Source: Bacteroidia bacterium
Lineage (GTDB): Bacteria; Bacteroidota; Bacteroidia; Chitinophagales; Chitinophagaceae
Length of the DNA stretch: 64,000 nt
Reading direction: 5' to 3'
Assembly: GCA_030426665.1 (NCBI GenBank)
Contig: JAUHYD010000001.1
Span: 124,001 to 188,000 of the forward strand
The notes under the pieces were generated by a model. It ran no database searches and was not told the DNA's origin. It saw nothing but the letters and a program-made list of their open reading frames with translations. Numbering within the stretch: the stretch's first letter is position 1; each line of letters starts with the position of its first letter. This document shows, piece after piece, positions 1 to 64,000 of this stretch. A program made the translations under genes and the position numbers.

Positions 1-2
1 TG

Positions 3-3000
3 GTATTGTACGGCGATTGCGGTCCGGCAAGTGCAGGGGTGTTTGCAACACTAGGTTCCCTTTCGGCTAACCCTAAAATTTGTATTTATGATGGAGCAAC
101 GCTTTTGCCAGGCATGCCAATCAGTCTTGGCAATGCGTCACCTTTAGCTGGAACAGAAATAACTCCCGTATGCCCTGACTCAATAGGCTTTACTCAGTGT
201 ACAGATCCTACCTTTACGATTCCAGGAATAAAGAAATTCGAATATTCGGGCACTTACACACTGCCCCATACATCAACACAATGGCGTTTTGTTTTCAACG
301 GAGATTACGGATCTGCAACTGCAGGTAGAGCTGCAGCAATCACCAACATTGGGTCGGGTACTACCATACAATTGGTTGACACATTGAATAACAGCACAGT
401 TCCTAATAATTCTAGCCCTATTATGACAGTAATACCGACTCCGTTCTTTTGTCTTAACCATGACAATGGTTATAGTCCCGGAGCTGTTGACGCAGATGGC
501 GACGACCTCATATTTGCGCTGGAACATGCCCCAAATGGAACCAGGACGTGCACTCTCGGAGGGCTTGTGACCTATACCGGCACAGCTTGGCCCGGCCAGC
601 TTATCACGCCCACGACGCCTTTGCGATGCGTCGCTACCTCTTATTCGTTTGATTCAACTACTGGCCAAATACTATTTCACCCTGATTACATACAGCGGGC
701 AGTGGTCGTGTATAATATCCGCGAATTTCGGGGAGGTGTGTTTGTCGGAAGCTGCCAGCGCGAAATGACATTTCTCGTACGTCCATGTGTTAATGTTCCA
801 CCGTCTGGCATATACAACAGTGCCTCTGCCGGGCTAATAACAGATAGTACCCATTTTCGGATATGCTCAGGTATGGGTGCTTTTTCTATTTTCATGAACC
901 CTACAGACCTTGAAGGGAATGACATTACGGTTAGTGCCTCGGGCCTACCTGCCGGTGCCACGTTCACTACTTCCGGAAATGGCACAACTGCTCCACACAG
1001 CACCTTTTCCTGGACAACAACCGGGGTCTCCCCTGGCTCTTATATTTTCTTTGTAACGTTCACAGATGATAATTGCCCTGAATCAGGTACATTGACTCGT
1101 GCCTTTACTGTTACTATTGACCCTGCGCCCACACCCATAACCGGCACTTTCACGGTGTGTGCAGGTACTACCACTCCCCTTGCCAATGCTACCCCAGGTG
1201 GTACATGGTCCAGTTCATCACCGTCCATAGCAACGGTAGCTACGACCGGGATAGTAACGGGTATTTCATCAGGTACAGCAGTAATTTCATACAACTTACC
1301 TTTCGGCTGTATTACGACCGCAACTGTTACGGTCGATACTTTTTCAGCAGGCGTCATTAGCGGACCACCCTCTGTCTGTGTGGGGGACACAATGACTTTA
1401 TCAGCCACCGCGCCCGGTGGCGTATGGAGTACGACTAGCAGTACCGTAAGCATATCGTCATCTGGTGTCGTTACCGGAGTGTCCATCGGGACTGCACTAA
1501 TTAGTTATACCACAACCGGGTTGTGCGGCACCCCGACGGCGACGACCATTGTTACCGTTGGGCTAGCTCCGACAGTGACGCCCATCACAGGACCTTCCGC
1601 TGTTTGTGTCGGCGGCGCTACCGCATTAGCAAGTTCAACACCCGGTGGTTCCTGGACAAGCATAGCAACAAGCGTTGCGACAATTTCGTCAAGTGGTGTC
1701 GTAACCGGTGTCTCGGGTGGCACTACAACAATAAGCTATACGATAACCAACAGTTGCGGCTCCGTAGCTGCGACAGCAATTATAACCGTAAACCCGCTAC
1801 CCACAACAACTCCCATAACAGGTCCGTCTGTTTTGTGCGTAGGGGATACGATAACACTAAGCAACGCTACGCCTGGCGGCACATGGAGCAGCAGTGGCGC
1901 TTCAGCCAGCGTAGATACCGGAGGCATTGTAACCGGCATAGCAAATGGCACTGCTACTATTTCCTATGCGGTCTCCAACAGTTGCGGGACATTATATACC
2001 ACTACAATTATTACTGTAAACACTTTGCCCGATCCCGGCACCATAACAGGCGGGCCAAATGTCTGTGAAGGCGCTACCGTAACACTTACTGAAAGTGTTG
2101 TGGGTGGCGTATGGTCAAGTGGTAGCACAAATGCAACCGTTTCTTCCAGCGGTGTTGTAGCGGGCATAACGGCAGGAACAGCCATTATCAGCTATTCAGT
2201 TACTAATATGTGTGGTACTACGGTTGCTACCATAGTGATAACCATTGACCCTCTACCTGTTGTTACCCCCATTACAGGAACGGGCATAATTTGTGTAGGC
2301 GCTACCACTACCTTAACCTGTACACCATCAGGAGGTGTATGGTCAAGCGGCGCCACCTCTGTAGCTACAATTTCACCAGTAGGCGTCGTAACCGGGATAT
2401 CCGGAGGCACTGCTACAATAAGCTATTCGGTCACTAATGGCTGCGGCACAGTCGCTGCAACTAAAGTTGTAACGGTGAATACGTTGCCATCTGTTGGACC
2501 CATCACAGGGCCCTCCGTTGTATGTGTAGGGTTAACAATACCTCTTAGCTGCGCTACGCCCGGTGGTATCTGGAGCAGCAGCGGCACTGCAACTGTAGGG
2601 CCTACCGGAATAGTAACCGGTGTGTCGGGTGGTGCCGCCACTATTTCTTATTCTGTTTCCAATAGCTGCGGCACTAGTTATGTAATCAGGGTTATTACTG
2701 TGAATAATTTCCCTGATCCTGGGCTTATATCTGGCCCTTCCATGGTTTGCGAAGGGGCAACAATAACACTTTCCGAAACCGTTTCTGGAGGTACGTGGTC
2801 GGGGGGAAGCCCCAACGCAAGTGTTTCTGCCGCAGGTGTCGTAACAGGGCTGACAGCGGGCACTGCAGTTATCAGTTACACGGTAACAAATAGTTGCGGT
2901 AGTGTCTCTGCAACACACATTGTTACTATAGAGCCAACACCCAGCGCGGGAGTGATAACAGGACCCAACCATGTATGCCAAGGAAGTAGCATTACATTAT

Positions 3001-5072
3001 CAAATGCCGTTACAGGTGGTTCCTGGAGCAGTAGCAGTAGTAATGCCACGATTAGTGTTGTTGGCGCCGTAACGGGTGTGACCCACGGCACAGCCACTAT
3101 TTCTTATACAGTCACACTAGGTATGTGTACCGCATACACTACTTATATGGTTACGGTCGATCCGCTGCCCGATGCCGGTGTTATTTCCGGGGGACCTATG
3201 GTTTGCACCGATAATGTAATAACAATGATAGATGCTGCGCCGGGCGGCGTGTGGAGTTGCTCAGCCAATGCATCCATTACATCAACCGGGGTACTCACCG
3301 GACTAACAGTTGGTACGGCTACTGTAAGTTATACAGTTACTAATAGTTGCGGTACGGATGTCGCAACATCAGTAATAACAATAAATCTCACACCCGATAC
3401 GGGAACGATATCAGGCCTTGACAGGGTTTGTGAGGGTGCTAATACTACGTTGACGGCATCGGTAGGTGGTGGTGTTTGGAGTAGCAGCACCTTATCTGTA
3501 GCATACGTTACCCCTACAGGTTCCGTACATGGTGTCTCCACCGGGACGGCTGTTATCTCTTATACCGTAAGCAATGCATATTGCACTGCGTTTACTACTA
3601 AAATTGTTACGGTCGATCCTTTAGCTGTTCCGGGTACTATTATTGGAAGATCATCATTATGTGAAGGGGATAGTATTGCGTTAACCAGTTCAATGTCAGG
3701 TGGCGTATGGAGCATGAGCGGCGGATCAGGGGCAACCCTTTCAACTACAGGCTTACTGACAGCAGTGACCGCTGGCACTGTAATGGTGAGTTACACCGTT
3801 ACTAATATATGCGGACCGGTAACTGCTACCAAACTGATCACCATTAATCCGTTACCTGACCCCGGAAATATTATCGGCCCTCACATAGTTTGCCTCGGCA
3901 CAACGGTTTCATTTAATAATGGAGTTGTTGCAGGTGGTGTTTGGGGCAGCACCAATACTAGTGTCGCAACTATAAGTGTGCTTGGTTTGGTCACTCCGGT
4001 TTCGGTTGGTACTACTCTGATCACTTATATTGTCACAAATAGCGCCGGATGCAACAGTACCATTAGCCATGTAGTTACCGTATCGCCACTGCCGCCTCCC
4101 GGGGTAATTTCGGGTCCCTCGACCGTGTGTATTAATGCCACAATACAACTTACTGAGACGGAAAGCGGTGGAACATGGAGCAGCAGCGATATCTATGTCG
4201 CACCGATAAACAGCATAACCGGTAAAGTGCATACTCTTGCTCCTGGTAATGTAGTCATAACGTATACAACTGCTCCAAATGGAGCAGGTTGTGTAAACAT
4301 AGCAACATACCCATTGACTCTATTACTTAATTCTCCGGTAATAATTTATGAAAAACTATCTGATGTGAGTTGTTTTGGGAATAGCGATGGAAGTATTTCA
4401 GTAACCCCTTCGGGTGGGGCTGGTCCCTGGCAGTACATTTGGAAAAATGGGGTTACTAGGCCTGCGATTGCAAACCTTACCGCTGGGCATTATGGTGTCG
4501 AAGTCATAGATGAGTCATCTAAATGTTCGGGCAAAAAAGACTACATAATTAATGAACCTGATCCAATAGAGTTGTTGCCTTCAGTAAAAAACGATGAATG
4601 TAACATGGCCAACGGGTCTATAAAGTTGGCTGTAAACGGTGGCACCACACCCTATTTTTATAAATGGTATGATAATAGTACTTCAGATGGCGTGGCAGGC
4701 CTGCTGCCCGGCACGTATGATGTAGAAGTTTCTGACAACAACCAGTGCAAAGAAAAGCTTGCAATTGATGTTTTAGAAGGAGATTGTGACGAAATCAATG
4801 TGCACAATGGGATATCTCCCAATGAGGATGGTGTAAATGACCTATGGATTATTGGGGGCTTGCAGAATTATCCTAATAACCTTGTACAACTGTTCGACAA
4901 ATGGGGGGATAAAGTATTTGAGCAAAGGGGGTATGATAACAAATGGGGCGGCCGGGGCCTCAATGGGTCAGAAGTACCTGATGGAACATATTTCTACCTC
5001 ATAAGACTGAATGCCGATAACGGTGCTGGTGGCAAGAATGTTTTGACCGGACCTTTGTTGATAAAGAGATAA
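3..5072 (+). CDS. Giant Big2/Ig-like repeat surface protein with T9SS type B (gliding-motility C-terminal) sorting domain; 5' end missing
   Basis: The reading frame is open to the left edge, so the signal peptide and N terminus lie outside; the first TTG in frame is probably internal. Visible are an N-terminal region of about 370 residues with paired cysteines, then 14 Ig-like repeats of about 70-76 residues (pattern ITGP..VC.G, PGG.WSS, ISY), two SprB-type repeats (DVSCFGNSDGSI and KNDECNMANGSI), and a C-terminal CHU_C/TIGR04131-like domain starting near ISPNEDGVNDLW. In the family this domain marks T9SS type B cargo that ends up on the cell surface or is secreted. A PorP/SprF gene follows 4 bp after the stop codon, as in sprB-sprF pairs. 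A role in adhesion or gliding is inferred; the ligand is unknown. Confidence 0.9.
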   Translation, partial: VLYGDCGPASAGVFATLGSLSANPKICIYDGATLLPGMPISLGNASPLAGTEITPVCPDSIGFTQCTDPTFTIPGIKKFEYSGTYTLPHTSTQWRFVFNGDYGSATAGRAAAITNIGSGTTIQLVDTLNNSTVPNNSSPIMTVIPTPFFCLNHDNGYSPGAVDADGDDLIFALEHAPNGTRTCTLGGLVTYTGTAWPGQLITPTTPLRCVATSYSFDSTTGQILFHPDYIQRAVVVYNIREFRGGVFVGSCQREMTFLVRPCVNVPPSGIYNSASAGLITDSTHFRICSGMGAFSIFMNPTDLEGNDITVSASGLPAGATFTTSGNGTTAPHSTFSWTTTGVSPGSYIFFVTFTDDNCPESGTLTRAFTVTIDPAPTPITGTFTVCAGTTTPLANATPGGTWSSSSPSIATVATTGIVTGISSGTAVISYNLPFGCITTATVTVDTFSAGVISGPPSVCVGDTMTLSATAPGGVWSTTSSTVSISSSGVVTGVSIGTALISYTTTGLCGTPTATTIVTVGLAPTVTPITGPSAVCVGGATALASSTPGGSWTSIATSVATISSSGVVTGVSGGTTTISYTITNSCGSVAATAIITVNPLPTTTPITGPSVLCVGDTITLSNATPGGTWSSSGASASVDTGGIVTGIANGTATISYAVSNSCGTLYTTTIITVNTLPDPGTITGGPNVCEGATVTLTESVVGGVWSSGSTNATVSSSGVVAGITAGTAIISYSVTNMCGTTVATIVITIDPLPVVTPITGTGIICVGATTTLTCTPSGGVWSSGATSVATISPVGVVTGISGGTATISYSVTNGCGTVAATKVVTVNTLPSVGPITGPSVVCVGLTIPLSCATPGGIWSSSGTATVGPTGIVTGVSGGAATISYSVSNSCGTSYVIRVITVNNFPDPGLISGPSMVCEGATITLSETVSGGTWSGGSPNASVSAAGVVTGLTAGTAVISYTVTNSCGSVSATHIVTIEPTPSAGVITGPNHVCQGSSITLSNAVTGGSWSSSSSNATISVVGAVTGVTHGTATISYTVTLGMCTAYTTYMVTVDPLPDAGVISGGPMVCTDNVITMIDAAPGGVWSCSANASITSTGVLTGLTVGTATVSYTVTNSCGTDVATSVITINLTPDTGTISGLDRVCEGANTTLTASVGGGVWSSSTLSVAYVTPTGSVHGVSTGTAVISYTVSNAYCTAFTTKIVTVDPLAVPGTIIGRSSLCEGDSIALTSSMSGGVWSMSGGSGATLSTTGLLTAVTAGTVMVSYTVTNICGPVTATKLITINPLPDPGNIIGPHIVCLGTTVSFNNGVVAGGVWGSTNTSVATISVLGLVTPVSVGTTLITYIVTNSAGCNSTISHVVTVSPLPPPGVISGPSTVCINATIQLTETESGGTWSSSDIYVAPINSITGKVHTLAPGNVVITYTTAPNGAGCVNIATYPLTLLLNSPVIIYEKLSDVSCFGNSDGSISVTPSGGAGPWQYIWKNGVTRPAIANLTAGHYGVEVIDESSKCSGKKDYIINEPDPIELLPSVKNDECNMANGSIKLAVNGGTTPYFYKWYDNSTSDGVAGLLPGTYDVEVSDNNQCKEKLAIDVLEGDCDEINVHNGISPNEDGVNDLWIIGGLQNYPNNLVQLFDKWGDKVFEQRGYDNKWGGRGLNGSEVPDGTYFYLIRLNADNGAGGKNVLTGPLLIKR
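1134..4326 (+). repeat. Array of 14 tandem Ig-like (Big2-type) coding repeats
   Basis: Fourteen in-frame units of roughly 210-230 bp follow each other. Each encodes an opening ITGP/ISGP, a VC.G cysteine, PGGxWSS, a GVVTG turn and a closing ISYxVTNxCG plus TVNPLP linker. Units differ at many positions, so this is a diverged array rather than a fresh expansion. The periodicity also creates regularly spaced antisense open frames that are not genes. Confidence 0.85.
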
Positions 5073-5076
5073 TGGT

Positions 5077-6048
5077 ATGTTGTGTAAAAGAGCAATTCAT
5101 ATATTAATCCTGTTTTTTGTCGTGTTGCAATTTTGTCCTTTTCAATCATTGGGACAGAGTGACCAGCACTATACAATGTTCCTTTACAATAAGTTGCTGT
5201 ACAATCCCGGTTATGCCGGCAGCAAGAATATCACCAGCATAAATACTGATTACCGCGATCAGTGGTCTGGTATTGAAGGTGCCCCAAAAACGTTTAATGC
5301 GGCCATTGACGCGCCGATTGGCACATATATGCTCCCGTTCAGAAAGGTGGCGGTAGGTGGTAGTATCGCCAGCGAAAAAATAGGTGTGGAAAGCAATACC
5401 AATGTTATGGGTTATTATGCATACCGTATCCAGCAAAAAAACACAATAGTATCGTTTGGCCTACGGGCTGGTGTGAAAATGTACAGTGCCTATTATAGCC
5501 AGTTGAACCTTGTTCAACAAAATGATCTGAGTATGACGCAGGATGTAAGAAATGCTGTTCTGCCCAATGCCGGTGCAGGCATTTACTGGTACGGCGATGA
5601 CTTTTATGCTGGTATCTCTGTACCCAATCTCCTTCAGAATTATTATGACAAAAAACAAAGCCGAAATTCCAGGGCAAAGGAAGTAAGGGGGTATTACGCC
5701 TGCGCAGGATATGTAGCTACAGTAAATGAGGTCGTTAAGATAGAACCCCAGCTACTAATGCGATATGCAGGCAATCATATTTATAAGCTGCCTTTTAATT
5801 GCGATTTCAATGTTTCAGGAGTGTTCTATGATAGGCTCATGACCGGTCTTACTTACCGCACCGACAAATCTTTTGAGTTTATTGTCCATATTCAGGCAAC
5901 CAGGAATATTAACGTTGGTTATGCCTATGATTATCTTATGTCTGAGTTACGGAGCTACGACCGTGGCGCTCATGAAATAGTCATTGGTTTCGATCTTATC
6001 CGCGATAATTCAAAGTATCTTACTCCACGTATTATCCGAGCATTCTAA
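5077..6048 (+). CDS. PorP/SprF family T9SS outer-membrane protein
   Basis: A 323-residue protein with a signal peptide ending near SLGQ (residue 27) and the family hallmark DQHYTMFLYNKLLYNPGYAG just after it, then alternating amphipathic strands consistent with an outer-membrane beta barrel. PorP/SprF proteins work with the type IX secretion system; SprF-like members are each needed for secretion or anchoring of one adjacent cargo with a type B C-terminal domain. This gene starts 4 bp after the giant type B protein, so it is probably its dedicated partner. It is not the porP of the core operon, which would normally sit next to porK/gldK, and gldKLMN lies 48 kb away here. Confidence 0.92.
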   Translation: MLCKRAIHILILFFVVLQFCPFQSLGQSDQHYTMFLYNKLLYNPGYAGSKNITSINTDYRDQWSGIEGAPKTFNAAIDAPIGTYMLPFRKVAVGGSIASEKIGVESNTNVMGYYAYRIQQKNTIVSFGLRAGVKMYSAYYSQLNLVQQNDLSMTQDVRNAVLPNAGAGIYWYGDDFYAGISVPNLLQNYYDKKQSRNSRAKEVRGYYACAGYVATVNEVVKIEPQLLMRYAGNHIYKLPFNCDFNVSGVFYDRLMTGLTYRTDKSFEFIVHIQATRNINVGYAYDYLMSELRSYDRGAHEIVIGFDLIRDNSKYLTPRIIRAF

Positions 6049-6057
6049 GCCGATTTT

Positions 6058-7353
6058 ATGAAAATAACTGTGTTTGCAATATTTCTCATTCTTCTTTTGC
6101 CATGCAATCAGCTATGCGCTAAGGAGAATTTGGATTTGGTCAAGGGTAATTACTATTACGCTCACCTCGCATTTTATGATGCCATTCCTTACTACGAAAG
6201 AGTAGCAGTTTCTGGGGGAAACATACAAGTGTTTTCACGGTTAGGCGATTGTTACCGACTCACCGGCAACATGGAAAATGCCGCAAAGTGGTACAAGAAT
6301 GCAATAGATACAGGAAGGTATACCGACATAGTGTTGCTCAGGTATGGGCAAATGCTTATGGGATTGGCACAGTATGAAGAGGCTGCAAAATGGCTGATGA
6401 AATATCAGAAAAACCACCTAAATGACAGGAGAGTAGCCAATCTGATTGCTGGATGCTGGTCGGCGCCGGAAATACTAAAAAAGCCTGTAAAAGGCAATGT
6501 GGTTTTACTTGAGTTTAACACAGATCACTCTGAGTTTGCGCCTACAATGTGGAACGGAAATCTTGTTTTCTCGGCGGATACAGCTGTGAACTTAAACAAG
6601 AAAAGAAACAAATGGACAGGGAATTCATACTACAATATTTATGCAATGCCATGCGATGGATCAGGGAATTGTGATGGGGATTATATCCCTTTGGGCACAT
6701 CCAAAAATGTGAATATAAGGTGGCATGATGGTCCATGCACGTTTAATGCAGGTGGGGATACGATGTATTTTACACGCACGAGGTACAACGATAAATTTTA
6801 TAATAGAGGTTCAATTGCTAACAAAGATTCTATTGTGGTCCTGGAGACCATGATAGCTACAGAATTTGATGAAGCAACACTTAAATTCAATAAAGTCAGC
6901 CCATTCGTCTTCAACAGTACCCGCTACTCCGTAGCACACCCAACTATAAGCCCAAATGGCTCAATGTTGATATTCAGCTCAACTATGCTTGGCAGCGGAC
7001 CTGACATTTATATGTGTTTCAAAAATAAAATAGGCAAATGGCTTAGGCCACAAAAATTAGACAGCACAATTAATACTGAAGGGGACGAGGTTTTTCCATT
7101 CTTTGCAGATGACAGTACTTTATTTTTTGCTTCAGATGGTCATGAGGGACTAGGTGGGCTTGACATATATGTCTCACATTGGGACAAAGTAACTCACACT
7201 TTCACTCATCCAACGAATGTTGGCGCACCAATAAATTCGTCCTATGATGACATCTCAATGGCACTCTTCTCAGATGGTACAGGAGGTTATTTTTCGTCAA
7301 ACAGGCCAGCAGAAAAAAAGAGCGACAATATTTATTTCTATAAAAAGGAATAA
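6058..7353 (+). CDS. TPR and PD40 beta-propeller protein, PorE-like but without an OmpA domain
   Basis: A 431-residue exported protein (signal peptide about 1-21, LLPCNQLCA). Residues about 24-140 form TPR-like helices (YYAHLAFYDAIPYYERVAV, NMENAAKWYKNAI). Residues about 160-430 carry PD40/WD40-like propeller blades (FAPTMWNGNLVFSAD, HPTISPNGSMLIFSS, DEVFPFFADDSTLFFASDG, GLGGLDIYVS). Relatives in T9SS loci (PorE-like) continue into a C-terminal OmpA peptidoglycan-binding domain; this one stops after the propeller. It starts 9 bp after the PorP/SprF gene, so the three genes look like one export operon. Either the anchoring domain is supplied by another protein, or this branch never had it. Confidence 0.85.
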   Translation: MKITVFAIFLILLLPCNQLCAKENLDLVKGNYYYAHLAFYDAIPYYERVAVSGGNIQVFSRLGDCYRLTGNMENAAKWYKNAIDTGRYTDIVLLRYGQMLMGLAQYEEAAKWLMKYQKNHLNDRRVANLIAGCWSAPEILKKPVKGNVVLLEFNTDHSEFAPTMWNGNLVFSADTAVNLNKKRNKWTGNSYYNIYAMPCDGSGNCDGDYIPLGTSKNVNIRWHDGPCTFNAGGDTMYFTRTRYNDKFYNRGSIANKDSIVVLETMIATEFDEATLKFNKVSPFVFNSTRYSVAHPTISPNGSMLIFSSTMLGSGPDIYMCFKNKIGKWLRPQKLDSTINTEGDEVFPFFADDSTLFFASDGHEGLGGLDIYVSHWDKVTHTFTHPTNVGAPINSSYDDISMALFSDGTGGYFSSNRPAEKKSDNIYFYKKE

Positions 7354-7488
7354 TTGCTCGTTTCCTCTGTTCTATATGTACAACCATTCCGTGTATAAAT
7401 CAGAATATTTCAACCGCAAATTTGTACTACCGCAAAACAATTGACTACTACAAATGGCTTTCAGTATTGCTGTGCCGTTTAAAACAGA

Positions 7489-7520
7489 AACGCCCTGAAA
7501 AAATTGATTATCACGGCGTT
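7489..7520 (-). terminator. Possible intrinsic terminator beyond the tRNA/GIY-YIG array
   Basis: Read leftwards, AACGCC-G-TGA pairs with TCA-G-GGCGTT around a 12-base loop, followed by TTTCTGTTTT. It lies just past the last tRNA remnant and could be the ancestral tRNA-Asp terminator, displaced by the insertions. The stem has one mismatch. Confidence 0.35.
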
Positions 7521-7535
7521 GTATTCTATTTCTTG

Positions 7536-7606
7536 CGGACCGGACGGGATTCGAACACGTCCCAACCAAAGGTCGGGACCGTGACAGGACGACATTCTAA
7601 CCAGCT
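7536..7606 (-). pseudogene. tRNA-Asp remnant 1 (distal, most decayed)
   Basis: Read on the minus strand it keeps the D-loop (AGCTGGTTAGAAT), the anticodon loop CTGTCAC (GTC), a T-loop TTCGAAT and the 3' acceptor strand CCGGTCCG. The 5' acceptor strand is gone. The 3' side of the anticodon stem and the variable loop are replaced by a GTCCCGACC/GGTTGGGAC hairpin. The T-stem has a further G-to-T change (GTGTTCGAATCCC). It cannot fold as a normal tRNA. The stop codon of the adjacent GIY-YIG gene lies in its D-loop. Confidence 0.8.
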
Positions 7607-7857
7607 ATGTTTTTTGACGAAGCAATCAATCCCTCAATTTGCTTGTGACTATATTTTTTTAGTGCCTTTTCCCTGATCAATGCTTCTTTTTTCGTTGGCA
7701 ACTTTTCCACATAAACTAACTTCCAGGGTCGCTTACCGGCAGTATAATGGCTTTCTCCATTATTGTGTTGTAATAGTCGCACCTGAGGATTTTCTGAAAA
7801 TCCTTTGTAGTAGCTTTCATCTACTTCACTCCGAATAATATAAACGTAAAAACCCAT
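7597..7857 (-). CDS. Small GIY-YIG nuclease-domain protein, copy A (distal)
   Basis: An 86-residue stand-alone GIY-YIG domain of the COG2827/UPF0213 type. Visible are the modified GIY...YIG pair (FYVYIIRS and YYKGFS), the catalytic-helix arginine (NPQVRLLQHNNG), KRPWKLVYVEK, and the glutamate-containing helix KKEALIREKALKKY. The start is the ATG of MGFYVY; an upstream ATG would add only an untypical MLFKGFWIFRGF leader. The TAG stop falls inside the D-loop of the tRNA-Asp remnant. The protein is nearly identical to copy B. Relatives are small predicted DNases of unknown role; the placement between tRNA copies suggests a part in mobility, which is inference. Confidence 0.85.
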   Translation of the reverse strand: MGFYVYIIRSEVDESYYKGFSENPQVRLLQHNNGESHYTAGKRPWKLVYVEKLPTKKEALIREKALKKYSHKQIEGLIASSKNIAG

Positions 7858-7891
7858 AAATCCACGGAAAATCCAAAATCCCTTAAACAAC

Positions 7892-7917
7892 AAAGCTCCA
7901 CATTTCTGTGAAGCTTT
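7892..7917 (-). terminator. Hairpin between tRNA remnant 2 and GIY-YIG copy A
   Basis: Minus strand AAAGCT-T-CACA, GAAA loop, TGTG-G-AGCTTT, then GTTGTTT. It is the same as the hairpin after the intact tRNA, so it is part of the repeated unit. It may act as a weak terminator or an RNA processing element. Confidence 0.35.
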
Positions 7918-7921
7918 TTTG

Positions 7922-8000
7922 CGGACCGGACGGGATTCGAACCCGTCCCAACCGAAGGTCGGGACCGTGACAGGACGACATTCTAACCAACTGCACTACC
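7922..8000 (-). pseudogene. tRNA-Asp remnant 2 (middle)
   Basis: On the minus strand this copy runs from GGTAGTGCAG through the D-loop, the CTGTCAC anticodon loop (GTC), an inserted GTCCCGACC-TTC-GGTTGGGAC hairpin, an intact T-arm GGGTTCGAATCCC and CCGGTCCG. Only the first five acceptor bases (GGACC) are missing at the 5' end. The D-stem and anticodon stem are mismatched (TCGTC cannot pair with GGTCC). It is probably not a functional tRNA, although its T-arm and 3' acceptor strand look normal. Confidence 0.82.
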
Positions 8001-8255
8001 TACTATATTTTTTGACGAACCAATCAAACCCTCTATTTGCTTGTGACTATATTTTTTTAGTGCCTTTTCCCTGATCAATGCTTCTTTTTTCGTTGGCAAC
8101 TTTTCCACATAAACTAACTTCCAGGGTCGCTTACCGGCAGTATAATGGCTTTCTCCATTATTGTGTTGTAATAGTCGCACCTGAGGATTTTCTGAAAATC
8201 CTTTGTAGTAGCTTTCATCTACTTCACTCCGAATAATATAAACGTAAAAACCCAT
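7983..8255 (-). CDS. Small GIY-YIG nuclease-domain protein, copy B (next to intact tRNA)
   Basis: A 90-residue GIY-YIG domain protein, the same as copy A except near its C terminus (GLIGSSKNIVGSAVG against GLIASSKNIAG). Its last codons read into the tRNA-Asp remnant, and the stop is the TAG of the remnant's D-loop GGTTAG. I start it at the ATG of MGFYVYIIRS. The open frame continues upstream through the whole tRNA-Asp, but VVQLVRMPPCHGGGRGFESR is just a translated tRNA. It has the same motifs as copy A, so both may be active. No partner gene is visible. Confidence 0.87.
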   Translation of the reverse strand: MGFYVYIIRSEVDESYYKGFSENPQVRLLQHNNGESHYTAGKRPWKLVYVEKLPTKKEALIREKALKKYSHKQIEGLIGSSKNIVGSAVG

Positions 8256-8289
8256 AAATCCACGGAAAATCCAAAATCCCTTAAACAAC

Positions 8290-8315
8290 AAAGCTCCACA
8301 TTTCTGTGAAGCTTT
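8290..8315 (-). terminator. Hairpin just after tRNA-Asp, possible terminator
   Basis: Five bases after the tRNA 3' end, the minus strand has AAAGCT-T-CACA, GAAA, TGTG-G-AGCTTT followed by GTTGTTT. A GAAA-capped stem with a T-rich tail fits an intrinsic terminator for the tRNA. If so, the GIY-YIG genes are cut off from the tRNA promoter unless read-through occurs. Confidence 0.45.
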
Positions 8316-8319
8316 TTTG

Positions 8320-8393
8320 CGGACCGGACGGGATTCGAACCCGCGACCTCCGCCGTGACAGGGCGGCATTCTAACCAGCTGAACTACCGGTCC
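8320..8393 (-). tRNA. tRNA-Asp (anticodon GTC)
   Basis: The sequence folds as a normal 74-nt tRNA: acceptor GGACCGG/CCGGTCC with discriminator G, D-arm GTTC...GAAT, anticodon stem CCGCC/GGCGG with loop CTGTCAC (anticodon GTC), and T-arm CGGG-TTCGAAT-CCCG. CCA is not encoded. The discriminator G is the aspartate identity base. It is the only intact copy of the three tRNA-Asp-like sequences here and the one next to a promoter. Confidence 0.97.
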
Positions 8394-8410
8394 TTTTGTA
8401 GTTCGGGCTG

Positions 8411-8442
8411 CAAATATAGATCGAATATTTTGAAATAGACAA
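8411..8442 (-). promoter_or_regulatory. Bacteroidota-type promoter of tRNA-Asp
   Basis: On the minus strand TTG (8442-8440), a 21-base spacer, then TATATTTG (8418-8411), a perfect match to the TAnnTTTG element. The tRNA starts 17 bases downstream. Confidence 0.75.
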
Positions 8443-8507
8443 CTGTTTATCAAAAATGACAACAATATTTTTTGATGTAATAACTAATGTGTTGTTTTCG
8501 TCGGTAA

Positions 8508-9350
8508 TTAGTTATCTAACCTTACCTCAAAAAGCTTGGGCCAGTTTTTCCCTGTAATGAATATTCTGTTCTTCTTAGCATCGTAGGCTATTCCGTTAAG
8601 CACGTCCGGTTGTCCGGGTCTGCCGGAGAACTGAGGTATACCAGCGCTTTCCCTTAAGCCATTTAAATCGGCCCTGGCAACTACTTTTCCGGTTGTCGTA
8701 TCTATCTTCAGGATACGTTCTGAACGCCACTGATTGGCGTAGATATAGCCATTAATAAGTTCCAGCTCATTGACTTCATTTACCGGCCCGTGTTCGTCAG
8801 TAACGTTCAGCTGCTTCACTATCTGCATAGTGCCGGGTTGAGCGAAATACAGAACATTGCCGCCGTCGCAGAAAATGAGGTGTGTGCCGTTGTTGGTCAT
8901 CCCCCAGCCCTCTGCATTACTGAACACAAAAGAAGACTCCTGCTTCAGCGTCTCCAGGTCATATACAAACCCCTTGCCTGATTTATAAGTAAGTTGGTAT
9001 ATTTTATTATTCAGTATGGTCATCCCCTCTCCGAAGTATCTGCTTTCCATTTTCACAGACTTAACCACTTCACCGGTTTCGGGTGTTACTTTTCTTAGCT
9101 CAGATTGACCGTATTGCCCCGTGCTTTCATACAAAAAGCCATCGTGATATTCCAGGCCCTCTGTAAACGCTCCTACATCGTGCGGGAACTGATTGACTAT
9201 ACTGTAAGGTAACGCCTGCGGTATCAGCACATCACTTTTTGTTTCCGCTAGCGTTTCTGAGTTGTTCGATTGCGAATCGTCAGAACAAGCGGCTGCAAGT
9301 AGCACAACAGCAATCAGCCAGGGTTTAAATAACTTTTTCTGTGGTATCAT
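8508..9350 (-). CDS. Glutaminyl-peptide cyclotransferase (glutamine cyclotransferase), lipoprotein
   Basis: A 280-residue protein that starts MIPQKKLFKPW, with a lipobox LLAAAC (Cys22). The body matches the bacterial/plant-type five-bladed beta-propeller glutamine cyclotransferase family: FPHDVGAFTEGLEYHDGFLY, ESTGQYGQSELR, YFGEGMTIL, EGWGMTNNGTHLI, NELELINGYIYANQW, VLNGIAYDAKKNRIFITGK. These enzymes convert N-terminal glutamine to pyroglutamate. Many Bacteroidota exported proteins begin with Gln after signal peptide removal, so a role in capping exported proteins is plausible. A longer start 45 bp upstream is possible but would put a charged leader before the signal peptide. Its start overlaps the end of the upstream gene by 26 bp. 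Confidence 0.93.
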   Translation of the reverse strand: MIPQKKLFKPWLIAVVLLAAACSDDSQSNNSETLAETKSDVLIPQALPYSIVNQFPHDVGAFTEGLEYHDGFLYESTGQYGQSELRKVTPETGEVVKSVKMESRYFGEGMTILNNKIYQLTYKSGKGFVYDLETLKQESSFVFSNAEGWGMTNNGTHLIFCDGGNVLYFAQPGTMQIVKQLNVTDEHGPVNEVNELELINGYIYANQWRSERILKIDTTTGKVVARADLNGLRESAGIPQFSGRPGQPDVLNGIAYDAKKNRIFITGKNWPKLFEVRLDN

Positions 9351-9933
9351 GTTTTCTGAATCCGATGGGATTACGTTTAGCAATTTTTTTTTCATTGTTC
9401 TCTTCTTCTTCCGGTGTACTACCCATGGCGGTAAAGCTGGATTGGAATGCGACTTCCATACCCTTAGTTATTATTTCTTCTACCACTGCCGGAGTAAGTT
9501 CTCCCGGCTTATTGATAAGGGCTAACGTAGCTATTTCCGGCGGTTCCTTATCCAGTGAGCTATAATGTGGTTGCAGAAAAGCTACAATCTGACCGGTAAT
9601 AGACGGAGTAAATGATACACTAAACCCTTCTTCGGTGTAGGCTTTTTTCTCCCCCATGCTGTTTCGGAATGTGACCAACATAGGCATGGAACCGGTTCTG
9701 AATGTAATAGAAGGCAACCTGGAATTTGTTCCCATAATGTCTTCATTATAGGCAAACAGCGTATCAACGAAAAAACCTTGTTTGTACTTCGCGTGCTGGT
9801 TAAGGTACGCTGCCATATTTTTCAGATGGTCTCTTACCATCTCATATTTTTCGAGCCACTGTTCTCTTCTGTTTTTAACCTGTGCCAGCCCTTCATCGTA
9901 TTGGTCTGCCACCTTTAAAATATTCTCAAACAT
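9325..9933 (-). CDS. Conserved-looking hypothetical protein, 202 aa
   Basis: Starts at MFENILKVADQYDEGL; the frame is open another 80 codons upstream, but that stretch looks non-coding and runs into the divergent gene's promoter region. The N-terminal 50 residues are helical and charged (KNRREQWLEKYEMVRDHLKNMAAYLN); the rest is mixed, with FRTGSMPMLVTFRNS and ITGQIVAFLQPHYS. The C terminus is acidic then basic (EEEENNEKKIAKR). There is no signal peptide or membrane segment, so it is probably cytoplasmic. I do not recognise the family. It overlaps the downstream cyclotransferase start by 26 bp, suggesting one transcript. Confidence 0.72.
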   Translation of the reverse strand: MFENILKVADQYDEGLAQVKNRREQWLEKYEMVRDHLKNMAAYLNQHAKYKQGFFVDTLFAYNEDIMGTNSRLPSITFRTGSMPMLVTFRNSMGEKKAYTEEGFSVSFTPSITGQIVAFLQPHYSSLDKEPPEIATLALINKPGELTPAVVEEIITKGMEVAFQSSFTAMGSTPEEEENNEKKIAKRNPIGFRKHDTTEKVI

Positions 9934-10108
9934 ATTCGACACTGGATTAATCGGAAATTTCCGGTACGTTAACCGTTGCAAAATAAGACATTGTAATGGA
10001 AAACAGCGGACTTGGAGATTTTTACGGATTTGTATGTCACCCGATGCCGCTTTTATGCTTGTAACAGAAAATAGTAACTTGCCGGAAACTAAGACCGTAA
10101 GCACGGAG

Positions 10109-11470
10109 ATGCAAAAACAATTTATTACTGTATTGATAACTATCGGTTGGCTGGCTGCATCGTGTGGCGACACGGATAGTCTACCTTCGAAAGTAACTTA
10201 TACAGAACATATAGCACCATTGTTGTACGACAATTGCACAATATGTCACCGACCCGGTGGAACTGCTCATTTCTCATTAATCACGTATGCTGACGCAAAA
10301 AAGTTCGGGCCTGCCAATGTGTATGTGACCGAGCAAAGAATCATGCCGCCATGGCCCGCCGACTACCATTATACTGAGTTTGTACGTCAACGCATACTTA
10401 CAGAGCGAGAAATAGCATTACTAAAGAAATGGGTAGATGACGGTTCGCTAAAGGGACCTGAGGAAAAGATGCCGCCGTTGCCGGCATTCCCTGTTGGTTC
10501 TGATGTGGGTGAACCGGACATGCGTATTCCTGTAGCCCCCTATTTTTTGCCTGCCAATAGCCTTGATAAGTTTCTGCTGGTAAAAGTACCGTTTGAGTTG
10601 CCATCGGACACTTTTGCGAGTCTAATAGAGTTTTCGCCGGGCAGAAACAATGTGGTACACCACGTAAACGGCGATATGGTTCGGTATGACTACGATAAAA
10701 AGTCGGACGTATTTGCAGGCGAGCGAATCGTGAATATGGCTTTGGACACTGCGACCCTTTTGCAGGCATTTGTAAGGCTGGGTGTACCGAATGACGACGG
10801 TTCCTACCCTACGCTAAAAAAATCTGTGGTAAACTACCTGCCGGGTGTGTTTGGACAAAAATACCCTGCCGGAGTTGGCGGTTATAAACTACCCAGAAAA
10901 GGTGCTTTTCTACTTAATGATTTGCACTATGGGTTCACCAGCGACGATGATGTATGGGACAGCTCCTATATAAATATCTTCTTTACAAACATACCGCCCG
11001 ACAGGCCAGTAGATGAATTTCAATTAGGGACACTAGGGATAGCACCTGTAGAGCCGGATATGCAGATAGAACCAAATACTATGAAGCATGTATCCAGCAG
11101 ATATACCATACCAAGAGACATTTCAATATTAACCGTAAACCCTCACATGCACCTGCTCGGAAAGAGTTTCAAGGCTTATGCGCTGAAGCCCGACGGTGAT
11201 ACTATCCGGCTGATATCTATTCCCAGATGGGACTTTAACTGGCAATACTTTTACACCTTCAGGAAAATGGTGAAGGTACCTGCAGGTAGCACTATCGTAG
11301 CAGAAGGTATCTATGACAACACCAGAAAGAATCTGAATAACCCTTATAGCCCACCGCGATTAGTTACCGACAATGACGGCAGCATGAAAGCAACCGACGA
11401 AATGTTTCAGTTTATAGTGACTTACCTTCCCTATCGGCCGGGTGATGAAAATATTAGCCTGGAACCTTAA
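10109..11470 (+). CDS. Cytochrome c/copper type II monooxygenase-like fusion, lipoprotein
   Basis: The start is MQKQFITVLITIGWLAASC (lipobox Cys19); the open frame runs 109 codons further upstream across the divergent promoter region and is not credible. An N-terminal haem c site, CTICH (43-47), has a possible distal Met in MPPW. The rest resembles ascorbate-dependent copper type II monooxygenases (PHM/DBM fold): HH at 184-185, His273 (DLHYGF), HMH at 346-348 and Met432 in TDEMFQF match the usual CuH and CuM ligand sets. Such proteins hydroxylate small molecules; the substrate here is unknown. The haem domain may supply electrons, which is inference. A thioredoxin-like gene follows on the same strand. 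Confidence 0.82.
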   Translation: MQKQFITVLITIGWLAASCGDTDSLPSKVTYTEHIAPLLYDNCTICHRPGGTAHFSLITYADAKKFGPANVYVTEQRIMPPWPADYHYTEFVRQRILTEREIALLKKWVDDGSLKGPEEKMPPLPAFPVGSDVGEPDMRIPVAPYFLPANSLDKFLLVKVPFELPSDTFASLIEFSPGRNNVVHHVNGDMVRYDYDKKSDVFAGERIVNMALDTATLLQAFVRLGVPNDDGSYPTLKKSVVNYLPGVFGQKYPAGVGGYKLPRKGAFLLNDLHYGFTSDDDVWDSSYINIFFTNIPPDRPVDEFQLGTLGIAPVEPDMQIEPNTMKHVSSRYTIPRDISILTVNPHMHLLGKSFKAYALKPDGDTIRLISIPRWDFNWQYFYTFRKMVKVPAGSTIVAEGIYDNTRKNLNNPYSPPRLVTDNDGSMKATDEMFQFIVTYLPYRPGDENISLEP

Positions 11471-11581
11471 AGGATGTAATTTATTACGGGAGTGGCTATT
11501 ATTGTTAAAATATCTACTTCTCAGTCGAAAGAGAAAGAAAGTATGACAATAACCTTTATTTTTACTTAAAATCAACTGAAT

Positions 11582-12199
11582 ATGAAACTTGTATACATTG
11601 CGCTTGCTGCGCTAACGCTATCATTCAGTGCCGGCAATGCTTCGGCACAGCAAACTAAGGAAATGAGTATTGGGGACGGACTACCTCGATATGGTGAGTC
11701 GATGAAGAATGCGACCGACGGTTCGGAAATACCTTATTACAAAGCAGCTGACAAAAACGGTCTGCTGGTGATGTTTTCCTGCAACACCTGTCCCTTTGTA
11801 ATCAAGAATCAAGAGACAACGATGGAAACAATTGAATATGCTCAATCTAACGGTGTGGGGGTAGTAATACTCAACTCCAACGAAGCTAAACGTGGTGGTG
11901 ATGACTCATACGGAGCTATGAAAGATTACGGTAAGGAGCAGGGGTATGATGTACCATACCTGGTAGACGAAAACGCAAGTCTGGCAGATATGTTTGGCGC
12001 CAACCACACTCCGGAGGTTTTTCTGTTTAACAACCAAAACAAACTTGTTTATAAAGGAGCAATGAATGACAACCCTCGTTCTCCGGAGAATGCCAAATTA
12101 AATTATGTGGCCAATGCGATAGACGCAATGGTATCGGGCAAGAAAATAGACCCGGAAACCACCAAATCAATCGGCTGCAGCATAAAACGCAGTAAGTAA
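11582..12199 (+). CDS. Periplasmic thioredoxin-like protein (redoxin family)
   Basis: A 205-residue protein with a signal peptide (cleavage near ASAQ, residue 23) and a thioredoxin fold containing CNTCPF (Cys67, Cys70), VVILNSNEAKRGGDDSY, a cis-Pro region NHTPEVFLFN and a C-terminal GCSIK motif. This set is typical of the PRX-like/AhpC-TSA redoxin group. It probably acts as a thiol oxidoreductase in the periplasm. It follows the copper/haem protein by 111 bp on the same strand. A strong terminator lies just after it. Confidence 0.88.
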   Translation: MKLVYIALAALTLSFSAGNASAQQTKEMSIGDGLPRYGESMKNATDGSEIPYYKAADKNGLLVMFSCNTCPFVIKNQETTMETIEYAQSNGVGVVILNSNEAKRGGDDSYGAMKDYGKEQGYDVPYLVDENASLADMFGANHTPEVFLFNNQNKLVYKGAMNDNPRSPENAKLNYVANAIDAMVSGKKIDPETTKSIGCSIKRSK

Positions 12200-12219
12200 T
12201 AATATTCTAATACATCATA

Positions 12220-12254
12220 AGCACTGCCGGGAAACCGGTGGTGCTTTTTTTATT
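12220..12254 (+). terminator. Intrinsic terminator after thioredoxin-like gene
   Basis: AGCACTGCCGG, GAAA, CCGGTGGTGCT followed by a run of Ts; an 11-bp stem with a GAAA tetraloop. Confidence 0.85.
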
Positions 12255-12342
12255 TAGCCGCATATAGTAAAAGGAAATGTGAAATTAGTTTTGCATATAG
12301 CGATATAGGACGTGATGGTAGTAGCTTTATCATAAATCCACT

Positions 12343-12350
12343 TATCTTTG
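12343..12350 (+). promoter_or_regulatory. TAnnTTTG element just before the amidophosphoribosyltransferase start
   Basis: TATCTTTG ends 7 bases before the ATG. It matches the Bacteroidota -7 consensus. No good TTG is seen at the expected upstream distance. If used, transcription would start at or beside the start codon. Confidence 0.45.
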
Positions 12351-12357
12351 CTGTCTC

Positions 12358-14202
12358 ATGTCTGACGCCATAAAGCACGAATGCGGACTTGCTTATATCC
12401 GCCTGTTAAAGCCACTTTCCTTCTACCACCGAAAATACGGTTCTGCTTTTTTCGGTCTTAACAAGATGTACCTCCTGATGGAGAAGCAGCATAACCGGGG
12501 TCAGGATGGCGCCGGAATAGCTACTGTAAAGCTGAATATAGAACCGGGACACCAGTTTATGCACCGTTTGCGGTTGGCAGGTGGACAGGCAATATCGAGG
12601 CTGTACCAGAACATCAATCAAGAGGTTACTGACCTGGAAAAGATGTACCCCGAAATATTGAACCATCCCGGGCTGATGAAGGGGTATATGCGTTTTGTAG
12701 GCGAGCTGATGATGGGGCACCTGCGCTATGGTACGCAAGGCAAGAACAATGAAGAGTTTTGTCATCCGTTTGTGAAGTCGCACATCAACCCGACCCGCAA
12801 TCTAGCAATGGCGGGCAACTTTAACCTGGTGAATACCAACGAACTATTCGATAAACTGGGAAAACAACCGGGCAGCTCGCTTCAGGACAGTGATCTGGGA
12901 GCTATTATAGAAACGATACATTACTATCTGTGTAAGGCTGATGATGAAAACCCTGCTTCTCTAAATATCAAGGATATTCTGCAAAAAGCTACGGCCGACT
13001 TTGATGGCGGATATGTTTTTGCAGGACTTGTGGGAAATGGTGACAGCTTTGTGATGCGTGACCCCAACGGGATAAGACCTTGCTATTATTACAAGAGCGA
13101 TGAAGTGATAATTGCAGCATCAGAGAGGGCTGCAATTATGACCGCCTTCAATGTTCCTCAGGAAGAAGTACACATACTGAAGCCGGGTAATGCGCTGATA
13201 GTGACGCAAAACGGCAAATGCTCAGAAAATGAAATATTAGCACCACGGGAATTAAAAGCATGTAGTTTCGAAAGAATATACTTCAGCAGAGGTAGCGATC
13301 CTGAAATATATCGTGAGCGAATGGCATTAGGGTCTAACCTTGCCGGCAGAGTGCTGGAAATGCTCAATAATGACCTGAAACACACAATCGTTTCATTTAT
13401 CCCGAATACAGCGGAGACGGCTTTCTATGGTCTGATAAAGGGTTTAGAAAACTATCTGAAAGACATAAAAATCAAAAAAATTCTCGACCGGCCTGAAATG
13501 ACAGAGGAGGACTTGAGAGAGTTGCTGTATAGGCGTGTGCGCATAGAGAAGATAGCCATTAAGGATGTGAAGATGCGTACATTCATTACCGAGGATGCCT
13601 CGCGCAATGAAATGGTACAGCACGTTTATGACATCACCTATGGCACCGTGGAGTCAGGTGTAGACACACTGGTGGTAATAGATGACTCGATTGTGAGAGG
13701 CACCACACTTAAAGAGAGCATCATCAAGATGCTGAACCGTCTGAACCCGAAACGTATCATAGTGGTATCGTCAGCACCGCAAATAAGATACCCTGATTGC
13801 TACGGTATAGATATGAGCAAGATGGGCGATTTCATTGCTTTTCAGGCAGCAGTAGGATTGCTGGAAGATACCGGACAGGGTCACAAGCAACAGGAAATAT
13901 ACAGGCTGTGTAAAGAAGCTGAAGCAGCCGGAACACTTGATGAGGAAAACTTCGTCAAGGGTATTTACGAACCTTTTACCGCTGACGAAATAAGCAAAAA
14001 AATATCTCGCATGCTGCGCCACGAGGAAGTGACGGCAGAGGTAGACGTTGTGTATCAAACAATAGAAGGCCTGCATGACTCCTGCCCGCACAACACCGGC
14101 GACTGGTATTTTACGGGCAACTATCCCACAAAGGGTGGTAATCGTGTAGCGAACCGTGCCTACATGAAATACATAGAAAAACAGGAAGGCAGGGGGTATT
14201 AA
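12358..14202 (+). CDS. Amidophosphoribosyltransferase (PurF-type), long Bacteroidota form
   Basis: 614 residues. The N-terminal class II glutamine amidotransferase domain has a nucleophile candidate at Cys9 (HECGLAYIRL), QHNRGQDGAG, HLRYGTQG and RDPNGIRPCYYY. The C-terminal phosphoribosyltransferase domain has the PRPP loop LVVIDDSIVRGTT. PurF makes 5-phosphoribosylamine from PRPP and glutamine in the first step of purine synthesis. The protein is longer than the roughly 500 residues of E. coli or B. subtilis PurF, with extra segments around residues 60-110 and 360-400. A separate classical PurF may exist elsewhere, in which case this would be a paralogue. Cys9 implies removal of an eight-residue propeptide. 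Confidence 0.88.
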   Translation: MSDAIKHECGLAYIRLLKPLSFYHRKYGSAFFGLNKMYLLMEKQHNRGQDGAGIATVKLNIEPGHQFMHRLRLAGGQAISRLYQNINQEVTDLEKMYPEILNHPGLMKGYMRFVGELMMGHLRYGTQGKNNEEFCHPFVKSHINPTRNLAMAGNFNLVNTNELFDKLGKQPGSSLQDSDLGAIIETIHYYLCKADDENPASLNIKDILQKATADFDGGYVFAGLVGNGDSFVMRDPNGIRPCYYYKSDEVIIAASERAAIMTAFNVPQEEVHILKPGNALIVTQNGKCSENEILAPRELKACSFERIYFSRGSDPEIYRERMALGSNLAGRVLEMLNNDLKHTIVSFIPNTAETAFYGLIKGLENYLKDIKIKKILDRPEMTEEDLRELLYRRVRIEKIAIKDVKMRTFITEDASRNEMVQHVYDITYGTVESGVDTLVVIDDSIVRGTTLKESIIKMLNRLNPKRIIVVSSAPQIRYPDCYGIDMSKMGDFIAFQAAVGLLEDTGQGHKQQEIYRLCKEAEAAGTLDEENFVKGIYEPFTADEISKKISRMLRHEEVTAEVDVVYQTIEGLHDSCPHNTGDWYFTGNYPTKGGNRVANRAYMKYIEKQEGRGY

Positions 14203-14282
14203 AAACGTCCTGGCCAAACCTCATCAGCTGCTGAAACACTGCAGCGTGGATTAGTATTGTATAACTACTTAAAACTACAGAG

Positions 14283-14744
14283 ATGAAACTAAAACAAGGA
14301 GACAAAGCACCTGATTTTAAGATAGCAGATCAAAACGGTCATATACATTCGCTTACTAACTACAAGGGCAAGAAAGTAATACTATACTTCTATCCGAAAG
14401 ACAATACGCCAACCTGTACTGTGGAAGCCTGTAACCTAAGGGACAACTTTGATGTGCTGACCAATAAAGGTATTGTAGTACTGGGTGTAAGCCCTGACGA
14501 CGAAAAGAAACACAAGAAGTTTGAAGATAAATACAAACTACCCTTTACGCTGCTCGCCGATACCGAAAAAGAAATGGCTAATGCCTACGGCGTATGGGCA
14601 CCCAAAAAGTTTATGGGTAGAGAATACTTGGGTATTCTACGGACTACTTTTCTGATAAACGAGAAAGGGCAAATAGACCACATCATAGAAAAAGTAGTAA
14701 GCAAGGACCATACCAATCAAATATTGAACCTGTGGGGAGTGTAG
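14283..14744 (+). CDS. bcp: Thioredoxin-dependent thiol peroxidase (Bcp/PrxQ)
   Basis: A 153-residue peroxiredoxin of the usual Bcp length. The peroxidatic Cys45 lies in TPTCTVEAC and the resolving Cys50 five residues later, the spacing of E. coli Bcp; GVSPDD, ADTEKEMANAYGVW and RTTFLINEKGQI are further family motifs. It reduces peroxides with electrons from thioredoxin in the cytoplasm. The TPT in place of TPG before the cysteine is a small variation. It sits 80 bp after the purF-like gene and is followed at once by a palindrome that may end its transcript. Confidence 0.95.
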   Translation: MKLKQGDKAPDFKIADQNGHIHSLTNYKGKKVILYFYPKDNTPTCTVEACNLRDNFDVLTNKGIVVLGVSPDDEKKHKKFEDKYKLPFTLLADTEKEMANAYGVWAPKKFMGREYLGILRTTFLINEKGQIDHIIEKVVSKDHTNQILNLWGV

Positions 14745-14751
14745 AGCCATC

Positions 14752-14784
14752 AAATGCGGCACACCGCTGAGGTGTACCGCATTT
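14752..14784. repeat. REP-like palindrome, left flank of RAYT gene
   Basis: AAATGCGGCACACC, GCTGA, GGTGTACCGCATTT: a 14-bp stem with one mismatch, sharing the GGCACACC core with the palindrome on the other side of the RAYT gene. It also sits where a bcp terminator would be. Confidence 0.7.
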
Positions 14785-14807
14785 ACCTCACAATTACCCT
14801 TACCCTT

Positions 14808-15398
14808 TTACCAAATATTTTTCAGGCTGTTTTCGCCGACTATCGTCTCGGCTTTTGTGTGCAGTACGGTCCTATCAATTAGTTCTTCGGCCAAGTTGCG
14901 GTTACAAAGCGTACCATTTCTCAGCCCGGCATAGTCTTTGTACGAGGAGTATTCCCAATCTTCCATATTTGATACAAACCCTGCACGTATAGGGTTCTGA
15001 TGTATGTAGGTAAAGCATGTTGAGACATAGTTTACAGTATCTTCTGACTTGTCAAAGACGCACTTCGATAATGTATTTTGTCTTATCAGGTTTCCACTAA
15101 AACCTTGCTGCTTGTTTATCCCTTTAGTATAAGAACTGAGCATTAGTCGCATTCCTTCGCTTAATGGATTCCCTGATATCGGCACATCATTCTTAGGTTG
15201 AACAGTACGCTCATCAGCATGTATAAGAAGATGAAAATGATTTGGCATAAGTACCCACGCCAGCAAATCGCAATGCGGATGAATATACTTTCTCATCTTT
15301 CTGAGGAAATAAAGATAATTCCCTTCATTAAAGAAAATATTCTGTTTATTATTCCCTCTATTGTAAATGTGATAAATATTGCCTTCGACGAATTTCAT
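14808..15398 (-). CDS. REP-associated tyrosine transposase (RAYT, Y1/HUH)
   Basis: A 196-residue protein of the Y1_Tnp superfamily. Visible are the N-terminal IYHIYNRGNNKQ, the HUH metal motif in MPNHFHLLIH (His54, His56), a likely catalytic tyrosine in SSYTKGIN (Tyr90) and the RAYT signature YIHQNPIRAGFV. RAYTs are domesticated relatives of IS200/IS605 transposases that nick and move short palindromic REP sequences. The length and motifs are complete, so the gene looks intact. GGCACACC palindromes lie 24 bp beyond its stop and 39 bp before its start, as expected for RAYT/REP units. There is no accessory tnpB. Confidence 0.9.
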   Translation of the reverse strand: MKFVEGNIYHIYNRGNNKQNIFFNEGNYLYFLRKMRKYIHPHCDLLAWVLMPNHFHLLIHADERTVQPKNDVPISGNPLSEGMRLMLSSYTKGINKQQGFSGNLIRQNTLSKCVFDKSEDTVNYVSTCFTYIHQNPIRAGFVSNMEDWEYSSYKDYAGLRNGTLCNRNLAEELIDRTVLHTKAETIVGENSLKNIW

Positions 15399-15436
15399 TA
15401 TTGCAAAATAGAAAAATTAATAACACACAAGTACAC

Positions 15437-15469
15437 AAGTGTGGCACACCTCAAAGGTGTGCCACACTT
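15437..15469. repeat. REP-like perfect palindrome, right flank of RAYT gene
   Basis: AAGTGTGGCACACCT, CAA, AGGTGTGCCACACTT: a perfect 15-bp stem with a 3-base loop. It is related to the palindrome at 14752 through the GGCACACC core. Confidence 0.8.
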
Positions 15470-15957
15470 ACGATATTGCTTTCGTTGTTGGCATCTTGCC
15501 ATTAGAAGGAGCATACGCCCCGTTTGGCGTAAGAGTTTTCCTCTTGTGTCTAACCCATTGCGAGTCTTTTTTTGACTCGCGAAATATACACTACTGCCTA
15601 AGTCTGCCGTTATAGAAACTTTTGGCAGTTGGGCTTGTTTGGTACAGTTTTTGAGGCATATGTCAAGGGTGTTGAGTAGCGGTTATTTGTTATTTTTTGG
15701 GTAGTGGCGAGGGCGGCACGGTTGGCAACAAGTGCGCAATTTTTGTGCAACTTATATCATATAAACCGTTGATTATCAACAACTAACCTGAAATTTAAAT
15801 ATTGCAAGGCAAATGCGCAATTTTGCCCAGGCAGGTATCGCCCACCTCACAAGTTTCCGCTGAATAACGGTTTCGGTTTCCCCCATTATCCCCCAATCGG
15901 CGTGATAAATAGTAAAAAACTTTTTCTTTCCTTAGCTTCGTATTCAAATAGTATTTT
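15470..15957. other. Non-coding stretch between RAYT and the M2 peptidase
   Basis: About 490 bp without a credible gene. It holds a perfect 7-bp inverted repeat around seven Ts (15560-15580), a small TACGCC/GGCGTA hairpin (15514-15531), and two similar motifs, GTGCGCAATTTTTG near 15731 and ATGCGCAATTTTGC near 15813. The peptidase promoter is probably in the last 60 bp (TAGCTTCG is a one-mismatch match to TAnnTTTG), but I cannot fix it. Confidence 0.5.
15560..15580. repeat. Perfect inverted repeat with T7 loop
   Basis: GCGAGTC, TTTTTTT, GACTCGC. No U-tract follows on either strand, so it is not a standard terminator. Confidence 0.55.
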
Positions 15958-17784
15958 ATGAAGCAAACAATCACGGCACTTGCCATGGCTGCCATCTTAT
16001 TTACATCGTGTGGCAGCGAGGAGACCAAAGACACAGGAGCGAGCGAAGAACAAACCGCGGCACAACAGTTTATAGATGACTATACACAAAAGTATGTGCA
16101 GCTATACACCAATAGCAGTGAGGCTCAGTGGAAGGCGAATACAGAAATCATAGAGGGCGACAGCAGCAACACCATAGCTGCCAGCAAGGCAGATCAGGCA
16201 ATGGCTGAGTTTACCGGAAGTAAGGAAAACATAGAAAACGCTCGTAAGTTCATGGGGAGTAAAGATGAACTCACAGACCTGCAGGTAAAACAATTAGAAC
16301 AGATATTATATGCCGCCGCAAACAATCCCCAAACAGTGGCGGACCTGGTGAAGCGACGTATAAAGGCGGAGAACGCACAGACTAAGCAGCTATATGGCTA
16401 TCAGTACCTGCTCAATGGCAAAAAAGTAAGCACCAACGACCTTGACGGTATTCTTAAGAAAGAAACAAACCTCAATAAACGATTAGCTGCCTGGAACGCA
16501 AGCAAGGAAGTAGGACCTACCCTGAAAGACGGGCTCGTGCACCTCCGCGACTACCGCAATCAGACGGTACAGGCTTTAGGCTACCCAGACTACTTTACGT
16601 ATCAGGTAAGTGAGTACAATATGACTACATCTGAAATGATGCAGACTATGGATCGCCTTATCACTGAGTTGTACCCACTATACAGGGAGCTGCATACCTG
16701 GATGCGCTATGAAATGGCGGCAAAGTATCATGTAGCATCGGTGCCGGATTACCTGCCGGCTCACTGGTTGCCTAACCGCTGGGGGCAGGACTGGAGTGCA
16801 GCAGTAGAGGTCAAAGGCATAGATTTGGACAAAGTACTCGGCGAAAAAACACCTGAGTGGATTGTAAAGGAAGGAGAAAAACTGTATACCAGCATTGGCT
16901 TTCCATCGCTGCCTGCTACCTTCTGGGAGAAGTCGAGCCTGTACCCTTACCCACCCGATTCTGCAGTTAAGAAAAACAATCATGCATCGGCATGGCACAT
17001 GGATCTTAACCACGATGTACGTAGCCTGATGAGTGTAGAGCCTAATGCAGAATGGTGGGAGACTGCCAACCATGAGTTGGGACATATCTACTACTACCTC
17101 ACGTACACCAACAATGATGTGCCGCCGCTATTGCGCAAGGGAGCTAACCGGGCCTATCACGAAGCTATCGGGACTATGATGGGTCTTGCGGCAATGCAAA
17201 AGCCATACCTTGTGGGGAGAGGTCTTATAGGACCTGATGTAAAGACCGATGATACGCAGTCGCTATTGCGTGAGGCACTGAACTCGGTGGTATTTATTTT
17301 CTTTTCGTCAGGCACTATGAGCAACTTCGAAAAGGCTATGTATGCTGATACGTTGTCACCGGATCAGTTTAACCATAAATGGTGGGAACTGGCGAAAAAA
17401 TATCAGGGAATTGTACCACCTACCGAACGTGGTGAGGAGTATTGTGACGCGGCTACGAAAACACATATCAATGACGACCCGGCTCAGTATTACGACTATG
17501 CATTGTCGTACGTGATTCTCTATCAGCTACACAACCACATTGCTAAGAATATACTGAAGCAAGACCCTCGTGCGACTAACTACTACGGCCAGACTGGCAT
17601 AGGAGACTTCATTCGCAAAATCACTTATCCGGGTGCTTCTAAAGACTGGCGCGAGGTACTTAAAGAGTCAACAGGTGAAGAGCTAAATGCAAAAGCAATG
17701 CTCGAGTACTTTCAACCGCTCGTAAGTTGGTTGCAAGAGCAAAATAAGGGGCGTAAATACACATTACCTGAAACAATGGAATAG
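15958..17784 (+). CDS. M2 family zinc metallopeptidase (ACE-like dipeptidyl carboxypeptidase), lipoprotein
   Basis: 608 residues, with a lipobox LFTSC (Cys18). The zinc site is HELGH (372-376), with the third ligand Glu402 in HEAIG; angiotensin-converting enzyme has the same elements, here with two extra residues between them. The substrate-side motifs AWHMDLNHDVRSLM and YVILYQLHNHIA also fit the family. Bacterial M2 enzymes remove C-terminal dipeptides; this one is expected on the periplasmic face of a membrane. The gene is flanked by non-coding DNA and ends at a terminator, so it looks monocistronic. Confidence 0.93.
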   Translation: MKQTITALAMAAILFTSCGSEETKDTGASEEQTAAQQFIDDYTQKYVQLYTNSSEAQWKANTEIIEGDSSNTIAASKADQAMAEFTGSKENIENARKFMGSKDELTDLQVKQLEQILYAAANNPQTVADLVKRRIKAENAQTKQLYGYQYLLNGKKVSTNDLDGILKKETNLNKRLAAWNASKEVGPTLKDGLVHLRDYRNQTVQALGYPDYFTYQVSEYNMTTSEMMQTMDRLITELYPLYRELHTWMRYEMAAKYHVASVPDYLPAHWLPNRWGQDWSAAVEVKGIDLDKVLGEKTPEWIVKEGEKLYTSIGFPSLPATFWEKSSLYPYPPDSAVKKNNHASAWHMDLNHDVRSLMSVEPNAEWWETANHELGHIYYYLTYTNNDVPPLLRKGANRAYHEAIGTMMGLAAMQKPYLVGRGLIGPDVKTDDTQSLLREALNSVVFIFFSSGTMSNFEKAMYADTLSPDQFNHKWWELAKKYQGIVPPTERGEEYCDAATKTHINDDPAQYYDYALSYVILYQLHNHIAKNILKQDPRATNYYGQTGIGDFIRKITYPGASKDWREVLKESTGEELNAKAMLEYFQPLVSWLQEQNKGRKYTLPETME

Positions 17785-17828
17785 CTTAGGACATGAATCA
17801 ATAAAGCATCATTGACAACTCCAAAAAA

Positions 17829-17865
17829 CAAGTGTCGCCCCCTCAAGGAGCGACACTTGCTTTTT
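17829..17865 (+). terminator. Intrinsic terminator after M2 peptidase, REP-like in sequence
   Basis: CAAGTGTCGC, CCCCTCAAGGA, GCGACACTTG then CTTTTT. The stem ends and TCAA loop resemble the RAYT-flanking palindrome at 15437. Confidence 0.8.
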
Positions 17866-17945
17866 GTGCCGATAAGCCGATAATTCACCTTAACCCCGGC
17901 AACATAAGTATAGATGCACCGGGAGGATAATGATAAAAGCATTAA

Positions 17946-18371
17946 CTACTTCTTCTTTGAAGTACTCATTGTAGTTAAGTATCTCATAATTGCGGTTTGC
18001 TCTGCAGCACTTATCTTTTTGTCATAGGTATTGTTGGCTTTATTTACCATTTCAGTCACAATCCCTTTCCACTTTTCTGCTGGTTCCATACTTGGTTTTT
18101 TCGGGTCGTGACATGCACCGCACTTTTGCTCATATAGTATCATGTCCTGTTTAAGCCCTGCCAAGGTGTATCCCGGGAACTTTTCAGCACCACGTGCTGC
18201 ATCGGCCTCAGTGACGGCCGGCAACATATCGCCTTTAGATTTCTTGACTTCGGTGTGCGCTTTGCGAGATGTACTACATGACACGATAAGACCTAAGCTA
18301 GCAAGTGCCATCAGCATACTCAACTTATTGTTTGCGGTAAACCGAAACGAATTTCTCTTTGACAGATTCAT
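17946..18371 (-). CDS. Small c-type cytochrome-like lipoprotein
   Basis: A 141-residue protein with a hydrophobic leader and lipobox LIVSC (Cys32). One haem c site, CGACH (84-88), sits in a short helical domain (YTLAGLKQDMILYEQKCGACH, then EKWKGIVTEMVNKANN and AAEQTAIMRYLTTM). Start choice: the first ATG gives a long basic leader; the ATG at residue 19 (MLMALASLG) would also give a good lipoprotein signal. It is probably a single-haem electron carrier of the periplasm or outer membrane; the partner is unknown. It faces the M2 peptidase gene tail to tail. Confidence 0.8.
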   Translation of the reverse strand: MNLSKRNSFRFTANNKLSMLMALASLGLIVSCSTSRKAHTEVKKSKGDMLPAVTEADAARGAEKFPGYTLAGLKQDMILYEQKCGACHDPKKPSMEPAEKWKGIVTEMVNKANNTYDKKISAAEQTAIMRYLTTMSTSKKK

Positions 18372-18436
18372 ACAATTAAATTTTAGCTTAAAGTTCTGTC
18401 TTTGTTTTGAAAGTTACAAGTGTTTCTTTTCGGGTC

Positions 18437-18450
18437 CACTGATATCAGTG
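18437..18450. repeat. Perfect 14-bp palindrome
   Basis: CACTGATATCAGTG, upstream of the cytochrome gene; it may be a regulator binding site. Confidence 0.5.
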
Positions 18451-18461
18451 TACCGGTTTCG

Positions 18462-18497
18462 TTACTTAATACCCGATTGGCATAGGGTATTAAGTAA
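18462..18497. repeat. 13-bp perfect inverted repeat
   Basis: TTACTTAATACCC, GATTGGCATA, GGGTATTAAGTAA. There is no T-tract after either arm, so it could be an operator or an insertion remnant rather than a terminator. Confidence 0.6.
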
Positions 18498-18587
18498 GAT
18501 CGGGACAGCTACCTGAACCGAAATAAGAACTAATGCTGCTCTTCGAACCGATTACCCAAAATCATGAACCTGCTTTATGAAAAAGTG

Positions 18588-18600
18588 GCACACAGTGTGC
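18588..18600. repeat. Short palindrome with GGCACAC core
   Basis: GCACAC-A-GTGTGC preceded by AAGTG. It resembles half of the RAYT-flanking palindromes and may be a decayed REP. Confidence 0.35.
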
Positions 18601-18630
18601 GATGGAATAACTAAGTACAGTTACCAAAAC

Positions 18631-18664
18631 AAAAAATCTGCAATGACATATTGTCATTGCAGAT
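18631..18664 (-). terminator. Intrinsic terminator of the glycan cluster
   Basis: On the minus strand ATCTGCAATGACA, a 3-base loop, TGTCATTGCAGAT, then TTTTT; a 13-bp perfect stem 26 bp after the sugar transferase stop. Confidence 0.85.
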
Positions 18665-18689
18665 CAAGTATAATAATGAAATACCCGAG

Positions 18690-19436
18690 TTACTTATTCT
18701 TCTTTCGGGAAATCATTTCATAAGCCTTTACAAATACACACCCAAAAGTGTTGAACAGAATACTTATATCGAGCGATATGCTTCTGTTTTTCATATAGTA
18801 AATGTCCCACTGAATACGCTTACGTAATTCTCTTTCTACACTAATCTCACCAATATAATCCTTAATCTGCGCCATTCCAGTCATTCCCGGCTGCACCTCA
18901 AGGCGCAAATTGTAATAAGGAATCACCTGAGAATAGTATTTTGTGTGATATAACATGTGGGGTCTGGGGCCTACAATACTCATATCGCCCATAAGTACAT
19001 TGAGAAACTGAGGAGTCTCATCTAAGTGGGTAACTCTCAGAAATTTTCCAATTTTCGTAATTCGCTTATCGTTGATACCAACCTGCTTAAAGTCGGCTTC
19101 GTCGTTTATGAACATTGTCCGGAATTTGTAACAGTTAAACTCAACGCCCATGTAGCCGGTACGCTTCTGTACAAAAAACGCCGGTCCTTTTGAAGTAAGC
19201 CTTATCAGCAAATACAAAATGGGAGTAAGCCAAGACATTACACCAACGATAAACAACAATGACAATGAAATGTCCATCATACGTTTTACAGTTGTGTAAT
19301 ACGCAGCAGGCTGATGCTCAAGATATTGTTGATTCATTTCCTGAAACATATAGCGTATATTAGCCATATCCGTTTGGGGAATTGAACTACTTTGTACCTT
19401 GTCAACCGGGTAGTCTATTGTTGCTTGTTGTTTCAT
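18690..19436 (-). CDS. Undecaprenyl-phosphate sugar-1-phosphate transferase-type enzyme (bacterial sugar transferase)
   Basis: A 248-residue protein of the WcaJ/PglC-type family (PF02397). After a polar N terminus of about 50 residues comes the re-entrant/membrane segment MMDISLSLLFIVGVMSWLTPILYLLIR, then KGPAFFVQKRTGYMG, FNCYKFRTM, RVTHLDETPQFLNVL, MSIVGPRPHM and VQPGMTGMAQI. Such enzymes place the first sugar phosphate on undecaprenyl phosphate at the inner membrane and so start an exopolysaccharide, O-antigen or glycoprotein glycan. It lacks the long N-terminal transmembrane half of WbaP/WcaJ, so it is the short form. It is the last gene of the minus-strand glycan cluster. Confidence 0.93.
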   Translation of the reverse strand: MKQQATIDYPVDKVQSSSIPQTDMANIRYMFQEMNQQYLEHQPAAYYTTVKRMMDISLSLLFIVGVMSWLTPILYLLIRLTSKGPAFFVQKRTGYMGVEFNCYKFRTMFINDEADFKQVGINDKRITKIGKFLRVTHLDETPQFLNVLMGDMSIVGPRPHMLYHTKYYSQVIPYYNLRLEVQPGMTGMAQIKDYIGEISVERELRKRIQWDIYYMKNRSISLDISILFNTFGCVFVKAYEMISRKKNK

Positions 19437-19510
19437 TAATGGTATAAACCGATTTGCTATACTTTACTGCAAAAACCGTGCTAACTTTTTCGGATTAACA
19501 AATATTTTGG

Positions 19511-22500
19511 TTAATCGCTGAAATCTACTCTGAAGCCTTCGTTATCCAAACTAAAGTTCGGGTTGTAAAACGGATCGTTTTTTATATACTTATTCCATTT
19601 TGATCTAAAGTATTTAATTTCCCGCACATGCCTCTCGTAAGATTTTTTATCCTGACTTGGATGCCCACGAGTAGCAGACTCATAGTGATAAAGTACAACA
19701 TCCGGCAAATATATATTATAATAACCTGAATCAATCAACTTCAAGCAAAAATCTACGTCATTGTATTCTACCTCAAGTGCTTCATCCATTCCGCCTACTT
19801 CGTCATACACACTTTTTCGAACCATCAGACAGGCTGCGGTTAGTGCTGCATAGTTACTCACAAACTGAAGTTTATTAAAATACCCGGTTGCGTTTTTATG
19901 ATACCCGACAAAAGCATGTGCTGCTACTTTGTCATCGCCAAGTCCTATTACGGTTCCTGCATGCTGAATCGTATCGTCCGGATATAAGAGCTTAACACCC
20001 ACAGCCCCTGTCGGTTCATTCTGACAATATGCCACCATCCATGTAATCCAATCACCTTTCAATATCTCAACGTCATTATTCAACATCAAAATGTACTCGC
20101 CTGTACTCAACGAACTACCTAAATTCATCAACTTAGAGAAGTTGAATGGGAAGGATGCGTCAACACACCTGAATATATCTTTGTGCTTTTCGGTGTAAAA
20201 CTTCATTAAATCGAAAAACGCTTTGGAAGTACTATTATTGTTTAGGACAATAATTTCATAATTCGGATATTCTGTTAATGAAAGAATAGAGTCAATTGTA
20301 TTCTTCATCATATCTGTAGCATCCTTAGTTGGTATTATGATGCTAACTTTACCCTCTTTTCTTATTTTGTACTTAATACGGTAACGTCCTCTCTGTGAGG
20401 TATACTGTACTTCGCCGGGTAAGTTTCTACGAACTAATGCTTCTTCAAGTGCCTTTTTCCCTGCAATATATGCGTATGGCTTCACATCTGTATTTCCTGC
20501 TACAGACAATTCATGTATCCTCCAGTGATAAAGAATTTTGGGTATATGCCCGATACTCTTTGCCTTCTCGGTACACCTCAACATTAAGTCGTAATCCTGA
20601 CTACCCTCAAAACCTAAACGGAAACCACCAACTTCGTGAATTAAACTTCGTTTAATAACGGCGACGTGTGATACATAATTGGTTGCCATCAATTTATCAG
20701 GTGACCAGTCAGGCTTGAAAAACGGATCTACAAAAACATTTGAACTTAACATCTTATCTTCATCAGAGTATATTAACTCGTCATCCGGGTTTTCGTTAAT
20801 ATGTTTTACAACTTCAAACAAACAATTGGTTGTAAGTACATCATCATGATCAAGTAGTAAAACATATTCGCCTTCTGCCAACGCAAGCGCAGAGTTGGTG
20901 CAAGCACTTATATGTCCGTTTGTCTCTCTCAATTCTACTTTTATGCGCTTATCTTTCATCGCATAAGAATTCAACAAACGCTGTATCTGAGGATTTGGTG
21001 AACAGTCATCTGCAATACACAACTCCCAATTTTCGTAGGACTGACTAATTACAGACTCTATTGCATCTTTCAGGAAAGAAAGCTCAGGATTATACACCGG
21101 CATTATGACACTTACAGTAGGCCTTTTACTGATTTTGTCGATTTCATTGTCATACTCTGCTTGCAATGTAACGGGGTCCAGCTTCTTTCTGATCCACGCA
21201 TTGTAATCTTCCTGCACAATATTACCTTCTGAACTATCCAGATAAATTATGTTGACAGGTCGGTCTTCCGAGTATAAATACAAGCGCTTCAGAATACCTT
21301 TTGCAATTTTCCTGAGAATTCTGAATCCCGGTCTGCTGAAAGTAAAAAGGATAAACTTAATAATTTTCTTAAATCCGCTTGTACCACTTGTAGACTTCTT
21401 GAAAAATATCCCCTTAAAATGCTTAAGCTTCTGATCGAGTTTGTAATACCATTTACTTTCCAGAGTATAAATCCGTTTTTGCATGCTCAAATTGAGCTCC
21501 GTAACAGACTTTACTTCATCAATCGATTGGTTAATGACTTGTAACTGGCTATCTATTTTCTTATTAAACTTATTAAGTTGATAAGTAGACAGACGCGTCT
21601 GGTTAAATGACTTCAGTAAAATAAACTGCAAATTATCGACGAATAGTGAAGCGTATTTGTCAAATATTTTTTCGAAATCATCTGGCTTAATTTCATCAAA
21701 TGCGTCCTTTTTCTTTTCAGCTATTTTGCCATTCTCTCTATTTTTATCATCGACAACTACCGTAGTGTTGACCGCTATTACGTTACCACCATTAACCTGC
21801 AACGATTTCACAATAAAGTCCCACAACATTCCGTAATATGAATATTGCACTTCGAAACCAGGCGTCTCTAGGTATGTTTTCCTAGAAAAAGTCAGGTTAT
21901 CAACGTTTAACACTCTAATGAGCATATCCTGAAAGCTAAGCTCTTCCGTGTCTGAATCTAAAGGGGCAGCAAATGTAAATACAGGAACACGCTCATTCTT
22001 AAACGGCAATAAGATATCCGTAATTTGGTGCGATAACGAGGAGTCGTCTAGCACTACATATGCACAACTACTACTTTGAATTACATTATTAAGGTCAGTA
22101 CTCGACTGCAAATTTGTAATAGAAATTCCCGACACTTTCCCCTCTATCACTCGGAGAAGCTTTTTCTCAACTAACTCTGAACTACACAATGTGTATAATT
22201 CAGGACATTTAGAAAAGCTATTCTTAAGCTGGGAAAACTTACGAAACAGTAAGTCTTCGTTAAAGTTAACAGAAGATATCACCAATATATATAGAATGTC
22301 CTCCCCACTATACCATGCGTCATATTTAACCAGTAAGTTAAATTCCTCTATTTTATCCCGAGAAGATTTTTCATTTACTGACAACAAGTTTTTCTCATCG
22401 GTCTCATCTAAGTTTTTTACGCCATAGGCTGGTTTTACCTCTTTAATTTTTAGCGTTGGATTTACGATCGGAAGGGTCTTTAAAACTATCTCGGGTATGC

Positions 22501-22984
22501 TAAATACATTATCAACATGTACCGAGAAGCTAGTTTTCTGATTCTGGCTTAGAAATTCAGTTATTTTATTAGAATAGTCGTTTGAACCAAATTTATCATC
22601 GTAAACGAAAGCAAAAAAGGAGTCTGGAAACAGAGTAGAAAGTTGTAACTCAAAAAAGTCTTCGTAACAGCATAATACCCCCCACAACTTATTGGTGTCA
22701 AAACCAATTTCCAGAAGGAATTTAATTACTGACCGTGCTTCTTCCGGTCTATTGTAAGATGCAGATTTAAATCTTTTAAGTGCTGCTGCACACTCGCTGT
22801 TGTTGAAATAGTTGTGTTCATGGCTAGAAAATGAGTCTGAGAACTCGTCCATATCCCTGATTTCCAGATTATCGGACAATAGCATTGCTAGTCCAGCACC
22901 ATCAGAGGAGTGTGGGCCTATAATAAATACCGGCGTCTTACCGAGTTCAATCGGGTTTAGAACAGTTGATTGTATTTGGCGCAT
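19511..22984 (-). CDS. Large glycosyltransferase with two GT2 domains and an unusual N-terminal half
   Basis: 1157 residues. Two GT-A/GT2 domains: the first near 625-860 (PTVSVIMPVYNPELSFLKDA, ADDCSP, LLLDHDDVL), the second near 900-1130 (VSIIIPTKDATDMM, IVLNNNS, LMLNNDVEIL, EYNDVDFCLKL). Residues 14-40 (GKTPVFIIGPHSSDGAGLAMLL) resemble the start of a sulfotransferase fold, but the SGTS phosphate-binding residues are missing. Residues 210-400 look like another globular domain that I cannot place. A basic, helical stretch links the halves. It probably adds two sugars in succession to a growing glycan. It overlaps the ABC ATPase gene by 28 bp. Confidence 0.85.
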   Translation of the reverse strand: MRQIQSTVLNPIELGKTPVFIIGPHSSDGAGLAMLLSDNLEIRDMDEFSDSFSSHEHNYFNNSECAAALKRFKSASYNRPEEARSVIKFLLEIGFDTNKLWGVLCCYEDFFELQLSTLFPDSFFAFVYDDKFGSNDYSNKITEFLSQNQKTSFSVHVDNVFSIPEIVLKTLPIVNPTLKIKEVKPAYGVKNLDETDEKNLLSVNEKSSRDKIEEFNLLVKYDAWYSGEDILYILVISSVNFNEDLLFRKFSQLKNSFSKCPELYTLCSSELVEKKLLRVIEGKVSGISITNLQSSTDLNNVIQSSSCAYVVLDDSSLSHQITDILLPFKNERVPVFTFAAPLDSDTEELSFQDMLIRVLNVDNLTFSRKTYLETPGFEVQYSYYGMLWDFIVKSLQVNGGNVIAVNTTVVVDDKNRENGKIAEKKKDAFDEIKPDDFEKIFDKYASLFVDNLQFILLKSFNQTRLSTYQLNKFNKKIDSQLQVINQSIDEVKSVTELNLSMQKRIYTLESKWYYKLDQKLKHFKGIFFKKSTSGTSGFKKIIKFILFTFSRPGFRILRKIAKGILKRLYLYSEDRPVNIIYLDSSEGNIVQEDYNAWIRKKLDPVTLQAEYDNEIDKISKRPTVSVIMPVYNPELSFLKDAIESVISQSYENWELCIADDCSPNPQIQRLLNSYAMKDKRIKVELRETNGHISACTNSALALAEGEYVLLLDHDDVLTTNCLFEVVKHINENPDDELIYSDEDKMLSSNVFVDPFFKPDWSPDKLMATNYVSHVAVIKRSLIHEVGGFRLGFEGSQDYDLMLRCTEKAKSIGHIPKILYHWRIHELSVAGNTDVKPYAYIAGKKALEEALVRRNLPGEVQYTSQRGRYRIKYKIRKEGKVSIIIPTKDATDMMKNTIDSILSLTEYPNYEIIVLNNNSTSKAFFDLMKFYTEKHKDIFRCVDASFPFNFSKLMNLGSSLSTGEYILMLNNDVEILKGDWITWMVAYCQNEPTGAVGVKLLYPDDTIQHAGTVIGLGDDKVAAHAFVGYHKNATGYFNKLQFVSNYAALTAACLMVRKSVYDEVGGMDEALEVEYNDVDFCLKLIDSGYYNIYLPDVVLYHYESATRGHPSQDKKSYERHVREIKYFRSKWNKYIKNDPFYNPNFSLDNEGFRVDFSD

Positions 22985-23682
22985 ATTTCTTCCGCGTTTC
23001 CACTACTGATTAGCTCTCCTTTTTCCAACAAAATAGCTTTATCGCATATTTTAGCTACATCTCCTGGAAAGTGAGAGACGAACAATATAGTCTTTCCTTG
23101 TTTTTTTATCTGGAATATTTTTTCGTAACACTTTGCCTGAAAACCCTGGTCGCCTACGGCCAGCACCTCGTCAATAATAAGAATATCTGAATCGTTGGCC
23201 AACGAAATAGAAAAAGCCAAACGAGCAGACATACCTGACGAATATTGCTTCACAGGCATCCTAAGGACTTCGTCGCTTAATTCTGAAAAGCTCTTAATAT
23301 TTTCAATAACATTTGTATTTTTCTTTTTGGTACCGTACAAAGACAGGAGCATGGCAATATTCTCATATCCTGTTAGCTCTACCTCAATTCCGGCGCCAAT
23401 TGCCAATATTGGTGCAAAACTTCCATTTACCGTTACTGTCCCTTTATCGGGTTTAATGATACCGGCAATTGTGCGAAGCAACGTGCTTTTGCCAGAGCCA
23501 TTTCTACCAAGTATACCAAGGCTTTCTCCTCTCTCAACGGTAACTGAAATATTATTCAGTATCGTTTTGTTTTTGAAAGGGCTTTTTCGGTAAGTAATCA
23601 AATCTTTGATAGAATAAACGCCAACATTATTCTCCCAAAAATTGACGTGTACATTTTCTACTACTATGATATTGTCAGCCAT
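22957..23682 (-). CDS. ABC transporter ATP-binding protein for polysaccharide export (Wzt/TagH-like)
   Basis: 241 residues with Walker A GRNGSGKST, signature YSSGMSARL, Walker B ILIIDEVLAVGD and switch His in VSHFPGD. The region NNISVTVERGESLGILG is typical of the polysaccharide/teichoic acid exporter ATPases. It ends after the ATPase domain, so it lacks the C-terminal carbohydrate-binding domain that some Wzt proteins use to recognise a capped O-antigen. It pairs with the permease 11 bp upstream and is followed, with overlap, by the large glycosyltransferase. Confidence 0.93.
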   Translation of the reverse strand: MADNIIVVENVHVNFWENNVGVYSIKDLITYRKSPFKNKTILNNISVTVERGESLGILGRNGSGKSTLLRTIAGIIKPDKGTVTVNGSFAPILAIGAGIEVELTGYENIAMLLSLYGTKKKNTNVIENIKSFSELSDEVLRMPVKQYSSGMSARLAFSISLANDSDILIIDEVLAVGDQGFQAKCYEKIFQIKKQGKTILFVSHFPGDVAKICDKAILLEKGELISSGNAEEICAKYNQLF

Positions 23683-23693
23683 TTAGTAAGAGA

Positions 23694-24443
23694 TTATATA
23701 GCGGAAATGAATTGGTTTTTTAAACGATTAAATACCACGAGACCGATAATCAGCATAGTAAATGCAATGAAAATACACACATTCCATGCATGCATTGGCG
23801 GCACAACATTTTCGTGAAAAATTGTACGTCCCAATTTAATAAAATAATATATAGGATTACTTTTGATTACCAACTTATATTTTTCCGGAATCATAGTTTC
23901 CGGGTAAGCAATCGGAGTAAGGTAAAACAAAGCTGGCTGAATTGTCCCCCACAAGATGCCAACATCTCTAAAAAAAACATTAATTGAACTCAATAGCAGG
24001 TTGAGCCCATATGCAAATATCGCAAACAACAATAAGGCCGGGATAGCAAACAAGAGCTTGTAGCTATACACAATACCAAACCAGTTCATCAAAACCAGAA
24101 ATACGATAATGGTCAGCAGCAAATTAAATAATTCGCTAATCATTTCGGAAAGGGGAAAAAAGTAAGCCGGAATATTCAAGGACTTCAAAAGCCCTGCAGA
24201 CCCCGCAACACTACCAACAGACTGACTCGTAACATTAGAAAAGAAAAACCATAATATTAGACCAGATGTCACAAAAAGGATATAGTGATCCATCGAAGGA
24301 AAACTCTGACTGAACATCACCATAAATATCAGCAAGTAAATCAAGGGCTTAATAAAGCCCCAGAAAAAGCCTACCAACGAATTTTTATACCTTAGTATCA
24401 CATTTCGCTTACTAAGGGCGTATATACGATTTATGTCTTGCAC
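23694..24443 (-). CDS. ABC-2 type permease for polysaccharide export (Wzm/TagG-like)
   Basis: 249 residues with six predicted membrane segments (for instance LVGFFWGFIKPLIYLLIFMVMF, YILFVTSGLILWFFFSNVTSQ, LLFAIPALLLFAIFAYGLNLLLS, VCIFIAFTMLIIGLVVFNRL). The N-terminal RYKNSLVGFFWGFIKPL and the FFRDVG motif are hallmarks of the ABC-2 polyol/polysaccharide exporter permeases. With the adjacent ATPase it should move a lipid-linked glycan across the inner membrane. It is divergent from the GT4 gene, with 58 bp between the starts. Confidence 0.92.
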   Translation of the reverse strand: MQDINRIYALSKRNVILRYKNSLVGFFWGFIKPLIYLLIFMVMFSQSFPSMDHYILFVTSGLILWFFFSNVTSQSVGSVAGSAGLLKSLNIPAYFFPLSEMISELFNLLLTIIVFLVLMNWFGIVYSYKLLFAIPALLLFAIFAYGLNLLLSSINVFFRDVGILWGTIQPALFYLTPIAYPETMIPEKYKLVIKSNPIYYFIKLGRTIFHENVVPPMHAWNVCIFIAFTMLIIGLVVFNRLKNQFISAI

Positions 24444-24501
24444 TTATTGTGTTTTGTTAATACTTTGCGCAGGCAAAAAAGCTCACCTACATAACCATTA
24501 C

Positions 24502-25557
24502 ATGAAACTATTCGTAAATGCCCGATTTTTGTCACAACCTATTTCGGGTGTGCAAAGGTACGGAATAGAGTGTAGTAGAAAAATTAAAAATCTGTACCCG
24601 AATACAATATTTTTAACTCATAAAAATATACATAATACTGAAGTTGCCAAAGAACTTGAAGCCCTAGAAGTTGGAAACCGAACCGGCCACCTCTGGGAGC
24701 AAACCGAATTGCCGCGGTATCTTAAAAAAATTGGCGCTCCTCCACTATTCAATCCGGGGAATACGGCGCCATTGAATTACCCAAATAATTATATAACAAT
24801 CCACGATATCGCATTCAGGGTGCATCCTGAATGGAACTCACGGCTTTTTTCGATGTGGTATAACTATCTGGTACCAAGAATTGCGAGAAAAGCGATGCAT
24901 GTGTTTACAGTAAGCAAAACAGCCAAACAGGACATTGTAAGTGCGTTTGCATTGCCGGGAACCAAGGTGTCAGTGACCTATAATGGAGTACCCGAACATA
25001 TGCTAATGCGCACCAAAGAACAGAACCTGACTAAAAAACCGCTCATTTTGTCCGTTGGCAGTTTTAATACCCGGAAAAACCACCATTTGTTAATCAGAGC
25101 ATTTCTGGATAGCAAATTGCGGCATAGCCACCGACTGGCAATTGTAGGCGATAAAAGTAAGGTCTTCTCAGAAACCGGAATTTCTGAAACAGAACTGCAA
25201 ATGGGTAATATAGACTTGTACCGCAACCTTTCCGAGTCTGAACTTTGTAACAAGTATAAGGAAGCAGAGATCGTAGTATCTGTATCTGCTTATGAAGGGT
25301 TTGGAATACCCATTCTGGAAGGCATCTACAATGGATGCAAAGTGGTATGCTCCGACATACCGGTTTATCGTGAGTTATATAATGATGTTGCGTCGTTTTG
25401 CAACCCAAACATTCAAGATAGTATAATTTCTGCACTGACTCAGGCTGCGGAATCTCGTGTACCGGACACCAGACAAACACAACACTTAACAAGTATTTAT
25501 AACTATGCGGAATCAGCCGAGACGATTCTAAATATCATTACCAAGGCGAGGATATGA
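24502..25557 (+). CDS. GT4-family glycosyltransferase
   Basis: 351 residues starting MKLFVNARFLSQPISGVQRYG; the open frame extends 23 codons upstream, but MKLFVNAR is the natural N terminus of this family. Motifs include YPNNYITIHDIAFRVHPEW, VFTVSKTAKQDIV, ILSVGSFNTRKNHHLLI and the retaining-GT EX7E-like region VSVSAYEGFGIPILEGIYNG. Mannosyl- or similar transferases with this profile extend O-antigen or exopolysaccharide chains in the cytoplasm. It diverges from the export operon and completes the glycan cluster. The sugar donor cannot be predicted. Confidence 0.92.
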   Translation: MKLFVNARFLSQPISGVQRYGIECSRKIKNLYPNTIFLTHKNIHNTEVAKELEALEVGNRTGHLWEQTELPRYLKKIGAPPLFNPGNTAPLNYPNNYITIHDIAFRVHPEWNSRLFSMWYNYLVPRIARKAMHVFTVSKTAKQDIVSAFALPGTKVSVTYNGVPEHMLMRTKEQNLTKKPLILSVGSFNTRKNHHLLIRAFLDSKLRHSHRLAIVGDKSKVFSETGISETELQMGNIDLYRNLSESELCNKYKEAEIVVSVSAYEGFGIPILEGIYNGCKVVCSDIPVYRELYNDVASFCNPNIQDSIISALTQAAESRVPDTRQTQHLTSIYNYAESAETILNIITKARI

Positions 25558-25568
25558 AATTTCCGAAT

Positions 25569-26624
25569 TTAGCCTTTTGCCTTCTCCAATGTAAAGCCAA
25601 ATGAAGAACCTACTCCCGGCTTACTCCGAACGTTGACAGTCTGTCCATGGGCTTCTACTATGTGTTTCACAATTGCCAGCCCAAGCCCCGTCCCTCCGAT
25701 TGCCCTGGCTCTGCTTCGGTCTGCGCGATAAAAACGTTCAAAGATTCTCAGTAAATGTTCTTCTGCAATACCCTGACCGTTATCTGACACTTCAACATAT
25801 ACCTGCTTATCATCTACCTCGTAACATCCGGATACTATTTCACCATTGTCTTTACCGTATTTCAGTGCATTTTCAACGAGATTTACGATGACTTGCTTTA
25901 TTTTTTGTTTATCGGCAGTAACAAACAACGGGCGTTCGGTTCCTTTCTTGAGGGTCAATTCAATATTTCTGTTTTTTGCCTTTAGCGAGAACTCCTCATA
26001 TACATCCTTGATTAGGTCCTGAATATTAAAGCTCTCCTGAATCAAGGGCATTTTCCCAGACTCCAGCTTAGATATTTCGTCAATATCATCTACCAGGCGC
26101 ACTAACCTGTCAATGCTTTTTGAGGCATTGCTCAGGAATTTTCTGTTTACCTCCGGGTCTTCCAACGCGCCTCCGAGCAATGTATCTACGTAGCCCTGTA
26201 TTGAAAATATGGGTGTACGTAACTCATGCGCAAGATTCATGAGGAATTCTTTTCTAAATTTTTCATTGGCCTTTAAAAGTTCTATTTCGTTCCTCTTTTG
26301 TGACGCCCATTTTTCGACGTCTTCACTTACTTCGTCTATCGACTTCTGTGGAAGTACATTGTCGTAAAAGAACTCTTCTCTTTTTGTAGCCTTTGTTTGG
26401 TAAATGAATTTATAAATAAGCTTAATCTTCCGATAAATGAACCGCTGCAGGGTGTAATAGTAAATCCAGTAAATGACAAAAAAAGTGACAATAAAAATTA
26501 TCAGAGGCACTTCCCAACGACTGCTTATGAATATACCCATTACACCGTTTGCAAGTGCAATTACAAACGATGTAATCATAGACAAAGACCTCGGCGATAC
26601 ATTCTTTGAATCGAACAGCGACAT
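25569..26624 (-). CDS. Sensor histidine kinase, PhoR-like
   Basis: 351 residues with two N-terminal membrane segments (SLSMITSFVIALANGVMGIFI and VPLIIFIVTFFVIYWIYYY) separated by only a few residues, so almost no periplasmic sensor. HisKA has LMNLAHELRTPI (His133), and HATPase_c has NLVENALKYG, DNGQGI, FERFYR and GGTGLGLAIVK. It phosphorylates the response regulator encoded 116 bp upstream on the same strand. With so short an outer loop it probably senses a membrane or cytoplasmic signal, or a partner protein. The signal is unknown. Confidence 0.93.
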   Translation of the reverse strand: MSLFDSKNVSPRSLSMITSFVIALANGVMGIFISSRWEVPLIIFIVTFFVIYWIYYYTLQRFIYRKIKLIYKFIYQTKATKREEFFYDNVLPQKSIDEVSEDVEKWASQKRNEIELLKANEKFRKEFLMNLAHELRTPIFSIQGYVDTLLGGALEDPEVNRKFLSNASKSIDRLVRLVDDIDEISKLESGKMPLIQESFNIQDLIKDVYEEFSLKAKNRNIELTLKKGTERPLFVTADKQKIKQVIVNLVENALKYGKDNGEIVSGCYEVDDKQVYVEVSDNGQGIAEEHLLRIFERFYRADRSRARAIGGTGLGLAIVKHIVEAHGQTVNVRSKPGVGSSFGFTLEKAKG

Positions 26625-26740
26625 GACACTAAGGTAAATTAAAACTAAATAGTCTGCACAAAATTATTTTGTACAGACCATTTCGAATACAGTGAATCAA
26701 GCTACCGACGCGCATCCGAGCTGCATTGCGCAAATTGCGA

Positions 26741-27427
26741 TTAGGGCATATCAAACTTATAGCCAACCCCTTTTACGGTAGTTATTAAATCAATGCCCAG
26801 CTTCTGTCTTACCTTTCTGATATGGACATCAATAGTACGATCTCCAACAATGACGTCGGTACCCCATACGCGCTGCAGTATTTCGTTTCTGAGGAACACC
26901 CTACCGGGTTTTGATGCCAATAAAGACAATAGTTCGAATTCCTTTTTTGCGAGGGTAATATCTTTGCCTTTGTAAGAAACCGTAAATTTGGTTTTATTAA
27001 TTTCCAAGTCACCAAAAGTCTGCTTTTGGTCCTGGTCTTCGTCTTTTCTGAAGCGCCTTAACGCAGAGCCAATACGCGTTGCCAACAATTCAGGCTTTAT
27101 GGGTTTCGCGATATAATCGTCGGCACCAATCTTCAAACCTTCAATTTCGTACTTCTCGTTATTCAGCGCCGTGAGGAAAATAATTGCGGTGTCATCGAAA
27201 TCAGGATTATTTCTGAGCTCCTTAATTGTTTCGATACCGTCTTTGTTTGGCATCATTATATCAAGTAGGATCAGGTTTGGTCGAAACTCTTTCGCTTTTC
27301 TTATGGCTTCGACACCGTCATTTGCGGTAGCAATCAGATAACCTTTGGATTTCAGATTGTAACTGATGAACTCAACAATATCCGGCTCATCGTCAACTAT
27401 CAATATTTTACCCGGGAAAACTTCCAT
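26741..27427 (-). CDS. OmpR/PhoB-family response regulator
   Basis: 228 residues. The receiver domain has the acidic pocket VDDEPD, phospho-acceptor Asp56 (LILLDIMMPNKDG), the Thr of FLTA and the Lys of YIAKPIKPE. The C-terminal winged helix (DLEINKTKFTVSYKGKDITL, FELLSLLASKPGRVFLRNEI, RTIDVHIRKVRQKLG, VKGVGYKF) is the PhoB-type DNA-binding domain. It probably activates or represses genes with sigma-70-like RNA polymerase under control of the downstream kinase. Confidence 0.95.
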   Translation of the reverse strand: MEVFPGKILIVDDEPDIVEFISYNLKSKGYLIATANDGVEAIRKAKEFRPNLILLDIMMPNKDGIETIKELRNNPDFDDTAIIFLTALNNEKYEIEGLKIGADDYIAKPIKPELLATRIGSALRRFRKDEDQDQKQTFGDLEINKTKFTVSYKGKDITLAKKEFELLSLLASKPGRVFLRNEILQRVWGTDVIVGDRTIDVHIRKVRQKLGIDLITTVKGVGYKFDMP

Positions 27428-27525
27428 AGCTCGTTATATAGTTGACTGCAATATTAGACTACCATGCGATAACTAAAAAGAAAATAGCATTATGTAATTG
27501 TTAATTGACCAACAACAAGTTACAT

Positions 27526-27558
27526 AAAAAAACGGCACGCGATACCATCCCATGCCGT
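27526..27558 (-). terminator. Intrinsic terminator of the coiled-coil membrane protein gene
   Basis: On the minus strand ACGGCA...TGCCGT with a 15-base loop, followed by seven Ts. The stem is short, but its position 22 bp after the stop codon is right. Confidence 0.6.
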
Positions 27559-27579
27559 CTTAAGTACTTTCAATTCATT

Positions 27580-28530
27580 CTATTTCAATGTTACTGAACC
27601 ATGGCCAATATCATAACCATCGTTGTAAATTTCGATTCTATACTCGCCTTTTTCGTAATCACCGTTTTGCTTCCAGTCGACAATAATATTTTTAAGTGGC
27701 TGATTATAGGTAAGTGGAACACCGTGAGACATGGTATAGGACAATTGATCTCCCTGAGCGGTAGTTATCATTCCAGAGCCATTTACCGGGTTATTTAAAA
27801 CAGTTCCGCTCGGTGTAAGGATTCGCAAGTAAACCATCTTAGTGCCACTTTCTGCAATTCTGTTTTCGTCTATATCAAAAGTAACGCGCAAAACATCTGC
27901 CTTTCTAGCCTTTTGTGTTTCCTTTTGCTTACCGTTGCGTTTAATTTTAATTGCTTCCAGTTTAATATTTGATGCATGTAACACTGAAGCCAATTGACGT
28001 ATAGCAATGTTCTGAGAAACAGTAGAGTCCCTTTCTTTGACCAATACTTTATTTTTGCCGGTAAGAATTCTGTTTTGTTTTTCCAACTCCGCTATTCGCT
28101 CTTCGTATTCCTTCGAGCGATCTGTAAGATTTATTATCAGGAGCTTGGCTTCTTCCAGTTCTTCTTTCGTAACATTTTGCTTATTCAGTATGCCGCGAAT
28201 CCTACCCTGCAATTTGTTCATTGCATTCCTTTGACTATTCAACATACTATCCAGTTGCGCATTCTCAGATACGAGCTGGTCAATTTTGGCAGATGCTGCT
28301 TCAAAGTCGGTTTGAAGTAGTGCTTGCTCTGCATGGAGCGAATCGAGAGAATGTTGACTCATCTCCATTTCGGCTGCATTTTGAGCTGCCATCTCGTTTT
28401 TACTCATAAACAAGTAAACACAACCAGCCAAAAGGATGAGAATAATAACCCAATAGATAATAGAGTTATTTTTCTTTGGTTCATTGTTAATAGGCGGCTC
28501 TTGTGGCGTAATTTGATTAATTTGGCTCAT
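27580..28530 (-). CDS. Membrane-anchored coiled-coil protein, function unknown
   Basis: 316 residues. A proline-rich cytoplasmic N terminus (about 22 residues) is followed by one membrane segment (SIIYWVIILILLAGCVYLFM, about 23-42) and a long coiled coil to about residue 180 (LHAEQALLQTDFEAASAKID, TKEELEEAKLLIINL). A C-terminal beta-rich domain of about 125 residues has VLRVTFDIDENRIAESG, VYLRILTPSGTVL and YRIEIYNDGYDIGHGSV. The topology suggests the coil and domain face the periplasm. I recognise the pattern from Bacteroidota hypothetical proteins but not a function; a spacer or scaffold in the envelope is a guess. Confidence 0.85.
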   Translation of the reverse strand: MSQINQITPQEPPINNEPKKNNSIIYWVIILILLAGCVYLFMSKNEMAAQNAAEMEMSQHSLDSLHAEQALLQTDFEAASAKIDQLVSENAQLDSMLNSQRNAMNKLQGRIRGILNKQNVTKEELEEAKLLIINLTDRSKEYEERIAELEKQNRILTGKNKVLVKERDSTVSQNIAIRQLASVLHASNIKLEAIKIKRNGKQKETQKARKADVLRVTFDIDENRIAESGTKMVYLRILTPSGTVLNNPVNGSGMITTAQGDQLSYTMSHGVPLTYNQPLKNIIVDWKQNGDYEKGEYRIEIYNDGYDIGHGSVTLK

Positions 28531-28569
28531 TTAGAACAGTTCGTTTAGCGTGTCAGTAGACTCGTAGTG

Positions 28570-28603
28570 CAAATATAATACGCATTTTTATATAATGGAG
28601 CAA
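28570..28603 (-). promoter_or_regulatory. Bacteroidota-type promoter of the coiled-coil membrane protein gene
   Basis: On the minus strand TTG (28603-28601), 23 bp, TATATTTG (28577-28570). The -7 element is a perfect match. The -33 element overlaps the first codons of the divergent exonuclease gene. Confidence 0.6.
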
Positions 28604-29320
28604 TTTAACGGCATTTTGTTTATTGATATAGAAACAGTTTCGGCTCAGCCATCGTTCGATTTGCTGACAGACGGTTTGCAAACCGAATGGACGCGCAAAG
28701 CAAAACTCATCAAGCCTGCCAAAGATTCCATCGTAAACGACCCACCCGAACTTTATGGTGACCGTGCGGGCATATATGCTGAATTTGCGAAAATTGTTTG
28801 TATCAGTTTTGGCACCATATACCAAGACGGAACCCATCACAAAATACGATTAAAGTCGCTGGCATACGATGACGAACACCGAATTTTAACCGAATTTTCT
28901 CTTGTCGTTAACAATATGATGTCGCGCTACAAGAATATTCGTTTTTGTGGTCATAACATCAAGGAGTTTGACATGCCATTTATTTGTCGGAGGTACGTTG
29001 TAAATAATATTCCCTTGCCTCAATGCCTGCAATTGTCAGGAATGAAACCATGGGAAATACAACACATTGATACAATGGAGCTTTGGAAGTTTGGCGACTA
29101 TAAGAACTTCACGTCGCTATCGCTGCTTTCACAAATATTCGGGATACCGTCGCCAAAATCAGACATTGACGGAAGCCAGGTAAGCGAAGTCTATTGGAAA
29201 GACAATGACCTGCAAAGGATTAGCGAATACTGCCTTAGAGACGTATTGACTACAGCCAAGGTATATCTGCGCCTTAAGGGGCTATCGCACATTGAGCTCC
29301 AACCGGATTATGCAGAATAG
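28595..29320 (+). CDS. DnaQ-like 3'-5' exonuclease of the DNA polymerase B exonuclease-2 type
   Basis: 241 residues with the three exonuclease motifs of the DEDD superfamily: FIDIETV (Exo I, Asp and Glu), GHNIKEFDMPFICRR (Exo II) and YCLRDVLTTAKVYLR (Exo III). The long insert between Exo I and Exo II is characteristic of the predicted polymerase-B-like exonucleases (PF10108) that are stand-alone in Bacteroidota. It probably removes nucleotides from 3' ends of DNA in repair; the partner polymerase is unknown. It ends 6 bp from the convergent TfoX-N gene. Confidence 0.9.
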   Translation: MEQFNGILFIDIETVSAQPSFDLLTDGLQTEWTRKAKLIKPAKDSIVNDPPELYGDRAGIYAEFAKIVCISFGTIYQDGTHHKIRLKSLAYDDEHRILTEFSLVVNNMMSRYKNIRFCGHNIKEFDMPFICRRYVVNNIPLPQCLQLSGMKPWEIQHIDTMELWKFGDYKNFTSLSLLSQIFGIPSPKSDIDGSQVSEVYWKDNDLQRISEYCLRDVLTTAKVYLRLKGLSHIELQPDYAE

Positions 29321-29326
29321 CACTAC

Positions 29327-29674
29327 CTATTTTTTGTTTTTCCTTTTAGATGACTTTGCAATCTTATTAAACTCCACTGAAAGATCAATCCAATAGTCAA
29401 AGTCGGTATCGGAACGCATTCCCTCCTCGCTTATCAACACGTACCCTTTCATAGGGCGGTTTGTAAAATCCATTGTCCTGCATCCGTTCTTCTTGATTGC
29501 CGTTTCGTGAAATTCCGGATTAATGCGGCACATAAGTTCGTCTTTTATAACACCCACGCACATTTTATCATTGTACATGAAGGTTAGGCCACCCATCATT
29601 TTTTTCTCTTCGACAGGAGACAACATTTCAAAGCGCTTTCTGATTCTGTCCGCAAGTTGTTCGCTGTAAGCCAT
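29327..29674 (-). CDS. TfoX N-terminal domain protein
   Basis: A 115-residue protein consisting only of the TfoX/Sxy N-terminal domain (EKKMMGGLTFMYNDKMCVGVIKDELMCRI, MDFTNRPMKGYVLISEEGMRS). In gamma-proteobacteria, TfoX/Sxy full-length proteins have a second C-terminal domain and switch on competence genes with CRP; single-domain versions in Bacteroidota have no settled role. The C terminus is strongly basic (KSSKRKNKK). No competence gene is in the window, so I would not call it a competence regulator. Confidence 0.87.
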   Translation of the reverse strand: MAYSEQLADRIRKRFEMLSPVEEKKMMGGLTFMYNDKMCVGVIKDELMCRINPEFHETAIKKNGCRTMDFTNRPMKGYVLISEEGMRSDTDFDYWIDLSVEFNKIAKSSKRKNKK

Positions 29675-29987
29675 ATAAGTTGCTGTTAAGGTCCATTGAA
29701 TGCTAAGTAGTATATTCCCATTAAAATTGGCTGATTCGCCATTTCAAATATAACAAAATTCACCCAAACGTCCGCCGTCTGAATACATACCGAAAAGAAT
29801 GGGGACAAAACATTGAAAAATATTAACCAGCAATAAATATCTGTCCAACCCCCAACCAACGGTATGCGTAAAAATAGTGTCTAACACAGTTATATAAGGA
29901 GCAATTTCAAAATATACACTCGAATTGTAAAGAAATGTTTTTTAAAAAGTTTATCTTGCATGTTCAGAAAAAATTAAAATTTTAGTT
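29675..29987. other. Intergenic region with divergent promoters, no gene seen
   Basis: An AT-rich stretch of 313 bp. It probably holds the promoters of the TfoX-N gene (TATATTTG at 29745-29752, minus strand) and of the beta-propeller lipoprotein (a one-mismatch TATCTTGC near 29952). No convincing RNA gene or repeat is visible. Confidence 0.5.
29745..29752 (-). promoter_or_regulatory. TAnnTTTG element upstream of the TfoX-N gene
   Basis: TATATTTG on the minus strand, about 70 bp before the start codon; no well-spaced TTG was found upstream. Confidence 0.4.
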
Positions 29988-31190
29988 ATGCCAAAGCGTT
30001 GGATTTATGTTTTAGTATCTTTGGTTGCTACGTCTATCGTGGTTTCATCGTGTCAAAGAGAATACAGCTCAGATGACGTTCTACCTACCTCCTATTCACC
30101 ATCTATTATTGTAGGTAGTAACAATCAGGTACTATATGGCTTGCACCCTGTAACGGGCGAAAAGAATTGGGAATTAGGTCTTACAACACCAATATATGCG
30201 TCACCTATAGTGTACAACGGCAGTGTCTATGTTGCGGCACAAAATGCTGATGTCGTTTTCAAAATAGACGGAAGAACAGGTGAAAAAACACAGGACATTT
30301 ATTATACGGGCGGTGGTGCCGGAGCGAGAGCAACCCCTATTGCAGACGAAGGTTTGCTATACATAGCCTCTATGAACGGTACAATTTATGCAATTGACAC
30401 AAGCAACCTCACCGTAAAGTGGAGCTACGCTACAAACGGACCAATAGAATCATCGCCAACGATACATAACGGCAACATTTATGTAACAACCATTATGGGC
30501 GGTGTTTATTGCTTTGAAAAAACAAACGGCACAACGGCAACCCTTCCTGCGCCAGCATCGCCAACATGGACACTTAATCTACCAAATGCAAGCTTCGTAT
30601 CGTCGCCCGCAGTTGCAGAGCCTTATATGTTTGTCGGTAGCCAGTCAGACAGCAATATGTATTGCATATACCTTGATGCACCGGGCGGTGGTAGCGTAGG
30701 TGCTGTAAGATGGGTATATAAAACACAAGGACCTATTAAAAGTTCACCGGCAGCCTATGCAGGAACTTGCATTTTCGGAAGCAATGACTTCCACTTGTAT
30801 TGTTTAGATACTTCGCTAGATATAGGCATTACCGTTCCTGAAGCGAGATGGATTGACAGCATGAATAGTGAAATAGTTTCTTCTCCCTACGCATACAACC
30901 AGGTAGTGTATGTAGGCTGCAAAGACAATAGGGTTTATGCATTGAAGATTATCAACGGTGCTCCCAAATGGACTTTCTCAACTAATGGTATCATTACAGC
31001 GAGCCCACTTGCTTATAAAGGCAAAATCTATATTGGCAGCCACGACAAGTACTTGTATGCATTGGATACGGCAAGAGGAACACCGATATGGAAAAGCAAT
31101 ATTAATGGGCAGATAGAATGCTCTGCTGTTGCCGATGACTTAAATACACTTAATGGGCACAATAGTCAGATTAGCGGTCTTACCAATTAA
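29988..31190 (+). CDS. PQQ-type beta-propeller repeat lipoprotein
   Basis: 400 residues with a lipobox VVSSC (Cys22). The rest is a chain of PQQ-enzyme-like propeller repeats: LYGLHPVTGEKNWELGL, PIYASPIVYNGSVYVAA, IYAIDTSNLTVKWSYAT, PIKSSPAAYAGTCIFGS, VVYVGCKDNRVYALKI, GKIYIGSHDKYLYALDT. The repeated pattern P(I)xSSPxxxxGxxYVGSxDxxxYALD is characteristic. It resembles BamB in fold, but no BamB-specific feature is clear and the enzyme residues of true PQQ dehydrogenases are absent. It is probably a binding or scaffold protein in the envelope. A strong terminator follows. Confidence 0.85.
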   Translation: MPKRWIYVLVSLVATSIVVSSCQREYSSDDVLPTSYSPSIIVGSNNQVLYGLHPVTGEKNWELGLTTPIYASPIVYNGSVYVAAQNADVVFKIDGRTGEKTQDIYYTGGGAGARATPIADEGLLYIASMNGTIYAIDTSNLTVKWSYATNGPIESSPTIHNGNIYVTTIMGGVYCFEKTNGTTATLPAPASPTWTLNLPNASFVSSPAVAEPYMFVGSQSDSNMYCIYLDAPGGGSVGAVRWVYKTQGPIKSSPAAYAGTCIFGSNDFHLYCLDTSLDIGITVPEARWIDSMNSEIVSSPYAYNQVVYVGCKDNRVYALKIINGAPKWTFSTNGIITASPLAYKGKIYIGSHDKYLYALDTARGTPIWKSNINGQIECSAVADDLNTLNGHNSQISGLTN

Positions 31191-31220
31191 CGAAGTACCT
31201 GACGAAAAAGATTAATTAAC

Positions 31221-31260
31221 AAATAGGTCTGCATCATAGAGTTGCAGACCTATTTTATTA
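31221..31260 (+). terminator. Intrinsic terminator after the beta-propeller lipoprotein
   Basis: AAATAGGTCTGCA, TCATAGAGT, TGCAGACCTATTT then TATTATT; a perfect 13-bp stem, 30 bp after the stop codon. Confidence 0.85.
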
Positions 31261-31298
31261 TTCCTAAGTGTCAAAATCCATGACTACGGCATCGACAA

Positions 31299-31324
31299 AA
31301 AGCCCACCTGAACAGGTGGGCTTT
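31299..31324. terminator. Second terminator, usable in both directions
   Basis: AAAGCCCACCTG, AA, CAGGTGGGCTTT: a perfect 12-bp stem flanked by A/T-rich DNA. It lies between converging genes and probably ends the sigma factor/beta-barrel operon on the minus strand. Confidence 0.8.
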
Positions 31325-31371
31325 ACTTTTCACAAGAAAACAGGGCTTATAGATTATAAAGAGAATACTGA

Positions 31372-34041
31372 TTATTTTGAAAGTCTGTAACCAAGTGTTA
31401 TACGTATGTAAGGGGCAGAAAGGGGGCTATTAATATTATACCCTCCCTGAATTTTGGGCTTTGCAAAACACTGTTGCATCAGCAAGTCTGCCGACCACCT
31501 CTTTTTGAGCTCATAACTAACACCAAGCATGTATCCCATTCTAAACAGACCCGGCTGTGTAGCCGGATATGCTGGTCCGGAATAAGTGGATAGTGCCTGC
31601 CCTGAATAATTGAGCCCGGTGGTCATTGGTAAAGTTGGCTGAGTGTAAAGCGGCAGCAAAGTTGAAGCATTTCCTGTTGCGGTCAACCCACTTGCAGTAT
31701 AGGTATGTTCCTTTGCCCCCAACTGTTTGCTATAAACCACATTTAGTCCCCCGTAAACAGATAATCGGGGTAGCAACCGGTATTGCAGCAGTAAAGGCAT
31801 TTCGATTTCCATATAGCTACCTCCCGAGGAATATGATTTAACAACTGAATCGTATATTTCGGTATAGGAATAATTTCTCAGCCACATAGTATCTCCGGTG
31901 AGAATAAGGAATGTAAGAGCGCTATCTCTCAGTTGATATTCACCGGTACCTTGATGTACATTATAAAACTGTTGTGGGTTTCCAATATCCTTCTTTGGGG
32001 CGAGCGCTCCTTTAATAGCCGGCTGAAAAAGTAAGGATAATTTCTTGCCTATCCTGAACTGAACATAGGGAGATATGACCGTTTTATTTGCCGTGTTCTT
32101 TTGCCAGCTACCTTCATAACCGCCCTTTAAACCAAAAGAAAACCGCCCCGACATTATTGGCTTCGTTTTAGACGAGGTATCCCCTACTGCACTTTCCTTT
32201 TTACCTTTTATTGTCGTGGCGCCACCATCAGCTTCCGCCAGAGGATTCTTCTTTTCATCTTTTGCCGGCTGAGTGCCCGCTTGCAGTGCAATATTCCTGT
32301 TACTATCAACACTTGAATGTGCCGACGGGAGGCCAGACGCCCCAATAGGACCTACTGAAAATGAGTCTATCCCCGCGACAACCGGTGTTAATGGCTCTGT
32401 TGCCTTAGCGCTGACCGTATTCGGCGTTCCTGCTGAATTTACAGAAGCACCTTTGCCAGTTAACTGTTTTGTTGGCAGAGAACCGATCGCAAAAGGTGTA
32501 GATGTTGCCCCAAGGTTACCCACCCAGCTTTCTGCGACACCTATGGGTTCCCTTTTGCCACCGTTTCGTTTTTTACTTAAGCTTGCACTGTCAGGTTGGT
32601 CTGCAACCGCAAGGATTACCGGAACCGCCACATCATTAACCGGGGCAACAGAGATTACTTCGGGTACTTCCTTCTTAGTCGCTATAGGTGTTGTCCGGAT
32701 TGATTTCTCTACCGCGACATCACTACTTGCCATCGTCTCTGCTATTGTTGGTTTACCAACGGGTTCGATAATAACCGGTTTGATTTGAAATGGAGTTTTC
32801 GTTATTGTAAATAACATTGCAGCCAATTCCGGCATTTTGACAATTGATTCCGGAAAGAAAAACAGACTGCGTGGTTGTGCGTCTACCAGTGTGTCATTTA
32901 CGCTTTCTTTGTCAGGAATTAAATTATCGGCAACGCCGGTTATACCCTTATTTGCCTGATTATTCACAACCTTATGTTGTGAAGACAAAGTATCTATCAC
33001 TGCATTGCGCATCTCTTCTGAAACCGGGGCTGCAGCACTAACTTTAAAAGGCGGATGTACATCAGGCTGAGCATCAGCAAGTGCCTTGCTGAATCTGCTG
33101 ATCCGCTCCGACTCGCTTTTATTGACCGAAGATTCTTTCACCGCTGCCAAAGATTTGTTTTTAACCGGTGCGGGAACAATATCTTCATCCGATGATTTGT
33201 CAGTATCCTCTGCAACATTTTGACCGATAGGGTAATCGGTGGGAGTACTTTCCGTTGAAGCAACTTTTACAGTATTATCTTCCCCGGTTTCGGCGTCAAC
33301 GGCGGTAGCAATTCGACTTGCCACGTGGTTATCTCTACTAGTATCCGGCGCTACAACAACGGGTTTCATATCTACCGCAACAATTTTATGCCCTTTTATC
33401 GTATGCTTTACGAACCCTTCAACTTGCAGCCTTGTAGTTGTTTGTGATATGGCTTCCATTGGTTCTTTCTCAACTTCAGATTTCGCCTCAAATTGATCAT
33501 AACTGTATGCGCTGGTACCCACAGTCGGTGCATTTAGCGTTGTACTATTCTGTGTGCTTACATCCTGAGCGTTTCCGGTGTTTTGAAGATTTTCTGATTT
33601 ATGACTTTGTTTTTTGCGATGGTGCTTTCTCCTGTTTTTACCAGATGCTTTTTTATTTTTCGATAGTTTATTTTCAATAACCTTTTCAGTTGTCACGATT
33701 TCCTGTGAGGGAGTTTTTTCTATGAGTTTGTCCGATTTTGATATAGATTTTGAGTGGGTATTCGTTGGAGAATATATATCTGTGCCGCTATGAACGCTAA
33801 TGGCCTTGTCTGCAATGTCAGGATTGGGGCTTCTAACCAACCAAGCAACAGAAGCCCCTAACAAAGTAATGAAGGAGATAATACCGACGAACCAGTACCA
33901 TTTAAAATAGAAGGCTCTCTTCTTCTTTCTATTGTCAAGCCTTTTTTCGAGAGCCTGCCATACAGCAGGAGACGGCTCTTCGGAAAAACCGGAGAACTCT
34001 TCCCTGAAAAGGTCATCAATATTGTTATATTTTTTTTCCAT
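31372..34041 (-). CDS. Inner-membrane-anchored protein with long linker and C-terminal outer-membrane beta barrel
   Basis: 889 residues. The N terminus (about 1-45, NNIDDLFREEFSGFSEEPSP, then basic RLDNRKKKR) resembles the cytoplasmic part of Bacteroidota anti-sigma factors, followed by one membrane segment (WYWFVGIISFITLLGASVAWLV). Then come about 560 low-complexity residues rich in Ser, Thr, Lys, Pro and Val, and from about residue 630 a barrel-like domain (FSFGLKGGYEGSW, ISPYVQFRIGKKLSLLFQPA, MEIEMPLLLQYRLLPRLSVYGGL, APYIRITLGYRLSK with a terminal aromatic-rich strand). It is translated 6 bp after an ECF sigma factor gene. An envelope-stress or surface-signal role is inferred. Confidence 0.8.
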   Translation of the reverse strand: MEKKYNNIDDLFREEFSGFSEEPSPAVWQALEKRLDNRKKKRAFYFKWYWFVGIISFITLLGASVAWLVRSPNPDIADKAISVHSGTDIYSPTNTHSKSISKSDKLIEKTPSQEIVTTEKVIENKLSKNKKASGKNRRKHHRKKQSHKSENLQNTGNAQDVSTQNSTTLNAPTVGTSAYSYDQFEAKSEVEKEPMEAISQTTTRLQVEGFVKHTIKGHKIVAVDMKPVVVAPDTSRDNHVASRIATAVDAETGEDNTVKVASTESTPTDYPIGQNVAEDTDKSSDEDIVPAPVKNKSLAAVKESSVNKSESERISRFSKALADAQPDVHPPFKVSAAAPVSEEMRNAVIDTLSSQHKVVNNQANKGITGVADNLIPDKESVNDTLVDAQPRSLFFFPESIVKMPELAAMLFTITKTPFQIKPVIIEPVGKPTIAETMASSDVAVEKSIRTTPIATKKEVPEVISVAPVNDVAVPVILAVADQPDSASLSKKRNGGKREPIGVAESWVGNLGATSTPFAIGSLPTKQLTGKGASVNSAGTPNTVSAKATEPLTPVVAGIDSFSVGPIGASGLPSAHSSVDSNRNIALQAGTQPAKDEKKNPLAEADGGATTIKGKKESAVGDTSSKTKPIMSGRFSFGLKGGYEGSWQKNTANKTVISPYVQFRIGKKLSLLFQPAIKGALAPKKDIGNPQQFYNVHQGTGEYQLRDSALTFLILTGDTMWLRNYSYTEIYDSVVKSYSSGGSYMEIEMPLLLQYRLLPRLSVYGGLNVVYSKQLGAKEHTYTASGLTATGNASTLLPLYTQPTLPMTTGLNYSGQALSTYSGPAYPATQPGLFRMGYMLGVSYELKKRWSADLLMQQCFAKPKIQGGYNINSPLSAPYIRITLGYRLSK

Positions 34042-34047
34042 CTTTTG

Positions 34048-34635
34048 TTACTTACTGATGAAATTTATTTTTTCCTTTAAGCGTTTTCTTGCGTCACTCA
34101 AATACCACCTACTATTGGATTCTGTAATCGCCAACATATCTGCTATTTCTTTGTGTGCATAATTTTCAATGACAAATAAGTTAAAAACGGTTCGCTGCCC
34201 ATCCGGCAAAGAGTGAATAAGCTCCAGCAGCTCTTTGTGGGCAATATTTGAAACCGGTTCACTATCAATAAATGCATCCTCGGGTTGAATTTCTTTGTGA
34301 CGTTCTTTTCCGATTGCCTTCCTCAGGTAATCAGTGACGGTGTTCACAACAATCCTTCTAACCCACCCATCAAAAGAGCCTTGAAATGAATATTGTTCCA
34401 ACCTTGTCAGTACTTTATAAAACGAATCATTGAGTACCTCTTCTGCTGCACTAGGGTTATCGTAAATATATCTTCGGATTATTCCATTTGCCTTGGGCGC
34501 GTACAAGTCATAAAGTTTTTTTTGTGCAGTGCGTTCTTCGGCAAGGCAACCCCTAAGGAGAGCGAACAATTCACTCTCCGTGGCAGAAGCTTTCTCCGGA
34601 AGTCCATGGCTACCTATGTCGTTGTGCTTGCGCAA
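34048..34635 (-). CDS. ECF-type RNA polymerase sigma factor, TTG start
   Basis: 195 residues. Region 2: ELFALLRGCLAEERTAQKKL to AAEEVLNDSFYKVLTRLEQY and GSFDGWVRRIVVNTVTDYLRK. Region 4: LIHSLPDGQRTVFNLFVIENYAHKEIADML and SNSRWYLSDARKRLKEKI. There is no in-frame ATG before region 2; the frame opens only two codons upstream of the TTG at 34635, so TTG is the likely start. It probably directs RNA polymerase to an envelope regulon, held in check by the downstream inner-membrane protein. Confidence 0.9.
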   Translation of the reverse strand: MRKHNDIGSHGLPEKASATESELFALLRGCLAEERTAQKKLYDLYAPKANGIIRRYIYDNPSAAEEVLNDSFYKVLTRLEQYSFQGSFDGWVRRIVVNTVTDYLRKAIGKERHKEIQPEDAFIDSEPVSNIAHKELLELIHSLPDGQRTVFNLFVIENYAHKEIADMLAITESNSRWYLSDARKRLKEKINFISK

Positions 34636-34814
34636 AAATTATATATTTATTATTCCCTTCCTGGTTTATTCATTTTCCTGTCTGTCAAAAGAATAGACGA
34701 GCAACAATCGTGGAATGTTAGAAAATAAAAAAAATACTGCTGAAGTACTAACATTTAGATGATTAAAGTCGTCAATACTATTGTCGGTAATAGTGTGCAT
34801 GCCAAAGTATGCTG

Positions 34815-34822
34815 TAATTTTG
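34815..34822 (+). promoter_or_regulatory. TAnnTTTG element upstream of the T9SS cargo gene
   Basis: TAATTTTG, about 58 bp before the ATG at 34881; no clear TTG at the right distance. Confidence 0.35.
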
Positions 34823-34880
34823 TGTAGTCGGCATGAAAAATACCGTAAAATACTTGTAGCCCCAGCAAAAAGATTATACA

Positions 34881-35762
34881 ATGAAAAAATTAATATTACT
34901 ACCCTATTTAATGATATCATCCCTATGTTTTGGCCAGGGACTAACATCGCTAGACGAAAACCTAGATATGTGTCCGGGCGGAGCGCATGGGCCAACTAAC
35001 TGGATGGTATTCAATACAGTGCCAGGAACATATCCCGATGGAACCTGGGCCTGTGATGCAGCAGCAGGGCGCGAGGGAACTCCGGGAATAACTTGTTCCG
35101 GACTGTACGGTTCTCCTCTTAAGTATCACTTAGACACGTCTACTTTGGTTTCACCACGTCTTGACCTCAGTGGATATTCAGACAAAGTATATGTGAACTT
35201 TGACACAAAAACCACCAACTTCAACCTTGGTGCAAAATTACTTTTCATAGCCTCAAAAGACTCAACAGCACTCGGGGACACACCCACAACTTATAATTTA
35301 TCTTCAAGGATGATGCCACCAATAGGGTTTGGTGATGAAACCGACTGGGTTACCCATCAGGTAGATCTAACAGATTATAAGGACGTTGTTCCGTTATACA
35401 TCGGCTTTAGGTACATTTCGGCGGACGGGACTAATGGTAGCCGTTGGTATCTAGATAATATTAAAACGACAACAGAAAAGATTGTGAGTGTAAAAGACAT
35501 CGGGATGAAATCATCAAAAATTTCACTCACAGGATCTGCAAATGGCAATACTATATCAATGAGGTGTGGTGTGGTTTCGAGTGGCGAATACAATCTGACC
35601 CTATATGACATTTCCGGTCGCTTAATTCATCAGGAAAAAAGGCAATTGTCAAAAGGGGTTTCGCTATTTGCCCTCAATATACCCAACCTAACTTCGGGCC
35701 TCTATTTTGTACGGCTTTGGAATGAATCTGCATCAAGAACGGCAAAAATACCGGTTTTGTAG
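34881..35762 (+). CDS. Secreted protein with T9SS type A sorting domain
   Basis: 293 residues. Signal peptide about 1-18 (MISSLCFGQ, with Gln at the mature end). Residues about 20-200 look like a jelly-roll/lectin-type domain (LVSPRLDLSGYSDKVYVNFD, GSRWYLDNI). The C-terminal 80 residues are a Por_Secre_tail-like type A domain (GEYNLTLYDISGRLIHQEKR, LNIPNLTSGLYFVRLW). Type A cargo is moved by the T9SS and the tail is usually cleaved. A glycan-binding function is possible but not shown. It precedes the DtxR/MntR-type gene by 50 bp. Confidence 0.88.
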   Translation: MKKLILLPYLMISSLCFGQGLTSLDENLDMCPGGAHGPTNWMVFNTVPGTYPDGTWACDAAAGREGTPGITCSGLYGSPLKYHLDTSTLVSPRLDLSGYSDKVYVNFDTKTTNFNLGAKLLFIASKDSTALGDTPTTYNLSSRMMPPIGFGDETDWVTHQVDLTDYKDVVPLYIGFRYISADGTNGSRWYLDNIKTTTEKIVSVKDIGMKSSKISLTGSANGNTISMRCGVVSSGEYNLTLYDISGRLIHQEKRQLSKGVSLFALNIPNLTSGLYFVRLWNESASRTAKIPVL

Positions 35763-35790
35763 CATGGCCTTACAGAATGCATTACCTTTG
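35756..35790 (+). promoter_or_regulatory. Bacteroidota-type promoter of the DtxR/MntR-like gene
   Basis: TTTG (35756-35759), 23 bp, TACCTTTG (35783-35790). Its position supports a start at 35813 rather than the upstream ATG at 35777. The -33 element overlaps the end of the preceding gene. Confidence 0.6.
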
Positions 35791-35812
35791 TGGCCCGGCA
35801 GACGTCACGAAC

Positions 35813-36469
35813 ATGCATACATTATCTGAAGAGAATTACCTTAAGGCTATTTACAATCTATATAAGCAAGGGTTGTCAAAAATTACGCCAACTGCTATTT
35901 CTGAAGCATTGGGCAATAACCCCGCATCGGTTGTAGATATGATTAAGAAGCTTGTTGAAAAGAAGCTTCTAACGTATCAGAAAAGCAAAGGAGTGAGCCT
36001 TACACCATCGGGAGAAAACGTTGCGATTTCTATTGTTCGAAAACATAGACTATGGGAAGCTTTTCTGCTTGATAAGCTCGGATATGAATGGGACGAGATT
36101 CATGATATTGCGGAACAGCTTGAGCATGTACACCATCCTGAACTTGCAGACAGGCTGGACAAATTTCTGGACTACCCTAAATACGACCCGCACGGCGACC
36201 CGATACCAAAAGCAAACGGAGAAACAGCAACTACATACAAAACACTACTTGCAGAAGTAGAAGAAGATTCTGTATGCAGAGTGGCTGCGGTAAAAGATAC
36301 AAGTACATCATTTCTTCAATACCTGAACAAGTTGAATATCGGCATTGGCACAACCATAGAGCTTGTCGAGAAAATACAATTTGACGATTCTGTGGTTATT
36401 AAGATCGGGGATGGCGAACCTACAACAGTATCGAAAGTCTTTGCAGAAAACCTATTGGTACAAGAGTAG
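35813..36469 (+). CDS. DtxR/MntR family metal-dependent transcriptional regulator
   Basis: 218 residues starting MHTLSEENYLKAIYNLYKQG; an earlier ATG would add 12 residues but lies before the promoter. The N-terminal winged helix has ITPTAISEALGNNPASVVDMIKKL and VSLTPSGENVAISIVRKHRLWEAFL. The dimerisation and metal-binding domain has DEIHDIAEQLEHVHHPELADRLDKFL and DPHGDPIPK. An FeoA/SH3-like C-terminal domain (IGTTIELVEKIQFDDSVVIKIGDGE) completes the full-length form. It represses iron- or manganese-uptake genes when metal is bound; which metal cannot be told. No target gene is next to it. Confidence 0.93.
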   Translation: MHTLSEENYLKAIYNLYKQGLSKITPTAISEALGNNPASVVDMIKKLVEKKLLTYQKSKGVSLTPSGENVAISIVRKHRLWEAFLLDKLGYEWDEIHDIAEQLEHVHHPELADRLDKFLDYPKYDPHGDPIPKANGETATTYKTLLAEVEEDSVCRVAAVKDTSTSFLQYLNKLNIGIGTTIELVEKIQFDDSVVIKIGDGEPTTVSKVFAENLLVQE

Positions 36470-36481
36470 CGGTTATAAAGA

Positions 36482-37069
36482 TTACGGTTGCTTTCTTTCG
36501 TTCAGCATTTGTAGTACGCGTTCTGCATCAGCCGGCGTATTGGCATTGAGTAAACTATCATCATCAATAGGTACAACAATCTTCACCCGTTCCTGATTTC
36601 TAATCAGGGCCTTTCTGGGACACGTATAACCGTCAGCTACGTGCTGCTCAAGTACGTCTCCGGAAGAGGGTTCCCAAATTGTTATTAGTGGCTCGGGCAA
36701 CCCATCAAACGGACTTTTGAAAGTAGTTGCTATCTTCGAGCTATCCCTACTACTAACCAAATAGCTTAATGTCTGGTGATCCAATAACGGTAAATCGCAA
36801 GCAACAACCATCCATGTAACGTTAGGGTATTTCAGAAAAGCAGAACGAATAGCAACGAGTGGCCCGGAACCTGTTATACTGTCGACAATGGTATCGTAAC
36901 CATATTCGCCCATATCCTGTTCCTCTCTGCACGAAATAAAAACTTTGTCACATATTGCCGACAGCATATCCGCCATGTGTATTCGTTGCTCCTTGCCATG
37001 CCAGTTAATCGCACCTTTATCCTTGCCCATACGGACACTTTTTCCTCCTGCAAGTACCAGTCCATACAT
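36482..37069 (-). CDS. mobA: Molybdenum cofactor guanylyltransferase (MobA-like)
   Basis: 195 residues starting MYGLVLAGGKSVRMGKDKG, the nucleotide-binding motif of MobA-type transferases; VACDLPLLD is the Asp motif for magnesium. MobA attaches GMP to molybdopterin to make the bis-MGD cofactor. The frame has an ATG 30 bp upstream that would overlap moaC by 23 bp; I prefer the shorter start because the Rossmann strand normally begins right there. The C terminus (DDDSLLNANTPADAERVL) has the family's NxNTPxD motif. It is the last gene of a moeA-moaC-mobA operon. Confidence 0.9.
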   Translation of the reverse strand: MYGLVLAGGKSVRMGKDKGAINWHGKEQRIHMADMLSAICDKVFISCREEQDMGEYGYDTIVDSITGSGPLVAIRSAFLKYPNVTWMVVACDLPLLDHQTLSYLVSSRDSSKIATTFKSPFDGLPEPLITIWEPSSGDVLEQHVADGYTCPRKALIRNQERVKIVVPIDDDSLLNANTPADAERVLQMLNERKQP

Positions 37070-37076
37070 CGGCACT

Positions 37077-37556
37077 TTATTCTGTTCTTTCAAAGTCACG
37101 TTTTCCTCCTGTCTTTTTCATTAATTTAGTTTGCTTGATGACAATGTCATGGCTCATTGCCTTGCACATATCATATACCGTCAGTGCCGCAATACTCGCT
37201 CCCATAAGTGCTTCCATCTCGACACCTGTCTTTGCAGTAATAACTGCAGTACAGTCAATAATCACTTCCTGCTGACTGTTTACGTGAATATCAATCTTAC
37301 AGTTATCCAACCCCAGGGGGTGACACAAGGGAATCAACTCTCCTGTTTTCTTAGCAGCCATAATACCGGCTATTACCGCCGTCTGAAAGACAGCCCCTTT
37401 CTTTGAGTGAATGTCACCATTCGCAAAATGCTGCATAATTTCTGCAGGCATACTTACCACGCTTCTTGCGACTGCTGTGCGCTTCGTTACTGCTTTGGCA
37501 CCAACATCAACCATAGCGGCCTGACCATTATCGTCAAGATGTGTAAAATCACTCAT
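37077..37556 (-). CDS. moaC: Cyclic pyranopterin monophosphate synthase
   Basis: 159 residues of the usual MoaC length. Motifs: MVDVGAKAVTKRTAVA, KGAVFQTAVIAGIMAAKKTGELIPLCHPLGL, and GVEMEALMGASIAALTVYDMCKAM with the catalytic-site KSHD-like segment replaced by MSHDIVIKQTKLMKKTGGK. It converts the MoaA product into cyclic pyranopterin monophosphate, the second half of the first step of molybdenum cofactor synthesis. Its ATG overlaps the moeA stop (TGATG), so the two are translationally coupled. moaA is not in the window. Confidence 0.95.
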   Translation of the reverse strand: MSDFTHLDDNGQAAMVDVGAKAVTKRTAVARSVVSMPAEIMQHFANGDIHSKKGAVFQTAVIAGIMAAKKTGELIPLCHPLGLDNCKIDIHVNSQQEVIIDCTAVITAKTGVEMEALMGASIAALTVYDMCKAMSHDIVIKQTKLMKKTGGKRDFERTE

Positions 37557-38770
37557 CAGAGTATGTTATTTTTAAATGTCCAAACGGGATATTTTTCACC
37601 CCTTTTAAATTCATCTTTTCCTTCAGGTAGTTCCAAAAATCCATTTGCCACAAGCAGGTTAGAGAAATCTCCGGAACCGTTGCCTGCAACGGGTGTAGCA
37701 ACCAGCACACCATCATTGTCCACATCAATAAATACCTGTAAGAAATACTGCAATTTCGGCACAAAAGAAATGTCATGTTTCAGTACTGCGACTGTGGCCT
37801 TCTGCTGTAAATGTAGCGAAGAACGCAACCAAGGTATCAGGTATCGATGCAAACATAAAAATGCGGAAACAGGGTTTCCGGGAAAAGCAAATACGGTTGT
37901 ATGTTCATCGTTGTGCTGTCCATACCAAAAAGGCTTACCGGGCCGCTGACGCACTTTATGAAAAGACTGCGTAACACCAGCATTCTTCAATGCATTGGGG
38001 ACATAGTCAAATCGCCCCATAGAAACGCCACCACTAAGTATCACCACATCATACGCACGGATACAATTGCTGATTTCTTCATCAACAGTTGTTTTGTCGT
38101 CGCTGATGTGTAACAATTCGGCATTAATGCAATATTCTTGCAAAACCGCCTTGATAGCATAAACATTCGACCTCCTAACCTGCCAAGGGGTAGGCTGCTC
38201 ATCAATATCTACCAACTCATCGCCAGTAGAAACAATCACAACACGCGGCAACTTGCGTACAGGTAGCGAAACCGCACCTACAGAAGCGGCCATGTTAATG
38301 ACCGTGGCATCAACCAAGGAATTCGCATTAACAACAGGAGCGCCTTGTTGCTTATCGGTGCCGCGCCTATGGACATTTGCACCAGCTTTGACTGTGTCTA
38401 TCTTCAAGGTTGCCACACCATTTACAATGGAAACATCCTCGTACCTGATAACGGTATCGACAGAGGAAGGCATAGCACATCCAGTCATTATTTCAATACA
38501 CTCACTATCTCCCGAAATATCAACCGGACTATCTCCGGCAGCCATCGTAGCTATGACTTCAAATTGTTTGTTACCCTTCTGAAGGTCGGTATATCGTATT
38601 GCGATACCGTCCATTGTGACTCTATCGTAAGGTGGCAGGTCCCGGTCGGCACAAATATTACTTGCAAGCACCCTACCTCGTGCCTTTTCCAGTGAGATTT
38701 GCTCCACACCGTAATCTCGAACGCTATTCAGTATGATGCTTTCAGCTTCAGAAACAGAAATAAATGACAT
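37556..38770 (-). CDS. moeA: Molybdopterin molybdenumtransferase
   Basis: 404 residues. MoeA motifs: RVLASNICADRDLPPYDRVTMDGIA, VEIMTGC-like SECIEIMTGCAMP, VIRYEDV, GTDKQQGAPV, VSTGDEL, SGGVSMGRFDYV, RPGKPFWYG and FAFPGNPVSAF. MoeA inserts molybdate into the adenylated pterin. It is followed, with a 1-bp overlap, by moaC. Its start lies 38 bp after the stop of the giant T9SS gene, and no clear terminator separates them. Confidence 0.95.
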   Translation of the reverse strand: MSFISVSEAESIILNSVRDYGVEQISLEKARGRVLASNICADRDLPPYDRVTMDGIAIRYTDLQKGNKQFEVIATMAAGDSPVDISGDSECIEIMTGCAMPSSVDTVIRYEDVSIVNGVATLKIDTVKAGANVHRRGTDKQQGAPVVNANSLVDATVINMAASVGAVSLPVRKLPRVVIVSTGDELVDIDEQPTPWQVRRSNVYAIKAVLQEYCINAELLHISDDKTTVDEEISNCIRAYDVVILSGGVSMGRFDYVPNALKNAGVTQSFHKVRQRPGKPFWYGQHNDEHTTVFAFPGNPVSAFLCLHRYLIPWLRSSLHLQQKATVAVLKHDISFVPKLQYFLQVFIDVDNDGVLVATPVAGNGSGDFSNLLVANGFLELPEGKDEFKRGEKYPVWTFKNNIL

Positions 38771-38808
38771 AATGTTAAGTTCAAATTTACGTCATTTACG
38801 CTACTCGC

Positions 38809-41800
38809 CTACCTGTTCACTACAAAGCGCAACATATTATTTTGATTACCAGCCCGCAAAGTGAGTATATATACGCCGTTTGCAAGTTGATCCGGCAAAT
38901 CAATTCTAACATCTACCAAACCGGAGGATACTACAACATCCTGTACATACATTTTTTGCCCCAACAGGTTTGTAATTTCTATTGTTGCCGACTCGGGCAG
39001 CTGTCCGCCAACTTTACCTTTTAAAGAGAAACCTCCCTGATTCGGGTTTGGTGCCAGCATCAGGTTTGCACCTGCAGAAAGTGACGAAATGCCTAGGGAC
39101 GTAACGTTTATGTACACAGAGTTGAATGAATGGTATGCACACACACCACTACCTGTAACAAAGCAAGTCACAGAGTCTCCATTGCTGAGGCTATTGCTAA
39201 CGAACACATTGCTTGTTGCACCGGGAACGTCTACGCTATTTATCCTCCATTGATAAGTCGGGGTGCTTCCTGCTCCTGTCACTGTAGCTATCAGCGTGTC
39301 ATACTGCCCGTCTACTATTGTAAACCCGGGAGTGGCATCCAGCGACACAACAGGTATGTAAGCAGAGTCGACAGACAGGGTAGTAATGCCAGTGACAACT
39401 GTGTCTTCAATCAAACAGGGTAAGCTGCTCATCAGTCGGCAATAGACTTCATCACCATTTACGGGAACATATGTGTAGGTACTTCCTCCACCCGCTACGG
39501 TGCCGTTATTGACCCACTGGTAAGTCGGCGCAGTACCCGCACCTGTTGCAGTTGCCATAAATGTAACCGCATCGCCCTGACATACCGCCCCTGAATGAGC
39601 CGACGAGATGCCAACTGACGGCAATACATTGTCTGTAACCACAACTGTGATATTGTCCGAAACCACATCAATTGTAGCGCAAACAGCATTGCTTTCAAGG
39701 CTAATGGCAACATTGTCGGCATCCGCAGGAGTAACAGCGAACGTGTCTGTACCGGATGTGACAACGGAGCCGTTGACAAGCCAAGTGTATATGGGTGCTG
39801 TTCCTTCGTTGGTTGGGTGTGCCGTAAATACAACCGATGTACCAGCGCATAATACTCCTGTATAGTCTGCAGTTACCGATACAGCCGGTGTAAGCAATGA
39901 ATCAACATGAACTGTAGCAGTATCATATCCAACTCCACAGGTATTGGAAACTATGTAAGAAACAATAGTCGTACCGAATGAAGAAGCGGATACAATACCC
40001 ACACCGGAAACGACGGCCACTGAAGGGGCCTCCGAACTCCATTCACCATTGGCAGTTGCATTCGTTAGCGTATCAGCATCTCCGGCACAAAGCGGAGAGA
40101 CTCCCATTATTGCTGCTACCACAGGTACTTCGTTGACAAAAATCTCCCGGGTTCTTGTTTGCGATACACAAGATGTGGCAGTGGTATAACTAATGGTATC
40201 CATTCCATAAGTAACACCAGACACCAATCCACCAACAACATCTGCGCCGGAATTGGCTGATGCCCACACTCCACCCTGCATGGGATTGCTGAACACCACT
40301 TCGGCACCGGCACACACACTGTCCGTTCCCTGAATGGGTGGCAGACCAGTTTCATTGGCCACTTCGTTTGTCATCACAACCGGACTATAATCGAAATAAA
40401 TACCAGCTCTGTTTCGGATGATGGTATTGTCAGCCAACCCGTTGCGTGCCTTTATCTTAAAGTACACAACGCCTTTGTTTTCGTCGGGATGTGAGCTGTC
40501 TGCCAAATTAATATTCGGAAAATCAAAACGAGCAATTGTATAGCCACCTTCGTACAAAATACTTATGTTCATGGGAGCTGATGCGATAACAGGTTCCAAC
40601 GTACCGGGGTCTAAGAATTCGGAAAGTGTATCCAGAATGTGAATGTTGTATGCGGTATCGTTGCCCATGTTTTCGAACCGCACTCTGTACTGCAGTTCTG
40701 TACAAGACAAAATATACCCTTCGGGAGTAACCACGATATCATTGGGGTCGTAACCAGCTCTTACTGTATCGAGTCTGACTTCCACATTATTCGCTGTATT
40801 TAAATCGCCAGCTGTCGGTCCTACCGACACCTGGGAATGAATGGTGTCCCCAAGTGGCAACCATGCCGCAGACCCTCCTAATCGACGGAGCGAAACGGAA
40901 ATATTTCTTAAAGAAACAGCTGTAGACGAGAGTGACCCCAAGTTCCACGTTACGGTATTGCCCACAACAGATGAAGGCGAAATATTTGAATAATAAAAAC
41001 TATACTTGGGGCTAAACGTAAAAGTTACTGTCGGCGCTACAGGTTGACACCGAGCGTTTGAAACAACGATATTACCAGTTGCCATATTGGGGCGGCAAAC
41101 CATGGATGTGACTACCGACAAATCATGCCCTGTAACCGCATCACAAATCACAGGAATAAACTTAGTTGCGTAAGTGTTTGTGTAAATGCTAATAGTGTCG
41201 TATAAAATACCACCGATGACACATGGTGACAAAGTAGCTCCTCCAGCAGCAGATAACACTCTAAAACCATAAACGGTTCCGGGTATTCCGTACACTTTCT
41301 TGTAGAAGCCACTAATTGCTGTTATGGTATCAATCGGAACACCATTCGAGTCTATTTCTGTAACAATAGGCACTGTATTCAAGAACTCGCTGGCTACATC
41401 AAAAACACAATTGGAATTATTATCGTGATAAAAAGCAACGGACATTGTCCGGCAATAGTTATAATCATAAGAGAACGTCACTGAATCTATAGCAACAGTA
41501 TCTTTTGATAACACATGCTTTATTGAATAAGTACCGGGAGATGCATAAGTATGATAAATTTCAGCTTCAGATAATCCGGGTGCCGCCAATGGTGTAGTGT
41601 CGCTTGTTCCGTCTCCGAAATAAGTGGTTATACTCAGATCATGTGATGCACCACAGGTACTAATGTGAAAATGAGAAGCGCCACATGATACATCCGGTGT
41701 TGCAACAATACTATGATCGGCTATTGAGAACGTGGTGTGTACCGTTACAGGACTTGAGTATCGGGTAAGGTGACTGGCGATGCATGTGACTCCACAGCGA

Positions 41801-44800
41801 AAAGCGCGAGTGTCTGAAACGATGGCACTGTAATTTGTATTTGTAGCACCAGAGATGTTTGCCCAGCCTTCGCCATCCGCATACTGCCATTGGCAGCTCA
41901 TTCCGCAGCCTACTTCTATACCTGATAACGACAGTTCCGCAACAGCACCTGCACAAATAGATGTGTCTTCAGCAACCGCAACTGAAGCACCGGGCATTCC
42001 TGAGCATAAGGATGTTGCAGTAACTGTATGAGTACGGATACACCCTGTTCCGTTTGCTGTTATTGTCAACACCGCACTCCCCGCAGTCAAGCCGGTAACT
42101 AATCCGCCATCGTAGACGGTTGCTACAGCGTCAGAACCGGACCATGTACCGGGAATAGTTGTCGACAAAGTAAGTGTACCGCCCACACACAGTGCACTAC
42201 CACCTTCAGTAACCGGAGCAGGGTTCACATACTCAGTCATTGACTTACTACAGCCTGCAATGGAGGTATATGATATTGTAGCGGTGCCGGGTGACAAGCC
42301 GAAAATAACACCAGTAGCCGCATCTACCGACACTATGGTTGACTCCGGGCTAGACCATACTCCACCTGGTGTATCATTGGCCAGCATCAGACTTGCACCA
42401 ACACAAACAGATGTACCACCTGTAATATCAGCAGGTAGCGGATTTACAGTTGCTCCTTTTGTCTGAGCGGGGCAAAAGCTATATGTATAGCTAAAAGTAA
42501 CTGTTCCGGCAGTCAATGGCGAAATGGTGCCAAGCGAAGGGTGGATAGTTGCGACGCTCGTATTGCTGCTGCTCCATGTCCCTAAAGGAAATGCATTGTG
42601 CAATTCTGATGACGACGCGACACACAGTGACGCATCACCCGTAATCAGTGGCGATGTTGCTGACACACTAACGGTTCTTGTTGCAGTCCCACAAGGCAAC
42701 GCATAAGAAATCAATGCAGTACCCGGAGACACGCCGGTCACCACACCGGAAACGTCAACAGACGCGACTGCAGCATCGCTACTGCTCCATGTTCCACCGG
42801 AAGTAGCATTTGTAAACGTTGTTGTATAACCTGTACACACATTTGCCGAACCGTATATCGCTGCCGGCCCCGCTACGGTAATAGTGGATGTTGAGTAGCA
42901 TCCTGCAGTGGGGAAATAGCTGACTGTTGTAGTACCAATACCTACTCCGACCGCTTCGCCTGTACCGGGGTTGATAGACACCCTCGAGGAACTTGCGGAA
43001 GTCCAAGTACCACCAGAGATAGGATGGCTCAATGAAATACTATTGCCGAGGCATACACTTGTAGCGCCCGTGATACTACCGCCAACTGCAGGCTGTACGG
43101 ATACTACGGATGTAGCCCTGCAACCGGTAGCCAAAGTGTAAGCGAGCGTGGCGGTACCAGCAGCTACTCCGGACACAACACCCAAAGAATTGACCGCAGC
43201 AATCGAGGGGTCGGCACTTGTCCAGATGCCGCCGGGGCTTGAACTATTGTAAACAACTGAAGAACCGACACAAACAACCGGGCTACCGGAAACATCCGAT
43301 GGGTTAGGGTTTACAGTAACATACCTGGACCCTACACAGCCGGTAGTTAACGTATTTTTTATGATAACTCCACCTGCCTCAGATGCCAACAACAGGCCCG
43401 TAGACGCATCTATGCTCGCGGACTCGCCGTCGGCAACACTCCAGGTACTACCGGTAGCGGAAGAAGTATATACTGCGGCACTACCCACACAAACCTGATA
43501 AGGACCTGTTATAGGTGGCGCTATGGGATGGACAGTCACAGCTTTGGTTACACTTCCACAACCTGCTAAAGTATAAGTAATTGTACTCGTTCCGGGAAGA
43601 AGTCCTGCCGCAACCCCATCAGATGAAATGACAAGTGGCATGTGACCTGACCAGGTACCTCCCGGAGCAGCATTGGTGTAAGCTGTAAATGTGCTTTCAC
43701 AGAAAGCATCAACTCCAACTATTTCAGGAATTGCTACTATTACTGTGATAGGCTTGGTATAAGTTCCGCAGGACGACGTATAGGTTATAGTAGCTGTTCC
43801 CGCAGTAACTCCTGTAACCTCACCAGTTGTCGCATCGACCGTCACTACGGAAGGATCATCAGAACTCCATGAGCCGCCATCAACCGAATGTGACAAGGTG
43901 GTGGTACCGCCAATACATACGTAACCTTCACCACTGATTCCGGTCAGTCCGTTCACCGAAACTACAGCCGTTGCAGTACAGCTAAGTGGTGTACTATAAC
44001 TAATGACAGCAGTACCTGTACCTGCTCCGTTTACGAAGCCGGTACTCCCGACAATAGCAACTGAAGTATTGCTACTACTCCATACACCACCGGGTGTTGC
44101 ATTGGCCAATGTTGTCCCGGTAGCACTACACAGCCCTAATGCACCTGTAATAGGTGTACTGAGCGTATTGACGCTCACAGTATGTGTTGAATAGCATCCT
44201 GTAGATAAAACATAAGTTAGGGTCGCGGTTCCCGGTGTGACTCCTATAAACCCACTACTCAAAAAGTCAACGGAAACGACAGCCGGATTGCTACTAGACC
44301 AGACACCTCCACCAATAGGGTTCGAGAGGGTTATAGTCTCACCTACACACACTTCATCAGGGCCTGAAATTGCATAAGGAGCGAGTATACCATAAACAGA
44401 CTTTGAGCGCTGACACCCGGTACTTAAAGTGTATGTAATGTCTACGGTATCAAGCGTATGAGCAATTGCAACACCATTAGTCAAGCCTATTGTCACAATC
44501 GCAGGGTTTCCAGTTGACCAGATTCCACCCAATGATGTACTTGTATAAACTGAAGATGCTAAATTGCATATTGCATCAGCACCTACTATAGGTGCTGGGA
44601 GCGGATTTACGGTAACAACCGAATGCCTCGGACAGCCTATGCCGGGAGGGGTATAGGTAACACCAGCCGTTCCGATTGCAACAGATGTGACCAAGCCTGT
44701 ACCATCAATTGTGGCTACGCCGGGCGCACTTGTAGCCCATGTACCACCGGGGGTGGCGTTAGCCAGAGTAGTATAACTGCCGATACAAACACCCAGACTT

Positions 44801-45525
44801 CCGGTGATAAGCGGTGTAGTTGTTGCTGTAACTATTACTGTAGCAGTTGCCTGACAGCCAGTCGGAAGCGTATGGGTCAATGTAGTTACACCCACACTGC
44901 CCCCCAGCAAAGGGCTCCCCCATCCAGCTACACTTGCTATCGAAGGATTGGCGGTACTCCACGTGCCTCCTCCTAACCAGGCAAGCTCCATATAACTACC
45001 CTCACAAACAACGATAGTATCCGGCAAGGATGGGAGTGGATATACCGTTACCATTTTAGTCTTGTAACATCCTGATGGCACTGTATACGTAATAGTTGAA
45101 TTACCGGGAGCAACCCCGGTAACTACTCCGGTAACAGCATCTACCGATGCGTTTCCACTACTGCTTGCCCAAGTACCACCGGGAGTAGCATTTCCTAAAA
45201 ATGTAAATGAGCCGTGACACACTGAAGAAGGACCGGTGATTGAGCCCGGTAATGCGTTTATTGTAACCACAGCTGCAACATGCTCTGCGCCCACGGTATA
45301 CGTAATGGTTGCGGTACCCGGGTCAATGCCCACAACTACACCGGATGCAGAACCAACGGTTGCGACAAACAAACTGCTGCTACTCCAGATACCGCCCGGG
45401 GTGGCGCTCGACAAAGTCGCAGCACTTCCTAAACAAACAGAAAGGTCGCCAGTAATCGGGTCAACTGCCGCAGAAGCAATAAAGGACAGGCAAAAGAGAA
45501 CAAGGGTAATAATTTGCTTTTTCAT
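38809..45525 (-). CDS. Giant Big2/Ig-like repeat protein with T9SS type A sorting domain (2238 aa)
   Basis: Signal peptide 1-20 (MKKQIITLVLFCLSFIASAA). Then about 16 Ig-like repeats of 70-76 residues (ITG..VC.G, PGG.WSSS, G.ATITYT), a cysteine-rich unit (CGMSCQWQYADGEGWANISG), a PKD-like segment (SITTYFGDGTSDTTPLAAPG), the domain CRTMSVAFYHDNNSNCVFD, a DUF11/DUF7619-like region (YDPNDIVVTPEGYILSC, LQYRVRFENMGNDTAYNIHI), two more Big2 repeats, three Ig-like units (PTYQW...) and a C-terminal type A sorting domain (MLAPNPNQGGFSLKGKVGG to LRFVVNR). It is expected to be secreted by the T9SS and used as a large surface protein. The next gene upstream is its shorter relative. Confidence 0.9.
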   Translation of the reverse strand: MKKQIITLVLFCLSFIASAAVDPITGDLSVCLGSAATLSSATPGGIWSSSSLFVATVGSASGVVVGIDPGTATITYTVGAEHVAAVVTINALPGSITGPSSVCHGSFTFLGNATPGGTWASSSGNASVDAVTGVVTGVAPGNSTITYTVPSGCYKTKMVTVYPLPSLPDTIVVCEGSYMELAWLGGGTWSTANPSIASVAGWGSPLLGGSVGVTTLTHTLPTGCQATATVIVTATTTPLITGSLGVCIGSYTTLANATPGGTWATSAPGVATIDGTGLVTSVAIGTAGVTYTPPGIGCPRHSVVTVNPLPAPIVGADAICNLASSVYTSTSLGGIWSTGNPAIVTIGLTNGVAIAHTLDTVDITYTLSTGCQRSKSVYGILAPYAISGPDEVCVGETITLSNPIGGGVWSSSNPAVVSVDFLSSGFIGVTPGTATLTYVLSTGCYSTHTVSVNTLSTPITGALGLCSATGTTLANATPGGVWSSSNTSVAIVGSTGFVNGAGTGTAVISYSTPLSCTATAVVSVNGLTGISGEGYVCIGGTTTLSHSVDGGSWSSDDPSVVTVDATTGEVTGVTAGTATITYTSSCGTYTKPITVIVAIPEIVGVDAFCESTFTAYTNAAPGGTWSGHMPLVISSDGVAAGLLPGTSTITYTLAGCGSVTKAVTVHPIAPPITGPYQVCVGSAAVYTSSATGSTWSVADGESASIDASTGLLLASEAGGVIIKNTLTTGCVGSRYVTVNPNPSDVSGSPVVCVGSSVVYNSSSPGGIWTSADPSIAAVNSLGVVSGVAAGTATLAYTLATGCRATSVVSVQPAVGGSITGATSVCLGNSISLSHPISGGTWTSASSSRVSINPGTGEAVGVGIGTTTVSYFPTAGCYSTSTITVAGPAAIYGSANVCTGYTTTFTNATSGGTWSSSDAAVASVDVSGVVTGVSPGTALISYALPCGTATRTVSVSATSPLITGDASLCVASSSELHNAFPLGTWSSSNTSVATIHPSLGTISPLTAGTVTFSYTYSFCPAQTKGATVNPLPADITGGTSVCVGASLMLANDTPGGVWSSPESTIVSVDAATGVIFGLSPGTATISYTSIAGCSKSMTEYVNPAPVTEGGSALCVGGTLTLSTTIPGTWSGSDAVATVYDGGLVTGLTAGSAVLTITANGTGCIRTHTVTATSLCSGMPGASVAVAEDTSICAGAVAELSLSGIEVGCGMSCQWQYADGEGWANISGATNTNYSAIVSDTRAFRCGVTCIASHLTRYSSPVTVHTTFSIADHSIVATPDVSCGASHFHISTCGASHDLSITTYFGDGTSDTTPLAAPGLSEAEIYHTYASPGTYSIKHVLSKDTVAIDSVTFSYDYNYCRTMSVAFYHDNNSNCVFDVASEFLNTVPIVTEIDSNGVPIDTITAISGFYKKVYGIPGTVYGFRVLSAAGGATLSPCVIGGILYDTISIYTNTYATKFIPVICDAVTGHDLSVVTSMVCRPNMATGNIVVSNARCQPVAPTVTFTFSPKYSFYYSNISPSSVVGNTVTWNLGSLSSTAVSLRNISVSLRRLGGSAAWLPLGDTIHSQVSVGPTAGDLNTANNVEVRLDTVRAGYDPNDIVVTPEGYILSCTELQYRVRFENMGNDTAYNIHILDTLSEFLDPGTLEPVIASAPMNISILYEGGYTIARFDFPNINLADSSHPDENKGVVYFKIKARNGLADNTIIRNRAGIYFDYSPVVMTNEVANETGLPPIQGTDSVCAGAEVVFSNPMQGGVWASANSGADVVGGLVSGVTYGMDTISYTTATSCVSQTRTREIFVNEVPVVAAIMGVSPLCAGDADTLTNATANGEWSSEAPSVAVVSGVGIVSASSFGTTIVSYIVSNTCGVGYDTATVHVDSLLTPAVSVTADYTGVLCAGTSVVFTAHPTNEGTAPIYTWLVNGSVVTSGTDTFAVTPADADNVAISLESNAVCATIDVVSDNITVVVTDNVLPSVGISSAHSGAVCQGDAVTFMATATGAGTAPTYQWVNNGTVAGGGSTYTYVPVNGDEVYCRLMSSLPCLIEDTVVTGITTLSVDSAYIPVVSLDATPGFTIVDGQYDTLIATVTGAGSTPTYQWRINSVDVPGATSNVFVSNSLSNGDSVTCFVTGSGVCAYHSFNSVYINVTSLGISSLSAGANLMLAPNPNQGGFSLKGKVGGQLPESATIEITNLLGQKMYVQDVVVSSGLVDVRIDLPDQLANGVYILTLRAGNQNNMLRFVVNR
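39893..45462 (-). repeat. Big2-type coding repeats of the 2238-aa protein (16 units at 42005-45462, two at 39893-40342)
   Basis: Units of about 210-225 bp in frame; the first 16 are contiguous, and two more lie after the DUF7619-like region. Amino-acid identity between units is moderate, with the pattern VC.G...PGG.WSS..P.V..V kept. Confidence 0.75.
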
Positions 45526-45648
45526 AAGGCATTGTTTTAGGTAAAATAAAAACTGGTATCAATTTGTTACACACCTTCAATTAGCTGTGTGCCACTACAT
45601 AAAATACCGCTTGCTTCTATCTACCTTTCACTTGCCATTACAAAATGT

Positions 45649-48600
45649 CTACCTGTTCACTACAAAGCGGAATAATTTATTTTCATTGTCTGAGCGCAAA
45701 CTCAGTATATACATACCATTTGCCAAATTCTCCGGCATATGAATTTCTTCGTTCAACTTCCCATCAACACCGGTAACAGTATGGCTCGTAAACACTACTT
45801 TCCCAACTACATCGTGTATGCTAATAGCTACTGTCTTGTTGCTCAGCTTTCCAATATTTCCCGTCAATTTGAAGCCCCCCATATTGGGGTTCGGAAACAG
45901 TCGAACTTCGCTTACGTCCATTACGCTTGCTACCCCTAAAGGAGAAACAGCAATGTACACGGAATTAAACGAACTTATCTGACACACACCATCACCTATC
46001 ACCTGACAAGTAACAGAATCATAATCGTTGAACGTACTGCTGGTAAATGTATTGGTGGTCGCGCCTAAAATAACAGTACTATTGACTATCCACTGATATT
46101 CTGGTGACGGGCCAGCACCGGTAACGGTGGCGTGCAACGTCAGGGGAGAACCCGCCTCAACGGAAAGGCCGGGGGCAATCGGGTCAATGGAAACAATAGG
46201 AATATATAGAGGGTCCACCACCATATTAATGTCGGTGCTATTAACCGTATCTGCCAGGCGACATAAGAAATCGCTACCCATACGACAGTACACCACATCT
46301 CCACTTGCAGGTACATAAACATAGGTATCTCCCGAACCAGATAGAGAACCGTTTACAAACCACTTGAATCCCGGGGTGGTACCACCTAAAAACGGCATTG
46401 CTGTAAACGTCACCGGCAGACCTTCGCAGGCAGTATCATCAGGGGAGATCATAACATTTGCAACCGGTGTACCTGTTGGTATAACAATGAGCTCCATAGT
46501 GTCAGAGGCTATCGACGGAATAGCGCATGCAGCGGTACTTCCAATCACCAGACTCAATGTATCACCATCGGTAGGTACATAAGTATAGCTCGTATCTCCG
46601 CTCACAATTGAACTGTTCACCATCCATGAATAGGCTGGCGTAACCCCACCATGAGTAGACACCCCTCTAAAAACAACAGGAGCACCAACACAGGATGAAT
46701 CGCCCGCGCTGGAAACAATAGTTACTCCCGGAGTTACAATCGGGTTTACAGTCATTATTCTTGTGGCTGACCTGGACGTACATGCATTGCTAACAGTAAA
46801 ACTGATAGTCGCTGTTCCCGCTAACAGTCCATCTACTTCACCAGCTACTACCGTTGCCGTATCCGGGTCGCTACTTGACCAAATGCCGCCGGGCGTCAAA
46901 GAGCGCAGTGTGTCAGAAGAACCGATACAGGCAAAAGCCGAACCAGTAAGCGGTGCTACACCAATCGTGTTTGTCACTTCGTTTGTCATCACAACGGGAT
47001 TACCGTCAAAATATATTCCTACTCTATTCTTGATTTCAGTACCATCAACTAAAGCATCTTTTGCCTTGATATTAAAAATGAACATCCCGTTACAAAGGTT
47101 ATGGTAGGACGAGTCCAGCAACTTAATATTAGGGAAGTCAAATCTGGCAATATTTCTCACACCGTCATTAATAACAGACACATTCATGGCTGCAGAAGCG
47201 ATTTCGACTTCCAATGTTGATGGATCTAATCCATCGGAAAGCGTATCGAGGACGTATATGTTATGGGCAGTATCATTTCCAGTATTTTCGAACCTTACTT
47301 TGTATTGCAATCTGTCGCATGGCAATACATGGCCTTCAGGTTTAACAGCGATGTCATTCGGGTCAAAAGAGCTTTTTACGGTATCTACCCTGTTGATAAT
47401 ATTATTAAACGGGTTCAGGTCTCCCAATGTCGGTGTAACAGAAATTGTGGTGTTGATAGTATCTCCGGTCGGCAGGAGCGGAAAAGTAGACATAGGTCTT
47501 TCTAAACGAACGTGTATTGACCTAACAGCTTCAGCATCCAACGTCCCCAAATTCCACGTTATTACGTTACCAACAACCGAGGTTGGTACCGGGAAGGTGT
47601 ACGAATACAATGGATAGTAACCGTACTTAGAATTTACCTTGAGCGTAACAATTGTAGGAGTTGCCGGGTTGCAATATTGGTTACTTACAAGGATATCAAA
47701 AACCTGAGTATGTCTGCCTGTTGCCGCTGTAGCTTCAACCCTTACGTCGAAATCGGTAGAAGCCCCGCAACCTACTCCAAAATATTTTGCTTGATAAGTG
47801 TTAGCGAATGCAGTAATAGTATCATAAATAACACCAGCTGCAGGACACGTAACAGCCAATGCGCCACTTCCTGCTACAGAGATGGGAGTAAAGGCATATA
47901 CCGTGCCCGGCACTCCATGTGCTTTATAATAAAAACCACTTGTTGCAACAATAGTGTCAATCGCCACGCCGTTTGAGTCTACCCGTGTTGTAACTGCAGT
48001 CAGGTTGCTTACATCGCCTGTATCGTAGATACAGTTGCTATTTGCATCAAAATAAAACTTAACCGGCAAAGTTCGGCAATAGTCATAGTTGTAATCGAAT
48101 ATTGCAGTATCTACTTCTGCTGACCCGTTGAGCAATATTTGCTTAATGGTGTAAGTACCCGGCAATGTATATGTGTGATATAAATCGACATCGCTAAGCG
48201 TGGTGGTAGACAAAGCATTAGTATCCACACTTCCGTCCCCAAAATATGTAACAACCCTAAAAGCAGAAGAAACGCCACATGCTGCCACATAAAAATGTGT
48301 GGCATCGCATGTTGTACTAGGAGCGCCAACTATGTCGTTCGCTCCAAACTCAAAATCAATACCTACATATATAGGCCCGGAAAAGGCACTGGTGCCACCA
48401 GACGGACACGATATAGAACAGCGATAAAAGTATGCAGAGGTCGGGTAGTATGTATATGGAACGGTATTGGCACCTGAAAGGTTACTCCATCCTAAGCCAT
48501 CTGTTGAATACTGCCATTGAATGACGTGTCCGCAAGCAGGTACATAAGCCGGCAGGTCTAATACGAGCGGGAGCCCGCTACACACTACGCTTGGGCTAGC

Positions 48601-49563
48601 AGCAACGACACCTGTAACAGGGGTAACAGAACACATATTGTTCACCGTTACAACTTTTGTTACTGTCCCGCACGTACTAACGGTATAAGAAATAGTTGTC
48701 GTCCCGGACACTAATCCGGTAACCACGCCCGAGGCATCTACTGTAGCCACAGAAGGTGTCGTGGACGACCATGTTCCTGTAACGCCGGGAGTACCTCCTA
48801 AAGCAGTTGTTGTTCCCGGACACAGAGATGCAGTACCGGATATTGGTGCAGGCGTTGTGTTGACTGTTAAAACTCTTGTAGCAATACAGCCGGAAGGTGC
48901 CACATAAGTTACTGTCGTAGTACCGACACTATTTCCGGTAGCAACACCAGATGCATCAATACTGGCAATAGCAGGTGCATCTGTAGCCCATGTACCACCG
49001 GGGTCAGCGTGACTAAGTAATACTGCTAAACCAGTACAAACCGTTGCAGTACCAGTAATAGGAGCAATAGTTGATGGCACAACCGTTACCACAGTTGTTG
49101 TCGAACACCCGGCAAGACGGTATGAAATGACAGCAGTACCCAATGAAACACCAGTCAACGAACCACTTGTTACAGAAATTGATGCAATAGCTGGGCTAGA
49201 GGAAGTCCATAGACCACCAAGCGGAGCTCCTGAAAGAGCGACAGAGCAACCAATACCTATCGATACTGGTCCCGAAGAAATCACCGGCACCGGATTCACG
49301 GTCACCGTTGCACTGGCAATGTCAGTGCCATCAGTGTACTGAATAACCGCAGTCCCCAATGATAGCCCGGAAACAACACCCGAACTTGCATCTACAGTTG
49401 CAACTGACAAGTTCGAGCTGGACCACGTTCCACCCGATACGCTATTGCTGAGCGTAGTAGTAGATCCGTTACAGACTATGAAAACACCAGTGATAGGAGG
49501 TAAGGCAGCATTTGCAGTTAAAGAAAAAACAAAAAAAGATAATGTAAGAATAAGGTATCTCAT
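45649..49563 (-). CDS. Large Big2/Ig-like repeat protein with T9SS type A sorting domain (1304 aa)
   Basis: Paralogue of the 2238-residue protein with the same domain order but fewer repeats. Signal peptide 1-19 (MRYLILTLSFFVFSLTANAA), four Big2 repeats, a cysteine-rich unit (CGHVIQWQYSTDGLGWSNLSG), a PKD-like segment (VVTYFGDGSVDTNALSTTTL), CRTLPVKFYFDANSNCIYD, a DUF7619-like region (FDPNDIAVKPEGHVLPCDRL), one more Big2 repeat, Ig-like units and a type A tail (RLFPNPNMGGFKLTGNIGKL to LFRFVVNR). It lies 123 bp upstream of the longer gene on the same strand, a likely tandem duplication followed by change in repeat number. Confidence 0.9.
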   Translation of the reverse strand: MRYLILTLSFFVFSLTANAALPPITGVFIVCNGSTTTLSNSVSGGTWSSSNLSVATVDASSGVVSGLSLGTAVIQYTDGTDIASATVTVNPVPVISSGPVSIGIGCSVALSGAPLGGLWTSSSPAIASISVTSGSLTGVSLGTAVISYRLAGCSTTTVVTVVPSTIAPITGTATVCTGLAVLLSHADPGGTWATDAPAIASIDASGVATGNSVGTTTVTYVAPSGCIATRVLTVNTTPAPISGTASLCPGTTTALGGTPGVTGTWSSTTPSVATVDASGVVTGLVSGTTTISYTVSTCGTVTKVVTVNNMCSVTPVTGVVAASPSVVCSGLPLVLDLPAYVPACGHVIQWQYSTDGLGWSNLSGANTVPYTYYPTSAYFYRCSISCPSGGTSAFSGPIYVGIDFEFGANDIVGAPSTTCDATHFYVAACGVSSAFRVVTYFGDGSVDTNALSTTTLSDVDLYHTYTLPGTYTIKQILLNGSAEVDTAIFDYNYDYCRTLPVKFYFDANSNCIYDTGDVSNLTAVTTRVDSNGVAIDTIVATSGFYYKAHGVPGTVYAFTPISVAGSGALAVTCPAAGVIYDTITAFANTYQAKYFGVGCGASTDFDVRVEATAATGRHTQVFDILVSNQYCNPATPTIVTLKVNSKYGYYPLYSYTFPVPTSVVGNVITWNLGTLDAEAVRSIHVRLERPMSTFPLLPTGDTINTTISVTPTLGDLNPFNNIINRVDTVKSSFDPNDIAVKPEGHVLPCDRLQYKVRFENTGNDTAHNIYVLDTLSDGLDPSTLEVEIASAAMNVSVINDGVRNIARFDFPNIKLLDSSYHNLCNGMFIFNIKAKDALVDGTEIKNRVGIYFDGNPVVMTNEVTNTIGVAPLTGSAFACIGSSDTLRSLTPGGIWSSSDPDTATVVAGEVDGLLAGTATISFTVSNACTSRSATRIMTVNPIVTPGVTIVSSAGDSSCVGAPVVFRGVSTHGGVTPAYSWMVNSSIVSGDTSYTYVPTDGDTLSLVIGSTAACAIPSIASDTMELIVIPTGTPVANVMISPDDTACEGLPVTFTAMPFLGGTTPGFKWFVNGSLSGSGDTYVYVPASGDVVYCRMGSDFLCRLADTVNSTDINMVVDPLYIPIVSIDPIAPGLSVEAGSPLTLHATVTGAGPSPEYQWIVNSTVILGATTNTFTSSTFNDYDSVTCQVIGDGVCQISSFNSVYIAVSPLGVASVMDVSEVRLFPNPNMGGFKLTGNIGKLSNKTVAISIHDVVGKVVFTSHTVTGVDGKLNEEIHMPENLANGMYILSLRSDNENKLFRFVVNR
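48640..49503 (-). repeat. Four tandem Big2-type coding repeats in the 1304-aa protein
   Basis: Four contiguous units (ITGVFIVC, SSGPVSIG, ITGTATVC, ISGTASLC), each about 215 bp. Confidence 0.7.
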
Positions 49564-49699
49564 AAACTATATTGTTGGAAAGGATGTAAGATTTTGCAAT
49601 CGATAGCAACACCCACATGAGTTAAGGCGCAATTCTACCGACATTTGTTAGTCACAAAACAAATAAATAGCTTTTGCAAAAATACTTAAACAAATGGTA

Positions 49700-50461
49700 C
49701 TATACGTCTACAGATGTTAAAACATCTTCGGGAAGAGCAACAATCTCCCGCCCTTGCAGGCGTGGAATTATCGGGTGTATATCCGGCGTGACGCAGTATT
49801 CCATATCTGCCTGTAAGCCGTAACCTGATAATCTACGATAGTGTGAACCATCTTTCAAAAAATTAATGAAATCTCCGCCACCGGATGAATGATACAGGTG
49901 TCTTGCAGCTCTTGCAGCATCGCAATCGATATCGAAATAGGATTCTAACTGATTGATAACAGCACCGGCGAATAAAGTGTCCTCAAGGTTAAACCGATCT
50001 TTCCACGACGCGCAACCAAGTAGTACGTTCTTGCCCTGAGCCTTGAGATAGCTACTAAGTGCCGACAAATTGTGAAAAGAGCCAATTACAATTTCGTCGG
50101 CATCCTTTATCATGTGCAACAGTCGGGTACCATTGGTGGTAGTAAGCACAAGTGTTTTACCGGCAATGAACTCGCGCGGGTATTCCATAGGCGAATTTCC
50201 GAACTGCAAACCTTCTGCAACTTTACCATCTCGCTCGCCGGCGGTAAGACTATTTGGAATTTCAGCACCTATCGCAATACAGTCAGCAACCGATGCAACC
50301 GGAATAACGCACTTTGCGCCGTTGTGCAACGCTGTTGTGATAGTAGACGTTGCTCTGAAAATGTCTATTATAACGACAATAGCACCTTTTGTATTATACA
50401 AATGCAAAAGTGCAGGTGACAAGCATACTTCTAGGATTGGTTTCTCCACATTCATCATCAA
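49700..50461 (-). CDS. 2-phosphosulfolactate phosphatase family protein (ComB)
   Basis: 253 residues of the ComB fold: VVIIDIFRATSTITTALHNGAK near the N terminus, GERDGKVAEGLQFGNSP, LVLTTTNGTRLL, GCASWKDRFNLEDTLFAGA and a C-terminal YCVTPDIHPIIPRLQG. In methanogens ComB removes phosphate from 2-phospho-3-sulfolactate on the way to coenzyme M; bacteria without coenzyme M keep homologues, possibly for sulfolactate metabolism or sulfonolipid synthesis, which is inference. It lies after the gldN terminator on the same strand, so it is probably a separate unit. Confidence 0.88.
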   Translation of the reverse strand: MMMNVEKPILEVCLSPALLHLYNTKGAIVVIIDIFRATSTITTALHNGAKCVIPVASVADCIAIGAEIPNSLTAGERDGKVAEGLQFGNSPMEYPREFIAGKTLVLTTTNGTRLLHMIKDADEIVIGSFHNLSALSSYLKAQGKNVLLGCASWKDRFNLEDTLFAGAVINQLESYFDIDCDAARAARHLYHSSGGGDFINFLKDGSHYRRLSGYGLQADMEYCVTPDIHPIIPRLQGREIVALPEDVLTSVDV

Positions 50462-50499
50462 ACCAAATTATCAGAAAGGGTAAGCATATACTGTTTTAT

Positions 50500-50526
50500 T
50501 AAAAAGCCCCCGTTTTGCGGGGGCTT
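50500..50526 (-). terminator. Intrinsic terminator of the gldKLMN operon
   Basis: On the minus strand AAGCCCCCG, CAAAA, CGGGGGCTT then TTT; a perfect 9-bp GC-rich stem, 25 bp after the gldN stop. Confidence 0.88.
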
Positions 50527-50550
50527 AGTACTTTAAATCGGTGAATTAAA

Positions 50551-51486
50551 TTAATACACCCACATATCATGTTCTTTATTGAAAATCTCTTCAGCCGCAC
50601 GTTGACCTTCGTACAAAACTTCCATCTTGTTCAAATGTTCTTTGAAGCGTTCTCCGTAAGCACCGCTTGTTGTACCATAAGGGTTGCTGACTTTAGTAAT
50701 TCTACTTGCAAATTGCCTAGCTTCAAAAAATTCATCCCAAGTAGGGCGGAACATTTCATTATTGGGATTGTAAACCTCATAATTAGCAAGCAATCCACGA
50801 ATATCAGGATAGTATAACCAGAACATAGCCTGAGGACCACGGTATACTCCGTCATCGCCATATATATCTCTAACCGGAGCGATACCAACAATACGAACCA
50901 CCATCTGACCCAGATTCCTATCAAAAATCCAGTCTTCTTTGATCCTGTATTTAGTAATAGTTTCCGGTCTGAAATCCGTAATCCTGATCTGCATGATATC
51001 TTCACCGGTAATTGGATCAAAAACCGGCACGGTATCGCGCTTTCCAGCTACTTGCTCCATAAGCTGTTCTTTAGTGAGAACAGTAGTGAAACGATCATCA
51101 AATACACTGTAAGCTACAATCTTGCCTTTCTTAATAGCATCAATCAGAATCTCAATAAACATACCACCACCTGTATGTTCGTCACCGGCATATCGGAAGG
51201 CAACATTTTGTTTCTGACGAGTGTCTATCTCACGCCAAACACGCTTCTTCCACAATATGTCTGACTCTCTGATATAAGACCAAGGAATGGGTTGTCTGAC
51301 TCTGTCTTTCATCGGAATACGGTCATACGCTCCATCCGGAGTGCGTGACGGCAACCAATTCTTTTGTACACCCGTTGATGAACCGGCAACCATAGGATCC
51401 ACTGACCCTGATTGCGCGAACACTGCACTGCCAGACATAATCAGTGATAAAGCAAGTGTAAGTTTGAATGAATGCAGAATAGTCAT
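50551..51486 (-). CDS. gldN: T9SS/gliding protein GldN (PorN)
   Basis: 311 residues with a signal peptide (cleaved near VFAQ, residue 25). Family motifs: IPWSYIRESDILWKKRVWREID, DTRQKQN, GKIVAYSVFDDRFTTVLT, YRIKEDWIFDRNLGQMVVRI, IAPVRDIYGDDG, QAMFWLYYPDIR and a DEFFEARQFASRI segment. GldN/PorN binds the outer-membrane lipoprotein GldK/PorK to form the periplasmic ring of the type IX secretion system. It is the last gene of the gldKLMN operon, 28 bp after gldM. Confidence 0.95.
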   Translation of the reverse strand: MTILHSFKLTLALSLIMSGSAVFAQSGSVDPMVAGSSTGVQKNWLPSRTPDGAYDRIPMKDRVRQPIPWSYIRESDILWKKRVWREIDTRQKQNVAFRYAGDEHTGGGMFIEILIDAIKKGKIVAYSVFDDRFTTVLTKEQLMEQVAGKRDTVPVFDPITGEDIMQIRITDFRPETITKYRIKEDWIFDRNLGQMVVRIVGIAPVRDIYGDDGVYRGPQAMFWLYYPDIRGLLANYEVYNPNNEMFRPTWDEFFEARQFASRITKVSNPYGTTSGAYGERFKEHLNKMEVLYEGQRAAEEIFNKEHDMWVY

Positions 51487-51514
51487 ATTACTCTGAAAAT
51501 TTTTACTAAGTTAA

Positions 51515-53083
51515 TTAATATAACGATAACAATATAGAAGCCAGGTTTCTTTCTTTTCCATCAGGCCCTACCGCCTTGATATCTTCAATGAACACTTTGT
51601 CACCTGCTTTTGCACGTCCCTTCCATTGTGTAATATCCGGATTATCCGTAAAACGTGTTCCGACATTATTTGCAGCTTTGAAAGGTCCTACTATATCGCC
51701 ACCTTTAGGAAGCATTGAATAAGAGAATGATACAATTCTAAATTTAGCATCAAATTCGAAATTTTCCAAAACAGCAGCGGGCGCAATCTGAATACGGAAA
51801 GTAGAAGCTTGCATTCTTCCACCCGGCGTACCTCCTACCTGAGCAACAGGATCCGGAATTTTCTTAACACGCACTTCCATACCACCGACGGTTTTTACCG
51901 GACCATCCTTGGTTTTAGCTTTGATAGCAACCTGTATTTTCCCTACTTTGCTAACACGAATGTTGTAGTGCCCTTTTACAGATGAGTCTCTGATTACGGC
52001 TCCAGGTATGTCCAATGATACATCCTCTACAGAGTAACCTGCCGCAGCAACGGTTACCGGGTTATCAACCCCAATATAGAATACGTTCATTTTATCAAGT
52101 TGCATAGAAGCACCGGTAGTACCTACCATGTATTCAAACTTCCAATCCTTTTCTATAGGGCCGGCTTCTGTTTCTAAAACAATCTTTCCTCGAACAGTCT
52201 GCAACCCGGTTCCATGAGCTATTGTTTCCCAAGGCACGATACCGTTTTTTGCCTCTTTTACTGAACCGCCACCACTCATACCTTTAACAACCGGCTTATT
52301 GCTTTTGTTAAACGCAGCCAATAGGATTGCCGCTTCAATCTTGTCGCCATCCAGCGCATAGCTGGTTGTAGGCACCGCAACTGCAGCAATAGTATCGAAC
52401 TTGATGTCTTTTAAGTGAGCCTCATCAAAAAGCTTGTTGATGATCAGCGACTGCGTACTACGAACGTCATTGACAAACTTAGAGAACAGTGCAATAGAAG
52501 CTATCGCAGGCATGTGCTCAAAGTTTTCAATGCTCCAATCAGCTTTAGGGTTGTGGTCATTTGCAGTTGCAGGGACAATGTCCAATGGAATTGTTCTCGC
52601 GATTGCAGCAGAGTCACTAGGTTTCACCTGCTCTAACATGAACTGACGCAATTTCAGAATCTCTTTCCGAAGTGAGTCACCACCTTTCTTTTCTACTAAG
52701 AGGTGGGTTGTCGCATCAATATTGTCCATTTTGTCCGGCATGGTAGTATCCTCTTCAGAATACCCACCAGCTTCCATTACAATCCGGTGTTTCCAATCCT
52801 GAAGGTAAGCAACCATTGCGTTAGAACGTTTCACCACCTCATCCGCTTTTTCGCGATATGGTCTCACCTTATCTCTTTGTCCCGGAGCTTCCTCGTTGGC
52901 TTTTATCTGCGCGTACACCTCGTTAGTCTTCTGCTCGATTGACTTGTTAGATCGATCGATGCTTGTACTTAACGTCTTGAAGGCGTTAAGGATTTCGTTT
53001 GATACATTTAGGGCCAACAGTGCTGTCAACACCAAATACATCAGGTTGATCATTATCTGCCGCGGCTCTTTAGGTATAGACAT
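51515..53083 (-). CDS. gldM: T9SS/gliding motor protein GldM (PorM)
   Basis: 522 residues starting MSIPKEPRQIMINLMYLVLTALLALNV: one N-terminal membrane segment, then a long periplasmic part with a helical region (SIDRSNKSIEQKTNEVYAQI) and beta domains (GKIVLETEAGPIEKDWKFEYM, DNPVTVAAAGYSVEDVSLDI, IQVAIKAKTKDGPVKTVGG). GldM forms with GldL the rotary motor that powers T9SS export and gliding, and reaches across the periplasm to the GldK/GldN ring. The length agrees with the family (about 515-525). Confidence 0.96.
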   Translation of the reverse strand: MSIPKEPRQIMINLMYLVLTALLALNVSNEILNAFKTLSTSIDRSNKSIEQKTNEVYAQIKANEEAPGQRDKVRPYREKADEVVKRSNAMVAYLQDWKHRIVMEAGGYSEEDTTMPDKMDNIDATTHLLVEKKGGDSLRKEILKLRQFMLEQVKPSDSAAIARTIPLDIVPATANDHNPKADWSIENFEHMPAIASIALFSKFVNDVRSTQSLIINKLFDEAHLKDIKFDTIAAVAVPTTSYALDGDKIEAAILLAAFNKSNKPVVKGMSGGGSVKEAKNGIVPWETIAHGTGLQTVRGKIVLETEAGPIEKDWKFEYMVGTTGASMQLDKMNVFYIGVDNPVTVAAAGYSVEDVSLDIPGAVIRDSSVKGHYNIRVSKVGKIQVAIKAKTKDGPVKTVGGMEVRVKKIPDPVAQVGGTPGGRMQASTFRIQIAPAAVLENFEFDAKFRIVSFSYSMLPKGGDIVGPFKAANNVGTRFTDNPDITQWKGRAKAGDKVFIEDIKAVGPDGKERNLASILLSLY

Positions 53084-53138
53084 TAGTTATCTTTTACTAT
53101 TTAGTTAGTAATATTTTAATTATATACACTATATTCTT

Positions 53139-53975
53139 CTACTTGCGTCCTTGCATAGCAGACAGCATATTTCCGTATATGTCGTTAAGCACGGTCAGGT
53201 TTTTAGCCAACAGACCAATCTGGTCTTTAGTATTGTTAGCATCCTTCGCACTTGAAGCCATCGCGTCAGAAGCATTAACCAGATTGCTATAGAACTTATT
53301 CATAGCTTTCAAGTGGTTGTTAGCATCAGTCAATTCTACTTCATAAATCTGGTTCAATGTTCCGAGGTTCTTCGACAACACTTTTACCTGATCATGGAAT
53401 TTCATTGTATCGTCAGCTGCGCTGTTAAATGCTCCCATCGTTTTTGTTGCACCTGCAAAAGAATCTTTCATCTTACCTAAAGCGTCTGCAGCGTCACGTG
53501 CACTTTGTGAATAAGCACCGGTAGCAGCAGTAACTTCGGTGATATCTTTCATCTCTTCTACCGTCTTACCAAACTTCTGGAAATTATCGCCCAATCTTTT
53601 AATTACAGCTGGTGTAATTTCCGCATCTTCCATCATCTGATCCAGCGACTTTGTAGTACCCTTTCCTCCGTCCTTCTTTGCAGCAGCAAGTTTTGCTTCT
53701 TTGCCATGCTTCTGATGAGCTTCTACGTGTGGGTTCATTGTAATGTCCGGATAAAAACGCTCCCAATAATAATCCGGGTGAGGTGGGAGCAAACCGAGCA
53801 TCGCAAAGATAAAGGCCTCTGTAACCATACCCGCAGTAAGCATGATACCTCCACCTGGCCAGTGCTGTATTTTGAACAATGCACCTAGAAGTACAACAGA
53901 CGCACCAAGACCGATAATCAGGTTCTTTACATATTTTCCTTTGTCGGTTTCAAAAAATAATGTTATTGGATTCAT
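53139..53975 (-). CDS. gldL: T9SS/gliding motor protein GldL (PorL)
   Basis: 278 residues. Two membrane segments close to the N terminus, IIGLGASVVLLGALFKIQHW and IMLTAGMVTEAFIFAMLGLL, with Glu53 in the second; the matching Glu in F. johnsoniae GldL is tied to proton-motive force use. The rest is cytoplasmic, helical, with a coiled-coil-like DSFAGATKTMGAFNSAADDT region. GldL is the proton-driven stator-like ring around GldM. It lies between gldK and gldM, the usual order. Confidence 0.96.
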   Translation of the reverse strand: MNPITLFFETDKGKYVKNLIIGLGASVVLLGALFKIQHWPGGGIMLTAGMVTEAFIFAMLGLLPPHPDYYWERFYPDITMNPHVEAHQKHGKEAKLAAAKKDGGKGTTKSLDQMMEDAEITPAVIKRLGDNFQKFGKTVEEMKDITEVTAATGAYSQSARDAADALGKMKDSFAGATKTMGAFNSAADDTMKFHDQVKVLSKNLGTLNQIYEVELTDANNHLKAMNKFYSNLVNASDAMASSAKDANNTKDQIGLLAKNLTVLNDIYGNMLSAMQGRK

Positions 53976-54046
53976 TTTATCCTGTTTTTTTCTGTTAATG
54001 TTAGTTTATTAGTAATCGGAGTGTGTTGTGTTATATTCTTCTTCTA

Positions 54047-55309
54047 CTATCTGGATGGACGTCTATTGCTCAAAGCAGGGTTAACTTCCTGATATACACA
54101 ACGGAAACCTATATACGCTTTTGAAGTATCCTCAAATTCATAGTCACGAGTACTAACCTGAAGATAGTACTGAACATCGCGCCAGCTACCACCACGCACC
54201 ACTTTGCGTTTCATATATAGCGGATCATTCTCTCTTGAGTTGTAAGTGATGCTTGGATTAATATCTGCCATCTGGTTGTAAGAACCACCGAAGTATGGAG
54301 AACTTGTCCACTCAGATACGTTACCTGACATATTTTTCAGACCATAATCATTCGCTGCGTATTTGTCAACCGGAACAGTGTAAAGCCCCCCATCAGCTGC
54401 GTAGTTTCCGCGCAATGGCTTAAAGTTGGCCAAATAACAACCTTTCTTATTAATAATATACGGGCCACCCCATGGGAAAGGCGATTGATTACGTCCACCT
54501 CTTGCTGCCCACTCCCATTCTTGTTCTGTCGGAAGACGGAAACGGCTTTCGGTATATAATCTAGCTTTATCTCTTTCTGCTACCCAAATGTTTGTTCTCC
54601 AGTTACAGAATGCCGTTGCCTGATGCCAATTAACACCAACTACAGGATATCTGTTGAAACCGATAAACCAAAAATATTGCATTGCAATCGGCTCGTTGAA
54701 CGCATAATTAAACTGACGCATCCAAACAGTTGTATCCGGATAAATCGGCAAATCGTAACGACGAACAAATTTTTCTCTCGACTCGTACCTGTGCTGCACC
54801 GCCGAAGCAATGTCGAACGTGGTATATGTATATCGCAACTTAGATGCGTCCATTTCTTTGCGCCCCCACCCTGATTGTTCTGCAGGAATGTACATTGAAG
54901 CTAACTGGTCTTGCAACTCGGGATCCCTCCAATTAATACGCTTATAATCAACACGCTGAGTTCCATCAGGGTTATCTTTAAAGTTACCGAGGATTGTATT
55001 AGCGATAGAATCTCTAACCCAATTTGTAAATTGGCGATACTCCTGATTTGAAATTTCAGTAGCGTCCATATAAAAACCGACCATCTGCACAGTGTGTACA
55101 GTAGCATCGTTTCTACCGCGGATATCCTCGTCACTCGCTCCCATTTTAAATGATCCGGACGGAACATACATCATACCAATCGGGTATGGTGCTTTGTAAC
55201 TCATTCGCGTTTGATCACCCACTAGTTGGCCATTGGAGCCGGGATTCCCGCAGCTTGCAGCAAGCACTAACAAAGCTAAAGCCGAGACCTTCAGGGAAGT
55301 TTTTTTCAT
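54047..55309 (-). CDS. gldK: T9SS/gliding lipoprotein GldK (PorK)
   Basis: 420 residues from MKKTSLKVSALALLVLAASC (lipobox Cys20); the frame has an earlier ATG 39 codons upstream that would bury the signal peptide. The sulfatase-modifying-factor (FGE-sulfatase) fold shows PYPIGMMYVPSGSFKMGASD, GFYMDATEISNQEYRQF, YPVVGVNWHQATAFCNWR, RFRLPTEQEWEWAARGG, NMSGNVSEWTSSPYFGG and VVRGGSWRDVQYYLQVSTR. GldK has no formylglycine activity in this role; it forms the outer-membrane ring with GldN. It heads the gldKLMN operon; no porP lies directly upstream. Confidence 0.96.
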   Translation of the reverse strand: MKKTSLKVSALALLVLAASCGNPGSNGQLVGDQTRMSYKAPYPIGMMYVPSGSFKMGASDEDIRGRNDATVHTVQMVGFYMDATEISNQEYRQFTNWVRDSIANTILGNFKDNPDGTQRVDYKRINWRDPELQDQLASMYIPAEQSGWGRKEMDASKLRYTYTTFDIASAVQHRYESREKFVRRYDLPIYPDTTVWMRQFNYAFNEPIAMQYFWFIGFNRYPVVGVNWHQATAFCNWRTNIWVAERDKARLYTESRFRLPTEQEWEWAARGGRNQSPFPWGGPYIINKKGCYLANFKPLRGNYAADGGLYTVPVDKYAANDYGLKNMSGNVSEWTSSPYFGGSYNQMADINPSITYNSRENDPLYMKRKVVRGGSWRDVQYYLQVSTRDYEFEDTSKAYIGFRCVYQEVNPALSNRRPSR

Positions 55310-55488
55310 ACTACTATCTATTGTTTTTGCAAATTTGCAACTAATTATTTCCACCTGTTGATACCTTCCACACAAAACCGATGCACAATATTCAAAGTTT
55401 TTTTGAAAAATACAAGTTTCAACCAAAAATTGTTAATTCTCCGACCTATTAATAAATTGAATTACTGTCGATTATTTAACACTAATTT

Positions 55489-57510
55489 CTACTTGCTAAT
55501 AAGGTTAAAGGCTTCTCTAACACTACTTACAGGCGACAAGCATGCCTGCTCAGTGCAAACAAATATAGACAAATTACTGCCAAAAAGTTTTTTTTCAAGA
55601 ATCGGCAATTCGCATATTTCTTTTTCACAAGTGACCAAATATGCATGTGGCAAGTATTTTGACGAGATTTCAGCCGCAGCCCGAAGCGCATCACCGCCAC
55701 CTACAACTACTGTATTCATCCCCCTCAGGTTTCGTTGTAACACTATCCCCCAATTGGCAAAAGAATATGCGTAACGAGCCGCCGTTGCCGACATATTTTT
55801 CAGCATTGATACCGCCTGTTCGACCCAGCTACTTCTTTCGTCACACATACCGCAAACCCATAAGTTGTAAGCCATAACAGAATTGGCAGAGGGTGTTGCT
55901 CCATCGTACAAGTCTACCTTCCGAACCGGCACATCTTTCTGGGCTGAAGAAGTGTAATAGAAAAATCCATCCTCCCGACCAAATTGCTCGACTACAAGGG
56001 TTGTAAACGTTATTGCTTTTGCAATCAATTCATTGTCTGCCACTGCAGAGCCAAGAAGCAGCATCGCTTGTATCAGATACGCATAGTCGTCGAGATTTGC
56101 GGTGATTCTGGACTTGCCGCTCTTCCATGTGTGCACCAACTCCCGTCTTGTCTGATATGTAGCCAACATCCACTCCATATGGTCACCGGCTTGTGCCAAA
56201 TATTCAGCATTCTGCAACGCCACACCGGCCTTTGTCAGGGCCATATTCATCAGCGCATTCCAGGACAAAAGGCATTTATCATCTGTTTGTGGTCTCACCC
56301 GTTTTGCTCGGGCTTTTAGCAGTTTGGTTTTAACAGAATCTATGGCCCCGTTCACCTCGTCAATTGTTAAATTTTTCTGAGCTGCTATCGTTTCCACATC
56401 CGTAACAATGTGCAAAATATTGGTCCCTTCCCAGTTACCCTCCGGCAGCACACCAAAGTGCTTCGCTGCCATTCCTGAATCGTCGCCGGCGTGTTGCTGC
56501 CATTCTTCCCACGTCCATGTGTAGAACTTCCCTTCTACCCCTTCGCTATCTGCGTCAAGTGCACAATAGAAGCCACCTGTGTTGTCTTTCAGTTCGGCAT
56601 TAATAAACGAAATAGTTTGCTGTATGGTTGTTCGATAAATCTCTTTTCCGGTTATCCGGTACGCATCGCACATTGTACTTATCAGCAAAGCATTGTCGTA
56701 CAGCATCTTTTCGAAGTGCGGTGCCAACCAACTACTGTCCGTTGAGTAACGCGCGAAGCCCCCGCCAATCTGATCGTAAATGCCACCTTGAATCATAGAA
56801 TCAAGGCTGAATAATGCATGTTCCAACGCTTCTTCGTCGCCGGCATAATGATAGTGTTCCAGCAAATAACTAATTGCCATTGTTCCGGGAAATTTGGGGG
56901 CATTCCCGAAGCCTCCTTTTTCTTTATCGGCCTGCTTCAGAAGTGTCTCAAGTATATCCACGCAAATGTCTTCGTCAGCACCATTTGATGATGGCGAAGA
57001 TATCCTTGCCGAAGCTTGTCGCAGATGAGTCAGCATTTGGTCTGCCTGCCTATTGACCTCTTCGGGTTGCTTATTCCAAATCTCAGACATTCGCTGCATT
57101 AGCTGCGTCCAGGAAGGTCTGCTGTATGCGGGTTTCGGGGGGTAATATGTTCCCCCGAAAAAAGGGGCTCTATCGGGAGTTGCGAACACGTTAAGCGGCC
57201 AGCCGCCGCTCCCACTAATGGCCTGAACAGCGTCCATATAAAAATGGTCAACGTCCGGATGCTCTTCTCTGTCTACTTTTATACAAACAAAATGCTCGTT
57301 CATATAGGCTGCGACATCCGGGTTTTCAAAGCTCTCCCGCTCCATTACATGACACCAGTGACATGCAGCATATCCAATACTAATCAGAACCGGTTTGTTA
57401 TCCCTTTTCGCTATCTCAAACGCCTCATCGCACCAAGGATACCAATCTACCGGATTATGTGCATGTTGAAGTAAATACGGACTCTGTTCGTCTATCAGTC
57501 TATTAGCCAT
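55489..57510 (-). CDS. Thioredoxin-domain DUF255/YyaL-type protein
   Basis: 673 residues from [20 protein letters not shown]. The N-terminal DUF255 domain has the marker HNPVDWYPW, a thioredoxin-like [19 protein letters not shown] and [19 protein letters not shown]. The rest is an alpha/alpha-barrel like those of glycoside-processing enzymes ([52 protein letters not shown]). Human homologue: SPATA20. The reaction is not established. There is no signal peptide, so it is cytoplasmic. The start at 57546 would add 12 untypical residues. Confidence 0.93.
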
Positions 57511-57566
57511 ATTGCGAAGGTAAGACAGATGAATCCGATAAAACAAGGCAAAGGCAAGCCAGTTAC

Positions 57567-58829
57567 TTAGTAACTCACGAACTTACCGTAACTCACACGA
57601 CCAGAGAATAACAATCGGTAGAGATACATACCCTGTGGAAAGCGGTCAGACACCGAATGGGATGTCACCTGATATTTGTGTACTAACTGACCACTTAAAT
57701 TATAAATCTCGAGCATCTTCGCTGAGTTTTCAGACGGCAGCTCAAACTTAACGTTCCCACCCTGCTCGCAATATACTCTGACGCCGCTTTCAAGACCGGA
57801 TACCTGAGTCAGAATACTCGTTGGTGTGCCAATATGAACCGTATCCTGAGCAGTAGCGGTGAAGCAGTCTGTGTGTGCCGTGAGGGTAACAGTATACACA
57901 CCCGGAACAGTGTAGGAGTGAACCGGATTGCTGGCAGTATCAGTGGCTCCATCTCCGAAAGACCATGTATAACCGGTAGCTCGAGCAGACCCATTCGAAA
58001 ATGTTATGGAAGTGGCACCGGTATGCGAATAGCTATAGTTAGCAAACGGATAATGACCGTGCTGCTGCCATTGCGACAAACTATCAAGCACTACTTTGTC
58101 AGCAATACGCTGCAATGTCTGAGCCGTTGTTGCAGGCACACCACCCAAGTAAGTGCAACCCTGTGCTGACCTGTGAAAAATAGAAGTATATAAAATACAC
58201 GCTTGCAAATACGAACTAGTAAGCGAAGGGTGTGAGCTGTCTGCCTGATATAAATCTATCATGGGGAAACTGTCAATTATCACTTTAAAAGCAGCCCCCA
58301 TTGGCGCGACGTCAGCATCATTGTCTACAGCCATCTGGAGGTAACTATCGCGAAGCCGGCCCTGCATACCGGCGTAAGTACAAACCGGCGGGTAGCTGGC
58401 ACAATTCATAGCATCACCATTACGTCTACCCCACGTCATCATAAACATGGTTTGTGTACAACTATCGTTGTCGCGTATCAGACTATCTAACCTTGTCGCA
58501 AACGGGAATACTTCATCGGCAACCTGAGCAGGTGAAAAAGACGGCTTCTGACTCTGCTCCTGCACCACTACAATATCCCAGGGCTGGGAGGCAATGCCCG
58601 CACGCGTAGTAGCATTCGTTGTATGTTGTTCCAGTGTGTATCCACCGGGAGCCGACATAGCATATGTGACTGTATCTCCCATGGCCGCAGCAAAACTGAC
58701 AAACATATCGGGCATACTGTTTGTGTAGGTGTAACTGTTACCAATAAAATACACACTTCGGCTTTTTGCTGACAGAGTAGCCAAACTACCAATTAACAAT
58801 AAACCTGTTAAGTAAGCAACACTTTTCAT
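57567..58829 (-). CDS. SGNH-type hydrolase with PKD domain and T9SS type A sorting domain
   Basis: 420 residues from [21 protein letters not shown] (signal peptide; a start 45 bp upstream would overlap the preceding gene). An SGNH/GDSL-like domain fills about 20-240: [15 protein letters not shown] (nucleophile Ser), [12 protein letters not shown] and the Asp-x-x-His pair in [15 protein letters not shown] domain ([27 protein letters not shown]) follows, then a type A tail ([32 protein letters not shown]). It is probably a secreted esterase or deacetylase on polysaccharide; the substrate is unknown. It lies 13 bp after the Sel1-repeat gene. Confidence 0.88.
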
Positions 58830-58842
58830 CTTTGATAGGGTT

Positions 58843-60195
58843 TTAGTTTTTATATTTATTTTCAGTTTCATCATACTTTTTGAGCCATTCCGCCGCCGCT
58901 GTATTATTTACCGGGGTACCAGTACCGTATTCATAGAATGTGCTGACCATCTTCATGGCGTCCTTGTCACCCTTTTTAGCAGCCTTCAACATCCAGGAAA
59001 AAGCCTTTTCATCGTTTTGTGTTATATCGCCCAATCCTTTGTAGTAAATAAACGCCACCCAAAAACAGCCTCCCGGATTACCGTTTTCTGCGGAGTTGAC
59101 CGCCCAATCCAGACCAGCCCTATAATCGTTGCCGCTAGCCTGCTCTTTATTTATGTAAGCGTTGGCAATTACAGCCATCATTTCAGCATCTTTGTCCTTC
59201 CTTGCTGTTTCTTCGAACCACTTGAGCAGTCTTGCCTTTTGCGTCAGATTTAATTCCCCGGAATTGTATAGCGTAAATAAGTTGTTTGTTGAAAAGTTTC
59301 TTTCGTCATCTGCATACATTCCGGTTTCGTGATCCTTAATCAGCATGTCTATCCCCCTGTCCAGATTTTTTTCAACCCCAACCCCTTCAATATAGAATCC
59401 ACCCATAAAAAAACAAGCATAAGGGAACTTCCTGGCAGCATGCAACCTCATCCATGTTGCTATCTCTTCTTCATTCAACCCCGGACAATCGCCTTTCATT
59501 GCAATAGCTCCCGCCGGGCGTAGTGAAGCGGTATCGCCGGCATCTACTGCTTTCATGTACCATGATACTGCTTTAGCACAATCGTTGCCCATGTCAGCCT
59601 GCGCGAAATAATCTCCTAAATACCGCATCGCCAACCTATCCTTCTTATTTGCGGCTTTCATAAACCAATCGTAACCTATGTTTCTGTCAACGGCAACACC
59701 CTCACCGTCCATATAACAAAACCCGAGCGCAATCATGGCACCTGCGCTACCCTTTTCAGCAGCAACTTTATACCACCTCACTGCTTCCTTCATATCTGCA
59801 TCCACACCTTCCCCATCTTCATACATAGCACCCAACTCATAGGCGGTAATTTCGCTGCCTTTGAGCGCCGCCTTTTTCATCCATTCTAATGCCTTGACAT
59901 TGTCTTTCTTTGCACCTACACCACTGTTGTACATGTCAGACAGTAACAACATAGCTTCTACATTGCCCTTCGCCGCAGACTTGTCTACCCATCGTTTTGC
60001 AGTAACCAAATTCTTAGTGGTACCTAAGCCATAATAGTAGTATTGCCCCAGCCGACACATATCTTCTGCTTTGCCTTTGGCAGCACCGGACTTTACAGCA
60101 GCAAACTCCCTGCTCGTTGGCTTAGCCGGTTGCGAGGACTGACTAAACACAGATACTGATAGCACCGTTAAGAACAGACTAAATAAAATTTTCAT
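58843..60195 (-). CDS. Exported Sel1-like repeat protein
   Basis: 450 residues with a signal peptide (MKILFSLFLTVLSVSVFSQ). The body consists of about ten Sel1-type repeats of 36 residues: AAKGNVEAMLLLSDMYNSGVGAKKDN, AALKGSEITAYELGAMYEDGEG, AAEKGSAGAMIALGFCYMDGEG and so on. Sel1 repeats form helical solenoids that bind other proteins. It has no catalytic signature. It is in line with the SGNH hydrolase and the YfhO-type protein, each separated by fewer than 25 bp, so the three may share a transcript. Confidence 0.9.
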   Translation of the reverse strand: MKILFSLFLTVLSVSVFSQSSQPAKPTSREFAAVKSGAAKGKAEDMCRLGQYYYYGLGTTKNLVTAKRWVDKSAAKGNVEAMLLLSDMYNSGVGAKKDNVKALEWMKKAALKGSEITAYELGAMYEDGEGVDADMKEAVRWYKVAAEKGSAGAMIALGFCYMDGEGVAVDRNIGYDWFMKAANKKDRLAMRYLGDYFAQADMGNDCAKAVSWYMKAVDAGDTASLRPAGAIAMKGDCPGLNEEEIATWMRLHAARKFPYACFFMGGFYIEGVGVEKNLDRGIDMLIKDHETGMYADDERNFSTNNLFTLYNSGELNLTQKARLLKWFEETARKDKDAEMMAVIANAYINKEQASGNDYRAGLDWAVNSAENGNPGGCFWVAFIYYKGLGDITQNDEKAFSWMLKAAKKGDKDAMKMVSTFYEYGTGTPVNNTAAAEWLKKYDETENKYKN

Positions 60196-60219
60196 GGCGG
60201 CAAAAATAAGGATATTCGA

Positions 60220-62682
60220 TTATACTTGTGGGTCGGACTTCGATTTGAGTTTACCATTACGTTGCAAAAACCACAATCCTCCAATAAGTAGTAGCCCTAC
60301 AACAGTTAACAGTAGCCCTGTATTGAAATAACGGAGCTCGTAAACTAAATCTATCGAGTGCTGCCCTTTCGATAGAACAACGCCAGTCATCCCGGCGAAA
60401 AGAATTTCCTTTTCCCTTTCTTTCCCATCTACTTTTAAAGTCCACCCACCGTCGATAGGCAAAGACATATACAATATCTTGGGCTGGTCCACGGACACTT
60501 TTCCGCTGATGTGGTTGTTTTCAAAATTTTCAACCAAGAGGCTATCCTTTGCCAAGCGCCTGACACTTTCCGCATACACGCTAAGATTGAAGCCGGAAGG
60601 CGCAATTGTATCTTTCAACTGAAATTCTTTCATCCCGGCGATCTTGCTGATGTCCGCATCGTTAACCACGCAGGCCTGCATCGATGTAAAATCTTTCTGA
60701 GTATTCGACAGCTTTTCGAAGACGCTTTCGGGAATGTAATATTCATAGGTATACCCAAATGGTAAAATAAATCTGTTTCGCAACACTGTAACATCTCCGA
60801 AAGTTGCTATCGAGTCACACAACACATACCACAACGGGTTTGTTCTGCCTTTGTCCAGCATGTACTTTACTCGATTGCAAGACTCCAGTATAGGCCTGGT
60901 TGCGAGTCCGTTTGCCCATCGGGATTCCAACTCATTATTCTTGTCTGAAATCCCCATCAGTTGGAGATAGCGGATATAATGAAGCTGATTGAACCTGCTA
61001 TAAAGAGAAGTACCATTGTAACCTTGTATCATCGCGTCATTAAGCGAAAAGTGCATCGCCGGCGATGACGAGTAACTCTTATCAATCCTGTAGAAGGACT
61101 TATCATTTTTCTTTAAAAACTGAAGTGCATCTACCGTATAATCGTTATATCCTTTCTTACCTGTAAAGTCGGCTTCTGTAACTGCTTCTCTGTCATTCAC
61201 TGTTGTGTATGAGAAGTAAGTCAATTCAAATACCGCCGCGAATAAGAAAATGTATTTGAGATACTGAGGGCTACCCTTTCGCCCTATAAAAAAGAGTAGT
61301 GTAGCATAAACCAATATCATCAGGCTTGCGAAACTATAAATTGGAGAGTTGATGTAGCTATCGTCAGGAAAGTATGGGTAGTTCAACAACAAAAACAATA
61401 CAGCAACTGATACGATGAGGATAGGTAGGTTTACTTGACGCTCTGTTATGATTTTTTCTAATGCCTGCACAGAATAATACAACATAAACAACACCACAAT
61501 TACAGTATAGGCACGATAATAGTCGCCTGTAAAGAGCCAGAACGCATGTCTGAAATAGGGGTAAACAATGGGCAAAAGCCACACACACATAAATACTATA
61601 AAAAACAATCTGACACCCTTCTTCAGGAATGGAAATAATTGTGGCATGAGCAGCAGACAGGGAATACCGCAATAAAATGCAGGTGCTTCCAAGGTATTTT
61701 GCCACCCTTTAAAGTTATTGCCTGTTCCCATCATATCACTGGAAAAAAATCTCATAACAGAGGTACCCAATTCTGAAATTTCGGTAGTTCTGAAAGCAGG
61801 CAAAGACGACAAAATATTAGCATAAGAAGTATTGCCACTACCCCGGGGACTCTCTAATAGCTGTACGATATTTTCTAACAAGAAAGGACCGCTCACCAAT
61901 ACACCTATTAACCCAAGACCAGCCAACTGTAACAATAAAACTCCATATGATTTAACACTGAGCTTCCCATCTTCTTTTAGTCGTAACAGGGCATAAGCCG
62001 CTAAAAACAAACCATAGACATACAGGTTGAAGGGCTGTGAAACGCTGAACAAAAAAATAGGAATCGGAAACAGATACCATAACTTCTTTTTATAAAACAG
62101 CTCGAAAGCCAATAGCATCAATGCAATATTGAATGTCTCGAAAGAGAAGATATTCCAGCCGCTACCCAATATAGCAAAGCCGCAAAAAGCAAACAGAAGA
62201 CAACCCATAAGGGCAGGAAAGGAGGCAATCCCTCTGGTTTTCAGATAAAAATAAAACAATAGTCCTCCACCAACGATTTTTATATATTCTGTATATACAA
62301 TCCCATAGAGAATACTGCCCTTACCAATCAACATTAAAAATATAAAGAATGGGTCTAACAAAAAGAAAGGGAATATGCTCTGTCCCATACCATGTTGAAA
62401 CGACCACTTCGGCACACCATTATTTGCAATATAATCAGCTACGTGCCATGCATACGGATAAATATAATTATAGGTATCGCTCCCAATATCCTTAAAAGAA
62501 TATGCCTTACTACCTGTGAGATAGTCTTTGAACACAACAAACGCCATAATTGCCAACAAACCAAGTGCAACATATACTACTTTGTTGCCGAGATTATCGA
62601 CGAAATCGTTAGTCGGTTTTTGTTCTACTTCGGGCCGTGGCACCGGAGCTTTGCGGACATCTTGCTTTTTTTTTGACGACAC
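60220..62682 (-). CDS. YfhO-family integral membrane protein
   Basis: 820 residues. A basic cytoplasmic N terminus (MSSKKKQDVRKAPVPRPEVE) leads into about a dozen membrane segments over residues 30-510 (VVYVALGLLAIMAFVVF, FPALMGCLLFAFCGFAILG, GLFLAAYALLRL, LLLFFLLLNYPYFPDD-like). A soluble domain follows, then a last hydrophobic segment near 790 (YFNTGLLLTVVGLLLIGGLWFL). The SIDLVYELRYFNTG ending is typical of bacterial YfhO proteins, which resemble GT-C glycosyltransferases and in Gram-positives help glycosylate lipoteichoic acid. A lipid-sugar-dependent transfer at the inner membrane is plausible here but unproven. Confidence 0.88.
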   Translation of the reverse strand: MSSKKKQDVRKAPVPRPEVEQKPTNDFVDNLGNKVVYVALGLLAIMAFVVFKDYLTGSKAYSFKDIGSDTYNYIYPYAWHVADYIANNGVPKWSFQHGMGQSIFPFFLLDPFFIFLMLIGKGSILYGIVYTEYIKIVGGGLLFYFYLKTRGIASFPALMGCLLFAFCGFAILGSGWNIFSFETFNIALMLLAFELFYKKKLWYLFPIPIFLFSVSQPFNLYVYGLFLAAYALLRLKEDGKLSVKSYGVLLLQLAGLGLIGVLVSGPFLLENIVQLLESPRGSGNTSYANILSSLPAFRTTEISELGTSVMRFFSSDMMGTGNNFKGWQNTLEAPAFYCGIPCLLLMPQLFPFLKKGVRLFFIVFMCVWLLPIVYPYFRHAFWLFTGDYYRAYTVIVVLFMLYYSVQALEKIITERQVNLPILIVSVAVLFLLLNYPYFPDDSYINSPIYSFASLMILVYATLLFFIGRKGSPQYLKYIFLFAAVFELTYFSYTTVNDREAVTEADFTGKKGYNDYTVDALQFLKKNDKSFYRIDKSYSSSPAMHFSLNDAMIQGYNGTSLYSRFNQLHYIRYLQLMGISDKNNELESRWANGLATRPILESCNRVKYMLDKGRTNPLWYVLCDSIATFGDVTVLRNRFILPFGYTYEYYIPESVFEKLSNTQKDFTSMQACVVNDADISKIAGMKEFQLKDTIAPSGFNLSVYAESVRRLAKDSLLVENFENNHISGKVSVDQPKILYMSLPIDGGWTLKVDGKEREKEILFAGMTGVVLSKGQHSIDLVYELRYFNTGLLLTVVGLLLIGGLWFLQRNGKLKSKSDPQV

Positions 62683-62824
62683 AGATTAGCTTTTATGAAG
62701 CCTGAAAATACAAATAAGGGGCTAATCTAACAAAATTAGTGCACCCATGAGCAGATAGTGAATCCGGAATCGGACAATCCTTAAATGTAAATACAGTTTT
62801 CACGTTTCTAACCAACTATTAAAC

Positions 62825-62832
62825 TATTTTTG
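62825..62832 (+). promoter_or_regulatory. TAnnTTTG element directly before era
   Basis: TATTTTTG ends 5 bases before the era ATG. No clear TTG at 17-23 bp upstream. If it works, the era mRNA would be almost leaderless. Confidence 0.45.
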
Positions 62833-62837
62833 CTCCT

Positions 62838-63722
62838 ATGACAGAGAGCTATAAATCAGGCTTTGTAAATATTTTTGGCGCACCGAATGCGGGAAAGTCT
62901 ACACTGCTCAATTTGCTTTTGGGAGAGCGACTTGTAATCATTTCTCCGAAGGTACAGACCACGCGACACAGGATTCTGGGGATTCTTTCTGAACAAAACT
63001 ATCAGATAGTGTTTTCAGATACTCCGGGCATCATTGAGCCAAAATACAAACTACATCAAAAAATGATGATGCAGGTAAAAAGTGCTCTGGAAGATGCCGA
63101 CGTTGCTATATTAATGCACGACATAACGCAACCAATTGAGGAGTTCGACCTTATTGCTTCTACTTTAAAACTGAAAGTGCCTGCATTATTATTGCTGAAT
63201 AAAATTGATACGCTCAAGGATAAAAGCACTAAAAACGACATCGTTAACCAGTTTAAGGAACGCTACCCCACCTGGGAAGTGCTGGCAATATCAGCCAGAA
63301 AAAAAACAAATACCGATAAAATACTTCCGATGGTACTAAAGGCACTACCGGAAGGAATGCCATTTTACCCCGACGATAGTATTTCTGACAGATCTGAGCG
63401 TTTCTTTGTCGCAGAAATGATAAGAGAACAGATATTCGCCCTATATTCTGAAGAAATACCATACCATACTGCTGTGCTTATTCAATCCTTTGAAGAGAAG
63501 ACATCGCTAAACGTAATTAAAGCCGACATCATAGTGAGCAGAGAGACGCAAAAAATGATACTGTTGGGTAAGGGCGGCAGCATGATTAAGCAACTGGGTA
63601 TAAACTCCCGTAAAGCCATGGAGGACTTCTTGCAAAAGAAAGTGCACCTTGAGCTATTTGTTAAAGTGCGCCCGAAATGGCGGGACAATGAAAATTACCT
63701 ACGGGAATATGGATATAATTGA
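62838..63722 (+). CDS. era: GTPase Era
   Basis: 294 residues with G1 GAPNAGKST, G2 region KVQTTRHR, G3 DTPGI, G4 NKID and G5 SARKK, then the KH RNA-binding domain (IILLGKGGSMIKQLGINSRKAMEDFL and VHLELFVKVRPKWRDNENYLREYGY). Era binds the 3' end of 16S rRNA in assembling the small ribosomal subunit. Length and motifs are complete. Its last 14 bases overlap the next gene. Confidence 0.97.
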   Translation: MTESYKSGFVNIFGAPNAGKSTLLNLLLGERLVIISPKVQTTRHRILGILSEQNYQIVFSDTPGIIEPKYKLHQKMMMQVKSALEDADVAILMHDITQPIEEFDLIASTLKLKVPALLLLNKIDTLKDKSTKNDIVNQFKERYPTWEVLAISARKKTNTDKILPMVLKALPEGMPFYPDDSISDRSERFFVAEMIREQIFALYSEEIPYHTAVLIQSFEEKTSLNVIKADIIVSRETQKMILLGKGGSMIKQLGINSRKAMEDFLQKKVHLELFVKVRPKWRDNENYLREYGYN

Positions 63723-64000
63723 TGAACGGCTGGCTGTAATTCAACCTCTGAGTAAGTTTTGGTATGAGGGGAAAGTTGCCGGAATTGATGTATTGCGATT
63801 AGATCTCCTGCACCCCGTAATATCCGGAAACAAGTGGTATAAGCTTCGCCTCAATCTCGGATATGCCCTTGACAACGGATTCAAAAAAGTGGTAACCCTT
63901 GGGGGAGGTTACTCAAACCACCTGGTAGCAACGGCATGCGCTGCAAAACGCTTCGGGCTTACTTCTGTTGGCATAGTACGAGGCGATGAATCTCTGATGA
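63709..64000 (+). CDS. 1-aminocyclopropane-1-carboxylate deaminase/D-cysteine desulfhydrase family protein, 3' truncated by window
   Basis: The first 97 residues are visible, MDIIDERLAVIQPL onwards. A PLP-binding fold is indicated by ISGNKWYKLRLNL (likely Schiff-base Lys) and GGGYSNHLVATA (phosphate- and substrate-binding Ser/Asn). This pair is characteristic of the ACC deaminase/D-cysteine desulfhydrase branch of fold-type II PLP enzymes; the two activities cannot be told apart from this part. The gene starts within era (14-bp overlap) and runs off the right edge. Confidence 0.88.
   Translation, partial: MDIIDERLAVIQPLSKFWYEGKVAGIDVLRLDLLHPVISGNKWYKLRLNLGYALDNGFKKVVTLGGGYSNHLVATACAAKRFGLTSVGIVRGDESLM

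Follow-up and report, generated by a model that had tools for sequence, protein, structure and literature searches.

What is a small nuclease gene doing between a whole tRNA gene and pieces of that same gene? The question is raised by a locus of a Bacteroidia bacterium of the family Chitinophagaceae (assembly GCA_030426665.1, contig JAUHYD010000001.1), in the window, that is, the whole stretch of 64 000 nucleotides that was analyzed. An intact tRNA-Asp is followed there by two near-identical units of hairpin, GIY-YIG gene and tRNA remnant, an arrangement that was read from the letters alone in an earlier note and was confirmed with ARAGORN, PF01541 and alignment.

The tRNA-Asp array and other GIY-YIG loci of the same genome

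The features, in the direction of transcription of the tRNA, are the following.

8411..8418, minus strand: promoter element TATATTTG upstream of tRNA-Asp (inferred from a sequence match)
8319..8393, minus strand: intact tRNA-Asp(GTC) (ARAGORN; Rfam tRNA, 69.9 bits)
8291..8314, minus strand: terminator-like hairpin of unit 1, between the tRNA and the nuclease gene (from the sequence; identical in unit 2)
7983..8255, minus strand: GIY-YIG nuclease gene of unit 1, 90 aa from ATG (ORF, PF01541)
7921..8000, minus strand: tRNA-Asp remnant 1, tRNA positions 6-75, 80% identity (alignment)
7946..7964, minus strand: hairpin TCCCGACC-TTC-GGTTGGGA in remnant 1, directly before the conserved 3' block 7945-7921
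7893..7916, minus strand: terminator-like hairpin of unit 2 (from the sequence)
7597..7857, minus strand: GIY-YIG nuclease gene of unit 2, 86 aa from the equivalent ATG (ORF, PF01541)
7535..7606, minus strand: tRNA-Asp remnant 2, tRNA positions 14-75, 79% identity (alignment)
7560..7578, minus strand: hairpin in remnant 2 (from the sequence)

The octamer TATATTTG is inferred, by its match to the consensus, to be the -7 promoter element known from Bacteroidota. The two direct-repeat units 3' of the tRNA, with copy spacing of 386 and 398 bp and 98% identity over a 300-nt stretch, each run from the hairpin through the GIY-YIG gene to a 5'-truncated tRNA-Asp piece, and the stop codon of each nuclease gene is the TAG of the D-loop GGTTAG, inside the remnant. 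The remnants had been described as lacking only the 5' end of the tRNA. The 5' truncation holds but the 'only' does not, because in both remnants the hairpin TCCCGACC..GGTTGGGA substitutes for the sequence after the anticodon loop. The distal remnant is the more decayed one, as had been proposed, but only slightly (79% vs 80% identity, starting at tRNA position 14 vs 6). The proposed absence of an integrase stands for the five window ORFs flanking the array, which were scanned without finding one, and the units themselves hold only the nuclease ORF; the scan was confined to the window, so that other loci remain outside it. The flanking genes include those for a glutamine cyclotransferase, a PorP/SprF protein, a PD40 protein and a copper monooxygenase-like protein. 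A search of the 4.62 Mb window genome with the tRNA-Asp sequence (E-value 1e-5) returned the intact gene, the two remnants and nothing else; the gene at 8393-8319 is the sole tRNA-Asp found in this genome.

The window genome contains 18 matches to PF01541. Eight of these genes lie beside tRNAs in four arrays, namely Asp (two genes), Val (two), Ala (three) and Arg (one), and the Arg locus is reversed, with a 5' tRNA piece followed by the nuclease gene and then the intact tRNA. The ten further GIY-YIG genes are located elsewhere: five in tandem groups of three and two, two as the singles L006 and L007, and three (L011, L013 and L018) that are not recovered by the 31-sequence profile used later.

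Several observations on this genome stand apart from the tRNA-associated arrays. The loci L012 and L014 (C1:167.7-169.2 kb and C34:37.7-38.7 kb) contain another type of GIY-YIG gene in tandem units of ∼600 bp, each gene being bracketed by an inverted repeat (GTCATTGCGAGGAACGAAGCAACCTC), and no tRNA was found there; this looks like a separate, palindrome-bounded element. At L006 (C20:17349-20579), a single GIY-YIG gene is found amid repeated copies containing GTCGACGATAGGAGACATC or close variants. The pattern TCCCGAn(2-14)TCGGGA occurs at 32 places in the window genome (G000), compared with 5 for the reversed-pattern control; 12 of the 32 belong to the nuclease-tRNA arrays of Ala and Val, and the other 20 are dispersed. 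Three clustered weak tRNA matches below the cut-off at C1:175971-176279 are possibly tRNA pieces without a nuclease gene. Among 29 loci compared for tRNA-Ala synteny through the downstream J-domain gene, an intact tRNA-Ala was seen only at the window genome's own locus, and a fragment, on the other strand, at L235, which makes this synteny uninformative.

Distribution of the arrangement and the displaced tRNA piece

The window protein has matches in 28 of 40 relatives, and a 31-sequence profile has matches in 119 of 198 sampled Bacteroidota genomes at E ≤1e-12, with up to 20 per genome. The members of the profile are tRNA-associated, which biases the search toward that clade and not toward any location. 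Neighborhoods were read for all relatives' matches listed and for 29 of 30 phylum loci (those returned, the other one being the window genome's Ala locus); the phylum set also took 60 regions picked among the matches listed, which were sorted by score, and three repeats were dropped. The resulting 149 arrays come from the window genome (8), the relatives (54) and the phylum (87).

An intact tRNA lies on the same strand within 200 bp in 117 of these arrays (4 in the window genome, 36 in relatives and 77 in the phylum), so that random placement relative to tRNAs, which the earlier note had named as a refuting condition, is not what is observed. A further 12 arrays (0, 7 and 5, respectively) have only a same-strand tRNA fragment, and in none of the 149 is there an intact tRNA within 200 bp on the opposite strand alone. 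The 20 arrays with neither consist of 15 from the window genome and relatives, scoring 40-66 bits, and five from the phylum; in the latter, the tRNA is 212 bp away at L158 and 242 bp at L179, L186 and L191 are at contig ends, and L205 is without any tRNA. Divided by score, the 133 arrays with at least 67 bits include 116 with an intact tRNA, 12 with a fragment only and five with neither, and the 16 below 67 bits include one, none and 15, respectively. If 45 tRNAs in 3.5 Mb are assumed, the chance of finding 77 of 87 arrays near a tRNA is ∼1e-144, and that of finding 4 of 8 in the window genome is ∼8e-8.

With one Ala-type protein as the query, 72 loci were obtained. Among the Bacteroidota represented are Mucilaginibacter, Pontibacter, Algoriphagus, Echinicola, Chitinophaga sp. 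E66 and Taibaiella, and three further contigs are from Melioribacteraceae (L297) and Neomarinimicrobiota (L302 and L314). These three each carry a tRNA, a nuclease gene and a tRNA piece, with a distance of 213 bp between tRNA and nuclease at L314. The Ala-type probe, the only one used, has no match in the plasmid collection. Among phage records, 19 matched the window probe, all at <60% identity, and at the one phage homolog that was inspected no tRNA was annotated or found nearby. Thus, within the limits of one plasmid probe and one inspected phage homolog, no vehicle for transfer between cells was found.

Whether a fragment of the same tRNA accompanies the other copies had been put forward as a check, and the answer is positive. 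The set consisted of 162 nuclease genes that score at least 70 bits and have an intact tRNA within 260 bp, with the loci of the Ala-type scan included, tandem units counted singly and no gene common to two loci; a piece was accepted if its score exceeded that of every one of 20 shuffles by more than 6. A piece of the same tRNA is present on the opposite side of the nuclease in 149 of the 162 cases (148 with other shuffles), which leaves 13-14 genes without a significant one. Two mirror-image geometries are represented: A, with the order tRNA, nuclease, 3' piece (piece found in 114 of 125), and B, with the order 5' piece, nuclease, tRNA (35 of 37). To the extent that this can be judged from sequence, the arrangement meets the criterion provided by the fungal mobile ORFs discussed below, namely that a replacement gene end and the displaced native end flank the nuclease gene.

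The conserved outer block of the piece, which by construction is anchored at the 3' end of the tRNA (A) or at its 5' end (B), could be delimited in 130 of the 162 cases. At 95 of the 130 junctions, the nuclease-facing edge of this block is directly adjoined by a perfect hairpin whose stem has 6 bp or more, compared with 1.3 expected from shuffled flanks, and the stem is at least 7 bp long at 72 junctions, compared with 0.3 expected; no perfect stem of this minimum length (6 bp) is present at the other 35. By a softer measure, the 34-nt flank folds with an energy below z -2 at 50 of the 130 junctions. Common forms of the hairpin are TCCCG..CGGGA at Ala, Lys, Val, Asp and Asn loci, TCCGCC..GGCGGA at Met and CCTGCC..GGCAGG at Arg, and several Ser loci have double hairpins.

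Hairpin-bearing 5' tRNA pieces that lack a nuclease gene also occur, upstream of the intact tRNA and likewise in arrays. They are found at the Ala locus of the window genome and at the Ala loci L337, L344, L339 and L340, and not at L338 or L225. In the window genome (L106/L010, on C30, upstream of 139405), at least six units of ∼95 bp, each combining a TCCCGA hairpin with a 5' piece of tRNA-Ala, precede the intact tRNA-Ala. A 5' piece is located 5-130 bp upstream of at least 15 of the 79 geometry-A tRNAs, with hairpins unscored in this count. By inference, such GIY-less units may be non-autonomous.

The nuclease and the sites that lack it

The two window proteins match PF01541 with 63.3 and 64.1 bits, far above the curated cut-off of 22.6. 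The conserved Tyr, Gly, Arg, His, Asn and Glu residues of GIY-YIG nucleases have catalytic roles, and in the alignment Tyr6, Tyr17, Gly19, Arg27, His31, Asn32 and Glu63 are invariant in 31 of 31 nuclease proteins. The closest proteins of solved structure, by sequence, are the UPF0213 proteins 1ywl (E-value 6e-14) and 1zg2 (3e-13) and the structure-specific endonuclease SLX1. Weak matches were obtained to the NCBIfam model of group I intron endonucleases (12 of 31 proteins), the best PHROG homing endonuclease family (9 of 31) and the PADLOC candidate PDC-S14 (15 of 31), the window protein being without a match to either of the last two. The median dN/dS is 0.14 over 78 pairs with finite dS, none of which reaches 1, and by this measure the nuclease genes are under purifying selection; another 276 pairs were excluded by saturation, and the pairs include some repeats of a single locus (L008 and L035).

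In the FastTree tree of 150 proteins, the amino acid of the adjacent tRNA (14 states) changes 39 times, compared with 100 after shuffling (minimum 92), and the geometry changes 22 times, compared with 31 (minimum 25-26). The nearest-neighbor nucleases share the tRNA amino acid in 39 of 39 cases at 70% identity or more, in 79 of 94 at 55-70% and in 5 of 17 at 45-55%. On the evidence of this tree and these pairs, the nuclease clades are specialized by tRNA type.

Pairing in the junction hairpins survives two-sided changes: among 18 distinct 18-nt forms, which were chosen for the outer five pairs, 125 of 126 cells are paired, compared with a shuffled maximum of 117. Such preservation might suggest that the nuclease or the hairpin-bearing piece acts on RNA or as RNA, in processing, as an anticodon nuclease or as a decoy. 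We regard this as quite unlikely because the sequence neighbors with solved structures are UPF0213 proteins and SLX1, and the displaced pieces are usually without one of the tRNA ends.

Integrases recombine in tRNA arms, and when the junctions are mapped roughly they cluster at the variable region, the T-loop, the D-loop and the anticodon loop. In geometry A, the block edges are assigned to the variable region (42), T-loop (25), stem (25), anticodon loop (5) and D-loop (1), and in geometry B to the D-loop (18), anticodon loop (8), stem (4), variable region (1) and T-loop (1). This clustering, as well as the PADLOC matches of 15 of the 31 proteins, weak as these are, would be compatible with a guard function, whereby integrases that attach at tRNA genes are blocked or decoyed by the nuclease together with the altered tRNA pieces. 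The absence of an integrase among the five flanking window ORFs and of a PADLOC match for the window protein speaks against such a function, which appears very improbable.

The occurrence of clean empty sites had been proposed as another check, and such sites were found, at the level of species. In the genus of genome G219, 120 genomes were searched at two loci, tRNA-Met and tRNA-Ala, and 30 loci were read for each. At tRNA-Met, G219 (L207) has five units, and no unit is present at any of the 29 other loci read; in three of these (L370, L369 and L377) the sequence found 3' of the last remnant in G219 directly adjoins the tRNA (over 902 bp at 83% in L370), and at other Met loci the downstream flank begins further from the tRNA. 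At tRNA-Ala, eight of the 30 loci contain an intact nuclease gene, three a broken or partial one and 19 none, and at L334, L337, L338 and L351, in comparison with the filled locus of G219 (L225), the downstream flank adjoins the tRNA. The way the flank joins the tRNA at the empty sites implies that the displaced piece ends at the original end of the tRNA, within a few bases that are left open. At the tRNA-Asp of the window genus, a nuclease is present in four of the 30 loci read, with a disrupted frame at L118; L120, L123 and L137 share the upstream neighborhood and have a bare tRNA-Asp followed by a terminator-like hairpin, and L129 and L131 have a tRNA-Asp remnant without a nuclease. All comparisons of empty and filled sites span different species, not strains. 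With this limitation, the loci satisfy one criterion for free-standing homing endonucleases, insertion at or near sites that are empty in relatives, on both flanks for Met and Ala and by upstream synteny for Asp.

If homing occurs, the intact tRNA of a filled locus could be expected to be protected from the nuclease by recoding. At tRNA-Ala, one haplotype is found at 6 of the 8 filled and 7 of the 19 empty loci, which is not a significant link to the element (Fisher p 0.10, relatedness uncorrected), and the filled genome has the same tRNA-Met as five empty genomes compared with it. In the absence of consistent protective recoding, self-immunity is unexplained. At L340, the T-stem allele of the remnant differs from that of the intact tRNA, a case that is not settled by a simple model in which the remnant is the native part, and the tRNA parts are generally too similar to tell whether the displaced end is closer to the gene of the relatives. 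Two side observations can be added: the tRNA-Ala(GGC) genes of L331-L359 comprise several anticodon-stem and T-stem haplotypes within one genus, and at G020:C92:35233-35520 there are three tandem tRNA-Asp fragments, on a different contig from the intact tRNA-Asp.

Some of the pattern could be a passive product, whereby a GIY-YIG gene landed between tandem tRNA copies, followed by unequal crossing-over and decay. Unequal crossing-over between repeats does explain second units, and the window units are 98% identical over 300 nt. Nevertheless, the same arrangement recurs at tRNAs of 14 amino acids with clade-specific nucleases, in both geometries, with empty sites and with dN/dS far below 1, so we give this possibility very little credence.

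Tandem arrays are frequent among these loci, and the phage nuclease SegB is reported to amplify a tRNA in phage T6 (PMC13096335). A domesticated device for tRNA dosage or rescue is therefore conceivable, in which the nuclease amplifies a tRNA that is depleted by toxins or phage defenses, and the host benefits. This is unlikely: more than one ARAGORN call for the same amino acid within 700 bp occurs in only 11 of the 117 arrays with an intact tRNA, and some of these additional calls correspond to pieces with a hairpin. The remaining extra copies are truncated, so amplification would add little tRNA, and presence is patchy within one genus.

A proposed homing scheme and its relation to known systems

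The facts to be accounted for are that a GIY-YIG gene lies between a whole and a partial copy of the same tRNA and that, so far as alignment of related loci can tell, it is cleanly absent in some related species. Probably, this is the work of a free-standing homing endonuclease, carried on an element that substitutes its own sequence for part of an invaded tRNA gene and moves the original part aside, with cleavage and transfer being inferred. The nuclease would cut an element-free tRNA gene of the preferred type within the tRNA sequence, and the break would be repaired by homologous recombination with an element-bearing copy. The tRNA copies on both sides of the nuclease gene would serve as homology arms, so that one side rebuilds a complete tRNA from the sequence of the element and the other keeps the host's old part, which would end up on the far side of the nuclease gene. 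In the displaced part, the hairpin takes the place of a tRNA arm or interrupts one; it would mark the junction and probably renders this copy uncuttable and unusable as a tRNA; destruction of the recognition sequence is the favored function, although the role of the hairpin is open and its palindromic form unexplained. Further units, such as those of the window, could arise by a new cut in the rebuilt tRNA or by unequal crossing-over between direct repeats. Expression of the nuclease probably depends on transcripts that start at the tRNA promoter and read through into its gene.

By inference, this scheme explains why one tRNA is intact and a native part is displaced, why empty sites exist, why the clades are tRNA-specific and how arrays grow in tandem. 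Sequence directly supports the anatomy, the empty sites, the specificity and the selection; the cutting, recombination, immunity and expression steps are all inferred, and there are no data on cleavage, transfer or excision. The model of the earlier note, in which a replacement part is brought in and the displaced parts accumulate outside, gains support and fits the joins at empty sites, with mobility and cutting still inferred; the mirror geometry, the hairpin at most junctions, the GIY-less 5' units and the specialization of clades on tRNA types are additions to it.

The elements look like a widespread, so far unrecognized kind of mobile element, and no description of such elements was found among the open-licence papers listed for GIY-YIG nucleases and tRNA. 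The broadest version is that of phylum-wide, nuclease-driven parasites of tRNA genes, with autonomous (GIY-YIG) and GIY-less, hairpin-only forms and with clades keyed to the kind of tRNA, which rebuild tRNA genes, some of them single-copy, from the sequence of the element and drive the evolution of host tRNA genes by conversion; this is possible but somewhat doubtful, and we advance it only tentatively. If homing is real, this would be a tiny, integrase-free form of parasitism on an essential gene that does not kill the gene, many pseudo-tRNAs would be explained, and a natural set of small nucleases, each knowing one kind of tRNA gene, would be available.

Like the UPF0213 proteins 1ywl and 1zg2, the nucleases are small, single-domain GIY-YIG proteins. 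Other stand-alone GIY-YIG types, which may or may not be UPF0213, apparently differ from the tRNA-associated ones in location: 15 of the 16 low-scoring arrays (<67 bits) are without a tRNA or fragment within 200 bp, compared with five of the 133 that score higher. Genomic islands and small satellites that integrate into tRNA genes carry a replacement part that restores the tRNA, leave the displaced part at the far end and use an integrase. The present elements resemble them in the restored tRNA and in the displaced tRNA part at the far end, and differ in that no integrase was found (in the window) and that, in the mirror geometry, it is the 5' part of the tRNA that is replaced (35 of the 149 pieces).

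If homing is real, the elements would also be a bacterial counterpart to phage SegB and to the mobile ORFs of fungal mitochondria. SegB of phages T4 and T6 is described as a free-standing GIY-YIG homing endonuclease (PMC2988022, PMC13096335), and is reported as enriched beside tRNAs of many isotypes, acting on tRNA-containing DNA and driving tandem amplification of segB and tRNA in phage T6 by homologous recombination (PMC13096335). The position of a GIY-YIG gene beside tRNA genes is shared (117 of the 149 arrays here). In contrast, SegB resides in phage genomes, and the accessible text describes neither replacement of a tRNA part nor a hairpin-capped remnant; any kinship by sequence would rest on weak PHROG homing-endonuclease matches alone (9 of 31 proteins, none for the window protein).

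The mobile ORFs, found in Allomyces atp6 and in Glomus atp6, atp9, cox2 and nad3, bring a replacement 3' gene end beside an endonuclease gene and displace the native end, and that of Glomus atp9 is a GIY-YIG, most others being LAGLIDADG (PMC3630166). Here too, by inference, a replacement gene end is supplied and the native end lies beyond the nuclease gene. Unlike the present elements, those mobile ORFs target protein genes of organelles, and no junction hairpin is described in the accessible text; the target here is a bacterial tRNA gene, which in the window genome is single-copy. The present elements combine traits of SegB and of mobile ORFs in bacterial chromosomes and add to them the hairpin and the mirror geometry.
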